Source: Alphaproteobacteria bacterium
GTDB lineage: Bacteria > Pseudomonadota > Alphaproteobacteria > Micavibrionales > Micavibrionaceae
Length of the DNA: 44,485 bases
NCBI GenBank assembly: GCA_020445145.1
Contig: JAGRHC010000055.1
Location: 1-44,485 of the forward strand
Direction of reading: 5' to 3'
The notes under the pieces were generated by a model. The model was not told the DNA's origin. It saw only the letters and a program-made list of their open reading frames with translations, and made no database searches. The translations under genes were made by a program, and so were the position numbers. This document shows, one piece after another, positions 1 through 44,485 of the stretch. Each line of letters starts with the position of its first letter. Within the stretch, counting starts at the first letter, position 1.

Positions 1-66
1 TTGCCACGGAGAACGGTTTAGAATTACAGATAGTAATCTTTTTCTAATCCGTGTCAATAACAATCC

Positions 67-104
67 ATTTTATTTCTAAATAAAATAAAAAAAAGAAATA
101 AAAT
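67..104. repeat. AT-only inverted repeat downstream of gap
   Basis: A perfect 10-bp inverted repeat, ATTTTATTTC at 67-76 and GAAATAAAAT at 95-104, lies directly after the gap stop codon with an 18-nt loop. It contains only one G/C pair and no T-run follows on the gap strand, so it is a weak candidate for a transcription end or mRNA 3' structure. The rest of 1-66 holds nothing I recognise. Confidence 0.25.
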
Positions 105-106
105 TG

Positions 107-1114
107 CTAGTAGCCTGCATTATGCATCGCCAGCGCTGTATCAAGCATCCGGCAAGAGAAGCCCCATTCATTGTCATACCATGCCATCACGCGCACAAAA
201 TTGCCGTCGATAACATTGGTGCCATTCAGGCTGAAATTCGCAGAATGCGGATCATGGTTAAAGTCACCGGAAACAAGAGGCTCGTCGTAGCAACCAAGAA
301 CACCTTTAAGCTCTCCGGTTGCATATTTCTTGATCGCCGCATTAATCTCGTCAACGCTCGTCGTCTTCTTCGCTGTAAATTTCAAATCAACAAGCGAAAC
401 ATTCGGAACCGGAACACGAATAGAAACCCCGTCCAGACGCCCCTCAAGAGAAGGAAGAACTTTGCCAAGCGCCTTCGCCGCGCCCGTTGACGTCGGGATC
501 ATATTGATCGCAGCCGCGCGCGCACGGTACGGATCTCGGTGAGACGCATCCACCGTATTCTGATCGCCCGTATAAGCATGGATCGTGGTCATAAAACCTT
601 TTTCAATGCCGATTTCCTTATCCAGAACATAAGCAACCGGAGCAAGACAGTTTGTCGTACAGGACGCATTCGAAACAATCTTGTGCTCAGCCTTCAACAA
701 ACCATGGTTCACGCCATAAACAACCGTCAGGTCTTCATTCGTCGCCGGAGCAGAAATCAAAACCTTCTTCGCCCCTTGCTCGATATGAACCTGAGCGCCC
801 TCACGGTCGTTGAACTTACCTGTGCACTCCATCACAATATCAACATGCTCTTCATGCCAGTGCAGCTCATGCGGATCACGGCTACGAAAACGACGAACGC
901 GCTTGCCATCGATAATGATGATGTCGTCACTCTCGCGGACCACATCAAAAGGCGCCCGCCCGTGAACAGAATCAAACTTCAAAAGAGGAAAGAAATTTCC
1001 ACCGGGATCGTTAATCGCAACCAATTCAATATCGTCATGATTGGTCTCGACAATCGCCCGCGCCACCAAACGCCCGATCCTGCCAAACCCGTTAATCGCA
1101 ATCCTTACTGCCAT
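107..1114 (-). CDS. gap: Glyceraldehyde-3-phosphate dehydrogenase, type I
   Basis: The enzyme oxidises glyceraldehyde 3-phosphate with NAD(P)+ and phosphate to 1,3-bisphosphoglycerate in cytoplasmic glycolysis and gluconeogenesis. The 335-residue length is normal for the family. The N-terminal Rossmann motif INGFGRIGR is at residues 7-15. The catalytic cysteine C152 sits in SNASCTTNC, and the general-base histidine H179 in TTIHAYTGDQ. The start ATG at 1114 has an ACGGAG ribosome site upstream. The gene lies 18 nt after tkt on the same strand, so the two are probably co-transcribed; a tkt-gap pair is common in alphaproteobacteria, often followed by pgk, which would lie beyond the window edge. 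The residues after the glycine motif (NDPGGN) are compatible with NAD use, but cofactor choice cannot be settled by reading alone. Confidence 0.97.
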   Translation of the reverse strand: MAVRIAINGFGRIGRLVARAIVETNHDDIELVAINDPGGNFFPLLKFDSVHGRAPFDVVRESDDIIIIDGKRVRRFRSRDPHELHWHEEHVDIVMECTGKFNDREGAQVHIEQGAKKVLISAPATNEDLTVVYGVNHGLLKAEHKIVSNASCTTNCLAPVAYVLDKEIGIEKGFMTTIHAYTGDQNTVDASHRDPYRARAAAINMIPTSTGAAKALGKVLPSLEGRLDGVSIRVPVPNVSLVDLKFTAKKTTSVDEINAAIKKYATGELKGVLGCYDEPLVSGDFNHDPHSANFSLNGTNVIDGNFVRVMAWYDNEWGFSCRMLDTALAMHNAGY

Positions 1115-1132
1115 ATTTAAACTCCGTAACTA

Positions 1133-3157
1133 TTATGTTCTTGCTTCTAATACTTTTTCAACGCGTTCTATCACAGCTTTCGCCGTAATACCAAAATGCT
1201 CATAAAGCACTTCTGCTGGAGCCGACGCGCCGAAACCATCCATGCCGACAAAAATGCTGTGCCCGCCAATCATACGGTCCCAACTTTGTCGAATGCCTGC
1301 TTCAATAGCAACTTTTATGCTCTTATTGCAAATAAGACTTTGAATATAGTCACCATCCTGCTCCCAGAACAGATCCATACAAGGCACAGAAACAAGGCGA
1401 ACCGCCTTATGCTTCTGGATAAAATACTCATAAGCTTCAAGCGCGATCTCAACCTCCGACCCCGAAGCAAACAACGTAATCTCCGGATCAACGCCCATTT
1501 CCTTCAGGATATAAGCCCCGCGCGCAGATTTGTTCTCGGCGCTGTTATCGCGAACCGTAGGCAATCCCTGACGCGTAAGAGCCAGTACCGCAGGCGCCGT
1601 CATATTTTCAAGCGCAAGCTGCCAGCATTCCGCTGTCTCGATCCCGTCGCAAGGACGATACACATAACAATTCGGAATCGCACGCAAAGCCGAAAGATGC
1701 TCAACCGGCTGGTGGGTTGGACCGTCTTCGCCAAGACCGATGGAATCGTGGGTCATAACATGAATAGCCCGCTGCTTCATCAAAGCACCCAAGCGGATCG
1801 AAGGCCGTGAATAATCCGCAAACTGCAGGAACGTGCCGGCATAAGGAACAAGCCCGCCATGAAGCGCAATGCCGTTCATCGCCGCCGCCATGCCGTGCTC
1901 GCGCACACCGTAGTTAATGTAATTGCCGCTGTAATCCGTCCGGTCAATAACCTTGGACGCGGCAACTTTCGTATTGTTCGACCCCGTCAAGTCCGCCGAC
2001 CCGCCAATCATAGCGGGCAGGGCAGGGATCAGCTTTTCCAGAACCATCCCGGATGTCTGACGCGTCGCCTTTTTCGGGCGCTCGCTGGCAAATGACGCCT
2101 TAAGCTCAGCAATAACCGGCGTAAGAACATCACGCAAATCTCCGGCGAGCAAACCGCCCAATTCAGACTTATAAGAAGAAGCACCAAACCGCGCATCCCA
2201 AGCCGCAGACTCCTGTGCCCCTTGCGCCCCGACACTGCGCCAGAGCGCCATAACATCATCCGGAATTTCAAAAGGCGCATAGGGCCAACCCAAATTCTCG
2301 CGCGCTCCCTTGATCTCTTCATCCCCCAGAGGAGAACCATGAGAAGAAGACTTCCCTTGCTTGGTCGGCGCCCCGAAACCAATATGCGTCTTACAGCAAA
2401 TCAGACTCGGCGTATTGGTCTTCTGCGCCTTGGCAATCGCAGCCTCAACCGCATCAAAATCATGCCCGTCCACACTCTGGACATCCCACCCGTAAGCCTC
2501 AAAACGCTTGGGCGTGTTATCAATAAAGGTAAGATCCGTCTTCCCGTCGATACAAATCCCGTTATCATCATAAAGAACGATCAACTTCGCTAAGTTCTGG
2601 TGACCGGCCAAAGAGCAAGCCTCATGACTGATCCCTTCCATCATGTCACCGTCCCCGGCAATCACGTACGTATAATGAGAAACGAGATCATCGCCATAAC
2701 GCGCATTCAAAATACGCTCAGCCAAAGCCATCCCGACAGCCGTCGCAATCCCTTGCCCCAAGGGCCCGGTCGTCATTTCAATCCCTGCGTCATGTTCGAC
2801 TTCCGGATGCCCGGCGGTAATCGCCCCGAGCTGACGAAAATTCTTGATCTGCTCCAGCGTGATTTTCTCATAGCCAGTCAGGTAATTCAGCGCATAAAGC
2901 AGCATCGACCCATGCCCGGCTGACAAAACAAACCGGTCCCGATCCGCCCATTCCGGCTTCTTCGGATCGAACTTCAAAAACTTGGCATAAAGAACGCTCG
3001 CAACATCGGCCATCCCCATCGGCATTCCTGGATGCCCGGAATTAGCCTTCTGCACCGCGTCCATAGACAGAGCGCGGATAGCATTTGCCATCATTTTTAA
3101 ATCAGTGTTGGAAAGGCCCTGAGGCACTTGAGAGGAAGGGGCGGCAACTTGTGTCAT
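1133..3157 (-). CDS. tkt: Transketolase
   Basis: Transketolase moves two-carbon ketol units between sugar phosphates in the pentose phosphate pathway using thiamine diphosphate and a divalent metal. From the ATG at 3157 the protein has 674 residues, close to the usual 660-675. The substrate-binding SGHPGMPMG is at about 40-48 (H42), SAGHGSML at about 79-86, and the thiamine-binding GDGDMMEG begins near residue 168 with its paired N about 30 residues later. The frame stays open to a TTG at 3220. I prefer 3157 because a promoter candidate overlaps the longer version and the conserved part starts soon after MTQ. No strong ribosome site precedes 3157, so the start is less certain than the gene. 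It leads the tkt-gap operon and diverges from the zapA group. Confidence 0.96.
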   Translation of the reverse strand: MTQVAAPSSQVPQGLSNTDLKMMANAIRALSMDAVQKANSGHPGMPMGMADVASVLYAKFLKFDPKKPEWADRDRFVLSAGHGSMLLYALNYLTGYEKITLEQIKNFRQLGAITAGHPEVEHDAGIEMTTGPLGQGIATAVGMALAERILNARYGDDLVSHYTYVIAGDGDMMEGISHEACSLAGHQNLAKLIVLYDDNGICIDGKTDLTFIDNTPKRFEAYGWDVQSVDGHDFDAVEAAIAKAQKTNTPSLICCKTHIGFGAPTKQGKSSSHGSPLGDEEIKGARENLGWPYAPFEIPDDVMALWRSVGAQGAQESAAWDARFGASSYKSELGGLLAGDLRDVLTPVIAELKASFASERPKKATRQTSGMVLEKLIPALPAMIGGSADLTGSNNTKVAASKVIDRTDYSGNYINYGVREHGMAAAMNGIALHGGLVPYAGTFLQFADYSRPSIRLGALMKQRAIHVMTHDSIGLGEDGPTHQPVEHLSALRAIPNCYVYRPCDGIETAECWQLALENMTAPAVLALTRQGLPTVRDNSAENKSARGAYILKEMGVDPEITLFASGSEVEIALEAYEYFIQKHKAVRLVSVPCMDLFWEQDGDYIQSLICNKSIKVAIEAGIRQSWDRMIGGHSIFVGMDGFGASAPAEVLYEHFGITAKAVIERVEKVLEART

Positions 3158-3203
3158 GCTATGCGTATACCCAATCGTTAGCGATTTTCTGAAATTTGCC
3201 AGT

Positions 3204-3232
3204 AACATGCCTTTCCACAAGGATTAGGTCAA
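3204..3232 (-). promoter_or_regulatory. Candidate tkt-gap promoter
   Basis: On the minus strand TTGACC (3232-3227, preceded by C, giving CTTGACC) is followed after 17 bp by CATGTT (3209-3204). The -35 matches the alphaproteobacterial CTTGAC form; the -10 is weak. Transcription would start near 3197 and give a leader of about 40 nt before the ATG at 3157, which supports that start over the upstream in-frame ones. Confidence 0.35.
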
Positions 3233-3315
3233 GGCTTATGATAAAAATCAGGGCATCTCGGCAAAAAGTAAAAATTTTTTTTCTGTGGTTAAGCAAAAGC
3301 CCTCCCTTGACCTAA
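3224..3315. repeat. Inverted 11-mer pair in the tkt/zapA divergent region
   Basis: TTAGGTCAAGG at 3224-3234 and its exact reverse complement CCTTGACCTAA at 3305-3315 are separated by 70 bp. Each copy presents CTTGACC towards one of the two divergent transcription units, so both could be -35 regions or operators for a common regulator. The right-hand copy has no good -10 at normal spacing. Confidence 0.4.
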
Positions 3316-3404
3316 ACCCCCCATATCCGCGAGCATAGGATTACGGTTCCAAAAACAAATTGCCGATTCACTGCTTTCAACCGGAGACACCGAAAGGGAA
3401 TTTT

Positions 3405-3584
3405 ATGTCGCGTATCATGCATGCCTTGGAAAGACTAGACAACGCTGTTGGCCGTCTTGAAAACTCTGTCGTCACCGCAGAGCAAGAATCAGGGGCCAAT
3501 GTCGTCGACGTAGATTTCGTATCCAAACGTCTCGACCGCGCCATTTCCGCCGTTGAGAGCATACTCGAAGAAAACAGGGGGTAA
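3405..3584 (+). CDS. Small coiled-coil protein upstream of ZapA (ZauP-like)
   Basis: This 59-residue protein is almost entirely predicted helix with heptad-like spacing (LERLDNAVGRLENSV, then FVSKRLDRAISAVESIL). The frame opens earlier at a TTG (3360), but the ATG at 3405 has a clear AAAGGGAA ribosome site 4-11 nt upstream, so I take that start. It ends 2 nt before zapA and is surely translated with it. In Caulobacter a small coiled-coil protein encoded just upstream of zapA, ZauP, binds ZapA and helps focus the Z-ring. By position, size and coiled-coil character this gene is a plausible counterpart, although I cannot show sequence identity to it. Confidence 0.75.
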   Translation: MSRIMHALERLDNAVGRLENSVVTAEQESGANVVDVDFVSKRLDRAISAVESILEENRG

Positions 3585-3586
3585 GA

Positions 3587-3946
3587 ATGCCTGAAGTAAC
3601 ACTGAACATTAATGGCCGCGGCTACAGCCTCTCCTGCGACGAAGGCCAGGAAGCGCGCCTCAAGGAAGTCGCCGCCTATGTGAATTCCCGACTGAAAAGT
3701 ATTTCCTCCTCCGGCGCGGCAACAGATTCATCGCACCTGTTGGTCTTAACCTCTCTCGTCCTCGCCGATGAAATCTTCGACCTGCGCGATGATGTTGCCG
3801 AGATCGAAGAACAGGCCCGTTACCTGCAAGGCAACGCACCGGCCGCACAACTTCCTTTTGATGAAGACGATGCGCTCGTCGCGCAGGCCATCGACCACCT
3901 CGCCGGAAAAATCGAGCAAATCGCCGCCCGCATACAAAAAGCTTAA
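3587..3946 (+). CDS. zapA: Cell division protein ZapA
   Basis: ZapA binds FtsZ protofilaments at midcell and bundles them. The 119-residue protein has the family layout: a small N-terminal globular part (VTLNINGRGYSLSC at about 4-17, then EARLKEVAAYVNSRLKS) followed by a long helix (about 48-85, LLVLTSLVLADEIFDL) that forms the antiparallel tetramer. The end is an acidic stretch and a short amphipathic helix. The gene follows the ZauP-like gene with a 2-nt gap and precedes 6S RNA and the cyclo-ligase gene, a gene order kept in many proteobacteria. That context adds strong support to the assignment. Confidence 0.93.
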   Translation: MPEVTLNINGRGYSLSCDEGQEARLKEVAAYVNSRLKSISSSGAATDSSHLLVLTSLVLADEIFDLRDDVAEIEEQARYLQGNAPAAQLPFDEDDALVAQAIDHLAGKIEQIAARIQKA

Positions 3947-3969
3947 GTTTTTGCAAAAAACATGATAAA
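3942..3969 (+). promoter_or_regulatory. Candidate 6S RNA promoter overlapping the zapA stop
   Basis: CTTAAG (3942-3947), which overlaps the zapA stop codon, is followed after 16 bp by GATAAA (3964-3969). This places the likely start near 3976-3977, which fits the first base of the terminal stem of the downstream 6S RNA. Both boxes are imperfect, and processing from a zapA read-through transcript is an alternative. Confidence 0.3.
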
Positions 3970-3976
3970 CCCTCGC

Positions 3977-4150
3977 ATGCTGCGGGGTGCGTGATACGAC
4001 CTTATCCCGGAGGCCGATGCTTTCTCGCATAGGGAGCTGTCCCTGTCCTTGTCCAACTGTTTTGCCAGTAGGCCTTGGATACTTACGGCGCCCACCTGTT
4101 TTACCAGGGCCCCGCGAGGATACTACGCGTACACGGCCCACGCGGCACTT
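3977..4150 (+). ncRNA. ssrS: 6S RNA
   Basis: 6S RNA mimics an open promoter and holds sigma-70 RNA polymerase, mainly in stationary phase. The non-coding stretch between zapA and fthC is its usual proteobacterial place. A long interrupted terminal stem can be drawn: TGCTGCG (3978-3984) pairs with CGCGGCA (4141-4147) with one G-U, GGG (3985-3987) with CCC (4137-4139), GTG (3991-3993) with CAC (4132-4134), and TACG (3995-3998) with CGTA (4128-4131). The apical arm closes through GTCCAA (4051-4056) with TTGGAT (4075-4080). The large unpaired centre between them fits the 6S bubble. The total of about 172 nt is typical, and the 3' end runs into a short T-run (4148-4152). An open frame reads through the 3' part but only as an extension of fthC. 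Confidence 0.85.
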
Positions 4151-4173
4151 TTATAAAACAAAGACCCAAACTG

Positions 4174-4767
4174 ATGCACGCACCAGAAGAAGAGACCGTC
4201 ACCGACCGCAAAAAAACAATGAGAGCAGAAGCCCTCCGCAACCGCGGCCTCCTGCATCTCAGCGCCGAAGATGTAGAGAACATCTCAACGAACTTCTTCC
4301 AGCACATCACAATAAATGAAAACACCATCGTCGCCGGCTACTGGCCCAAAGGCAGAGAACTCGACGTCCGCCATCTCATGGACGACATCATCGCCAAAGG
4401 CGCGACATGCGCGCTCCCCGTCGTAGAAGAAGGAACGCGGCAGATGAAATTCGCCTTCTGGAATGAAAGCACGACCCTGACAACCGGAAAATACGAAGTT
4501 TGCCACCCGGAAATAAATGAAAACACAAAATGGCTCGAACCCGACATCTTCCTCGTACCGCTACTGGCCTTCGACCGCCGCGGCATGAGACTAGGCTTTG
4601 GCGGCGGATATTATGACACAACCCTTGCGCATTACCGTAAGATCAAAGATATTACCGCCGTCGGCATAGCCTACGCAGAGCAAGCATGCCTGTTTAACCT
4701 GCCGTCGGAAGAACACGATCAGGCCCTGGACTGGGTGATAACCCCGCAAGCCGCCCACTCGTACTAA
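4174..4767 (+). CDS. fthC: 5-formyltetrahydrofolate cyclo-ligase
   Basis: This cytoplasmic enzyme uses ATP to turn 5-formyltetrahydrofolate into 5,10-methenyltetrahydrofolate, returning the stored folate to one-carbon metabolism. With the ATG at 4174 the protein has 197 residues, normal for the family. The conserved pocket and ATP loop GFGGGYYD is at 141-148, preceded by DIFLVPLLAFDRRGMRLG. The basic N-terminal part (KKTMRAEALRNR) matches the usual opening helix. The frame extends upstream to 4075, but that part lies inside the 6S RNA, so I reject the longer form; an ATG at 4219 is another possible start. The 6S-fthC pairing is classic in proteobacteria. The YmdB-family gene follows after 14 nt. 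Confidence 0.93.
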   Translation: MHAPEEETVTDRKKTMRAEALRNRGLLHLSAEDVENISTNFFQHITINENTIVAGYWPKGRELDVRHLMDDIIAKGATCALPVVEEGTRQMKFAFWNESTTLTTGKYEVCHPEINENTKWLEPDIFLVPLLAFDRRGMRLGFGGGYYDTTLAHYRKIKDITAVGIAYAEQACLFNLPSEEHDQALDWVITPQAAHSY

Positions 4768-4781
4768 AAGAAAGAATAAAT

Positions 4782-5600
4782 ATGAGAATACTATTCGTCG
4801 GCGACATCATGGGCAGAGCAGGGCGTGAAGCACTGGAAAAATACCTCCCCAAACTCAAAAACGACCTTCGCACCGACGTCATTATCATCAACGGCGAAAA
4901 CGCTGCGCATGGCCGCGGCATCACCGGCAAACACTGCCAGCAATTCTACGACCTCGGCGCAGACTGCATCACCACAGGCAATCACGTCTGGGACCAGCGC
5001 GAAATCATCGCCTATATCGCCAGAGATCCGAAATTACTTCGCCCTGCTAACTTCCCGCAAAATGCGCCGGGGCAGGGCGCATCCCTGATCACAGCACAAA
5101 ACGGCCAGAAAATATTAGTGGTAAACCTCATGGCGCGCCTGTACATGGACCCGCTCGACGACCCGTTCCAGGCAATGGAGAATATACTAATCGACTACAA
5201 ATTAGGCCAAAACTGCGATGCCATTTTTGTCGACTTCCACGGCGAAGCCACCAGCGAAAAAATGGCCTTCGCCCACGCCTTTGACGGCAGAATCTCCGGC
5301 ACCATCGGAACCCACACCCACGTCCCCACAGCCGACGCCCACGTCCTCCCCGGCGGCACAGCCTACATGAGCGACGCCGGCATGACCGGCGACTACGACA
5401 GCGTCATCGGAATCCGCAAAGACCTGTCCGTCCAACGCTTCAAAACAAAAATGCCGGGAGACCATTTCATCCCGGCCAGCGAAAACATGACATTGTGCGG
5501 AGCGCTGATCGTAACGGACGACAACACAGGGAAAGCAAAACAAATTGCGCCCGTACGTGTCGGAGACACACTGGCAAACACAATACCTACAGAAATATAG
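4782..5600 (+). CDS. YmdB-family metallophosphoesterase
   Basis: Members of this family (TIGR00282, type protein Bacillus YmdB) are dimetal phosphodiesterases active on 2',3'-cyclic nucleotides and affect RNA turnover and biofilm decisions in Bacillus. The 272-residue length is typical. Metal ligands are visible: D8 in FVGDIMGR, E39 and N40 in NGENAAHGRG, N67 and H68 in TGNHVWDQRE, H153 in VDFHGEATSEK, and H178 and H180 in GTHTHVPTAD. All core motifs are intact, so the protein should be active. It is 14 nt after fthC on the same strand, the last gene of the zapA group. Its physiological substrate in alphaproteobacteria is not known to me. Confidence 0.92.
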   Translation: MRILFVGDIMGRAGREALEKYLPKLKNDLRTDVIIINGENAAHGRGITGKHCQQFYDLGADCITTGNHVWDQREIIAYIARDPKLLRPANFPQNAPGQGASLITAQNGQKILVVNLMARLYMDPLDDPFQAMENILIDYKLGQNCDAIFVDFHGEATSEKMAFAHAFDGRISGTIGTHTHVPTADAHVLPGGTAYMSDAGMTGDYDSVIGIRKDLSVQRFKTKMPGDHFIPASENMTLCGALIVTDDNTGKAKQIAPVRVGDTLANTIPTEI

Positions 5601-5617
5601 ATGAAAACTAAGACCGC

Positions 5618-6151
5618 TTACTTTTTCTCAAGCGATTTTTTGTGCTTTTCAAAGTAGCGCATGCAGGCACCATTTAAAGCTTCAACAAGCTCATTCCCAT
5701 ACTGGCCGCCATCACCTTTAACCTTGCCGGCAACAACCGCACGAATAGTCGTATGAAACGCAGTGGCAATTTCCATCATCTGCGGATCAATCCGCTCGAC
5801 AACTTCCATAAACTGAACAAAACGCTCGGCAATACGGGTCACCAATGGATAATGAAACATCCCGCCATTCGCCTTAAGCTGCGCGCATGGATATAAAATG
5901 CCAGCAATCAGATACTCGAGATCCTCATCCCCTGAAGCAGCCTTAGCCCTATTAATCCCCTCCATCATACGCGTCAGGTAAATATCGGCAAGAGGTCCGA
6001 AATCAACGGAATTATTTTCCAAAAGCTTCTGCGCCCGATCCAAAATATTATCCGTCAAACCACCGTCACCGACTTTAGCCTTAATCAAGTTCGGAGGCTT
6101 GATATATTCCGCTTTACGCCTTTGGGGCTGATTATAGTGCTGAACATCCAT
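5618..6151 (-). CDS. Uncharacterised helical protein paired with a response regulator
   Basis: I do not recognise the family with certainty. The 177-residue protein has no signal peptide or membrane segment. It has a basic, proline-containing N-terminus (about 1-35) followed by mainly helical sequence. The helices carry repeated amphipathic runs, such as ILDRAQKLLENNSVDF, YLTRMMEGINRAKAA and VTRIAERFVQFMEVVERI, and the C-terminus is lysine-rich. The gene begins 8 nt after the response regulator gene, so they form a two-gene unit. A helix-bundle partner or output for the regulator is a reasonable inference; a histidine phosphotransfer role is possible, but no clear HPt signature His is seen. 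The gene converges with the YmdB-family gene with a 17-nt gap. Confidence 0.8.
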   Translation of the reverse strand: MDVQHYNQPQRRKAEYIKPPNLIKAKVGDGGLTDNILDRAQKLLENNSVDFGPLADIYLTRMMEGINRAKAASGDEDLEYLIAGILYPCAQLKANGGMFHYPLVTRIAERFVQFMEVVERIDPQMMEIATAFHTTIRAVVAGKVKGDGGQYGNELVEALNGACMRYFEKHKKSLEKK

Positions 6152-6159
6152 ATTATATC

Positions 6160-6717
6160 CTAATCACGTTCACCAATCGGAGAGAATGTAATATCCCCGG
6201 AGTTAATATCACCGGGCGTCTTAACTAGCATATCCTCAGCACGCCGCATCGGTCCATTATAAACAGTGCTGCTGATTCGGCGGCGATCTGGTCCAAAAAA
6301 CGACCCCGAACGCACAAACTGCCGCGGCTTTTCAATAACCTGAACGATTCTACGGTACAAATCACGCGCATTAAAAGGCTTAACAAGAAACTCCGTAACC
6401 CCGGCATCCCGCGCAGAAATAACACGTCGCTTTTCGCTGAACCCCGTCATCAAAATAACAGGAACATAAGGATTTGGACTGCGCGGATCATTCCGCACCA
6501 TACGAGTCAGAGAAATACCGTCGCAAGGCTGCATCATCCAGTCAGCAATAACCATATCTGGATTTTCTTCACAAAACAGGGAAAAGCCCTGATTACCATC
6601 CGTAGCCGGAATAACTTTGCCCACACCGAAAGTTTGCAGAATTGATCGTGTCAAATCCAGCATTGGTTTGTTGTCTTCTACAACCAAAACTTTCAATGTT
6701 TCAAATTTATAAGCCAT
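6160..6717 (-). CDS. CheY-like response regulator with a C-terminal tail
   Basis: A single receiver domain fills about residues 7-130. The acidic pocket is E14/D15, the phosphoacceptor is D59 (IADWMM), the switch Thr is T91 (LMTGF), the aromatic is F110, and the conserved lysine is K113 (VKPFN). All are present, so it should be phosphorylated by a histidine kinase, none of which is in the window. There is no DNA-binding domain. A tail of about 55 residues carries FFGPDRRR (140-147) and ends with an acidic, glycine-containing stretch. Similar GPDRRR tails occur in other alphaproteobacterial single-domain regulators as far as I recall. Output is probably by protein contact, perhaps with the gene product encoded 8 nt downstream. 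Confidence 0.9.
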   Translation of the reverse strand: MAYKFETLKVLVVEDNKPMLDLTRSILQTFGVGKVIPATDGNQGFSLFCEENPDMVIADWMMQPCDGISLTRMVRNDPRSPNPYVPVILMTGFSEKRRVISARDAGVTEFLVKPFNARDLYRRIVQVIEKPRQFVRSGSFFGPDRRRISSTVYNGPMRRAEDMLVKTPGDINSGDITFSPIGERD

Positions 6718-6787
6718 AGCGAGTTACAAAAAAGTACAGATTATGCCCTAAAGGCGAGAAAAACGAACAATTCAGTCATAACGCATC

Positions 6788-6816
6788 TTTTCATTAAAAT
6801 CTATGATGAATATACT
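6788..6816 (+). promoter_or_regulatory. Candidate yebC-ruvC promoter
   Basis: TTTTCA (6788-6793) and TATACT (6811-6816) are separated by 17 bp, matching the sigma-70 consensus at 4 and 5 of 6 positions. Transcription would begin near 6823, about 40 nt before the yebC start. Confidence 0.45.
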
Positions 6817-6863
6817 GCAAGGCATTAAATCAGAAAAACCTTTAAGAAGAGTTATTGCATAAA

Positions 6864-7619
6864 ATGGCAGGTCATTCCAAATGGGCGAACATCCAGCACC
6901 GCAAAGGCAAGCAGGACGCCAAAAGAGCAAAGATATTTTCCAAACTCGGCCGTGAAATCACCGTGGCCGCACGCCTCGGCGGCGGAGACCCTGATATGAA
7001 CCCGCGCCTGCGCCTCGCGGTTTCGACAGCCCGCGGCCAGAGCATGCCCAAAGACGGCATCGAACGCGCCATTCAAAAAGGTGTTGGCGGTACCGAAGGC
7101 GATAACTACGAAGAAATCCGCTACGAAGGCTACGGCGCCGCAGGCGTTGCCATCATCGTCGAAGCCCTGACCGACAACAAAAACCGCACAGCCGGAGATA
7201 TCCGCGCAGCCTTCACAAAAAATGGTGGAAATCTGGGCGAAACCGGCTGCGTCAATTTTATGTTCGACCGTTGCGGTGAAATCATCTACCCGGCTTCCAA
7301 AGCAGATAACGACAGCATGTTCGAAGCCGCCCTCGAAGCAGGCGCAGACAACGTAGAAAGCGACAGCGAATACCATGAAATTCTCTGCGCGCCCGAAGAT
7401 TTCGCCACCGTCCGCGAAACTCTCGAAAAGCAATTCGGCGAACCTGAAAGTTCAGGCCTCGTCTGGAAACCAAACGTAACCACCGAAGTGGGCGAAGAGC
7501 AGGCAGCGTCAATCCTGCGCCTGATCGACGTCCTCGAAGACAATGACGACGTCCAGAAAGTCACCGCGAACTTCGAAGTCAGCGACGACATCATGGAAAA
7601 ACTGATGGCGGCGGGATAA
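6864..7619 (+). CDS. yebC: YebC/TACO1-family regulator or translation factor
   Basis: The 251-residue protein begins [15 protein letters not shown], the near-invariant opening of the YebC family, so the ATG at 6864 is preferred over the in-frame ATG at 6855. The family signature continues with [23 protein letters not shown] and the [15 protein letters not shown] region. YebC proteins have been described as DNA-binding transcription regulators, and the mitochondrial relative TACO1 and some bacterial members help ribosomes translate difficult proline stretches. The gene sits immediately before ruvC (4 nt gap), the standard neighbourhood of yebC in proteobacteria. Nothing in the sequence looks degenerate. 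Confidence 0.95.
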
Positions 7620-7623
7620 CCCC

Positions 7624-8130
7624 ATGCGCATCCTCGGCATAGATCCCGGCCTTCAAAAAACAGGATGGGGCATTATTGAATCCCAAGGCCACAGCCTCAA
7701 ATATATGGCCTGTGGCCTCCTGCGCACCGATGCCGCGGCGCCGCTCGCCGAGAGACTGGCAAGCCTCCACAAACAAATGACCGCCGTCATCGAAGAATGG
7801 AAGCCGGAGACAGCCGCCGTCGAAGAAACTTTCGTAAACAAAAACCCGGCCTCAGCCCTGAAACTCGGGCAGGCGAGGGGTGTTCTTCTGGCCATCCCGG
7901 CCCTGCATGGCCTAAGCGTTTCCGAATACGCAGCCAACAAAATCAAAAAATCCCTCACCGGAACCGGTCACGCCGCGAAAGAACAAATCGGCATGATGAT
8001 CCGTACGCTCCTCCCCACCTGTGGGCAGATAGGCCCGGACGAAGCCGACGCCCTTGCCGCTGCGATCTGTCACGCGCATTATGGAGCCACAGCAAACAAC
8101 ACACTGGCACAATTACAAGGCTACCGATAA
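7624..8130 (+). CDS. ruvC: Crossover junction endodeoxyribonuclease RuvC
   Basis: RuvC is a dimeric, metal-dependent nuclease that cuts Holliday junctions symmetrically after RuvAB branch migration. The 168-residue protein keeps its acidic active site: D7 in ILGIDPGL, E67/E68 in AAVEETFVNKN, and D139 and D142 in GPDEADALAAA. Length and motif spacing match the family. The start ATG at 7624 lies 4 nt after yebC. In many proteobacteria ruvA and ruvB follow directly; here they are 12 kb away beyond the glycan island, so RuvC may have to be expressed from the yebC promoter independently of RuvAB. Confidence 0.96.
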   Translation: MRILGIDPGLQKTGWGIIESQGHSLKYMACGLLRTDAAAPLAERLASLHKQMTAVIEEWKPETAAVEETFVNKNPASALKLGQARGVLLAIPALHGLSVSEYAANKIKKSLTGTGHAAKEQIGMMIRTLLPTCGQIGPDEADALAAAICHAHYGATANNTLAQLQGYR

Positions 8131-8166
8131 CGGCCCCACAGGAATGAAATAAGCAAGGAAAACACA

Positions 8167-9975
8167 TTGACGGGAGACGCAGAAAAATCCGGATGGGCCG
8201 TATTCAAAAAAATATGGGTCAGACTAGAAAAGCAGCAAAAATTACGCCTTGCCGCTTTAAGCATCCTGATTTTCTTCAGCGGCCTCGCCGAAATCATCAG
8301 CATCGGAAGCATAATTCCCTTCATGACGGTCCTGCTATCCCCGGATAAAATGGATTCCCTGTCAATAATCATATGGCTAAAAAGCGGGCTGGGCGAAGGA
8401 AGCGATCAGCAAATCGTCTATATTATGACCGCCGCCTTCTGCACAATCGTGATCCTCGCCGGCATCCTCCGCGTCACCTCGGTCTGGCTGATCACAAAAA
8501 TATCGCAATCCATAGGTCATAACTTCGAGGGTAAAGTATACCGGGCGATCATCGACATGCCCTACACAACTCACATGACCAGGCACGGCGCGGAATTCAT
8601 CAGCATCCTCGAACAAGCAAAACTTATCGGCGCCAGCGTCTCCTACATCGTCGACGGTTTCAACGCCATCTTCATCAACCTCTGCCTCGTCATCACGCTC
8701 CTTTTTGTCAACCCGACAATCGCCGCGCTCTGCTTCTCTGTCCTCGGCGGAGCCTTCATCGCCGCCTCCCTGATCTCTAGAAAAAGATTGACCGCCAACA
8801 GCAAAAAATCCTTCGCCTGTAAAACCGACCGCATGACCACCGTCCACGAAAGCCTGCGCGGCATCAGAGACATCATTCTGGACGGAGGCCATAAATTCTA
8901 CGCCACCAGCTTCAACGGCCTCATCAAAAAACTCTCCGACATCGCCGTCGAAAACGAGATTTGCAAACAAAGCCCGAAGATCATCATCGAGAACATGGCA
9001 ATCGTCTTTGTCGCCCTTCTAGCCTGTATCATCGGAAGTCAGGGCGACATCACGACCCTCTTACCCGTTTTCGCCGCCATCGCTCTGGGCGTCCAGAAAA
9101 TGCTCCCGCTGCTCCAGAAAATCTACATGTCATGGTCCTTCTTCAAGGCAGAATCCTTCTCCCTCGACAGCGCCTTATCCTGCATCGCACGCCCCGATTC
9201 CAACAAAGAAACCGTCCAACCGGCACAAAACATAACATTCCAGAAAACCTACGAGATGAAAAATCTCAACTTCCGCTACGCAGTCGATAAACCGAACGTT
9301 TTGAAAAACATAAATTTCAAAATCACCGCCGGTCAGCGCATCGGGATTGTTGGAAAAACCGGAAGCGGTAAAAGCACATTCCTCGACATCTTCATGGGGC
9401 TACTCCCCACCACAGCCGGCACCATCGAAGTCGACGGGCAAGCTTTAAAACCCGAACAGATCACAGGCTGGCAAAAAAATCTGGCCCATGTCTCTCAGAG
9501 AATTTTTATCGCCAACCGCTCCATCGCAAGCAACATCGCCCTGAACATCAGCGACGCAGAGATTGACCACGCCCGCATTATCGAAGCCGCCCGCATCGCC
9601 CAAGCCGAAGAATTTATAAACGAGTGCCCGGCAGGCTATGATGAAATCGTCGGTGAACAAGGTATAAAACTCTCCGGTGGCCAGTGCCAGCGCCTCGGCA
9701 TTGCCAGGGCAATCTACAAACAAGCCCCAATTCTAATCCTCGACGAAGCCACAAGCGCCCTCGACATCCCGACCGAAAGCAAAGTCATCGAGGGGATAAA
9801 AAACTACAGCGCCGGCCTGACCGCCATCATCGTCAGCCATAGAATGTCTATCCTCAAATTCTGCGACGTCATATACCTGCTCGAAGACGGCAAGCTCGAA
9901 CAAATCTCATACGAAGAACTCCTCAAACGCAATATCGAAGAAGAACCTCCAGAAGCAGAGGCCATCGCATCATGA
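8167..9975 (+). CDS. ABC exporter / glycan flippase (half-transporter with fused ATPase)
   Basis: The 602-residue protein fuses a six-helix exporter-type membrane domain (about residues 25-325) to an ATPase domain (about 355-590). Walker A GKTGSGKS is at 396-403, the ABC signature LSGGQ at 502-506, Walker B ILDE at 524-527 and the switch His at H558; all are intact, so two copies would form a working transporter. The membrane domain opening (GLAEIISIGSIIPFM) resembles PglK/WlaB-type lipid-linked oligosaccharide flippases more than peptide exporters. As first gene of a glycan cluster, the likely cargo is a lipid-linked glycan moved across the inner membrane. The start is a TTG at 8167 with AAGGAA about 7 nt upstream; no ATG fits the conserved N-terminus. 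Confidence 0.88.
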   Translation: MTGDAEKSGWAVFKKIWVRLEKQQKLRLAALSILIFFSGLAEIISIGSIIPFMTVLLSPDKMDSLSIIIWLKSGLGEGSDQQIVYIMTAAFCTIVILAGILRVTSVWLITKISQSIGHNFEGKVYRAIIDMPYTTHMTRHGAEFISILEQAKLIGASVSYIVDGFNAIFINLCLVITLLFVNPTIAALCFSVLGGAFIAASLISRKRLTANSKKSFACKTDRMTTVHESLRGIRDIILDGGHKFYATSFNGLIKKLSDIAVENEICKQSPKIIIENMAIVFVALLACIIGSQGDITTLLPVFAAIALGVQKMLPLLQKIYMSWSFFKAESFSLDSALSCIARPDSNKETVQPAQNITFQKTYEMKNLNFRYAVDKPNVLKNINFKITAGQRIGIVGKTGSGKSTFLDIFMGLLPTTAGTIEVDGQALKPEQITGWQKNLAHVSQRIFIANRSIASNIALNISDAEIDHARIIEAARIAQAEEFINECPAGYDEIVGEQGIKLSGGQCQRLGIARAIYKQAPILILDEATSALDIPTESKVIEGIKNYSAGLTAIIVSHRMSILKFCDVIYLLEDGKLEQISYEELLKRNIEEEPPEAEAIAS

Positions 9976-11051
9976 CCGTCCTCTGCATCACCTCAAACAA
10001 ACTGCAACAGCTCATGAACCGTGAACGCCTGGACCTTTACGAAGCCATGGCAAAGCAGGGCGCCGTCATTCACAACATAGAGGAACAGAACAACTGCGGC
10101 GACAACCTCCCCAGCCTTCTTGAACACTACGCAAGGCAAGGCCAAAACATTCAGGCCATTATCTTTGAAGAAATAAGCTGGCTCATAAAACTGGACTTCA
10201 AACTGGACTTCCAGAACGCGAACGATGTTCACATCCCGATCGCCTCGTTCATGACCGATTTCTGGATGTACAGCGACGAGTTGGAAAAGCACATCAATAA
10301 ACTAAACATATCAAGCCTCATTTTTGCCCACGACGCAGGATACGGATATTTGAAAAACCGCTTCCCGCAAATCCGCCACCTGATTTTCTCACCCTTTTGC
10401 ATCCGTACCGAAAACTTCACCCCCGGCAAAACGGAAAAAACCATCGACGTCCTGAACACAAACGGCACACACCCCGTCACACCGTTCAGAAACAGACTTT
10501 ATGACCTCCTGCCGGCCTTAAACGAACGGGACGTTAATTTCTACCAACTGGAACACCCCGGCAAAAGAAAACAGGATGAAAAAACCGACCGCCTGCAGGA
10601 AAGCTACATCGACCTCCTGCACAAATCCTGCTTCGTTATCGCAGACACCACGATGTACAATCTCTCCGTCCGCAAATATTACGAAATCATGGCCGCCGGC
10701 TCCACTGTTCTAGGCAACGAAACAGGCTATCCGGAACACGCAAATGTCCGCAAAAACTACGTTTGCATCAAAGAAAGCATGTCCGATGAAGAAATCCTGA
10801 GCACAATCTGCGAAGCCGTCAAAGCAAAGGAAACATACAACAAAAAAGCACTGGAATTGAGCGCAGAAGCCCGCCATAAATTTGGAATGGAAACCATTGC
10901 TAAAAACCTGATCGCAAATTTGCTGGCCTCCAACCTGCAACACACATCCGGTATCATCATCCGCCCGCATGAACTGGAACAAATCGAGCGTCAAAAAAAG
11001 AAAAAAGCGGTAGATCAGTTAAAAAAGAAAGTCCTCGCATGGAGAAAATAA
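9972..11051 (+). CDS. Putative glycosyltransferase (CgeB/GT4-like)
   Basis: The 359-residue protein starts inside the stop of the ABC transporter gene (ATGA overlap). The N-terminal half alternates short hydrophobic strands and helices like a Rossmann-type GT-B domain (AIIFEEISWL, IPIASFMTDFWMY). The C-terminal half contains DVLNTNGTHPVTPFRN and the stretch RKYYEIMAAGSTVLGNETG near 233-252, which matches the nucleotide-sugar-binding E-(x)-A-A-G-x-x-(V/P) region seen in CgeB-like and GT4 transferases. A lysine-rich tail (last 30 residues) may touch the membrane. The assignment rests on this C-terminal motif and the surroundings; donor and acceptor are unknown. Confidence 0.7.
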   Translation: MTVLCITSNKLQQLMNRERLDLYEAMAKQGAVIHNIEEQNNCGDNLPSLLEHYARQGQNIQAIIFEEISWLIKLDFKLDFQNANDVHIPIASFMTDFWMYSDELEKHINKLNISSLIFAHDAGYGYLKNRFPQIRHLIFSPFCIRTENFTPGKTEKTIDVLNTNGTHPVTPFRNRLYDLLPALNERDVNFYQLEHPGKRKQDEKTDRLQESYIDLLHKSCFVIADTTMYNLSVRKYYEIMAAGSTVLGNETGYPEHANVRKNYVCIKESMSDEEILSTICEAVKAKETYNKKALELSAEARHKFGMETIAKNLIANLLASNLQHTSGIIIRPHELEQIERQKKKKAVDQLKKKVLAWRK

Positions 11052-11548
11052 TCACCCCCAGCCTTTTCATTCTCGACGTCGATGGCGTCATGACCGACGG
11101 CAGCTTCACCTATTCAGAACAAGGTAAAACCCACAAATCCTTCGGGGCCGATGATGCCGATGGTCTGGCCCTGCTGTCGAACTACATGAAAATTCGCTTT
11201 GTCTCCGCCGATAAGAGAGGATTTCCAATCACCAAAAAACGCATCGCCGAAGATATGGGATACCCCCTGGACTGCGTCAGTTCCGCAGAACGGATCGAGT
11301 GGATTAAATCTCTTGAGGAAGCTCAAAACGTCATCTACATGGGTGACGGATTTTACGATTTCCGCATATTCGACGCCGTAGGCTATGGCATTGCCCCCGA
11401 GAATGCCTTACAACACACTAAGGACAAGGCAAGTTTTGTCACGTCACGTAAAGGCGGAGACCGCGCTGTCGCGCAAGCCTGCTTGCATATTATCGACACA
11501 TTCTTCGGGGGCGCAAACGCAGCCCTCTATGAACCAAAAAACAAATGA
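11039..11548 (+). CDS. KdsC-like HAD phosphatase
   Basis: A 169-residue C0-type HAD phosphatase without a cap domain, the form used by KDO-8-phosphate and KDN-9-phosphate phosphatases. Motif I is DVDGVMTDG with nucleophile D13 and acid D15. Motif II is the serine in FVSADKRG (S56). Motif IV is GDGFYD with D103 and D107. A lysine for motif III is available in ITKKRIAED. The gene overlaps the preceding glycosyltransferase gene by 13 nt and precedes the GatZ-like gene by 13 nt. In known pathways such enzymes remove the phosphate left after an acid sugar or long-chain sugar has been built by carbon-carbon bond formation. A similar step after the neighbouring aldolase-family protein is likely but not shown. 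Confidence 0.82.
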   Translation: MEKIITPSLFILDVDGVMTDGSFTYSEQGKTHKSFGADDADGLALLSNYMKIRFVSADKRGFPITKKRIAEDMGYPLDCVSSAERIEWIKSLEEAQNVIYMGDGFYDFRIFDAVGYGIAPENALQHTKDKASFVTSRKGGDRAVAQACLHIIDTFFGGANAALYEPKNK

Positions 11549-11561
11549 GTAGAAAAGCACA

Positions 11562-12710
11562 ATGAGCAAAAATATCCGCGCTGTCATAAAAGATAAAAAA
11601 GCCACTATGCTCTGCGTCGGTCCCATGAGCCACCTTTGCATAGAAGTCACAGCCAACCTGTCCAAAAAGCACGACGTTCCAATCCAGCTCATCGCCAGCC
11701 GTCGTCAGATCGATTCCGCGGAATTCGGCGGCGGCTATGTTGGAAAGATGACAACCGAAGAGTTCGTCAAACGCGTTCGCTCCTACAACGCTCCTAAACT
11801 CCTGATCGCCCGCGACCACGGCGGCCCATGGCAAAGCGTCCTGGAATCAGACAAAAATATGGATGTCGCCCAAAGCATGGAATCCGCCATGCGATCCTTC
11901 GAAACCGACATAGAGACAGGATTCGACTTCATCCACATCGACCCGTCTATCCCGGTCGGAGGCGAAAATCTAACCACTGAAACTATCATCGAGCGACTAC
12001 TGGAACTCTATGAGCGCTGCGCAGACATCGCGCGCCAAAAGGGTGCCTTGGACAAAATTGCCTTTGAACTCGGCACAGAAGAGCAAACAGGCTACGGCTC
12101 CGACCTCTCTCAAATGGAAGAATTCATCGTTCGCGCCAAAGAGTTCTGTGCAAAGAAATCAATCCCGCAACCGACCTTTATAGTCGCCCAGACCGGCACC
12201 AAAGTCATGGAAACCCAGAACATCGGCGTCTTCGGCAACGCAGGTTCAGACCTAACCCCGGACTTTCTCTCTCACCTGCGCAAAACCGTGGCCCTGTGCG
12301 AAAAACACGACATGCTTCTCAAGGAGCACAACGCCGACTATCTCGAAGACGCAGCCTTGGCCCTACGCCCGGTTCTCGGAATCCACGCCTCCAACGTCGC
12401 CCCGGAATTTGGCGTCACAGAAACCCGCGCCCTCATTTATGCCCTTGCCGTCTCCGGCATGAAAACTGAACTGGATAAATTCCTCGAAATTTCCCTATCC
12501 TCAGGAAAATGGAAAAAATGGATGCTTCCCGGCACACAAAAAACCGATATCGACCGCGCCGTCATCAGCGGTCACTACGTCTTCAGCCATCCAGAAGTCC
12601 TGGACTTGCGCGCAAAACTCGAAAAAGATGCGCCGTGGGTGAGGGACTATACCAAAGTACAGGTCGAACAATCGATCCTGCGCTACATGCACCTCTTCAG
12701 ACTTGTTTAA
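11562..12710 (+). CDS. GatZ/KbaZ-like tagatose-bisphosphate aldolase family protein
   Basis: The 382-residue protein fits the TIM-barrel family of the so-called non-catalytic subunit of class II tagatose-1,6-bisphosphate aldolase. Family marks are IARDHGGPWQ near residue 85 (the DHxGP element), HIDPSIPVGGENLT near 125-140, and FELGTEEQTG near 167. In Enterobacteria GatZ/KbaZ supports the catalytic GatY/KbaY, but no such gene is nearby here. It is slightly shorter than GatZ (about 420). The gene follows the HAD phosphatase and precedes a cupin, so a role in making a sugar phosphate for activation fits better than galactitol catabolism. It may be an aldolase, isomerase or epimerase in its own right; that is inference. 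Confidence 0.78.
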   Translation: MSKNIRAVIKDKKATMLCVGPMSHLCIEVTANLSKKHDVPIQLIASRRQIDSAEFGGGYVGKMTTEEFVKRVRSYNAPKLLIARDHGGPWQSVLESDKNMDVAQSMESAMRSFETDIETGFDFIHIDPSIPVGGENLTTETIIERLLELYERCADIARQKGALDKIAFELGTEEQTGYGSDLSQMEEFIVRAKEFCAKKSIPQPTFIVAQTGTKVMETQNIGVFGNAGSDLTPDFLSHLRKTVALCEKHDMLLKEHNADYLEDAALALRPVLGIHASNVAPEFGVTETRALIYALAVSGMKTELDKFLEISLSSGKWKKWMLPGTQKTDIDRAVISGHYVFSHPEVLDLRAKLEKDAPWVRDYTKVQVEQSILRYMHLFRLV

Positions 12711-12727
12711 AAAGGAAGGAACGCCAG

Positions 12728-13075
12728 ATGATCATCGAAAAACCATGGGGCAGAGAAGAACTCCTCGAGCATAACGAAAACTATATGGTCAAACGCTTGA
12801 CCATGTGGAAAGACCAATGCTGCAGCATCCAGTACCACGAGCAAAAAACCGAAACTGTTTACATGCTCTCCGGACAACTGCGCGTCTATATCGGCGACAG
12901 CCTTGAAACCATGGTCCCGAAAATCCTCACCCCCGGCGACAGCCTGACCTTAAAACCCGGAATTGTACACCGCATGGAAGGCGTCGAAGACTCGATCTAT
13001 CTTGAAGCCTCCACCCCACAACTCGAAGACGTCGTACGCCTCGAGGACAAATATGGCCGCGCCAAGGCGTCGTGA
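12728..13075 (+). CDS. Cupin, mannose-6-phosphate-isomerase type
   Basis: A 115-residue single-cupin protein. The start ATG at 12728 has a strong AAGGAAGGA ribosome site; the same frame is open further upstream inside the previous gene, which I discount. The first cupin motif is QYHEQKTETVYMLSG (35-49) with ligands H37 and E42, the first of the usual pair of histidines being Q35. The second motif, PGDSLTLKPGIVH, ends with H81. This form resembles the isolated phosphomannose isomerase type II cupin domain found in capsule and O-antigen clusters, where some members isomerise sugar phosphates and others have no proven reaction. It belongs to the HAD-aldolase-nucleotidyltransferase unit. Confidence 0.85.
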   Translation: MIIEKPWGREELLEHNENYMVKRLTMWKDQCCSIQYHEQKTETVYMLSGQLRVYIGDSLETMVPKILTPGDSLTLKPGIVHRMEGVEDSIYLEASTPQLEDVVRLEDKYGRAKAS

Positions 13076-13084
13076 ACCGGCAAG

Positions 13085-13777
13085 ATGACCTACAAAATCG
13101 TTATCCCCACAGCAGGAACCGGCTCCCGGCTAGGCACCCTGACAAAGGACACAAACAAGGCGCTCCTGCCTATCGCAGGCAAAGCGGTCATCTCACATAT
13201 CCTGAGCCGCTTTCCTGCCGATAAACCTATCGTCATCCCGCTAGGCTACAAAGGCGAAAACGTCAAAGAATTTCTCCTGAAAAACCACCCGGAGCGTCAC
13301 TTTAAATTTCGCACCGTCGATCCCTACGAAGGCGATGGCTCAGGCCTAGGCTATACAATGCTTTGCTGCGAAGACCTCTTGCAAACCCCGTTTATATTCT
13401 GCTCAAACGACACAATCGTCGGAGGCAATGTCCCATCCCCCGATCACAACTGGATGGGCTACGCACATGTCACAGAAACCGACCAATACCGCTGCTTGAA
13501 AATTTCCAAAGACGGGGCCGTAGAAAAAATCTGCGAAAAGGGAGCAACAGAAAAAAACATAGAGCCCTACATCGGTCTCGCAGGCATACACGACTACGAA
13601 CTATTCTGGTCCGCCATGAACAAAAACAAGGATATCGCCATCGCAACCGGCGAAAGCCACGGACTAAGAACCTTAATCGAAGAGAAAACCGTAACAGCCT
13701 ACTTGTTCGACTGGCACGACACAGGCAATATAGCGGCACTTCGGGAAACAGAGGCAGAATTACAAAATGAGTTATAA
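13085..13777 (+). CDS. Sugar/alditol-phosphate nucleotidyltransferase
   Basis: A 230-residue GT-A fold nucleotidyltransferase. The signature near the N-terminus is complete: G11-T-G13-S-R15 with the conserved lysine K25 in NKALLPIAG. The metal aspartate is D109 in FCSNDTIV, and the second metal site is D212 in DTGN. The short length without a C-terminal beta-helix suggests a monophosphate-specific cytidylyl- or guanylyltransferase similar to LicC or MobA-like enzymes. The substrate cannot be read from the sequence. It starts 9 nt after the cupin gene, and the next gene, a paralogue, overlaps its end by 11 nt. Confidence 0.87.
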   Translation: MTYKIVIPTAGTGSRLGTLTKDTNKALLPIAGKAVISHILSRFPADKPIVIPLGYKGENVKEFLLKNHPERHFKFRTVDPYEGDGSGLGYTMLCCEDLLQTPFIFCSNDTIVGGNVPSPDHNWMGYAHVTETDQYRCLKISKDGAVEKICEKGATEKNIEPYIGLAGIHDYELFWSAMNKNKDIAIATGESHGLRTLIEEKTVTAYLFDWHDTGNIAALRETEAELQNEL

Positions 13778-15332
13778 AGTCGTCATACCCACCGCAGGCG
13801 CAGGTAACATGGCCGGCCCCATGAGTGGCCAGATCAATCCGGCCCTGGCCGGAATCGGCAACAAGCCTGTCATTTCGTATATCATCGAACAATTCCCCAA
13901 AGACGCATCGTTCGTCATCATCCTGGGTTATAAGGAAGATCAGGTCAGAGATTATCTGACCATGGCGCACGAAGACACAAAATTCGAATTCCGCACCGTA
14001 GACCGCTTCGAAGGGGAGGGGGCCGGTCTAGGCCGAACACTCCTGTGCTGCGAAGACCTGTTGCAAGAACCCTTCATTTTCTGCTCGGACGACACCATCG
14101 TAGAAAGCAAAATCCCGCTCCCCGACCACAACTGGATGGGCTACATGGACGGCGGAGAAACAGACCAGTACCGCTGCATTCAACTGGACAGCAGCGACAA
14201 CGTCTCTGAAATCACAGCCAAAGGCGCCAAAGGCGAAAACTTCCTTCCCTATATCGGCCTCGCAGGCATAAAAGATTACAAAACCTTCTGGGAATCCATG
14301 AAAACAGGAGCCCCCGAAATCGGAGAAAGCATCGGCCTGCGCGCGCTTATTCCCTCCGGTGTAAAGGGACACTATTTTAACTGGTCAGATACCGGAAATG
14401 AGAAATCCTTCGAAGACGCAAAGAAAACCCTGGCCTTTGACGCCCCCGTTATTCTTGAAAAGCCGGATGAAGCGATCTGGTTCGTAAACGGCAAAGTCAT
14501 CAAGTTCTCGCTTGACGAAAACTTCATCAAAAACCGCGCGGAGAGAGCAAAAAACCTCCAACCCTACGTCCCGGAAATTCTGGCAAGTTCAAAGAACATG
14601 TACATGTACGCGATGATACAGGGCCGCGAAATGTCCCGTGTCGCAAACCCCGCCATGTTTTATAATTTCCTCGAATACATGAAAGGCTTCTGGACCGTCC
14701 ATAAACTAGACGCAGCACAGATGCAAAACTTTAAAAAAGGCGTACACAAATTCTACCGCGATAAAACAATCGACCGCGTAAACCAGTACTTCACAAGATT
14801 CGAGGAAAACGACGAAGCCGACGAAATCAACGGCCGCACCTGCCCGAAACTCATGGATATATTGAAAAAAGTTGACTGGGACTGGCTGGCAGAAGGTGTA
14901 CCCGTACGCTTTCACGGCGACCTGCACTTTGAGAACATGCTTATCACAGAAGACTCAAAACGCCCATTCATCCTCCTCGACTGGCGCCAGGACTTCGCCG
15001 GAGACTTGAGCACGGGCGACATCTACTACGATCTCGCGAAACTCGCCCACGGCCTCATCATCTCCCACCAACTCATCCATCAGGAACTTTTCTCGATTGA
15101 TAAGGAAGGGGCCGTCATAACCTACGACTTCCTACGCAAACATTCCCAGATCGAATGTCTCGACATCCTCGAGGAATGGACACTGGCTCAAGGCTACAGT
15201 CATGAAAAAACAATGATCATCACCGCGCTGATCTTCCTCAACATCGCAGCCCTCCACACATACCCATATTCAAGACTGCTCTTCTATCTCGGCAAGAATA
15301 TGCTCTGGCAATACTTGCAGGCAAAGGAATAG
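13767..15332 (+). CDS. Degenerate nucleotidyltransferase fused to an APH/LicA-type kinase
   Basis: The 521-residue protein has two parts. Residues 1-225 are a clear paralogue of the preceding protein (shared KVVIPTAG, YIGLAGI, LLCCEDLLQ, DTGN). However the signature is broken: R15 has become M15 and K25 has become P25, although D109 and D208 remain. Residues about 235-520 are a phosphotransferase domain of the aminoglycoside/choline kinase fold: an N-lobe lysine (K243 or K246), catalytic loop HGDLHFEN (383-390, base D385), and metal aspartate D405 in LLDW. The kinase looks active; the nucleotidyltransferase domain probably is not and may bind substrate or regulate its paralogue. LicC-LicA type fusions in phosphocholine pathways have the same order. 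Confidence 0.85.
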   Translation: MSYKVVIPTAGAGNMAGPMSGQINPALAGIGNKPVISYIIEQFPKDASFVIILGYKEDQVRDYLTMAHEDTKFEFRTVDRFEGEGAGLGRTLLCCEDLLQEPFIFCSDDTIVESKIPLPDHNWMGYMDGGETDQYRCIQLDSSDNVSEITAKGAKGENFLPYIGLAGIKDYKTFWESMKTGAPEIGESIGLRALIPSGVKGHYFNWSDTGNEKSFEDAKKTLAFDAPVILEKPDEAIWFVNGKVIKFSLDENFIKNRAERAKNLQPYVPEILASSKNMYMYAMIQGREMSRVANPAMFYNFLEYMKGFWTVHKLDAAQMQNFKKGVHKFYRDKTIDRVNQYFTRFEENDEADEINGRTCPKLMDILKKVDWDWLAEGVPVRFHGDLHFENMLITEDSKRPFILLDWRQDFAGDLSTGDIYYDLAKLAHGLIISHQLIHQELFSIDKEGAVITYDFLRKHSQIECLDILEEWTLAQGYSHEKTMIITALIFLNIAALHTYPYSRLLFYLGKNMLWQYLQAKE

Positions 15333-15335
15333 ACC

Positions 15336-16484
15336 ATGAAAATATCACAAGCGTCCACAGATCAGACAACCGAGTGTCGCGTCTGCAAAAGCACAAAAAA
15401 CCATAAAGGATACGACGTAGAGTCAGCCCCGCAAATCCTCGGCTGCGCACAGGAAGGCCGCGCAGATCAATTCATCTCCTTCGGCATCTGGCGCTGCGAG
15501 AATTGTGGGTTCATCTCCACCGACGCAGACCCTGAAGACATGGCCTACGAACTCCTCCATTCGGAAGCGTTGGGCCCCACATGGACCCGTCACAAGGAAA
15601 CACTGGCAAAATTCTGCGCCGATAGCCTCCCAAAGGGCAAGGAAGCCCAAGCTCTTGAAGTCGGCCCGTCCTGCAATCCGCTGCTCTACACAATCGCCCA
15701 TGAAGGCGGCATCAAAGCAACATTCATTGACATGATGCAAGAAGCCCCGTTCACCGTTAAAGACGGTGACCAGTATATAGAGGGAGCCTTCCCTCTGGAG
15801 TTAGAGACTAAATACGACATAATCGTCGCCTCTCACGTTCTCGAGCACGTCCTGGACATGCAAACCTTCCTGAGTGGCGCAAAAAACCTGCTGAGCGAAA
15901 ACGGCAGTATTATCATCAGCGTCCCCAACTTCGAAATATGGATCGGACGAAAATACTGGAACGCCATCACGCCTGAACACATCAACTACCCGTTCAAAAG
16001 TCACTTCGAGACACTGGCCAACCAGATCGGCATGGAAGTAACGTTCACGTACTTCGAAGAACATTCGCTCATCTCGAAATTCACCAAAAACCGGGCGCAA
16101 CTTGCCTCCGAATCAAAATCGGAAGACTTTCTTACACCCTGGGTCAGCGCCATCACCACATCCATACAAAAAGCAGAAAACGACCTCAAAGAATCCCTAT
16201 CCGAAAAAGCTGCCGACTGTGTAGCCATTGCTGGTGCCAGCCATATCGCCCAATACCCGTGCCTGATGTCAGAAAAGCTGGCACAAAACGTCACCTCCGT
16301 CATCGATAACTCAAAAATCAAACACGGAAAACGCCTCTACGGCACAAACTTGACAGTCTCATCCTTTGAAAGCCTCGGAGAATATCAGTCTCCGATCGCC
16401 ATCCTGTTCAACTCGCCCTACCGCGAAGAGATGAAAAAACAAATAAACACCATCAATCCCAACGCCCGCATCATAGAAGTCTAG
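15336..16484 (+). CDS. Sugar C-methyltransferase-like SAM methyltransferase
   Basis: The 382-residue protein has the three-part layout of TylC3-type sugar C-methyltransferases. A small zinc-binding region comes first, with C14/C17 and C54/C57. A SAM domain follows, with motif I ALEVGPSCNPLL near 106-117 and HVLEHV at 167-172. The C-terminal domain (about 270-382) is of the kind that binds the sugar nucleotide, with IAGASHIAQYPCL and a Rossmann-like end. Such enzymes add a methyl to a ring carbon of a keto-sugar nucleotide; here the natural substrate could be the product of the preceding activation genes. Start ATG at 15336, 3 nt after the kinase-fusion gene. Confidence 0.83.
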   Translation: MKISQASTDQTTECRVCKSTKNHKGYDVESAPQILGCAQEGRADQFISFGIWRCENCGFISTDADPEDMAYELLHSEALGPTWTRHKETLAKFCADSLPKGKEAQALEVGPSCNPLLYTIAHEGGIKATFIDMMQEAPFTVKDGDQYIEGAFPLELETKYDIIVASHVLEHVLDMQTFLSGAKNLLSENGSIIISVPNFEIWIGRKYWNAITPEHINYPFKSHFETLANQIGMEVTFTYFEEHSLISKFTKNRAQLASESKSEDFLTPWVSAITTSIQKAENDLKESLSEKAADCVAIAGASHIAQYPCLMSEKLAQNVTSVIDNSKIKHGKRLYGTNLTVSSFESLGEYQSPIAILFNSPYREEMKKQINTINPNARIIEV

Positions 16485-16487
16485 GAC

Positions 16488-17302
16488 ATGTTCCAAAAAG
16501 CAATAATCATCAACACATTGCCCCGCTCAGGATCGAACATCCTTTGGAACATCGTAGGCTCGAGCCCGGACGTTGTTATGACGGAGCGCGAGTTTCACGC
16601 CATCACGGGCTTGGATAAAACATCGCAATCAAAATCCTTCTGCGCCTGAACGCCTTGTTCCCATCCCTTCCTTTATCAAAATATCTCATTGCCAAAACAG
16701 TGGAATCCTCAGCACAGACCGCGCAAAGTGCCGACACCCAAAAACGCAAGGAGCGAAGCCTGCAAACCGCCACAGACCCGTACGTGTGCTTCAAGGTCAT
16801 GGGTGGAGACAATAGGTTCAACCAACTCATCCGCAACGCCTTCAGGGAAACGCATTTCATTTATCTGGTGCGCGAGCCCGCCGGAATTTGCGAAAGCTAC
16901 CAGCGCCGTGGCCTTCCGGAAAACAAAGCCGCGAATATGTACGCGGCAACCTTGCAAAGAATGCAGGAAGACTTCACCCAAAACCCTGGCGGCCAATGGA
17001 TTAGCTTCGAAGACATGGCAAAAGACATCGGCAAAGTATCAGAAGACCTCTACAAAAACCTGAATCTTACCCCGCCCGAAGACTCTCTTTACCTCTACAA
17101 ACAAAAAGCCTACGGCGCGGGAAACGAAAAAGCATCCTCAGCGCATTCAACGAAAGTACTCCTCTCGCTCGACGAATACAAAAAAACCGTAAATTACGAA
17201 CCGCCAGAAAACTACATCTCAAAAATTCCGGCAGATTACTGGGAAAAATACAAAAGTATCGTCGATCAAAAATGCAAAGGAATTAAAGCCTACAAAGCCT
17301 GA
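16488..17302 (+). pseudogene. Sulfotransferase, split by a -1 frameshift
   Basis: An ATG at 16488 opens a frame encoding MFQKAIIINTLPRSGSNILW, the 5'-phosphosulfate loop of PAPS-dependent sulfotransferases, but it stops at 16647-16649. A second frame, open from 16619 to 17302, continues the family with FIYLVREPAGICESYQRRG, the 3'-phosphate-binding region, and a normal C-terminus. Adding one A to the AAAA run at 16617-16620 joins the two into a protein of about 271 residues, a usual sulfotransferase length. Either the gene is freshly broken, the assembly lost a homopolymer base, or a rare slippage joins the parts; I see no canonical slippery heptamer. An intact version would sulfate a glycan or another alcohol. 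The end overlaps the convergent glycosyltransferase gene by 13 nt. Confidence 0.75.
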
Positions 17303-18231
17303 CCAAAAATCTTACCCATCTTCCGCCTCAACTGCGGAACCAGTAAAATCCCCGGCGCACAAAGACAGGCCATCAAACGAAACAAACGACTAAGCGCCAT
17401 ACGCTCCCTGAAAAAATAAAACCGCGCATACGCCTGCAAAACAGAAGCATAATAAAGGTTCGCCCGCCCGAAAAAAGAACGGTGTTTATCCCGAAGGCGC
17501 AGTGTATAAACCAGAGGAATCGTCCCCGACTTATCTGAAGTATCCGTTTTATACTGCGTCACCAGAGTCTCATCGACCGCAAGAAAATGAGCCCCTGCAG
17601 ACGCCGCCCGAATAGCCATATCCCACTCCGCGCAGCGCCTGAAACTTTCATCAAACCCGCCAATCCGCTGCAAAAAGCGCGTTTCCATCATGAGAGAACA
17701 ACTCCCAAACACACCCCAGACAAAAGGCTCCGGCATAACATCGAGCAAGATAAAACGAATAACATCCGCGCCTGACGGCTCCGGCGCGCATCGCCCGATA
17801 GCAAACGCCGTATGCGTCCCTCTATCCTGAACAACCGTCCTGTTCGCATAACACAAAACAGGCACATCCCCCGAATATCGGGAACGAAAAGAAGAAATAC
17901 GCTCCATTTGCTTGCCCAACCGCTCCGGAACACTGGTATCGTCATCATCGAAAAACGCAATAAAATCTCCGCGCGCTTCTCCTGAAATCGTATTAAGCGC
18001 CGCCGGATACCCCTTATTTTCAATATGACGAATAAGCCGAACGCGCTCATCTTTAGCCGCAATCGCCTCAACGATAGAGACAGATCTGTCCGTAGAACAA
18101 TCATCCACAACCAGAATTTCAAAGGACGGATAGACCTGCGCCTGAGCACTCTCAATCGCGCGCCCAATTGTGTCCTCGCAATTAAAACAGGTAATCCCAA
18201 TCGATATAAAAGGAACCGTCACAACGTGCAC
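17290..18231 (-). CDS. Family 2 glycosyltransferase
   Basis: A 313-residue inverting GT-A transferase. It has the family opening (ISIGITCFNCEDTIGRAIES, 9-28), the nucleotide-binding VVDDCSTD (41-48), and an unusually long DDDD metal motif at 95-98 in FFDDDDTS. The acceptor-side acid is probably in CAEWDMAIRAA. The C-terminus is basic and hydrophobic, which suggests contact with the inner membrane. Translation probably starts at a GTG (18231, or 18222) directly after the acetyltransferase stop codon, with no spacer, so the two are coupled. The sugar donor and acceptor are unknown. Its last 13 nt overlap the end of the sulfotransferase gene on the other strand. Confidence 0.9.
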   Translation of the reverse strand: MHVVTVPFISIGITCFNCEDTIGRAIESAQAQVYPSFEILVVDDCSTDRSVSIVEAIAAKDERVRLIRHIENKGYPAALNTISGEARGDFIAFFDDDDTSVPERLGKQMERISSFRSRYSGDVPVLCYANRTVVQDRGTHTAFAIGRCAPEPSGADVIRFILLDVMPEPFVWGVFGSCSLMMETRFLQRIGGFDESFRRCAEWDMAIRAASAGAHFLAVDETLVTQYKTDTSDKSGTIPLVYTLRLRDKHRSFFGRANLYYASVLQAYARFYFFRERMALSRLFRLMACLCAPGILLVPQLRRKMGKIFGQAL

Positions 18232-18705
18232 CTACAAAGAAGAACAAAGGGCAGGGACCCCCTTAGCCAAGGACCCAGGCGGCACGTCCTTCGTCACAAC
18301 CGCCCCAGCCGCCACAATACTGCCTTTCCCGATCCGAACCCCGGCCAGAATACGAGCTCCTGTAGCAATCCACACATCATCCTCAATAACAATCGCTTCG
18401 CACAAATGCTTACGAGGATTCCCCGTCTTTTCCAGATACCCCGTCTCAATCACCACGTAGGAGGAAATACGAACATGATCCCCGATCGTGACCGGACTGC
18501 GTGCATCAATCAAAACCCCTTCATTCAAAGTACAATGTGCCCCGACTTTGATCTTCTCGGGATAATAAATCTTAACCCGCCCAAACACACGCAGGCCCGG
18601 ACCAACATCATCAAACAAATTAGAAAAATAAAAAGCCCGAAGACTGTTTTGCAAACGCCTGATTTTATGTAAGGCCGAACGGAGTAGCTCTTTTTGAAAA
18701 GACAT
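18232..18705 (-). CDS. Left-handed beta-helix O-acetyltransferase
   Basis: A 157-residue hexapeptide-repeat acyltransferase. After a basic N-terminal helix (about 1-35) the coil repeats are visible in [37 protein letters not shown] and [18 protein letters not shown], and the end carries the usual [21 protein letters not shown] element. Members of this class (maltose/serine/NodL-type) transfer acetyl from acetyl-CoA to sugar hydroxyls. A loop near residues 88-102 contains the expected catalytic His region (RKHLCEA, H100). It is the first gene of the two-gene minus-strand unit and most likely decorates the glycan built by the island. Confidence 0.88.
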
Positions 18706-18719
18706 AGATTTGCCTATCT

Positions 18720-18747
18720 TTGAGGGATGGTATTTCGTATATATAGT
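18720..18747 (+). promoter_or_regulatory. Candidate promoter of the tandem methyltransferase unit
   Basis: TTGAGG (18720-18725) and TATAGT (18742-18747) are 16 bp apart. The start of transcription would be near 18754, leaving a leader of about 34 nt to the GTG at 18788. The -10 overlaps that of the divergent unit. Confidence 0.4.
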
Positions 18748-18770
18748 AATACATCAGATTGCGTAATCAA
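18741..18770 (-). promoter_or_regulatory. Candidate promoter of the acetyltransferase-glycosyltransferase unit
   Basis: On the minus strand TTGATT (18770-18765) and CTATAT (18746-18741) are 18 bp apart; CTATAT is the exact alphaproteobacterial -10. It shares bases with the -10 of the opposing promoter, so the two cannot be occupied together. Confidence 0.45.
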
Positions 18771-18787
18771 CTCACATAACCTGACGG

Positions 18788-19501
18788 GTGTTCCTTGTGT
18801 CTTTCGCCGGTAATCTTTACCACAGACTTAAATTGATCTCAAAAAAATTCAGCCGCAAAGGGCTTTACGAATGGCTGGACCAACAAATCGCAGCCATGCC
18901 GCCCGGAGCGAATCTGGTCTTGAACATTGGTGCAGGCGGAGCAGTCTTCCAGAAAATCCAGAAAATAGACGCTGAAAAAATCCTGCAAGTCGATATAGAT
19001 CCAGACAGAAAACCGGATATCGTCGCCGACGCCTGTGACATGAATATGTTTGCAGACAGGAGTGTCGACGCCATTTTCCTAATAGAGGTGCTGGAGCACA
19101 TTAACCAGCCATGGCTCGCCGTAAAGGAACTCCACCGTATCTTGAAACCGGGCGGAAAAATCTTCGTCACAACGCCTTTCATATTTCCCATCCATGACCG
19201 GCCCTATGATTTTTACCGCTACACGGAATATGGCCTTGCCTATCTCTTCAATGACTTCGAGAACGTCAATATAGACCGCCGCAACAGCTACACCCAAGCC
19301 ATCTACGTTCTCTTCGCCCGCGCCATGTTCGGAGAAGGAAAAAAATCAAAACTCGCTGGCGCCGTCATATTCTCCTTAAGTCTTCTCTTACTCCCGCTCT
19401 TCCTCCTCGCAGACATCTTCTACAAAAACGATGCCGCAACCACTGGATATGTCCTCTCAGCTATAAAACCACCACACTCAACGTCAGGAGATAAACCATG
19501 A
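18788..19501 (+). CDS. SAM methyltransferase with a C-terminal membrane helix
   Basis: A 237-residue class I methyltransferase (Methyltransf_11-like). Motif I is VLNIGAGGAVF (about 44-54), the ribose-binding acid is in QVDIDPD, and the motif IV region is FLIEVLEHIN, followed by LKPGGKIFVTTPF. Near the end a hydrophobic run (AVIFSLSLLLLPLFLLADI, about 195-214) could insert in or lie on the inner membrane, which fits modification of a lipid-linked glycan. The start is a GTG at 18788 with only a weak ribosome site. Its stop overlaps the ATG of the next gene (ATGA). The DFYRYTEYGLAYLF segment is shared with the next protein, so the two are paralogues. Confidence 0.83.
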   Translation: MFLVSFAGNLYHRLKLISKKFSRKGLYEWLDQQIAAMPPGANLVLNIGAGGAVFQKIQKIDAEKILQVDIDPDRKPDIVADACDMNMFADRSVDAIFLIEVLEHINQPWLAVKELHRILKPGGKIFVTTPFIFPIHDRPYDFYRYTEYGLAYLFNDFENVNIDRRNSYTQAIYVLFARAMFGEGKKSKLAGAVIFSLSLLLLPLFLLADIFYKNDAATTGYVLSAIKPPHSTSGDKP

Positions 19502-20175
19502 CGAACGCCGCACAAATCGCACAACGCAACGAAGACTTAAAAGACCTTATCAAGGCTGTAAAAGTCGACGTTTCCTATTGCTACGAAACAGACAAACTTC
19601 TCGATGAAAAAGTCGACTTTATGGCCGAAAATTGCCCGCGCGTTTTAGACTTCGGAAAATCCTCCCGCCACCGCTACAAAAAATTCAGCCCCGAACAAGC
19701 GCAAACAGCAGACATCAACCAATATAATGACTACCCGGATTACATATGCGACATATGCGACTCCTCAACCTTTCCAGAAGAAAAATATGACGGAATCATC
19801 TGCAACGCCGTCCTCGAACATGTCTACGATCCCTTCACAGCTGTAAAAAATCTCCACGAAGCCCTAAAACCGGAAGGCTACTTACTGGCATACGTTCCCT
19901 ACCTGTATCGCTATCACGCCCCCAAAGACCTCACATTCCAGGACTATTACCGCTACTCAAGAGATGCCTTAGCCTACATGTTCCGCGACTTCAGCTCACT
20001 CACGCTCTATTCCGTTCGTGGCCGAACCTCCACAGCCTTCGTTAGCGCGTTCCCATTCTGGAAACCGTATGTTGAGAAAAAAATCCCGAAAGCCAACATC
20101 TTAGTCGACAAAGTCCTGGGAGGCGCCTATGACCCGCTCCAGACAAGCGGCTATCATATATGGGCACAAAAATAG
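19498..20175 (+). CDS. SAM methyltransferase, paralogue with an altered motif I
   Basis: A 225-residue protein of the same fold as its upstream neighbour (shared DYYRYSRDALAYMFRDF and LKPEGYLLAYVPY). The glycine-rich SAM loop reads VLDFGKSSRHRY instead of GxGxG, so the cofactor loop is unusual, but the acid after strand 2 (TADINQY) and the NAVLEHVYDPF motif remain. It may be an active member of a divergent subfamily or a partner of the first enzyme. It is the last island gene before ruvA, which starts 70 nt later. Confidence 0.78.
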   Translation: MTNAAQIAQRNEDLKDLIKAVKVDVSYCYETDKLLDEKVDFMAENCPRVLDFGKSSRHRYKKFSPEQAQTADINQYNDYPDYICDICDSSTFPEEKYDGIICNAVLEHVYDPFTAVKNLHEALKPEGYLLAYVPYLYRYHAPKDLTFQDYYRYSRDALAYMFRDFSSLTLYSVRGRTSTAFVSAFPFWKPYVEKKIPKANILVDKVLGGAYDPLQTSGYHIWAQK

Positions 20176-20184
20176 AAAGGGTTT

Positions 20185-20213
20185 TTGATAACATAGTAGT
20201 CTGCTAATATGTG
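20185..20213 (+). promoter_or_regulatory. Candidate ruvAB-tol promoter
   Basis: TTGATA (20185-20190, 5 of 6 consensus) is followed after 17 bp by TATGTG (20208-20213); a TAATAT at 20205-20210 is an alternative -10. Either would start transcription about 25 nt before ruvA. A promoter here would let ruvAB and the tol genes escape the upstream island. Confidence 0.3.
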
Positions 20214-20245
20214 TCCATAGCCCACGACTCAAAAGCGTATAAAAA

Positions 20246-20881
20246 ATGATCGGTAAACTCTCAGGCATAATAGACTCATTCGGAACAGACCACGTCATTT
20301 TGGACGTCGGCGGCGTAGGCTACATTGCACACGCCAGCGCCAGAACGCTTGGCCGCATCGGAGCAGCCGGAAACAAGGCATCCCTCCTGATCCACACACA
20401 AGTCCGCGAAGACGCCATCACTCTCTACGGCTTTGTCGATTTAGCCGAACAGCAATGGTTCAAACTCTTGACCACCGTTCAAGGCGTCGGCGCAAAAGCC
20501 GCGCTCGCAATTCTAAGCGCCTGTGGGCCGGAGCAACTTGGCATCATTATCGCATCACAGGACCGAACCGCACTGACGCGCGCCGACGGAATAGGTCCGA
20601 AATTGGCGACCCGTATCCTATCGGAATTAAAAGATAAAACGGCTAAAGCAGAAATTTTTGCCCCAGCACAAACAGCGGCGCAAACCGGATCAGGAACCGC
20701 TCCAAAAAGGGTTCAAGACCAGACGCAAAACAGCAGCATCACCCAAGACGCTGTCTCGGCCCTGACCAACCTCGGATACGCCCGCGCCGAGGCCTATGGC
20801 GCCGTTATGCGCATGCAGGAACAGGCAAACGACAACCTCGAAGAACTCATCCGCCTTTCACTCAAGGACCTTAGCGCATGA
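20246..20881 (+). CDS. ruvA: Holliday junction branch migration protein RuvA
   Basis: RuvA tetramers hold the four-way junction in a square-planar form and load the RuvB motor. The 211-residue protein opens [13 protein letters not shown] with the N-terminal OB fold (1-65), continues with two helix-hairpin-helix elements ([16 protein letters not shown] and [14 protein letters not shown], about 72-130), and after a linker rich in Gln/Thr/Ala ends in the RuvB-binding three-helix domain (about 165-211, [19 protein letters not shown]). All family parts are present. It overlaps ruvB by 4 nt. Confidence 0.96.
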
Positions 20882-21924
20882 GCACACAACCCCTCGAAAA
20901 AAACCCTGACCTCGAACGCGGCTCACTTGAAGGCGAAAAAGCAGTCGATGCCGCTCTACGCCCACTATCACTCGAAGAATTCATCGGCCAGCAGCCTCTG
21001 CGTGAAAACCTGAAAATCTTCGTTAGCGCCACTCGCGCCCGGGGTGACTCGATGGATCACGTCCTCTTGTTCGGGCCGCCGGGATTAGGCAAGACAACAC
21101 TGGCCCAGATCATCGCCAAGGAACTCGGCGTAGGCTTTCGCGCCACATCCGGCCCGGTCATCGCACGCTCCGGCGATCTGGCCGCTATCCTCACCAACCT
21201 CCAGCCCCACGATGTCTTGTTCATCGACGAAATCCACCGCCTGAACCCAGCAGTCGAGGAAATTCTCTACCCGGCCATGGAAGACCGTAAACTCGACCTG
21301 ATGATCGGGGAGGGGCCCGCCGCGCGCTCCATACAGATCGACCTGCCGCCATTCACCCTCGTTGGCGCAACCACAAGATCCGGCCTCTTGACCAACCCCT
21401 TGCGCGACCGCTTCGGCATCCCGCTACGTCTGGAATTTTACAACGCGCAGGAACTCGCCCTGATCGTCACCCGCACCGCCAGACTTCTGGAGATGCCCCT
21501 CAGCCCGGACGGCGCAGAGGAAATTGCCCGCCGCGCCCGTGGAACCCCGCGCATCGCAGGACGCCTAACACGCCGCGTCCGTGACTTCCTCCATGCCTCT
21601 TCAGCCAAACAAGCCGACCGCACCCTTGTCGATAGCGCCCTCCAACGCCTCGATGTTGATGCCTCCGGCCTCGACAGCATGGACCGCCGCTATTTATCCT
21701 GCATCGCCCAGAATTACGGCGGCGGCCCCGTCGGCGTAGAAACGCTTGCCGCCGCCCTCTCTGAACAACGCGACATGATCGAAGACGTCATCGAGCCATA
21801 CCTGATGCAACAAGGACTCGTCCAGCGCACCCCGCGCGGCCGCGTCCTGTCCGTCAAAGGCTTCCAGTATCTCGGTATGAAAGCGCCAAAAATCACGCCA
21901 CAACAAGAAGACCTGTTAGAGTAA
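20878..21924 (+). CDS. ruvB: Holliday junction DNA helicase RuvB
   Basis: RuvB is the hexameric AAA+ motor of branch migration. In 348 residues it shows Walker A GPPGLGKT (66-73), Walker [10 protein letters not shown] (D117/E118), the sensor region [18 protein letters not shown] including the arginine finger area, and the C-terminal winged helix ([18 protein letters not shown], about 305-325). Sequence and length are fully typical. The stop is directly followed by the ybgC ATG with no gap, linking recombination genes to the Tol operon, as in many proteobacteria. Confidence 0.98.
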
Positions 21925-22407
21925 ATGCAAAAACACATCATCCCCATTCGTATCTATTATGAAGACACAGACGCCGGCGGCGTTGTCTACCACGCCAACT
22001 ACCTGAAATTCGCAGAACGAGGCCGCACCGAATTCCTGCGCGCTACAGGCTTCGAAAACAGAAAACTAAGCGAAGACGAAGGCATTATATTCGTCGTCAG
22101 ACACATAGATATCCACTATCTAAAACCCGCCTTCCTTGACGATTCCCTCATCATGGTCAGCACAATCAAGGAAATCAAAAACTCCAGCTTCATCATGAAC
22201 CAGCGCGTATACCGCCCCAAGAAAAACGCTGAACATTCCAAGAATCATGCTAGCAAAGCTCAGGACGAGGATATAGAGTCCATGGAACATCTTTGCGACA
22301 TGCACGTTGTACTCGTGTGCGTAGACGCAAAGAAACTAACCCCGGTAAGACTCCCGGAAGACGTAAAAACCGCGTTTGCGGCATATACCGAAGAGGAAAA
22401 GAAATAA
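21925..22407 (+). CDS. ybgC: YbgC-family acyl-CoA thioesterase with an inserted loop
   Basis: A hot-dog fold thioesterase that usually begins the tol-pal operon. The catalytic region is intact: YYEDTDAGGVVYHANYL with D16 and H23. At 160 residues it is longer than typical (about 130-140) because roughly 22 extra, charged residues (about 112-134, Lys/His/Glu-rich) follow the RVYR strand, where the family normally has a tight hairpin before the strand containing VVLVCVD. The insert is in frame and shows no sign of breakage. The role of YbgC in phospholipid or acyl-CoA turnover near the Tol machine is not fully known. Confidence 0.9.
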   Translation: MQKHIIPIRIYYEDTDAGGVVYHANYLKFAERGRTEFLRATGFENRKLSEDEGIIFVVRHIDIHYLKPAFLDDSLIMVSTIKEIKNSSFIMNQRVYRPKKNAEHSKNHASKAQDEDIESMEHLCDMHVVLVCVDAKKLTPVRLPEDVKTAFAAYTEEEKK

Positions 22408-22409
22408 AG

Positions 22410-23186
22410 ATGGAAACCGATATTGTAACCGACGATCTGGGTCACTTTGACGGCGACATGAGCGCATGGTCACTCTTCATGAACGCGGACATCATCGTCA
22501 AATGCGTTATGATCTTCCTCTCATGCGCCTCCATCTGGACATGGGCTATCATCATTCAAAAGCGCAGCCTTCTCGGCAAACTGAACCGCCGTGCAAACCG
22601 CTTCGAAGATTCATTCTGGTCCGGCGAGCCCCTGGACAAAATTTACGACCGCGTCAAAAAGAGCAAAGAAGACCCGATGCTCCGTACCTTCACCGCCGGC
22701 ATGGACGAATGGCGGGCAGGGGTCGTCGGCGGCCTACCGGCAAAACAAAGCCTGCAAGCCAGTCTACGGCAACGTGTCGAGCGCTCCATGTCCGTCGCCA
22801 TTGGTCGTGAGATGAACGACCTTGAACGCAACATGACCTTCCTCGCCAGCGTCGCCTCAAGCGCCCCCTTCATCGGCCTCTTCGGAACAGTCTGGGGAAT
22901 CATGAACAGCTTCTCGGCAATCGCCGCATCAAACAACACCAGCCTCGCCGTCGTCGCCCCCGGTATCGCCGAAGCCCTGTTCGCAACAGCCCTCGGCCTT
23001 GTCGCCGCGATTCCAGCCACAATCGCCTATAACGTCCTCTCCAGCGGCCTGAACCGCTACGCCGACCGCCTCGAGGCCTTCACCGATGAGTTCTCCGCCA
23101 TCCTCTCCCGTCACCTCGACAGTCAGGAAGCCGGAAAAGCCATCCCGACCAACAGCAACGGCGGCAGCAAGAAAAAGGTAGCATAA
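22410..23186 (+). CDS. tolQ: Tol-Pal system proton channel subunit TolQ
   Basis: TolQ (MotA/TolQ/ExbB family) is an inner-membrane channel that with TolR uses proton flow to drive TolA during envelope constriction. The ATG at 22410, 2 nt after ybgC and preceded by a purine-rich AAGAGGAAAAG, gives 258 residues; the longer open frame runs inside ybgC and is rejected. Three membrane segments are visible: IIVKCVMIFLSCASIWTWAII (about 25-45), the pair ASSAPFIGLFGTVWGIMNSF (about 150-170) and the segment with GIAEALFATALGLVAAIPATIAYN (about 185-210). The last two hold the pore-lining Thr and Ala/Gly residues typical of the family. Confidence 0.96.
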   Translation: METDIVTDDLGHFDGDMSAWSLFMNADIIVKCVMIFLSCASIWTWAIIIQKRSLLGKLNRRANRFEDSFWSGEPLDKIYDRVKKSKEDPMLRTFTAGMDEWRAGVVGGLPAKQSLQASLRQRVERSMSVAIGREMNDLERNMTFLASVASSAPFIGLFGTVWGIMNSFSAIAASNNTSLAVVAPGIAEALFATALGLVAAIPATIAYNVLSSGLNRYADRLEAFTDEFSAILSRHLDSQEAGKAIPTNSNGGSKKKVA

Positions 23187-23188
23187 TC

Positions 23189-23641
23189 ATGGGCTCATCC
23201 ATTCAATCCGGAGGAGGGGGCAGACGTGGCCGCGGTCGCCGCACCGGTTCAGGCTACCGCGCCATGGCAGAAATCAACGTCACGCCAATGGTCGACGTCA
23301 TGCTGGTTCTGCTGATTATCTTCATGGTCTCCGCACCGCTCCTCAGCGCCGGTGTCCCGGTCGATCTCCCGAACTCAAAAGCAAAACCAATTGCAGATCA
23401 GGACAACAAACCAATCGAAATCACAGTCGATAAAGACGGAAAAGTCTATCTCGGCGAAACGGAAGTCAAAGACGGAAATCTGGTCCCGATGCTCTCCGCC
23501 ATGCTCGAAGGCAACGACGACCGCCGGATCTACATCAGAGGCGACCAAACGCTGGCCTACGGCAAAGTCATGGAAATCATCGGACTGATCGGCGGCGCCG
23601 GTTTCACCAAAGTCGCCCTGATTTCAAAGCCTAAACAATAA
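23189..23641 (+). CDS. tolR: Tol-Pal system proton channel subunit TolR
   Basis: TolR/ExbD family. The 150-residue protein has a glycine/arginine-rich cytoplasmic N-terminus (about 1-25), then AEINVTPMVDVMLVLLIIFMV, the single membrane helix carrying the essential proton-handling Asp (in MVDVML), and a periplasmic domain that dimerises (about 60-150). The gene lies 2 nt after tolQ. The periplasmic part has the usual ITVDKDGKVYLGE and IYIRGDQTLAYGKVM elements. No departures from the family are seen. Confidence 0.96.
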   Translation: MGSSIQSGGGGRRGRGRRTGSGYRAMAEINVTPMVDVMLVLLIIFMVSAPLLSAGVPVDLPNSKAKPIADQDNKPIEITVDKDGKVYLGETEVKDGNLVPMLSAMLEGNDDRRIYIRGDQTLAYGKVMEIIGLIGGAGFTKVALISKPKQ

Positions 23642-23662
23642 ATCAACAAAGGCGCTCTTGCT

Positions 23663-24592
23663 ATGAACGCAGCAGCCGTTATGGAACACAGATACCGCCA
23701 CGATGACGCCCCTGCAATGGGCGCCCCGGTCGCGCTGTCATTTCTGTTCCATATCGGCGTCATCATCGCCATCACATTCATGGTCCCCTTCGTCGTGCGC
23801 GAGCCGATCGACATGGAACAACCCATGACCGTTGAGATCGCAACCCTCGCCGACCTAAACCAGACCGACACCCCGGCCCCGATGCAGGACGCAAAGGAAA
23901 AGCCTCCTGAAGAGGAGCAACCACCACCAGCCCCGAAACCCGTCTACAACAATCAGGAATCAGCGCCAGACCTCCTGACTCCGCAGCCACCCGACATCGC
24001 CGAAGAAATCCCTGAACCACCGGAAGAAAAAATCGAGCCGGAAAAAATAGAAGCGCCCAAACCGCCTCCACCAAAACCAAAAACAAAACCAAACCGGCCA
24101 AAACCAAAACCTCCGGTTCCGGATAAGCCGAAGGAAGAAACTAAAAAGCCTGAAAAGGACATCAACAGCCTTCTCAAAAGCTTGACCCCTGACGAACCGG
24201 AAGAAACACCGCCTACGCCGGAGCAACCCATAAACTCTAAGAGCACGCCGCGCCCCTCCCAAATCGCCGACTTCGCGAAGGAATTGACGCGCACAGAACA
24301 AGACGATCTCAACAACGGTGTATCCCCATGCTGGAACGTAAACGCTGGTGGAAAATACGCAGAAGACCTCATAGTATCGCTTCAGGTCTCCATCAACCCG
24401 GACATGTCTGTCCGCGACGTACGTATTTTGGATCAGGCCCGCTATAGCACGGACTCGCATTTTCGCGCAGCCGCAGACGCCGCGCGCCGCGCGCTTCAAA
24501 ACCCGCGCTGCTCAAAACTGCGTTTACCCCCGGAAAAATATGACCACTGGAAAACATTTATCTATCATTTCGATCCAAGTCATATGCTATAA
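23663..24592 (+). CDS. tolA: TolA-like energy-transducing protein
   Basis: TolA spans the periplasm and connects TolQR with TolB/Pal at the outer membrane. The 309-residue protein has one N-terminal membrane helix (about 22-44, [19 protein letters not shown]). A long Pro/Glu/Lys-rich rod follows (about 60-190, with repeats such as [20 protein letters not shown]). The C-terminal TonB/TolA-type domain (about 215-309) has [12 protein letters not shown] and [15 protein letters not shown]. In this domain two cysteines (in SPCWN and NPRCSKL) likely form the disulfide known from TolA domain III. The rod is proline-rich rather than the alanine-rich helix of E. coli TolA, which is common in alphaproteobacteria. 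Confidence 0.93.
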
Positions 24593-24633
24593 ATCACAGT
24601 GGAATCAAAACCGCCCATCATAAGGTCATCAAA

Positions 24634-25953
24634 ATGAAACAGACATTTTTTCTATCTCTGATCACCCTTATTTGCTTCGCTTTCCCGGCATACGCACAGA
24701 GCATGCCTGAGGCAACAATCCAGCGCGGCACCTTCCAGCCCCTTCCCATCGCCATCAGCAACTTCCATGCTGACTCACCGGATGGAGAAGAACTCGCCCG
24801 CAGCATTCCGGGCATCATCACAGCAGATTTAAGCGGCTCCGGCCTTTTCCGCCCGATCAACCCGAACGCCTTCGCCCAAAGCCCGGCATCCATAGCCAAA
24901 GAGGGCGTGCGATTCCCTGAATGGCGCGCAACCGGCGCCGAATCGATGGTATCCGGCCTCATCACAAAAGACGCGCAAGGCCGCACCCGCGTTGAATTTC
25001 GCCTGTGGGATGTCTTGTCGCAAAAGCAACTCATCGGCACCGCCTACACCACAACGCCTGAAAACTGGCGCCGGATCTCCCACATCATCGCCGATGAAGT
25101 CTACAAACGCCTGACCGGCGAAGACGGCTACTTCGACACCAGAATCGTCTACGTCTCCGAAAACGGCCCGGCCAACAAACGCGTAAAACGCCTCGCGATC
25201 ATGGATCAGGACGGCGCAAACCATAAATACCTGACAGACGGCAGCTACCTCGTCCTGACCCCGCGCTTTTCCCCTGAAACCCAGCGTCTGACATACCTGT
25301 CCTACCAAGGCGGCGCGCCACGCGTTTATCTCTATGACATCAATACAGGACGCCACGAAGTCCTCGGAAACTTCCCCGGCATGACGTTCGCGCCGCGCTT
25401 CTCCCCCGATGGTAAAAAACTGATCTTCAGTATCGCCAAAGACGGAAACACCGACATTTTCGAAATGGATCTGCGCAGCCGCAAAACCAGCCGCCTCACC
25501 AGTAATTCAGCCATCGACACAGCACCGTCCTACTCACCGGACGGCAAACAGGTCGTTTTCGAGTCAGACCGCGGCGGCAGCCAGCAACTCTACGTCATGA
25601 ACCTCGACGGCTCAGGTTTGAAACGCATCACCTTCGGTCAAGGCCGTTACGCCGGACCGGTATGGTCCCCCCGCGGAGACCTGATTGCGTTCACACGTAT
25701 GTATCAGGGTAAATTTTACATCGGCGTAATCCGCCCTGACGGCTCTGGAGAGCGTCTGATCACCAACGCCTGGCACGTCGAAGGCCCAAGCTGGGCCCCC
25801 AATGGCCGCGTCCTGACATACTTCAAAGAAGCACCTCATGGAAATTCACGCAGCGCGCACGTATATACAATCGACATCACAGGGTACAACGAACGCCAGC
25901 TGCAAACGCCGCAAGACGGGTCCGACCCGGCATGGTCGCCACTCAATCCTTAA
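24634..25953 (+). CDS. tolB: Tol-Pal system beta-propeller protein TolB
   Basis: TolB is a periplasmic protein that binds Pal and TolA in turn. The 439 residues begin with a signal peptide (cleavage likely after AYAQS, about residue 22). A two-layer alpha/beta domain follows (about 30-160, [28 protein letters not shown]), then a six-bladed propeller (about 195-437) with repeats such as [25 protein letters not shown] and [12 protein letters not shown]. Start ATG at 24634. It is the last gene of the ruvAB-tol run here. The usual next gene, pal, is absent, and rppH converges 4 nt later, so Pal must be encoded elsewhere. Confidence 0.97.
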
Positions 25954-25957
25954 AAGA

Positions 25958-26461
25958 TCAGAGTAAAGCAGGAATATCAGAGAATAATGCAATCACCTGA
26001 CGGTAAACGTCACGTTTGAAGGGCACAACGAGATCTACAGTGTCCTCAAGCGTGACCCACTGCCAGGCTGAAAACTCCGGAATTTCAAACGCAGCAAGAT
26101 CAATATCCTGATCTTCCCCGGTAAAGCGCGCAGCAACCCATCTCTGCTCCTGCCCGCAATATTTCCCCTGCCAGATGTCCTGTGCAAGGGCAGGGGGGAC
26201 ATCATAACGGATCAACCTATCGGCAACACGGAGCAACGCGGCCTTATCCGTCCCGATCTCTTCAACCATTTCCCGAAGAGCAGCCTCCCATACATCCTCA
26301 CCAGACTGCATCCCGCCCTGAGGCATCTGCCAAGCCCCCGGCGTATCAATACGCTCCCCGACGAAAACCCGCCCGTCAGGACCAAACAAAGCCAAACCGA
26401 CATTCGGCCTGTAAAGCTTCATACCTGTAAAAGAATTTTCTTCAATGTCCTTCGGGTTCAT
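25958..26461 (-). CDS. rppH: RNA pyrophosphohydrolase RppH (Nudix)
   Basis: RppH removes pyrophosphate from the 5' triphosphate of mRNA and so starts RNase E decay. From the ATG at 26461 the protein has 167 residues. The Nudix box spans 49-71 (G49, E55, R63-E64, E67-E68, G70), and it keeps MPQGG just before it, typical of RppH/invasion-type Nudix enzymes. GGAGAAG with 7-nt spacing supports this start, although an ATG at 26476 and a longer frame exist. The gene overlaps the end of the YibQ-like gene by 20 nt, so translation is coupled. It is the last gene of the proA-rppH strand run. Confidence 0.93.
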   Translation of the reverse strand: MNPKDIEENSFTGMKLYRPNVGLALFGPDGRVFVGERIDTPGAWQMPQGGMQSGEDVWEAALREMVEEIGTDKAALLRVADRLIRYDVPPALAQDIWQGKYCGQEQRWVAARFTGEDQDIDLAAFEIPEFSAWQWVTLEDTVDLVVPFKRDVYRQVIALFSDIPALL

Positions 26462-27572
26462 AACGATCTTCTCCATGAAGCGCATGCGGAACCAAATCGC
26501 CTTTAGAGACATTACGGACATGCAACGGGGCGTCATAATAAGCCGAAGCCGGCACAAACAGATAATTCTCACGCTCCTGATGCAACCACTCATCCAGCTT
26601 ACGTATATTCGCCGGATAAGCGGGAACGATTACCATACCCATATTTTTTTCATGAATAGTCTGCTGCAAACGAGAAAAAATATACTCATCAACATCCCCT
26701 TTAATATCGGAGCGGATATAAGGAGCGGTTACCTGAAACGCAGCATCCTCCAAAACCGCCCCGGCAGATCCATTCATCTCCAGATATCCAAGACCACGTT
26801 TATAAAGCTCGGAAACAAGATTCTCCAGCATCAGCTCAGCACGGCTAAAACTATGATCCGTAAAACCGGCAATGCCGGCATACCCGGCCGCCTGTGACAA
26901 AACCCAATGCATATGCGCCCGGTTCGTATCAAGCGTAGAATGCATCATAATCGCCGCAGGTCCAGGATCGGATAAAGACGTCATCTTGTTTTCAAACGGC
27001 ATCTCCAACCAGACCTCGTGCCCGCTCTCCCGCGCAGCATCCAGCCAGGCCTGCGCGTTATCCGCGTAAGGTGACAAAATAAAAGAAACCTCAGGCGGTA
27101 AAACCCGCAACGCCTCCTGAGAAATACTCTGCGACAACCCATAGCCGGAAAGAGCAATAGAAAGAACAGGAACATTCACCGCCGACGGATAGACAAAAGG
27201 CCGCCTGTAAACACTAAAACTTGTCGCACGGTCCGACTCACGCAAAACAGGCAGAGGCCCATCCGTGGTTTGCTCATACAAACCCGCCTCAGGCGCCGCA
27301 ACAAGAGAGACACCGGAAAGCCGCTGCCCCTGCGGAATAATGTTGTCGATCGGAAAGACATGCTCCACCGAAACAGTCTGCACCGCCAGCCCCTTCTCAA
27401 GAGCATCCAGCGAACTTTGCTTCATCAGCGCAGCATAAATAAAGAAAAGAATATAAAAAACGCTAACAGCACCAAGCCCGATCAAAAAAGACTTCGGCTC
27501 TACACGCTTAACAAAGCCCTGCGCCAACCCCGCGACATCAAAGAATTTATCCCTGACGCCATCCAAACTCAT
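26442..27572 (-). CDS. Divergent polysaccharide deacetylase, YibQ-like
   Basis: A 376-residue protein with a cytoplasmic N-terminus of about 28 residues, one membrane helix (about 29-48, FLIGLGAVSVFYILFFIYAAL), a periplasmic linker, and a C-terminal barrel of the divergent polysaccharide deacetylase (DUF610/YibQ) family (about 130-350). It contains VPVLSIALSGYGLSQ, EVWLEMPFENK and AGYAGIAGFTD. The canonical metal-binding His pair of true deacetylases is not evident, as usual for YibQ. It begins inside the 3' end of ctpA (4-nt overlap); a ctpA-yibQ-envC grouping is widespread in proteobacteria and suggests a cell-wall or division role. Confidence 0.88.
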   Translation of the reverse strand: MSLDGVRDKFFDVAGLAQGFVKRVEPKSFLIGLGAVSVFYILFFIYAALMKQSSLDALEKGLAVQTVSVEHVFPIDNIIPQGQRLSGVSLVAAPEAGLYEQTTDGPLPVLRESDRATSFSVYRRPFVYPSAVNVPVLSIALSGYGLSQSISQEALRVLPPEVSFILSPYADNAQAWLDAARESGHEVWLEMPFENKMTSLSDPGPAAIMMHSTLDTNRAHMHWVLSQAAGYAGIAGFTDHSFSRAELMLENLVSELYKRGLGYLEMNGSAGAVLEDAAFQVTAPYIRSDIKGDVDEYIFSRLQQTIHEKNMGMVIVPAYPANIRKLDEWLHQERENYLFVPASAYYDAPLHVRNVSKGDLVPHALHGEDRYEPEGH

Positions 27573-28990
27573 TGCGCGGAACCCTGAGCATTTGAAACAG
27601 GCGCTGCATCAGCCTCATAACGCGAACCTTCTTTATAAAGAGAAAGCCCGTTCAACAAATCAAAAGCGCGAAGCAACTGATAATCTTCAACAGATTCACC
27701 ACCCTGACCGGCTTCACCATCTTTGCCTTCACCCTCCTTGGCCTTTTCTTCCTTATTATCATTGGCAGCCTTATTCGCCTCATCCCTGTCATTCACCAGA
27801 GCCCCGCGCAAATCAGCTTCACTAAAACGACTCGACTTGTAGGTTTCAACCTTAGCCTGCTCGACAAAGATATCCGGCTCAATCCCCTTCGCCTGAATAG
27901 AACGCCCGGATGGCGTGTAGTAACGCGCCGTCGTCAACCGCATCGCCCCGTTCCCCGGAAGAGGAATAACAGTTTGCACGGACCCCTTACCAAAAGACTT
28001 GGTCCCAAGCAAAATCGCGCGCTTATGATCCTGCAACGCCCCGGCAACAATCTCCGAAGCAGAAGCAGAGCCACCATTGATCAAAACAACAATCGGCAAC
28101 CCCTCAGCCAGATCACCCGGCGTCGCATTATCCCGGCGCGTATCTTCCTCATGACGACCACGTGTCGAGACAATTTCACCCTTTTCAAGGAAAGTATCAG
28201 AAACAGCAATCGCCTGATCCAGCAAACCACCCGGATTATTCCGAAGATCAATCACATACCCGATGAGCTTGTCACCAAGCTTGGACTTCGCCTCTTCAAT
28301 AGCCTTCTTCAGACCACTTTCCGTATTTTGATTGAAGGTCGTAATCCGGATATACCCGGCATTCCCTTCAACACGGGAACGCACAGACTGAATACGAATA
28401 ATATCGCGTGTCACAGAAAGCTCAATCGGAGCATCTTCACCTTCACGGCGAATAACCAGATCAACATCCGATCCGACAACGCCGCGCATCTTCTTAACCG
28501 CAGCATCAAGGTCCATCCCCATCACAGCTTCATCATCAATCTTGATAATATAATCGCCAGCCTTAATCCCCGCACGGAATGCCGGCGTATCATCAATCGG
28601 AGAAACAACCTTCACCAGACCGTTTTCCATCGTAATCTCAATGCCAAGACCGCCAAACTGCCCGCGCGTTTCAACCTTCATGTCATTATAGCTCTCTTCA
28701 TTCATGTAAGAAGAGTGGGGATCCAGACTGGAAAGCATACCGTTCAGAGCATTCTCGACCAGCTTCTTGTCGCTGACAGGCTCAACATACTGCGCACGAA
28801 CCCGCTCAAAAACATCCCCCAAAAGATTAAGTTCTTTGTAGGTCTCGCTAAAATTCTCAGCATCCGTATCATCTTGAGAAGGCTGCGTACCGGCCGTTCT
28901 GTTTTCATCCTGCGCCAGAGCATGACGAGAGATTCCGCCAGCAGAAATAAACAGCGCAAAAATCATAAAAACAAAAACAAAACGTCTCAT
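27569..28990 (-). CDS. ctpA: Carboxy-terminal processing protease CtpA (S41)
   Basis: A periplasmic serine protease that trims or degrades cell-wall enzymes. In its 473 residues a signal peptide (1-27, cleavage near ALAQ) is followed by an N-terminal helix region, a PDZ domain (about 105-190, with FGGLGIEI and AGIKAGDYI) and the S41 core. The catalytic serine is S310 in GGSASASE and the lysine is K335 in SFGKGSVQ, 25 residues apart as in Bacillus CtpA. A Glu/Lys/Gly-rich low-complexity stretch (about 398-430) sits near the C-terminus. It follows envC by 34 nt; in other bacteria CtpA and LytM-type proteins work on the same hydrolases. Confidence 0.96.
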   Translation of the reverse strand: MRRFVFVFMIFALFISAGGISRHALAQDENRTAGTQPSQDDTDAENFSETYKELNLLGDVFERVRAQYVEPVSDKKLVENALNGMLSSLDPHSSYMNEESYNDMKVETRGQFGGLGIEITMENGLVKVVSPIDDTPAFRAGIKAGDYIIKIDDEAVMGMDLDAAVKKMRGVVGSDVDLVIRREGEDAPIELSVTRDIIRIQSVRSRVEGNAGYIRITTFNQNTESGLKKAIEEAKSKLGDKLIGYVIDLRNNPGGLLDQAIAVSDTFLEKGEIVSTRGRHEEDTRRDNATPGDLAEGLPIVVLINGGSASASEIVAGALQDHKRAILLGTKSFGKGSVQTVIPLPGNGAMRLTTARYYTPSGRSIQAKGIEPDIFVEQAKVETYKSSRFSEADLRGALVNDRDEANKAANDNKEEKAKEGEGKDGEAGQGGESVEDYQLLRAFDLLNGLSLYKEGSRYEADAAPVSNAQGSAQ

Positions 28991-29024
28991 TGCCTAGCTT
29001 CCCTTTCGCAACACAAACAACACA

Positions 29025-30251
29025 CTACCCCAAATCAGGAAATTTAACCGCCGGATTAACGGGCTGACCGTTCTTTCTTAATTCATAATACAATTTAGGC
29101 CGCGCGGCCAGTGAAGAATTAGGCATTACCCCCAACGGTTCACCGGCATCAACACTTTGCCCGACAACAGTATCGATTTTATCTAGCCCCGCAACCAGAC
29201 TATGAAAACCACCCGTATGCTGAATGATCACAATATTGCCATAGCGCTTAAAAACCCCGGCAAACTGAATTTTCCCGGCAATCGGCGCAACCACGAGTCC
29301 GCCGGGCCGGGTCTCAATCGTAATCCCCTCACTCTTGGAACCCAGATCGCTTTTCTGCCCATAACGAACCCGGATAATCCCGGACGCCGGAAGCTGAGGA
29401 CCGGTGTTTCCCCGCGAAGACCGCACAGGGGGATCCGGCTTCTTCCGCACAACAGACGCAATCTTGGAATCGTGAACCTCAGTCTCAATACGCGTTTGCT
29501 CACGCTTTACCGCTGCCTTTCGCTCTTCTTCAAGCCTTGCCAGCAAATCCTCAAGGTTCTTCGCCTGCAAAGAAATCTGCTGAATCTCAACCTCATGTGC
29601 GCGCAAATCCTTATGCGTTTCCCGGTAAAGGCTTTCCCTCTTTTCAAGTAAACTGGCGAGTTCTTCCTGACGATCCTTCAAATCCGCAGCAGCCTTCACC
29701 ACCTTATCCCGCTCAACCTGTAACTCCTGCGCAATATTCCCTAAGGTCTCCAGATTAACCCGCAACGTCTGCGCATGCCTGTTGATCGCAGGGATGATAT
29801 CGCGCATCAGCAAAGCACTCTGGGCATTCTTATACGGGCTATCCGGCCGCGCCAGCATAGCCTCCGGTGGAACCCGCCTGATCCGCTCCAAAGCGACCAG
29901 AAGTCTTGAAATCGACAGACGGTCCTTTTTGAGCTTATCCTCAATCTCGTTTTTCTTCTCCTCAAGACGATCAATCTTCGTCTCCATCTCCCGCAAATCA
30001 CGCTCATTCTGCCGCACAAGCGCCGCCACCGTCACCAAATCCTTCCGCGTCCCGCTGACCTCGGCATCCAGTTTCTCAACCTTTTCCGCCAAAACAGCTC
30101 GCTGCGCTTTCTCCTCCTCCAGACGCGCCTCAAACCCCTTCAGAGCATACGCCTTATTCTGGGGCACAGGAGGAGGGGGCTCCGCACAAACTGGCACGGA
30201 ACGCAAGGCTGTAAAGCAAAAAATAAAAAGGCAAAACAAACGAATCGTCAT
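29025..30251 (-). CDS. envC: EnvC-like murein hydrolase activator
   Basis: The 408-residue protein has a signal peptide (about 1-23), a long coiled coil (about 35-265, Glu/Lys/Arg/Leu rich), and a C-terminal LytM/M23 domain (about 295-405). The zinc site is degenerate: the place of the first His/Asp pair reads RYGQKSDLG, and the last HxH region reads PKLYYELRKNGQPVNP, so it is probably an activator of an amidase rather than an enzyme. EnvC-type proteins recruit and activate AmiA/B-like amidases for daughter-cell separation. It precedes ctpA in a conserved order and follows rlmH after about 50 nt. Confidence 0.93.
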   Translation of the reverse strand: MTIRLFCLFIFCFTALRSVPVCAEPPPPVPQNKAYALKGFEARLEEEKAQRAVLAEKVEKLDAEVSGTRKDLVTVAALVRQNERDLREMETKIDRLEEKKNEIEDKLKKDRLSISRLLVALERIRRVPPEAMLARPDSPYKNAQSALLMRDIIPAINRHAQTLRVNLETLGNIAQELQVERDKVVKAAADLKDRQEELASLLEKRESLYRETHKDLRAHEVEIQQISLQAKNLEDLLARLEEERKAAVKREQTRIETEVHDSKIASVVRKKPDPPVRSSRGNTGPQLPASGIIRVRYGQKSDLGSKSEGITIETRPGGLVVAPIAGKIQFAGVFKRYGNIVIIQHTGGFHSLVAGLDKIDTVVGQSVDAGEPLGVMPNSSLAARPKLYYELRKNGQPVNPAVKFPDLG

Positions 30252-30300
30252 GCCTAAAAGCTAACGTAAGCCAAATAAAGAAGGAAGGATTCTATAAAGA

Positions 30301-30759
30301 TTATTCGCGGTGATAGGGATGCCCGGCAAGAATTTGCTGCGCCCGGTAAACCTGCTCCAGCAGCATAACGCGCGCCATCAAATGAGGCCATGTCTGCTGC
30401 CCGAAACTCAGCAAAATATCCGCCCGGTCCCGTACGGCGTCAAGTAAACCGTCCGCGCCCCCGATAACAAATTGAATATGCGTCTCACCGGAATTTTTAA
30501 ATTTATCAAGCGTATGCGCAAAATCGAGAGACCGCAAACCATCCCCGCGCTCATCCAGAACAACGACAATCGCGCTATTCGAAAGCTTATCCTGAATTTT
30601 ATCGGATTCTTCTTGTTGCGCCCGAACGGGCTCAGTACTTTTGGCCTCGATCTCATGAATAGTCAAAGGCCATTGTATGCGCTTCTTATATTCTTCTATA
30701 AACTCGTAATACGGTCCCTTACGCACGCGACCGACGGCGATAATTTCAATCTTTAGCAC
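30301..30759 (-). CDS. rlmH: 23S rRNA pseudouridine-1915 N3-methyltransferase RlmH
   Basis: RlmH is a SPOUT-fold dimer that methylates pseudouridine 1915 of 23S rRNA in the assembled 70S ribosome. The 152-residue length is typical. Motifs present are VGRVRKGPYYEFIEEYKKRI at the start, VVLDERGDGLRSLDFA, VIGGADGL (about 101-108, the SAM-binding knot), and LLEQVYRAQQILAGHPYHRE at the end, which is the family's hallmark C-terminus. It follows rsfS by 61 nt; the nadD-rsfS-rlmH order is classical. Confidence 0.97.
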   Translation of the reverse strand: MLKIEIIAVGRVRKGPYYEFIEEYKKRIQWPLTIHEIEAKSTEPVRAQQEESDKIQDKLSNSAIVVVLDERGDGLRSLDFAHTLDKFKNSGETHIQFVIGGADGLLDAVRDRADILLSFGQQTWPHLMARVMLLEQVYRAQQILAGHPYHRE

Positions 30760-30820
30760 AAATCCATACCTTGCCGTTTACAGTAACATACCGGCAGACA
30801 ATACCGATTTGCGAACCAAT

Positions 30821-31165
30821 CTATGCCTGCGCCTGTCCGCCAACAATATCAAAAGCAGGGTGAGAGCACCACATTTTTTCGAGATTGTAAAATTCACGGA
30901 CCTCGGGACGGAACAGGTGAACAATCACATCCCCTGCATCAAGAACAACCCAGTCTGACTGAGCCTGCCCCTCGACACGAACGCCCTTGACGCCGCGAAA
31001 AGAAAGCCGTTCTTTCAACTTTTCCGCCATGCTGTGAACATGACGCGTAGATGTCCCCGATGCGATAATCATGTAGTCTGCCAAAGCAGAAACACCCCGA
31101 AGATCAACGCTAACGACATCCAGAGCTTTATCCGCATCCAGATATTGCTCTATCATGGCCTTCAT
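30821..31165 (-). CDS. rsfS: Ribosomal silencing factor RsfS
   Basis: RsfS binds ribosomal protein L14 and blocks joining of the subunits when nutrients fall. The 114-residue form from the ATG at 31165 contains the family core: DKALDVVSVDLRGVSALADYMIIASGTSTRHV, then GVKGVRVEGQAQSDWVVLDAGDVIVHLF and EVREFYNLEKMW. The frame is open further upstream to a stop at 31223-31225, and a good AAAAGGAG (31224-31217) points to an in-frame ATT at 31207 that would add 14 residues. The ATG has no such site, so an unusual start is possible. It follows a roughly 300-nt gap after nadD with its own promoter candidate. Confidence 0.93.
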   Translation of the reverse strand: MKAMIEQYLDADKALDVVSVDLRGVSALADYMIIASGTSTRHVHSMAEKLKERLSFRGVKGVRVEGQAQSDWVVLDAGDVIVHLFRPEVREFYNLEKMWCSHPAFDIVGGQAQA

Positions 31166-31190
31166 ATCCGACGGGTTCGGACTACCATGC

Positions 31191-31337
31191 TCATAGTATG
31201 TTTGAATGGTTTCTATCTCCTTTTATAAAATGTGAACACAAAGCAAAACATCCGCCCCTTTGCAGGTTCGAAACAAGCCAGCCAGATTTTCCGGATATTG
31301 TGCCACAGGGCCTGCCATAGCGGAAAAACGTTTTCAC
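31191..31337 (-). CDS. Possible 48-residue leader ORF before rsfS
   Basis: A GTG at 31337 preceded at 9 nt by a perfect AGGAGG (31352-31347) opens a 48-codon frame ending in TGA at 31193-31191. It contains three cysteines and many basic residues, with no recognised domain. The stop lies just before the rsfS start region, so it could be a translated leader. Codon use and conservation could not be assessed, and chance occurrence is quite possible. Confidence 0.2.
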   Translation of the reverse strand: MKTFFRYGRPCGTISGKSGWLVSNLQRGGCFALCSHFIKGDRNHSNIL

Positions 31338-31390
31338 GCCTGGGCACCTCCTGAATGATGAGAACTAAAAGATACCAATCTCATACCTCC

Positions 31391-31420
31391 ATTATACGGC
31401 GTTTTAGAATATCGCGTAAA
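31391..31420 (-). promoter_or_regulatory. Candidate rsfS-rlmH promoter with long leader
   Basis: On the minus strand TTTACG (31420-31415) is followed after 18 bp by a perfect TATAAT (31396-31391). Transcription would begin near 31384, leaving about 220 nt of leader before the rsfS ATG. The 302-nt gap 31166-31467 therefore holds this promoter, the leader and the possible short ORF; I see no RNA gene in it. Confidence 0.5.
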
Positions 31421-31467
31421 GACATTTCAACCATAATCAACAGCCAAATCATATCAAGACACTGGAA

Positions 31468-32082
31468 CTAAACACGTTTTTCCCGAATTTCCGTCGAGGA
31501 AATATTGACCATTTTTTGCTGCAAAAGCCAGTAAGTCGTCCCCGCACGCAGCGGAAGGCGGCCCCCACGCTGGAGAATCACATGCTTCTGCGAAGATTGC
31601 ATCCGCAAAGGGCACTGGCGAATCAACGAAACCGCAGGCTGGCGCGTGATATAGACAGTACAGATCTCATTCAAAAGCCTGCGCCACTCATTCCATTTAT
31701 GCAGCGTCAAAGCATTGTCAAGCCCCGCAACCCACACAAAACGCGTTTTAGGAAAATGCTGATGAAGCTTCTGAACAGTATCAAACGTATAACGGCTCCC
31801 TAAATCTTTCTCAATATCCGACACAAGGATACGCGGGTCATTCACAATCTTGCGCGAAAGGTGGAGGCGCTCTTCGAAAGGCAACAGACCCGCAACATCC
31901 TTCAGCGGATTTTGCGGTGTAACCAACCACCACACGGCATCAAGATCCAGACTATGCAAAGCCACATGCGCAATATGCACATGCCCCTGATGCGGCGGAT
32001 TAAAGGACCCCCCCAATAAACCGACCCGCATCCCGTTCCATCGAGCACTATTCAGAAGAGTAGGGGGTGTCATAACAGTCAT
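31468..32082 (-). CDS. nadD: Nicotinate-nucleotide adenylyltransferase NadD
   Basis: NadD joins ATP and nicotinate mononucleotide to make deamido-NAD in NAD synthesis. From the ATG at 32082 it has 204 residues. The nucleotidyltransferase motif GGSFNPPHQGHVHIA (about 23-37, with the HxGH-type site) and the closing NISSTEIREK are intact, and WWLVTPQNPLKD and FVWVAGLDNALTLHKW fit the substrate pocket of NadD. The frame extends to 32223 inside proA, which I discount. The proA stop is 7 nt upstream, so proA and nadD are co-transcribed. Confidence 0.95.
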   Translation of the reverse strand: MTVMTPPTLLNSARWNGMRVGLLGGSFNPPHQGHVHIAHVALHSLDLDAVWWLVTPQNPLKDVAGLLPFEERLHLSRKIVNDPRILVSDIEKDLGSRYTFDTVQKLHQHFPKTRFVWVAGLDNALTLHKWNEWRRLLNEICTVYITRQPAVSLIRQCPLRMQSSQKHVILQRGGRLPLRAGTTYWLLQQKMVNISSTEIREKRV

Positions 32083-32089
32083 AGAAAAC

Positions 32090-33382
32090 TCAAGGGCGCG
32101 TCTGCCCGGTTCCATGCACCAAATACTTATAAGTACATAATTGCTCAAGCCCGACCGGCCCGCGTGCCTGCATCTTCCCGGTCGCAATGCCGATCTCGGC
32201 GCCCATACCAAACTCACCGCCATCTGTAAACTGCGTAGAAGCGTTATGCATCACAACACCGCTATCCACCGCCCCGAAGAAATATTGAACAGCCTCCGCA
32301 TCCTCGGCCAGAATAGAATCTGTATGATGAGTCCCATAAGTATTAATATGACGAACAGCCTCCCGAACCCCGTCAACCACACAGCAGCTCAGCTTCTTAT
32401 CAAGATACTCCGTGGACCAGTCCTCAGCCGTAGCAGCGCCAATACGCGCATCAATACCCTGAACAAGCTTGTCACCAACAATCTCGCAGCCCGCATCCAG
32501 CAACTGTGCCAAAATTTCCTGAGCCAACCCCTTATCAAGGTTCTTATCCAGCAGCAAAGTCTCCATAGCATTGCAAACACCTGTCCGCCGTAGCTTCGCA
32601 TTAAAAGGTACACTCCGCGCAATATCAGGCCGCACACTGGCATCAACATAAACATGGCATACGCCTTCAAGATGCCCAAACACAGGCATGCGCGCTTCCG
32701 CCATAACACGCTCAATCAACCCCTTGCCACCACGAGGAATCATAACGTCGATATACTCATTCATCCGTAGCATCGCCCCAACCGCCGCGCGATCCCCTGT
32801 CGGTATCATCGAAACACAAGCCGCCGGAAGATTAAACGACTCAAGTGTCTCCTGTATAATCTTATGAAGCGCCAGAGAGGAATAAAGGCTTTCCGACCCA
32901 CCACGCAAAATAACAGCATTATGAGATTTCAAACACAGAACAGCCGCATCAACCGTCACATTCGGCCGGGACTCATAAATCATCCCGAGAACACCAATCG
33001 GCACAGAAACCTTCTCAATCCGAAGCCCGTTCGGCCGGACAACCTCAGACAAAACACGCCCGGTAGGATCAGGCAAATCCTCAACAACCCGTACACCTTG
33101 CGCAATAGCCGCAACGCGCACCGCATCCAGCAACAGCCGGTCGACCATAGCCGCACTAAGCCCCTTCGCCCGCGCCGCCTCAATATCCCTGGCATTCGCC
33201 GCCAGAATAGTATCTGTCTGCGCAACAAGCGCATCCGCAAGGGAATCCAGAACATTATTGATTGTCTGCGTAGACGTCTGCGACAACACATGAGCCGCAT
33301 CTTTGGCCGCACGCCCAAGCAATAAAACAATCTCTTCAGGGGAGGAGTTTAACAAGTCAGCCTCTAAAGCCGCTTCCGACAT
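32090..33382 (-). CDS. proA: Gamma-glutamyl phosphate reductase ProA
   Basis: ProA reduces glutamyl 5-phosphate to glutamate semialdehyde with NADPH, the second step of proline synthesis. The 430-residue protein belongs to the aldehyde dehydrogenase fold: VPIGVLGMIYESRPNVTVDAA, the ILRGGSES loop, MIPRGGKGLI, and the catalytic cysteine in RRTGVCNAMETLL. Length is typical. Its usual partner proB is not in the window: upstream on this strand lie the ATP synthase genes. The gap to atpF is 60 nt and contains no obvious terminator. Confidence 0.97.
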   Translation of the reverse strand: MSEAALEADLLNSSPEEIVLLLGRAAKDAAHVLSQTSTQTINNVLDSLADALVAQTDTILAANARDIEAARAKGLSAAMVDRLLLDAVRVAAIAQGVRVVEDLPDPTGRVLSEVVRPNGLRIEKVSVPIGVLGMIYESRPNVTVDAAVLCLKSHNAVILRGGSESLYSSLALHKIIQETLESFNLPAACVSMIPTGDRAAVGAMLRMNEYIDVMIPRGGKGLIERVMAEARMPVFGHLEGVCHVYVDASVRPDIARSVPFNAKLRRTGVCNAMETLLLDKNLDKGLAQEILAQLLDAGCEIVGDKLVQGIDARIGAATAEDWSTEYLDKKLSCCVVDGVREAVRHINTYGTHHTDSILAEDAEAVQYFFGAVDSGVVMHNASTQFTDGGEFGMGAEIGIATGKMQARGPVGLEQLCTYKYLVHGTGQTRP

Positions 33383-33442
33383 AAGAAATCACCATCACGT
33401 TAGACAGGCGCAAAACGCACCAAACAGAACAAGAAAAATACT

Positions 33443-33931
33443 CTAATGAACGTATTTTTCAATATTCTCTATAGATTGTCCAACTAACTTCTCATTCGTC
33501 TTCTTGTCAAGTTTTTCAACGATCATATCCGTCGCCATCTTCATGGCAAGATCAGCAGCATATGCCTTGATTTCATTCACAGCTTGCTGCTCCATACGCG
33601 CAAGACGCTCGGTCAATTGAGCCTCACGACGACGCATCGATTCGGCCAAATCAGTTTCAGCCTTCTCTTGAAAATGCTTCGCGCTCTTCTTGGCATCAGC
33701 AATAATCTTTTCAGCTTCCTGAGCCGCATCACGCTGCTTACGCTGATACTGCGCGAGCATCTCCTGCGCCTCTATACGAAGAGTCTCCGCGGTCTCGATT
33801 TCCTTACGAATTTCAGCAATCCGTCCATCCAGAAATTTAACAATAGCAGGAACACCAAACTGCCATATAATCGCTGAGAAAATAATGAAAGACAGCGCAT
33901 ACCATACATGAACATCTTGTAGAAATTCCAT
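33443..33931 (-). CDS. atpF: ATP synthase Fo subunit b
   Basis: Subunit b forms half of the peripheral stalk that ties F1 to subunit a. The 162-residue protein has a short N-terminal membrane helix (about 8-28, VWYALSFIIFSAIIWQFGVP) and a long charged helix (about 35-155) that pairs with b'. GGAGACGG precedes the ATG at 33931. It is the last gene in the atpI-B-E-b'-b set, and its 14-nt spacing from b' indicates a shared transcript. Presence of both b and b' is typical of alphaproteobacteria and cyanobacteria. Confidence 0.94.
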   Translation of the reverse strand: MEFLQDVHVWYALSFIIFSAIIWQFGVPAIVKFLDGRIAEIRKEIETAETLRIEAQEMLAQYQRKQRDAAQEAEKIIADAKKSAKHFQEKAETDLAESMRRREAQLTERLARMEQQAVNEIKAYAADLAMKMATDMIVEKLDKKTNEKLVGQSIENIEKYVH

Positions 33932-33945
33932 TACACCGTCTCCCG

Positions 33946-34557
33946 CTAGGCCGCCTTAGCTTCTTTGACACGAACACCGATGATTTTCTCAACCGCATCC
34001 ACCGCCACTTCAGAAGCAACCTTATTAATATCTTTCATAGCCTGAGCCTTGGCATCCTCAATACGCGATTCCGTATCGGCAACCTGCTTGGAGGAACGAG
34101 CCTGAAAGGCTTTCATCTCTTTTTCGGTATCAAGCTTGATCTTCTCTTCAGCCTGCTTGTAGCTGACAACCGCATCAAGGCGCGCCTTATCAAGATTTTC
34201 TTCATAAGCCTTCTGAACAGCTTCAACCTGCGTCCGCAAAGACTGCGCAGAGTCAAGATCATTGCGAATACGCTCGGCGCGGTTCTCAATCACTTGTGAA
34301 ATTTCAGGAAGGTTCTTCTTCTTAAAAAGAAAATAAAGAACAGCGAAAACAAGAAATAACCAAAAAACCTGACTGGGGTAGGAAGAGGGATCAAGCTGAG
34401 GTAATCCAGCAGCCTTATGAGCGCCTTCCTCAGCATGATGCGCAACTTCTTCAGCATAAGCCAGAGAAGCACCTGAAATAAACGAGACCGCAACAGCGCC
34501 ATAAACCAGCGCAGAACGCAGTCCCGTCTTACATGTATAAAGAACAGATGTCTTCAC
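33946..34557 (-). CDS. atpG: ATP synthase Fo subunit b' with an N-terminal leader
   Basis: The 203-residue protein is a second b-type stalk subunit. Its membrane helix is at about 60-80 (QVFWLFLVFAVLYFLFKKKNLP), followed by the long stalk helix. Unusually, a leader of about 36 residues that resembles a cleavable signal peptide (hydrophobic AVAVSFISGASLAYAEE) and a His/Glu-rich stretch precede it. Without the leader the length would match ordinary b' subunits. The start is a GTG at 34557. If cleaved, it would leave a short periplasmic N-terminus, consistent with normal b' topology. Confidence 0.9.
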   Translation of the reverse strand: MKTSVLYTCKTGLRSALVYGAVAVSFISGASLAYAEEVAHHAEEGAHKAAGLPQLDPSSYPSQVFWLFLVFAVLYFLFKKKNLPEISQVIENRAERIRNDLDSAQSLRTQVEAVQKAYEENLDKARLDAVVSYKQAEEKIKLDTEKEMKAFQARSSKQVADTESRIEDAKAQAMKDINKVASEVAVDAVEKIIGVRVKEAKAA

Positions 34558-34582
34558 GAGCTAAACCCCTGTCGATTACAGC

Positions 34583-34810
34583 TTAGCCACCAAACAGCAT
34601 CGCTGCGCCGATACCAATCGGAATAATCCCGAGAGCTTCAACGAAAGCGAGAATAAGGAAGAATTTCTCATCAAGTTGCTTTTTAGCTTCTGGGTTACGG
34701 CCAATAGCATTGTTGTAAGAGCTAAAGTACATCCCAAGACCCAAAGCAGAGCCGAAAGCGGGCAGTACCACCAAAGCACCTGCGATCAGTTTTGCAGCTT
34801 CTAATTCCAT
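34583..34810 (-). CDS. atpE: ATP synthase Fo subunit c
   Basis: The proteolipid of the rotor ring, 75 residues with two membrane helices (about 8-30 and 50-73) joined by the polar loop GRNPEAKK. The proton-carrying acid is E58 in LAFVEALG. The first helix has the tight-packing glycine pattern GSALGLG and lacks the Gln and Ser/Thr set typical of sodium-binding c subunits, so proton coupling is expected. A good AAAGGAAAG ribosome site precedes the ATG, in keeping with the need for many copies per complex. Confidence 0.97.
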   Translation of the reverse strand: MELEAAKLIAGALVVLPAFGSALGLGMYFSSYNNAIGRNPEAKKQLDEKFFLILAFVEALGIIPIGIGAAMLFGG

Positions 34811-34883
34811 TTTCTATCTTTCCTTTTATACAAGTTGTTAAACCAAAAAATAATCTATTTTTCTGCTCGCGCATCCTACAGGA

Positions 34884-35636
34884 TCAGTGATGAAGATCAA
34901 CCGTATCTTTGAGATACACGCAGCACAAAATTGCAAAAACATATGCCTGAATGACAGCGACAAGGCATTCGAACAAAAGCAAAGCCACATCAACCAGAAC
35001 CGGGAACAAACCAAGCAAAGTCCAGGCAGCCCCCATCGTCGCGGCAGAAACCGCAAACCCCATAACAACCTTCAAGATAAGGTGACCGGCCATCATATTC
35101 GCAAAAAGACGAACAGAAAGCGTAACCGGACGCACAAAGAAGGAAATAACTTCAATAGGAACAATAAAAGCAACCAGCCACCACGGAACATTCGGGGGCA
35201 GGAACAATGAGAAAAACTTCAAACCATGGTTATAAAAACCAAAGAAAATAACGGTAAAGAAGATAAACAGAGCAAGCGCCCCGGTCACAATCAAATGAGA
35301 GGTGTAAGTAAAGGAGTTCGGCAAAAGCCCAAGAACATTACCCATCAACACGAAAACAAAAGTTGTAAAGATGAGGGGAAAATACTTACGTCCGCCCTTA
35401 CCGACATTCTCCTGAACCATACGAGCAACAAACTCATAAAGCATCTCGGCCATCATCTGCATCCGGCCCGGAACAACAGCATGGCGACGCATCGCAATTG
35501 TAAGGAAACCGACGGAAACGATGGCACCGATCACCATCCACAAAGAGGAATTGGTAAAGGAAAGATCAAAGCCCCCGATATGAACGGGAATAAGGTTTTG
35601 TATAACAAACTGCTCAATAGGGCTATGAACTGACAC
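34884..35636 (-). CDS. atpB: ATP synthase Fo subunit a
   Basis: Subunit a provides the two proton half-channels next to the c ring. The 250-residue protein has five to six membrane helices; the essential arginine is in LSVRLFANMMAGH, and the following helix ends with FECLVAVIQAYVFAILCCVYLKD as in the family. The start is a GTG at 35636 with a GGAGAGAG ribosome site. A 109-nt gap with a promoter candidate separates it from atpI. Confidence 0.97.
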   Translation of the reverse strand: MSVHSPIEQFVIQNLIPVHIGGFDLSFTNSSLWMVIGAIVSVGFLTIAMRRHAVVPGRMQMMAEMLYEFVARMVQENVGKGGRKYFPLIFTTFVFVLMGNVLGLLPNSFTYTSHLIVTGALALFIFFTVIFFGFYNHGLKFFSLFLPPNVPWWLVAFIVPIEVISFFVRPVTLSVRLFANMMAGHLILKVVMGFAVSAATMGAAWTLLGLFPVLVDVALLLFECLVAVIQAYVFAILCCVYLKDTVDLHH

Positions 35637-35698
35637 GCCTAACTCTCTCCGTTACTCTTATAAACGTTGTACTCTAAAGCACTCTCAAAATTTTTCCG

Positions 35699-35727
35699 TT
35701 TCTAGCCTATTTTCAGAGGGAGCGCAA
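35699..35727 (-). promoter_or_regulatory. Candidate atpB-E-b'-b promoter
   Basis: On the minus strand TTGCGC (35727-35722, preceded by C) and TAGAAA (35704-35699) are exactly 17 bp apart. The transcript would start near 35692 with a leader of about 55 nt. It would separate ATP synthase expression from the smc-atpI genes upstream. Confidence 0.4.
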
Positions 35728-35745
35728 GTCCGCAAATAAAAAGAA

Positions 35746-36030
35746 TTACTGATTTTTTTTCGTCGTATCGTTCGCCCGGTAAACCGCAGCAACAAACCCC
35801 ATCACCAACATAAAAATAATCCCCCAAGGCGTCGTATGGAAAAAATAATCAATCCCGAAACCAAGAAGGCCGCCCGAGATAACAAGCGCCAGAAATTCAG
35901 AGCCGGCCTGAGCTCCAACAAGATCCCCCTGAGGCTCCTCCCGGTGCGCCTCAATCTCCTCAATATCCTTCCGCGCCTCCATCACACGCTTTTCAAACGC
36001 AGAGACTTTTTCCTCCATCTCCTCATCCAT
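35746..36030 (-). CDS. atpI: ATP synthase assembly protein AtpI-like
   Basis: A 94-residue protein with a charged, helical N-terminus (about 1-40, Glu/Lys rich) and two membrane helices (about 46-62, FLALVISGGLLGFGIDY, and 67-85, PWGIIFMLVMGFVAAVY). This matches the AtpI/Fo-assembly family that helps build the c ring and may affect Mg2+ supply. The ATG shares bases with the smc stop codon (TGATG), so it is translationally coupled to smc, an unusual link between chromosome organisation and ATP synthase genes seen in some alphaproteobacteria. Confidence 0.9.
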   Translation of the reverse strand: MDEEMEEKVSAFEKRVMEARKDIEEIEAHREEPQGDLVGAQAGSEFLALVISGGLLGFGIDYFFHTTPWGIIFMLVMGFVAAVYRANDTTKKNQ

Positions 36031-39000
36031 CAGGCAACCTCTTTATCTACAAAATCAAAAGATTGCTGAAGATCGACAGAGACAAGCTGCGATATACCTT
36101 TCTCAGCCATCGTAACACCATAAAGCCTGTCCATCCGCGCCATCGTCAACCTGTGGTGAGTAATGACCATAAAACGTGTCTCCCCGCGCTCTGCGATTTC
36201 CTCGAGCAAATTGCAAACGCGATCAACATTCGCATCATCCAGCGGCGCATCAATCTCATCCAGAACACAAATAGGGGAGGGGTTCGTTAAAAACATCGCA
36301 AAAATCAAGGCAATAGACGCCAAAGTCTGTTCCCCCCCGGACAGCAAAGACAAAGATTGCAATGCTTTCCCCGGCGGCTGCGCAAAAATCTCAAGACCGG
36401 CCCCCAAAGGATCATCCGAATCAATCAAGGCCAGATGAGCCTTCCCGCCACCGAACAACTGAACAAACAAACGCTGGAAATGCGCATTCACATGCCCGAA
36501 CGCGGCCACCAGGCGTTCCCGCGCCTCACGGTTAATCTTCTGAATCCCGCCACGCAATTCATCAATCGCCTGCATCAGGTCATTCCGCTCATGCAAAAGC
36601 CCTGTTAATTCAGTCTCCAGAGCTTGCGTCTCCTCCTCAGCCCGCAAATTCACAGGCCCGATAGACTCGCGCTCCCGAACCAGCTTATCCCGCTGCACCT
36701 TCAAAGCCTCAATATCCTCAACCCTGTGCTTAACCAGATCAACAGCAGCATGATTGACAAGATCCACCGGCTTTACCTCAAGCTTCTCTTCAATCGAGCG
36801 CTCCATATCAGCAAACTGCTCATTAATCGCCGCAAGCGTGGCCTGAACACGAGCCCGCTCTTCCCGCGCATCCCCAAGCAAGCGCTCGGCCTCTTTCAAA
36901 GCCTTCGACGTTTGCCCGACCTCCGTTTCACACGCCTCAAGCCGGGCGGCAACCTCATTTCTGGCACGCTCAATCTCATCAACGCGAATAAGAAGGTCTT
37001 CCTGCCCCTTGTCAAAATTTTTGGGCAACTTGCTTAAAGACGCATACTTCTCCTGCAACCCTTCAATCCGCTCATCCAGAACTTTAAGATGCTCACGCGC
37101 CCGGATAGACCGGTTCTGCAAACTGATCCGCTCATCCGCAATCGCCTGCATCCGAGCCCGGCGCGTACTTTGCTGTTGAATAAACAAATCATACGCACGA
37201 ATAGCCTCACGCGCCGCCTCGCGCCCCTTGGCAAGGTCCTCCTGCGCCGTCGTCACAGCCTGCGCATGATCTCCACCCTGAGAATTCTCTAGAGCCTCTA
37301 ACGTATAACGATCTCGCTCCAAAGCCTCCTGAACCTGAGAAATATCTTCCCGCGCCACTTGAACAACATCATCAAGCCGCGCTTGTTCATGAGCAATCCG
37401 CGCAGTCTTTTCCCGTATTTTAGAAAGAGCAGGCCGCGCCTCAGCCAAAGTCTTATCAATCTGCCGCATTTCACGCTGAAGCGTCTCAGCCCCATCCCGC
37501 GCACCACGCTGCCGCTCAAGAGCCAGATCAAGCGCTTCACGAGCAGACGCAGCCTTGGCCTCAATGTCACCGCGCACAGCCTCAAGAGCCCGCAATTTGT
37601 TCTTTTGCTCAAGATGCAAACTATGCAGATCCGCCGCGCCGCTATGAACCGTGAACCCGTCCCAGCGCCAGTATGTCCCGTCCCCGGAAACCAGTGCCTG
37701 CCCGGAAGCTAGATCCCCGGCAAACTTATCGCCTTCAGCCTCATCAGCCACAAAACCGATCTGCGACAAAGCCGCATGCAAAGCCGCCGGCGCGTCAACA
37801 AACGGCAAAAGACTTTGAACCCCGGACGGAAGGGAGGGCAGCGCCTTGATATCAACATCCCGCACAACCCAGCGCGACAAAGCACCATCCTCCAAAGACG
37901 CCATCAAAGAATCGCCGAGTGCCCGGGAGAGAGCCTTTTCAAAACCCTCCTGCGTTGTAATCACATCCAGAACAGGCACAAAATCTTGCGCAGCCCCACC
38001 TTTAAAAAACGATTCCAACGTCGAAATTTCCTGACGAAACGCAACCAGAGCACTTTCACGCTCGGACAATTCCTTGCGCATAACCTCTGTATGAGCCTCC
38101 GCCGCGGCAATATCCTCCTTCGCCTGAACAGTCTTCGCACCAAAACTTTCCTGCTTCTTCTCCAAAGAAGCGATTTTAGTGACCAGCGCCTCAATCTGAA
38201 TTTGGTTGTCCTCCGGAATATCCAGAGCATCCTTATCATTCTGCGCCTGAGTCATCCGCCCCTGCAAAGTCTCCAAACGCCGTTCATGCGCCTTAATCTG
38301 ATCCAGAAGCGCCGCCTGCCGCGCCCGAGATTCAGCCGCGCTCTCCTTTAGCGCCGTAAAACGCGCCTCTAACCCCTTAACCTTCTCCTCAAGAACATCC
38401 CGGGCCTTTTCCTTATCCTGAAGCTTGGCATCCTCATCACCGCTCTCGGCAGCCAATTCACGCTCTTCGACCAAAATCTTTTCAAGAAGAGCAACACTCT
38501 CTTCCAGAGACTGTCGCTCATGCGCCGCAGCTTCCTTCGTCTGCACAAGCTGCTGCTGAGATTCACGCAAATCTCCCGCATGACGCTCCCGCTCATCTTC
38601 GAAACGCTGCAAGGCAATCTTTTGCGTCTGCAAAGACGCCGCCAGCTCAGCCTCTTTCTTACGCAAAGGGGGCAAATCCTCTATCTGCGTATTTTGCGTC
38701 TTCGTAAGCTGCGTCACCGCCCCAAGCTTCTCCGCCACCACAGACTCAACCGCACCAAATTGCCGCTTCATCTCTGCCTGCTTATCCGAAAGAGCACGCC
38801 ATTCCAGATACGTAATAATCAATTCAAGCTGACGAATCTGCGCATTGATATTCCGGTAACGCCCCGCTTGCCGCGCCTGACGTTTAAGAGAAGACAAACG
38901 CGTCTCCATACTCCCAAGAATATCCTCAACGCGAATAAGGTTAGTATCCGCAGCCTTCAACCTCAACTCAGCCTCATGCCGCCGCGCATACAATCCCGAT

Positions 39001-39512
39001 ATCCCGGCAGATTCCTCAAGAACCATACGCCTGTCATGAGGCTTGGCATTGATCATCCGCGTAACATGTCCCTGTGAAACAAGGGCAGGGGAGTTCGAGC
39101 CCGTAACCGTATCGGCAAACAGCATCTGCACATCACGCGCCCGCGCGGGCCGGCCATTAATTTTATAAGAAGACCCCTGATCGCGCTCAATCCGGCGCAC
39201 AACCTCAATCTCGTCATGCGCATTATATTGAGACGGCGCTTTCCGCGTACTGTTGTCGAGCAAAAGGGAAACTTCGGCAATATTCCGGGCACTGCGCTTG
39301 TCGGTACCGGCAAAGATAACATCGTCCATCCCCCCGCCGCGCATCTTCTTCGCCGAGCTTTCCCCCATCACCCAGCGCAAAGCTTCAACGAGATTGGACT
39401 TACCGCAACCATTCGGCCCGACAATCCCGTTCATACCCTGACCGATTTCAAGCTCTGTCTTATCGACAAAAGACTTAAAACCGCTCAGGCGTAAGCGTGA
39501 AAACTGGATCAT
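36030..39512 (-). CDS. smc: Chromosome segregation protein SMC
   Basis: SMC dimers with ScpA/B extrude DNA loops and arrange the chromosome arms. From the ATG at 39512 (a TTG at 39518 is in frame) the protein has 1160 residues, a usual size. Walker A GPNGCGKS is at 32-39. Coiled coils run at about 165-500 and 660-1000. The hinge lies at about 505-640 with DFVPVLDVI and ALSRALGDSLMAS. The C-terminal head carries LSGGEQTLASIALIF near 1057 and the Walker B VLDEIDAPLDD. No ribosome site is evident before either start. The gene lies 33 nt after the DsbA-like gene and overlaps atpI by one base. Confidence 0.97.
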   Translation of the reverse strand: MIQFSRLRLSGFKSFVDKTELEIGQGMNGIVGPNGCGKSNLVEALRWVMGESSAKKMRGGGMDDVIFAGTDKRSARNIAEVSLLLDNSTRKAPSQYNAHDEIEVVRRIERDQGSSYKINGRPARARDVQMLFADTVTGSNSPALVSQGHVTRMINAKPHDRRMVLEESAGISGLYARRHEAELRLKAADTNLIRVEDILGSMETRLSSLKRQARQAGRYRNINAQIRQLELIITYLEWRALSDKQAEMKRQFGAVESVVAEKLGAVTQLTKTQNTQIEDLPPLRKKEAELAASLQTQKIALQRFEDERERHAGDLRESQQQLVQTKEAAAHERQSLEESVALLEKILVEERELAAESGDEDAKLQDKEKARDVLEEKVKGLEARFTALKESAAESRARQAALLDQIKAHERRLETLQGRMTQAQNDKDALDIPEDNQIQIEALVTKIASLEKKQESFGAKTVQAKEDIAAAEAHTEVMRKELSERESALVAFRQEISTLESFFKGGAAQDFVPVLDVITTQEGFEKALSRALGDSLMASLEDGALSRWVVRDVDIKALPSLPSGVQSLLPFVDAPAALHAALSQIGFVADEAEGDKFAGDLASGQALVSGDGTYWRWDGFTVHSGAADLHSLHLEQKNKLRALEAVRGDIEAKAASAREALDLALERQRGARDGAETLQREMRQIDKTLAEARPALSKIREKTARIAHEQARLDDVVQVAREDISQVQEALERDRYTLEALENSQGGDHAQAVTTAQEDLAKGREAAREAIRAYDLFIQQQSTRRARMQAIADERISLQNRSIRAREHLKVLDERIEGLQEKYASLSKLPKNFDKGQEDLLIRVDEIERARNEVAARLEACETEVGQTSKALKEAERLLGDAREERARVQATLAAINEQFADMERSIEEKLEVKPVDLVNHAAVDLVKHRVEDIEALKVQRDKLVRERESIGPVNLRAEEETQALETELTGLLHERNDLMQAIDELRGGIQKINREARERLVAAFGHVNAHFQRLFVQLFGGGKAHLALIDSDDPLGAGLEIFAQPPGKALQSLSLLSGGEQTLASIALIFAMFLTNPSPICVLDEIDAPLDDANVDRVCNLLEEIAERGETRFMVITHHRLTMARMDRLYGVTMAEKGISQLVSVDLQQSFDFVDKEVA

Positions 39513-39545
39513 AGGCAAAAAGTCCGCATCTGGGCTTTCGCCGTC

Positions 39546-40442
39546 TTATTGCGCAGACGGCTCTGTCTTGGCTAAAACATCATCAAGCTGTTTCTTGAAA
39601 GAGTCATAAGGCTGAGCCCCTTTGATCATCTCTGACCCATTCAAAATAAAGGTCGGAGTAGACTCAACGCCATGTTCTTTTTGTCCTTGCTCAATAGAAT
39701 CCGTAATGAATTTCTGCAAGGCTACATTTTGAAGACAAGCAGAAAACCCTTGCTCATCCAGACCGGCAAGCATCGCATTCTGTTTCAAAGTCTTCAGATA
39801 ATCGACTTTATATGCCCAGTCTTCCTGCGTTTCAAACAACAGCTGAACGAAATCCGCATAACGAGCCTCCGGCAGGCAACGCGCAATCATGCTGGCATGA
39901 AGAGCTGGAGCGTTCAGCGGAAAATCATGAAAAACAATGTATGCCTTACCGGTATCAATGTAATCCTTCTTCACTTCATGAAAGACTTCTTTGTGAAAAT
40001 GTCCGCAATGTCCGCAAGTCAAAGAGCTGTATTCATCAATCCGCACAGGCGCATTCACATCACCCAGCGTACGAGGCGAAGTAAGGCGGGCATACTCGTC
40101 TTCCTGAGATTGAACCTGTTCCGGGCTTACCTCGGCATCTTCTTCAAAAGCCTGAGATTGCTGAACTTCAGCCATAGGCGCAGGATCGCTACCCTCATCA
40201 GAAACGACAGAATCTTGAGTAACCTCAACATCGTCATTATCTTCATCCATCTCGTCAGAGCTATCTTGCGCCACAGCCGCAATTTCAGCTGAGTCATGCT
40301 GCTTTTTCTGCGCCGTAGACGCACTGTAAAGCCCCGCAAACACAACAAAAGCAACGACCAGAGCGACAGCCAGCCAAACAGCTCCGCCCCCGGATTGCCC
40401 CGCATTTTTATCTTTACCCGTACCCTTTGGCGATTCTGACAT
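39546..40442 (-). CDS. Membrane-anchored DsbA-like thioredoxin-fold protein
   Basis: The 298-residue protein has a short cytoplasmic N-terminus, one membrane helix (about 20-39), a very acidic spacer (about 56-115, Asp/Glu/Ser/Gln rich), and a periplasmic DsbA/Thioredoxin_4 domain (about 120-295). The redox site is CGHC (C143-C146) in SSLTCGHCGHFH, and the cis-proline loop is ESTPTFILNG. It is expected to form or shuffle disulfides in exported proteins. GGAG 8 nt before the ATG at 40442 decides this start over upstream in-frame codons. A DsbA-like gene next to smc is a recurring alphaproteobacterial arrangement. Confidence 0.93.
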   Translation of the reverse strand: MSESPKGTGKDKNAGQSGGGAVWLAVALVVAFVVFAGLYSASTAQKKQHDSAEIAAVAQDSSDEMDEDNDDVEVTQDSVVSDEGSDPAPMAEVQQSQAFEEDAEVSPEQVQSQEDEYARLTSPRTLGDVNAPVRIDEYSSLTCGHCGHFHKEVFHEVKKDYIDTGKAYIVFHDFPLNAPALHASMIARCLPEARYADFVQLLFETQEDWAYKVDYLKTLKQNAMLAGLDEQGFSACLQNVALQKFITDSIEQGQKEHGVESTPTFILNGSEMIKGAQPYDSFKKQLDDVLAKTEPSAQ

Positions 40443-40526
40443 AGCTAACTCCATAATGTATAAGACATCGCATACCACACCTTCCCGTGACAAAAGTCAA
40501 GAAATGTGCAGACGCAGCATAATTTA

Positions 40527-40535
40527 TTATCCACA
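40527..40535 (+). promoter_or_regulatory. Consensus DnaA box
   Basis: TTATCCACA, the perfect DnaA 9-mer, lies in the short gap between the OmpA-like gene and the DsbA-like gene. A second perfect box is on the other side of the OmpA-like gene. Confidence 0.4.
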
Positions 40536-40550
40536 CGCGAAGCACAGACC

Positions 40551-42782
40551 TTAAGGCAACATAATAAGGTCGATCCTGTCGCCTTCACTCAAAGGATCAT
40601 TCTTCCCCATAGTCTCAAGCTTCAAACGGGCAGGGGAGATATCACGCTCCATCAGATAACGCCTGACCTCAAGCGCCCGCGCCAGTGAAAGACGGACATT
40701 ACTATAGGCCTCACCATCAATCGGTGTCGCATAGGCATGAATTTCAAGACGAAAACCATCATGCTCCGAGAACATCCCAAGCACATGATCTTTCAAAAAC
40801 GCCTCAACATCAGGAGGAAGATTAATCTCTCCGGGAGACATCTCAAAACTAATCACCGTCGCATCCTCAGGTAATTGTGCATCCAATGAATCATCCTCAT
40901 TGTTTGCCCCGGCAGCCGGTTCCAGAGAAACAGAATCTATTGCCTTCAAAATCTCAATACGGCTAGCCTCAGTTGAAACATCTGCACGCGCATCCCTCTG
41001 TTCCACATCCAACTGTTTACGCCGAACATCCGGCAGCTTTGGTGGTAGAGGAGCATGTATATCGCCATGATCAGCAACAGCAGCCTCCGGCTCGCCAGCG
41101 GCCTTGTCTTCAATTGGCTCAGCGTCAACATCAACAGGCTCATCAGCAACAGACGCTTCCTGCGGCGCATCTTCAGGCTCAACATCTTCTGGCTTAACCT
41201 CGGCATCAGAAGCCGCATCAATCGCATCTGGCGGAGAGTCAGAAACTTCAGGAACCGCCGCATCTTCTTGAACATCCACCTCATCGTCCTGAGCCTCGGC
41301 TGGCGCATCAAGAACATGATCAGGCTCAGACACCTCATCTGAAACCTCTTGCACGCCCTCAGGCTCTTCAACTTTTGGCGGCTCCTCCGCCTCAGCAGCA
41401 TTTTGTATCAAGCGGTTATTTTCATCTGAAACAGAAACGGCATCCTCTGATTCCGAAGCTTCTTCTTCAGCCTTAATAACAGGGTGTTCAGGTTCTATAA
41501 CCTCCCCAACATCCTGAGAATCATCAACCGCTTCAGCATCACCTTCATCAGCACCATCCTCTACCAATTCAGATTCTGACGGCGGTGCAACCACAACAGC
41601 CTCGACGACTTCTTCCTCTTCCCCGGCAGCAGGCTCAATCGAGGAGGGGGCTAAAATCTGAAGAATATTAAGCATATCGGCTTTTGATATGTCTTTGCTT
41701 TTAACAACCGCTTCACCGGCATCAGCCACATTCACAACTGTTTCATTTTGCAACCTCTCCTGAGGCAACGGCGGCGGAGTAGGTATCTTTGCCAATGCAA
41801 CCTTTTCTGGGACAGCAATCTTCTCTTCTTCAAATGCAACAACAACATCATCCGAAGAAACAAAATCATCCCCGGCCAAAACCGGCGCATGATCCAAAGC
41901 ATGAGAAATATCCTGCTGCGCCGTTTCCACGGCATCAACATCTTCATCCGCAAGAGCGACCTCTCCATCATCATGCGGCGCCAAGGCAGGAGAGGAGGCC
42001 AATACAGGCTCATCTTGATCCAACTCACTTGCCTCAGGGGCAGACGCCACAACTGGCTCCGCGCAAGCCGCCGCAGGTGCAACTGAAGGCAACTCAACAA
42101 CGGGAACACTAGTCTTAACAACCTCTTGCGCAGCATGCTCTAAAACAGGCTCTTCCTCAATCGAAGCAAATTCAGGTAACTCAACCGGAGATACCTCATC
42201 CTCAAGATCCTCAAGTTCAACAGCCCCAAAAACACCCCCCGCAGGCGCCAGAACGCCATATTCATCCGGCAGAGGCAAAAGTGAAGAAACTGCGCTCTGA
42301 GGTACATAACTATGAGCCTGCTTCGATCCATCCGGCTCCTGAGGCGCGACAGGCGCAGAAGAGGGATCTGGTGTTTCAACAGGAAGCTCACGCTCAATAA
42401 TCTTCGGGCTTTCACCTTCCGGAACAACGATAGGCAAAGCAGAATCATGAGGCCCATCAAGCATACCGCGCTCCCGCTGATCCCGCTCCCGAAGCGCGTT
42501 AATAAAGCTGGGAGAAACATTCATAACCTTTGGACGCCGCGGTGGAATAGGAACAGCTTCCGTTCCTTCCTCATACAATTCCAGATACGTCTTGGGTGGA
42601 GCAGGGGGCTCCTGTTGCTGAACCCGAGTAGCACGAGAATCATCCTGCACAACATAAAAGGGCCGCGCCGGAGTCTGTTTATCTCCGGCCGGCATATCCA
42701 AAACATCATCATATTCCTGTGCCGCCGCATGGCCTGCCATAAGGACAAAGAAAAAGGACGCAACAAGAAAAGTTTTCTTCAT
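40551..42782 (-). CDS. Long acidic exported protein with OmpA-like C-terminal domain
   Basis: The 743-residue protein starts with a signal peptide (1-21, ending HAAAQ). A Pro/Arg-containing segment with YLELYEEGTEAVPIPPRRPK follows, near residues 64-84. A very long low-complexity part (about 120-640) is dominated by Glu, Asp, Ala, Val, Pro and Ser. The last 100 residues (about 640-743) have the OmpA/MotB pattern: EIHAYATPIDGE, NVRLSLARALEVRRYLMERDI and RIDLIML, with the Arg of the LSxARA helix kept. OmpA domains bind the diaminopimelate of peptidoglycan. The acidic tract may be a disordered spacer in the periplasm. I cannot name a characterised homologue; it is not a typical Pal, which is short and lipidated. 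Confidence 0.85.
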   Translation of the reverse strand: MKKTFLVASFFFVLMAGHAAAQEYDDVLDMPAGDKQTPARPFYVVQDDSRATRVQQQEPPAPPKTYLELYEEGTEAVPIPPRRPKVMNVSPSFINALRERDQRERGMLDGPHDSALPIVVPEGESPKIIERELPVETPDPSSAPVAPQEPDGSKQAHSYVPQSAVSSLLPLPDEYGVLAPAGGVFGAVELEDLEDEVSPVELPEFASIEEEPVLEHAAQEVVKTSVPVVELPSVAPAAACAEPVVASAPEASELDQDEPVLASSPALAPHDDGEVALADEDVDAVETAQQDISHALDHAPVLAGDDFVSSDDVVVAFEEEKIAVPEKVALAKIPTPPPLPQERLQNETVVNVADAGEAVVKSKDISKADMLNILQILAPSSIEPAAGEEEEVVEAVVVAPPSESELVEDGADEGDAEAVDDSQDVGEVIEPEHPVIKAEEEASESEDAVSVSDENNRLIQNAAEAEEPPKVEEPEGVQEVSDEVSEPDHVLDAPAEAQDDEVDVQEDAAVPEVSDSPPDAIDAASDAEVKPEDVEPEDAPQEASVADEPVDVDAEPIEDKAAGEPEAAVADHGDIHAPLPPKLPDVRRKQLDVEQRDARADVSTEASRIEILKAIDSVSLEPAAGANNEDDSLDAQLPEDATVISFEMSPGEINLPPDVEAFLKDHVLGMFSEHDGFRLEIHAYATPIDGEAYSNVRLSLARALEVRRYLMERDISPARLKLETMGKNDPLSEGDRIDLIMLP

Positions 42783-42874
42783 AAGAAATCCAGAATGAAG
42801 GCAAAATGCATTGCAAAATCGTACTGTAATAATTCCGGCATGTAAATTTCACACACCCAATCCATTTCAGCGAT

Positions 42875-42883
42875 TGTGGATAA
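42875..42883 (-). promoter_or_regulatory. Consensus DnaA box in the OmpA-like/trkH divergent region
   Basis: TGTGGATAA on the plus strand is the reverse complement of the perfect DnaA 9-mer. It lies 92 nt before the OmpA-like gene and just upstream of the trkH promoter candidate. No cluster of boxes or AT-rich unwinding element is present, so this is not an origin. Confidence 0.4.
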
Positions 42884-42891
42884 GTTCCCGG

Positions 42892-42922
42892 TTTACAAAG
42901 TCTTTCCCGGATGTTTCTATAA
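42892..42922 (+). promoter_or_regulatory. Candidate trkH promoter
   Basis: TTTACA (42892-42897) is followed after 18-19 bp by TCTATA/CTATAA (42916-42922). The spacing is long but the hexamers are good. The leader would be only about 20 nt, and no ribosome site is seen before the trkH ATG. Confidence 0.35.
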
Positions 42923-42947
42923 AGCGCCAACAACGATGTTTATATAA

Positions 42948-44393
42948 ATGAAATACCAGATTATCGGCTTCACCCTAGGCATGATCCTTGTCATTATCGG
43001 CATAGCCTGCATCGTCCCCGCATTATTGGACTGGGGCGATCCAAAGGGCAACACGGACGCCTTCATCAGATGTGCGATTGCCTCAGCCTTCTTCGGCGGA
43101 ATCCTGATCATCTCAAATAGCGGCTTCTCACGAGACATCAATATCAAACAAGGATTTCTGATTACGACACTAAGCTGGTTCTTCCTCGGCCTGTTTACAA
43201 GCTTCCCCTTCTATATGTCGAACATAAACATCAGCTTCACAGACGCCTTTTTTGAATCCGTCTCCGGCATCACCACGACAGGCTCAACCGTACTCCATGG
43301 ACTGGACGACATGTCCAAAGGTGTCTTGCTCTGGCGCTCGATGATTCAGTGGATCGGTGGAATAGGGATCATCGGTTTCGCAATCGTATTTCTGCCGTTC
43401 CTGCGCATCGGTGGCATGCAGCTCTTCAGAACCGAATCCTCGGACAAATCAGAAAAAATTATGCCGCGCGCGAAACAAATCGCCTCATCGGTTTTCGTCG
43501 TCTACCTGCTTCTCACCAGCATTTTCTGCCTGACTTATCGCGTATTGGGCATGAGCTGGTTTGATGCCGTAAATCACGCCATGACAACCATCTCCACGGC
43601 AGGATACTCAACACACGACGCGTCCTTCGGTTACTTCAACAGCTACGCCCTGGACATGGCAGGATCACTCTTTATGCTCATGAGCGGTCTGCCGTTTTTG
43701 CTTTATGTAAAATTAGTATATCAAGGGAAATTCCCGTTTTTCAGCGATGACCAATTTAAAGCCTTCATCGCAATAACACTGGGCCTGACATTAATCATGA
43801 CCATCTGGCTCTGGGCACACTCGGAATACTCACTGGCCAACAGCTTCCGCTATACAATTTTCCACGTATCGTCAGTCATCACAACAACCGGATTTGCAAC
43901 GACGGACTACCTGACATGGGGACCGTTTTCCATCACGTTTTTCTTATTTATCAGCTATCTCGGAGGCTGCGCAGGATCAACTGGCGGCGGTCTCAAAATC
44001 ATGCGCATCATAATCGCGCTCAAAGCATCAGATAAACACATTAAAAGGCTCATACATCCGCACGGCGTCTTTACTGTACGTTACCAAGGCACGCCATTGC
44101 AAAACGACGTCATTAAGGATGTTTTTGGTTTCCTTGGGCTGTACGTGCTGGCAAACGCATTTTTTACGCTAATCTTGGCCTGGATGGGACTGGACTTTGA
44201 AACCGCCATCAGCGCCGCAGCGACAGCCATATCAAACACAGGCCCCGGCATCGGAAATGTAATCGGACCAGCAGGAAACTTCGCGCCACTACCAGACGCA
44301 GCAAAATGGATCCTGTGCTTCTGCATGATCCTGGGGCGTCTTGAGATCATAACGGTCTTTGTATTATTCCGCCCGGAATACTGGAAAGACTAG
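42948..44393 (+). CDS. trkH: Potassium uptake protein TrkH
   Basis: TrkH is the membrane channel of the Trk potassium system and works with the NAD/ATP-binding protein TrkA. The 481-residue protein shows the four pore-loop repeats: GITTTGSTVL (about 104-113), TISTAGYSTHD (about 213-223), ITTTGFATTDY (about 311-321) and AISNTGPGIGN (about 426-436), each with the selectivity-filter glycine. The GGGIGI-like linker WIGGIGIIGF follows the first loop. About ten to twelve membrane helices are expected. The gene is complete; TAG at 44391-44393 is followed by 92 nt of AT-rich sequence with nothing I recognise. trkA is not in the window. Confidence 0.96.
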   Translation: MKYQIIGFTLGMILVIIGIACIVPALLDWGDPKGNTDAFIRCAIASAFFGGILIISNSGFSRDINIKQGFLITTLSWFFLGLFTSFPFYMSNINISFTDAFFESVSGITTTGSTVLHGLDDMSKGVLLWRSMIQWIGGIGIIGFAIVFLPFLRIGGMQLFRTESSDKSEKIMPRAKQIASSVFVVYLLLTSIFCLTYRVLGMSWFDAVNHAMTTISTAGYSTHDASFGYFNSYALDMAGSLFMLMSGLPFLLYVKLVYQGKFPFFSDDQFKAFIAITLGLTLIMTIWLWAHSEYSLANSFRYTIFHVSSVITTTGFATTDYLTWGPFSITFFLFISYLGGCAGSTGGGLKIMRIIIALKASDKHIKRLIHPHGVFTVRYQGTPLQNDVIKDVFGFLGLYVLANAFFTLILAWMGLDFETAISAAATAISNTGPGIGNVIGPAGNFAPLPDAAKWILCFCMILGRLEIITVFVLFRPEYWKD

Positions 44394-44485
44394 AACAACC
44401 CCTACTACGACAATATACTATATTTACCATAATATATATTATCACACATTCTCAGGGCTTTGGGTGGATTCTATTTTGAAGCGCG

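Follow-up and report, generated by a model that had tools for sequence, protein, structure and literature searches.

A recurrent five-gene cassette in bacteria and large phages with the features of a nucleotide-sugar activation pathway

A five-gene cassette between ruvC and ruvA

In the window (the 44,485-nucleotide stretch analyzed here, from an alphaproteobacterium of the family Micavibrionaceae), ruvC and ruvA are separated by an insertion of 12 kb, within which lies a cassette of five genes (Table 1). An earlier sequence-only reading had described these as coupled genes and candidates for an undescribed sugar-activation pathway. All five are open, tightly packed (neighbors overlap by up to 11 bp or lie up to 17 bp apart), and, as described below, conserved as a set. 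They look like a sugar-activation cassette. All five proteins stay below the cut-offs of the curated NCBIfam pathway models, and both points support that proposal. In the literature searched, we found neither a description of such an activation route nor a characterized enzyme of the set or close relative.

Table 1. Features of the cassette and its flanks (bit scores with model cut-offs where available)
Feature	Positions	Strand	Length	Evidence
MsbA/PglK-like ABC exporter	8167..9975	+		MsbA 258.8 bits, PglK 252.9 bits, both below cut-off
Gene overlapping cassette start, glycosyltransferase-like by eye only	9972..11051	+		
KdsC-like HAD phosphatase, predicted sugar-phosphate phosphatase	11039..11548	+	169 aa	TIGR01670, 67 bits (cut-off 106.95, not reached); conserved HAD aspartates
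GatZ-like protein, predicted ketose-phosphate 4-epimerase	11562..12710	+	382 aa	
Phosphomannose-isomerase-type cupin, predicted ketose/aldose-phosphate isomerase	12728..13075	+	115 aa	PF01050, 35.3 bits (cut-off 23.6, passed)
Separate nucleotidyltransferase, active-site motif intact	13085..13777	+	230 aa	PF00483, 30.4 bits (cut-off 21.2); GxGxR...K motif
Fused nucleotidyltransferase domain, degenerate	13767..14441	+	521 aa (whole fusion, 13767-15332)	R15 and K25 replaced by M and P
Kinase domain, APH/choline-kinase superfamily, predicted sugar kinase	14442..15332	+	within the fusion	APH-type PF01636, 32.9 bits (cut-off 23.2)
SAM methyltransferase, associated gene	15336..16484	+		PF13489, 43.3 bits

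The gene that overlaps the start of the cassette matches no Pfam or NCBIfam model, and the ABC exporter encoded upstream of it is likely the flippase of a glycan locus; a similar exporter gene lies within 7 kb in 10 of the 64 genome loci introduced below. Relatives of the methyltransferase are encoded within 7 kb in 32 of the 64. The sequence-only reading had called this protein a C-methyltransferase, a view that holds in part: the C-terminal C-methyltransferase domain PF08484 exceeds its cut-off in L158 and L032, two of four relatives tested, and falls short of it in L055, L017, and the window itself (14.4 against 23.5 bits).

Recurrence and exchange of parts

A GatZ-like gene of the cassette type was found at 64 genome loci; within 7 kb of it, the cupin is encoded in 56, the nucleotidyltransferase-kinase fusion in 52, and the KdsC-like protein in 49. 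None of these three partners occurs at any of 16 loci from a separate, catabolic GatZ-like clade. Genomes placed in 15 bacterial phyla, and large phages as well, carry counterparts of these genes next to one another; a terminase is encoded on 14 of the 38 viral contigs tested. Co-occurrence of the families in other genomes, on which the sequence-only reading had made its proposal depend, was therefore found, and refutation on that ground failed. In line with these findings, when the fusion was used as the anchor, 67 of 80 viral loci had a GatZ-like gene and 69 had a cupin gene. In bacteria, this reverse search found six other genomes with the fusion among 398; in four of the six the GatZ-like, KdsC-like, and cupin genes adjoin it, three of these four being loci already counted. 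Cupin, nucleotidyltransferase, and kinase form a single protein in 51 of the 80 viral loci, and the cupin is N-terminal where it is fused. A shikimate-dehydrogenase-like gene accompanies 6 of the 64 genome loci and 37 of 80 and 51 of 80 loci in the viral sets; it has no place in the scheme proposed below, and the protein from one locus, L018, passes the AroE cut-off (210.7 against 200.2 bits). At three bacterial fusion loci that include a dehydrogenase-like gene, the available stretch shows no GatZ-like gene; two of these loci lie at contig ends.

Gene distances fall into two blocks, one of the GatZ-like, KdsC-like, and glycosyltransferase genes (r of 0.70 to 0.82) and one of the cupin, nucleotidyltransferase, and kinase (r of 0.82 to 0.89). 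Between the blocks r is 0.19 to 0.51, which shows that parts have been exchanged and makes a single product across all loci doubtful. Replacement of individual parts was also observed. Twelve viral contigs encode a ribulose/allulose-phosphate 3-epimerase and an HxlB-like isomerase and have neither the GatZ-like protein nor the cupin (the Pfam check covered three of the twelve, and the HxlB model, applied to two, scored below its cut-off). Among the other GatZ-like loci examined, the only one with either gene is the catabolic L077, which has an epimerase. Similarly, a small HAD protein is encoded near 67 of 91 fusion loci that lack the KdsC-like gene, against 2 of 124 loci that have it, and stands in for the KdsC-like protein in one phage group. 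This swap is confined to fusion-anchored phages and three other loci, and the small HAD gene is found at none of the 13 KdsC-less fusion loci of the genome and GatZ-anchored viral sets, so the swap may represent one event. Taken together, the replacements are consistent with a predicted order of ketose-phosphate epimerase, ketose/aldose isomerase, phosphatase, kinase, and nucleotidyltransferase, and they suggest a role for each enzyme.

Active sites and predicted activities

Escherichia coli GatZ and KbaZ are fructose-6-phosphate 4-epimerases, as judged from genetic evidence, and either gene, together with a phosphatase, restores tagatose formation (PMC11907403). The GatZ-like protein of the window belongs to the same Pfam family (PF08013, GatZ_KbaZ, 40 bits against a cut-off of 26.7), and its predicted structure is nearest to GatZ, followed by tagatose 4-epimerases, which rank above most aldolases in the fold comparison. 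The catalytic Asp and the His-His-Glu metal site of GatZ (D87, H88, E171, and H257) correspond to D85, H86, E173, and H256. Across 159 aligned relatives, H256 is invariant, D85 and H86 are each missing once, at a gap, and E173 is replaced by D in five and by F in one. Nevertheless, the protein falls far below the GatZ/KbaZ equivalog model (TIGR02810, 34.8 against 568.8 bits), and the three positions that separate GatZ from aldolases, C20, E44, and K279, are G20, I44, and N278 in the window, with the same residues in nearly all aligned relatives. Its substrate may therefore differ from fructose 6-phosphate. The genomic settings differ as well: E. coli gatZ sits among galactitol PTS genes and the subfamily of the window with the activation set.

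The HAD catalytic aspartates of the KdsC-like protein (D13, D15, D103, and D107) are present in the window and in all 125 family members, and its sequence relatives in the PDB are mostly of the KdsC type. The cupin residues H37, E42, and H81 occur in all 201 relatives and Q35 in 199. The separate nucleotidyltransferase has D109 and D212. Its R15 and K25, replaced in the fused domain of the window, are both kept in 196 of 199 other fused domains (L181, L199, and L251 are not alignable over the motif), confirming the earlier assignment of a pseudo-nucleotidyltransferase. The fusion in other loci is normally an intact bifunctional enzyme, and among the loci examined only the window has a separate nucleotidyltransferase beside a degenerate fused copy, the two being 51% identical. 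With two conserved residues lost from the fused domain, nucleotide transfer in the window would fall to the separate gene. The kinase domain lies C-terminal to the fused nucleotidyltransferase domain. Its model is as similar to choline and antibiotic kinases as to sugar kinases, and a PDB search with its sequence profile yields just one weak match, of 44 residues, which makes phosphorylation at the anomeric carbon a guess.

A possible route to a rare nucleotide sugar

The analysis shows the gene content and its recurrence, the conserved active-site residues, the predicted folds, the exchange of parts between loci, and the ruvC/ruvA insertion. The five genes likely form a pathway from a ketose phosphate to a nucleotide-activated rare sugar, a reading whose probability we put at about 0.6; each reaction, the sequence of steps, the starting compound, and the identity of the sugar and of the nucleotide are inferred. 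The GatZ-like protein would invert C4 of the ketose phosphate by metal-dependent retro-aldol/aldol chemistry, with conversion of fructose 6-phosphate to tagatose 6-phosphate as our best guess. The cupin would then turn the ketose phosphate into an aldose phosphate (in that case talose or galactose 6-phosphate), the KdsC-like phosphatase would remove the phosphate, the kinase domain would phosphorylate the anomeric carbon, and the nucleotidyltransferase would form an NDP-sugar. A glycosyltransferase would use this sugar, and at roughly half of the genome loci a methyltransferase may modify it.

The sequence-only reading rightly saw no PEP-condensing synthase in the block and proposed that an aldolase-like enzyme could take its place. 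The replacements found for the GatZ-like protein and cupin in viruses are a 3-epimerase and an isomerase, not a synthase, and GatZ and 4-epimerase folds rank above most aldolases, so this is not the best reading. For the same reasons, a true aldolase that builds a longer sugar from an aldehyde and dihydroxyacetone phosphate (DHAP) or some other donor seems quite unlikely; the metal site is that of GatZ, with two His and one Glu, and the three-histidine site of class II fructose-bisphosphate aldolase was not found. That the KdsC-like gene is simply the KDO 8-phosphate phosphatase of this genome, grouped here by accident, is scarcely credible. A KdsA-like synthase is encoded on another contig (no NeuB match was found in the genome), and the genome has no KdsC above the cut-off, the sole other match being 27.9 bits in a long frame. 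However, none of 31 genomes of the family has a KdsC above the cut-off, with a comparable match in one relative only (89 bits), suggesting that the family manages without it, and the KdsC-like gene accompanies the GatZ-like gene within 7 kb not only in the genome loci counted above but also in 66 of 80 viral loci.

Activation of D-glycero-D-manno-heptose to its GDP form by GmhA, HddA, GmhB, and HddC follows a similar logic of isomerase, kinase, phosphatase, and nucleotidyltransferase, and there the kinase acts first. The same could apply here, through a sugar 1,6-bisphosphate, and in the PDB the sequence of the window fusion best matches, though weakly, a 6-deoxy-heptose pathway protein (5xhw; E of 0.0049). 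We consider this order unlikely. The separate nucleotidyltransferase misses the HddC model, the one point of comparison with this pathway (18.3 against 300 bits), and a precedent runs the other way. AmgK is an APH-type kinase that acts on the anomeric carbon. In two reports, AmgK and the nucleotidyltransferase MurU receive free MurNAc from the HAD phosphatase MupP, and the series has been rebuilt in E. coli (PMC5371407, PMC5371409); all three enzyme types are present in the block. Unlike the block, this pathway starts from salvaged MurNAc 6-phosphate, yields UDP-MurNAc, and has no epimerase or isomerase, and the MurU models are far from reached (24.8 against 370 and 24.7 against 250 bits). An activated polyol phosphate or aminoalcohol, in the manner of LicC/LicA or CDP-glycerol and with a cupin that is no isomerase, is very unlikely. 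LicA and LicC are not known to have an epimerase, isomerase, or phosphatase partner. The resemblance to them noted earlier stands at the level of fold and superfamily (kinase and cytidylyltransferase). A phosphatase would be superfluous for choline, the frequent partners here are sugar-phosphate epimerase and isomerase genes, and the sequence profile of the fusion matches glucose-1-phosphate thymidylyltransferase, a sugar-1-phosphate nucleotidyltransferase, first and phosphocholine cytidylyltransferase second. The GMP/PMI bifunctional enzymes AlgA and ManC likewise link a PMI-type cupin to a nucleotidyltransferase. In their route a phosphomutase joins the two steps, whereas the block has a phosphatase and a kinase, and in the loci with a fused cupin the cupin is N-terminal; the equivalog model TIGR01479 is missed (33.2 against 372.95 bits).

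A wider and more tentative reading, to which we give somewhat less than even odds, is that of a plug-in route common to bacteria and large tailed phages. The fusion and the phosphatase would activate any aldose delivered from a ketose phosphate by an exchangeable epimerase-isomerase pair, and each pair would give its own rare sugar: perhaps NDP-talose with the GatZ-like protein and cupin, and perhaps NDP-allose or NDP-altrose with the 3-epimerase and HxlB-like isomerase. Phages RB69 and Thanatos have their own sugar activation for DNA, predicted or shown, and the available text of those reports names no aldolase-type, cupin, or kinase-fused set (PMC6024577, PMC12838424). If the wider reading is correct, some phages would encode a near-complete rare-sugar route, for decoration of DNA, virions, or host surfaces, and sugar loci could be read by a rule in which the activated aldose follows from the epimerase-isomerase pair beside the kinase fusion. 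A function would also be assigned to a module found in genomes placed in 15 phyla and in many phage contigs. Most of its members are unnamed in current annotations or appear under labels such as "tagatose-6-phosphate kinase" and "tagatose aldolase non-catalytic subunit."

The cassette and its recurrence in bacterial genomes

The cassette is real and recurrent. In the window it consists of closely packed open frames, and Pfam and NCBIfam place their products as a KdsC-like HAD protein, a GatZ/KbaZ-like protein, a phosphomannose isomerase (PMI)-type cupin, a nucleotidyltransferase, and an APH-type kinase preceded in one protein by a second nucleotidyltransferase domain, in agreement with the gene list of the sequence-only reading. 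None of the five proteins reached a curated NCBIfam cut-off.

A species-genome scan with alignment A1 (the window plus 19 database proteins; the rows of A1 to A4 were hand-picked) matched 159 stretches and 139 relatives, 80 of which were examined. Divided by identity and context, these comprised 64 cassette-group loci and 16 others, the latter forming their own clade (SH-aLRT 100) in a quick tree that covered the window, 62 of the 64 cassette loci, all 16 controls, and about one-third of the viral loci (49 rows). Within 7 kb in the 64 cassette-group loci lay a cupin in 56, the fusion in 52, and a KdsC-like gene in 49, versus none of the three in the 16 control loci, some of which are short contigs; the families expected to co-occur in other genomes thus do so. 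Loci cut by contig ends are included in all counts. PTS-like genes (judged by eye) or transketolase genes lie near some control loci, and one control locus, L070, gave a single opposite-strand KdsC-type match with a looser model and none with a later one. Also within 7 kb in the cassette group were a 274-amino-acid GT-A glycosyltransferase-like protein (43 of 64; recognized by eye, with no Pfam match), a methyltransferase (32), and a shikimate dehydrogenase-like gene (6). The most frequent gene order was kdsC-gatZ-glycosyltransferase-cupin-fusion, in some loci joined by the methyltransferase; in the window and in L001 to L007, its nearest relatives, no such glycosyltransferase separates gatZ from the cupin gene. 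Distance matrices resolved two blocks, one of the GatZ-like, KdsC-like, and glycosyltransferase proteins and one of the cupin, nucleotidyltransferase, and kinase, with weaker links between them.

Loci with both the GatZ-like gene and the fusion fall in 15 phyla, as named in record titles of bins that can contain foreign contigs: Pseudomonadota, Campylobacterota, Thermodesulfobacteriota, Spirochaetota, Roizmaniibacteriota, Fidelibacterota, Bdellovibrionota, Myxococcota, Planctomycetota, Bacteroidota, Cyanobacteriota, Verrucomicrobiota, Chlorobiota, Omnitrophota, and Actinomycetota. Carriers that can be cultured include Marinomonas colpomeniae (L002) and Polynucleobacter (L032). With the fusion as anchor (E 1e-60), 7 of 398 genomes of the window's phylum matched, including the window's own. 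Four of the other six have GatZ-like, KdsC-like, cupin, and glycosyltransferase genes adjoining (three being the genomes of L013, L014, and L016), one has a cupin and a dehydrogenase-like gene and no GatZ-like gene in the 10 kb examined, and one has a cupin only, with the contig ending 2.7 kb away. In a 190-genome sample of the window's class, a full-length fusion occurred in two genomes besides the window's own, both with dehydrogenase-like and KdsC-like genes, one with a cupin, and neither with a GatZ-like gene before the contig ends.

Among 95 genomes of the window's family and order, the GatZ-like gene was found only in the window's own. In 22 of 24 relatives that have both genes, 48 to 220 bp separate the ends of ruvC and ruvA in the alignments, and in the other two the distance is about 0.9 kb; in the window it is 12.1 kb, and the cassette is therefore part of an insertion in this lineage. 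With its exporter and methyltransferases, this island looks like a surface-glycan synthesis locus. The likely sulfotransferase gene in the window was recognized by eye; its open part had no Pfam or NCBIfam match. A role for the KdsC-like protein as the KDO phosphatase was considered and set aside; a KdsA-like gene lies elsewhere, and KdsC exceeded its cut-off in none of 31 family genomes.

Coordinates of the cassette and of associated features in the window and in relatives' loci
Feature	Location	Remark
Five-gene cassette	window, 11039-15332 (+)	five open frames; overlaps of at most 11 bp, gaps of at most 17 bp
Interval between ruvC and ruvA	window, 8130-20246
Likely sulfotransferase gene	window, 16489-17302 (+)	split into two frames: short frame 16489 to ~16650, remainder from 16655
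Shikimate dehydrogenase-like proteins	L018:14356-15165, L153:7259-7996, L204:9508-10131	catalytic Lys and Asp conserved; companions of many viral cassettes
3-epimerase and HxlB-like sets	L183-L189, L288, L289, L291, L297, L305	beside nucleotidyltransferase-kinase fusion
Split transketolase pair	L215:5270-7007	186-kb viral contig; upstream of fusion and KdsC-like gene
Cupin, fusion, GatZ-like	L164:7105-9930	Marine virus AG-345-E15; consecutive
GatZ-like, cupin, DegT aminotransferase, HAD	L163:9010-12486	Sinorhizobium plasmid (nodule isolate); consecutive
Small proteins	L303:6269-6658, L305:8565-8924, L013:7935-8282	adjoining several cassettes

The nucleotidyltransferase-kinase fusion and the cupin

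The suggestion that the fusion in the window carries a pseudo-nucleotidyltransferase was borne out. R15 and K25 are retained in 196 of 199 other fused domains (201 compared, including two copies of the window itself; the remaining three, in L181, L199, and L251, could not be aligned across the motif), versus M and P in the window. The separate nucleotidyltransferase of the window, 51% identical to the fused copy, retains both residues. In other loci, the fusion has the appearance of an intact bifunctional protein. The window thus seems to have divided the job between a separate active nucleotidyltransferase and a kinase whose fused partner domain looks inactive. In the profile search with the fusion, glucose-1-phosphate thymidylyltransferase ranked highest, ahead of phosphocholine cytidylyltransferase and then a 6-deoxy-heptose pathway protein; PHROGs returned only families of unknown function for the fusion.

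The kinase domain retains H158-G-D160, N165, and D180 (domain numbering), and its model has a pLDDT of 94.1. In the fold ranking, APH(4), choline kinase, LicA, glucosamine kinase, fructosamine kinase, and methylthioribose kinase were tied or nearly so, Foldseek alone gave TM-scores below 0.5, and the sequence profile yielded only a weak partial match to the PDB. The anomeric kinase AmgK was absent among the 50 fold matches listed, which says nothing against AmgK likeness. The cupin retains Q35, H37, E42, and H81, which we take to be the PMI metal ligands, and the KdsC-like protein retains its aspartates. PHROGs assigned the cupin to "cysteine dioxygenase" and gave no family for the GatZ-like proteins tested (viral and window) or for the viral KdsC-like protein.

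Viral and plasmid loci

Viral scans were anchored on the GatZ-like protein (80 of 164 loci examined) and on the fusion (80 of 197); the two sets have no long identical stretch in common, and some contigs, e.g., L184 and L185, are near-identical. GatZ-like-anchored loci had KdsC-like genes in 66, the fusion in 60, a cupin in 59, and the dehydrogenase-like gene in 37; for fusion-anchored loci the figures were cupin 69, GatZ-like 67, dehydrogenase-like 51, and KdsC-like 8. In 51 of the latter 80, the cupin is fused N-terminally to the nucleotidyltransferase-kinase, as in L204, where all three lie in one frame. Among 38 hand-picked, mostly long contigs from the 160 viral loci, 15 matched terminase at E 0.001 and 14 exceeded the cut-off (seven on contigs longer than 200 kb), so at least 14 contigs are tailed phages. 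A tblastn search for named phages returned five records: Marine virus AG-345-E15 (Caudoviricetes; a single-cell sample) and four from Listeria phages. Viral rows formed two clades separate from the genome rows in the quick tree and thus give no sign of recent transfer between phages and the window bacterium.

Sixteen plasmid records matched. The kinase fusion was absent from the three examined: the Klebsiella match adjoins a fructose PTS and transaldolase, the Streptantibioticus record is unannotated, and the Sinorhizobium set is perhaps an aminosugar variant.

Exchange of the front-end enzymes and the predicted pathway

On 12 viral contigs (seven from the fusion-anchored scan and five from a further scan that returned 24 loci, several of them contigs already seen), a 3-epimerase of the ribulose-5-phosphate/allulose-6-phosphate family and an SIS isomerase adjoin the fusion, and neither GatZ-like gene nor cupin occurs within the stretches examined. 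Pfam confirmed PF00834 and SIS in L183, L185, and L189; the HxlB model gave 116.7 bits for L183 and 107.6 bits for L189, both below the cut-off of 160. Seven other loci from the further scan have the cupin and GatZ-like gene without either replacement. We predict that the 3-epimerase and HxlB-like sets constitute a second sugar pathway, and the transketolase pair of L215 is perhaps a third front end.

The predicted phosphatase is exchanged as well. Nine of the 12 contigs have a KdsC-like gene; of the rest, two are truncated by a contig end and the third, L305, carries a small HAD protein in its place. This small HAD family (seed L219) resembles the capsule phosphatase EcbF/BcbF (35.9 bits, below the cut-off of 162), with a PDB match to 9iqw, "capsule biosynthesis protein." Of 91 fusion loci lacking a KdsC-like gene, 67 have a member of this family nearby (64 of the 67 in the fusion-anchored viral set), versus 2 of 124 loci that have a KdsC-like gene. 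The small HADs of L296 to L305 were selected by eye, with Pfam or NCBIfam checks for L298, L300, L303, and L305 only.

This slot-by-slot replacement by proteins inferred to have the same reaction type is the strongest argument for the predicted reactions. It also bears on the earlier proposal that an aldolase-like enzyme stands in for a PEP-condensing synthase: the GatZ-like protein is GatZ/KbaZ-like by Pfam, and on the 12 viral contigs an epimerase and an isomerase replace it together with the cupin, leaving the aldolase as only a minor rival to the epimerase-isomerase front end. MupP, AmgK, and MurU are an established succession of phosphatase, kinase, and nucleotidyltransferase, a route rebuilt in Escherichia coli by coexpression (PMC5371407, PMC5371409). 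The cassette would work as a sugar-nucleotide pathway of this kind but with a new front end; what is new is the upstream epimerase-isomerase pair and its exchange. No matching described pathway was found in the literature searched, which took in few subscription journals, and the accessible portions of a rare-glycan review and of work on Campylobacter HS:1 (fructose branching, one transferase gene named) contained no precedent for the gene set.

The shikimate dehydrogenase-like gene could not be placed in the proposed pathway. K67 and D103 are present in 97 of 97 proteins; that of L018 passed the AroE cut-off and the shorter one of L204 failed it. The small protein of L013 is SnoaL-like, and those of L303 and L305 appear similar by eye.
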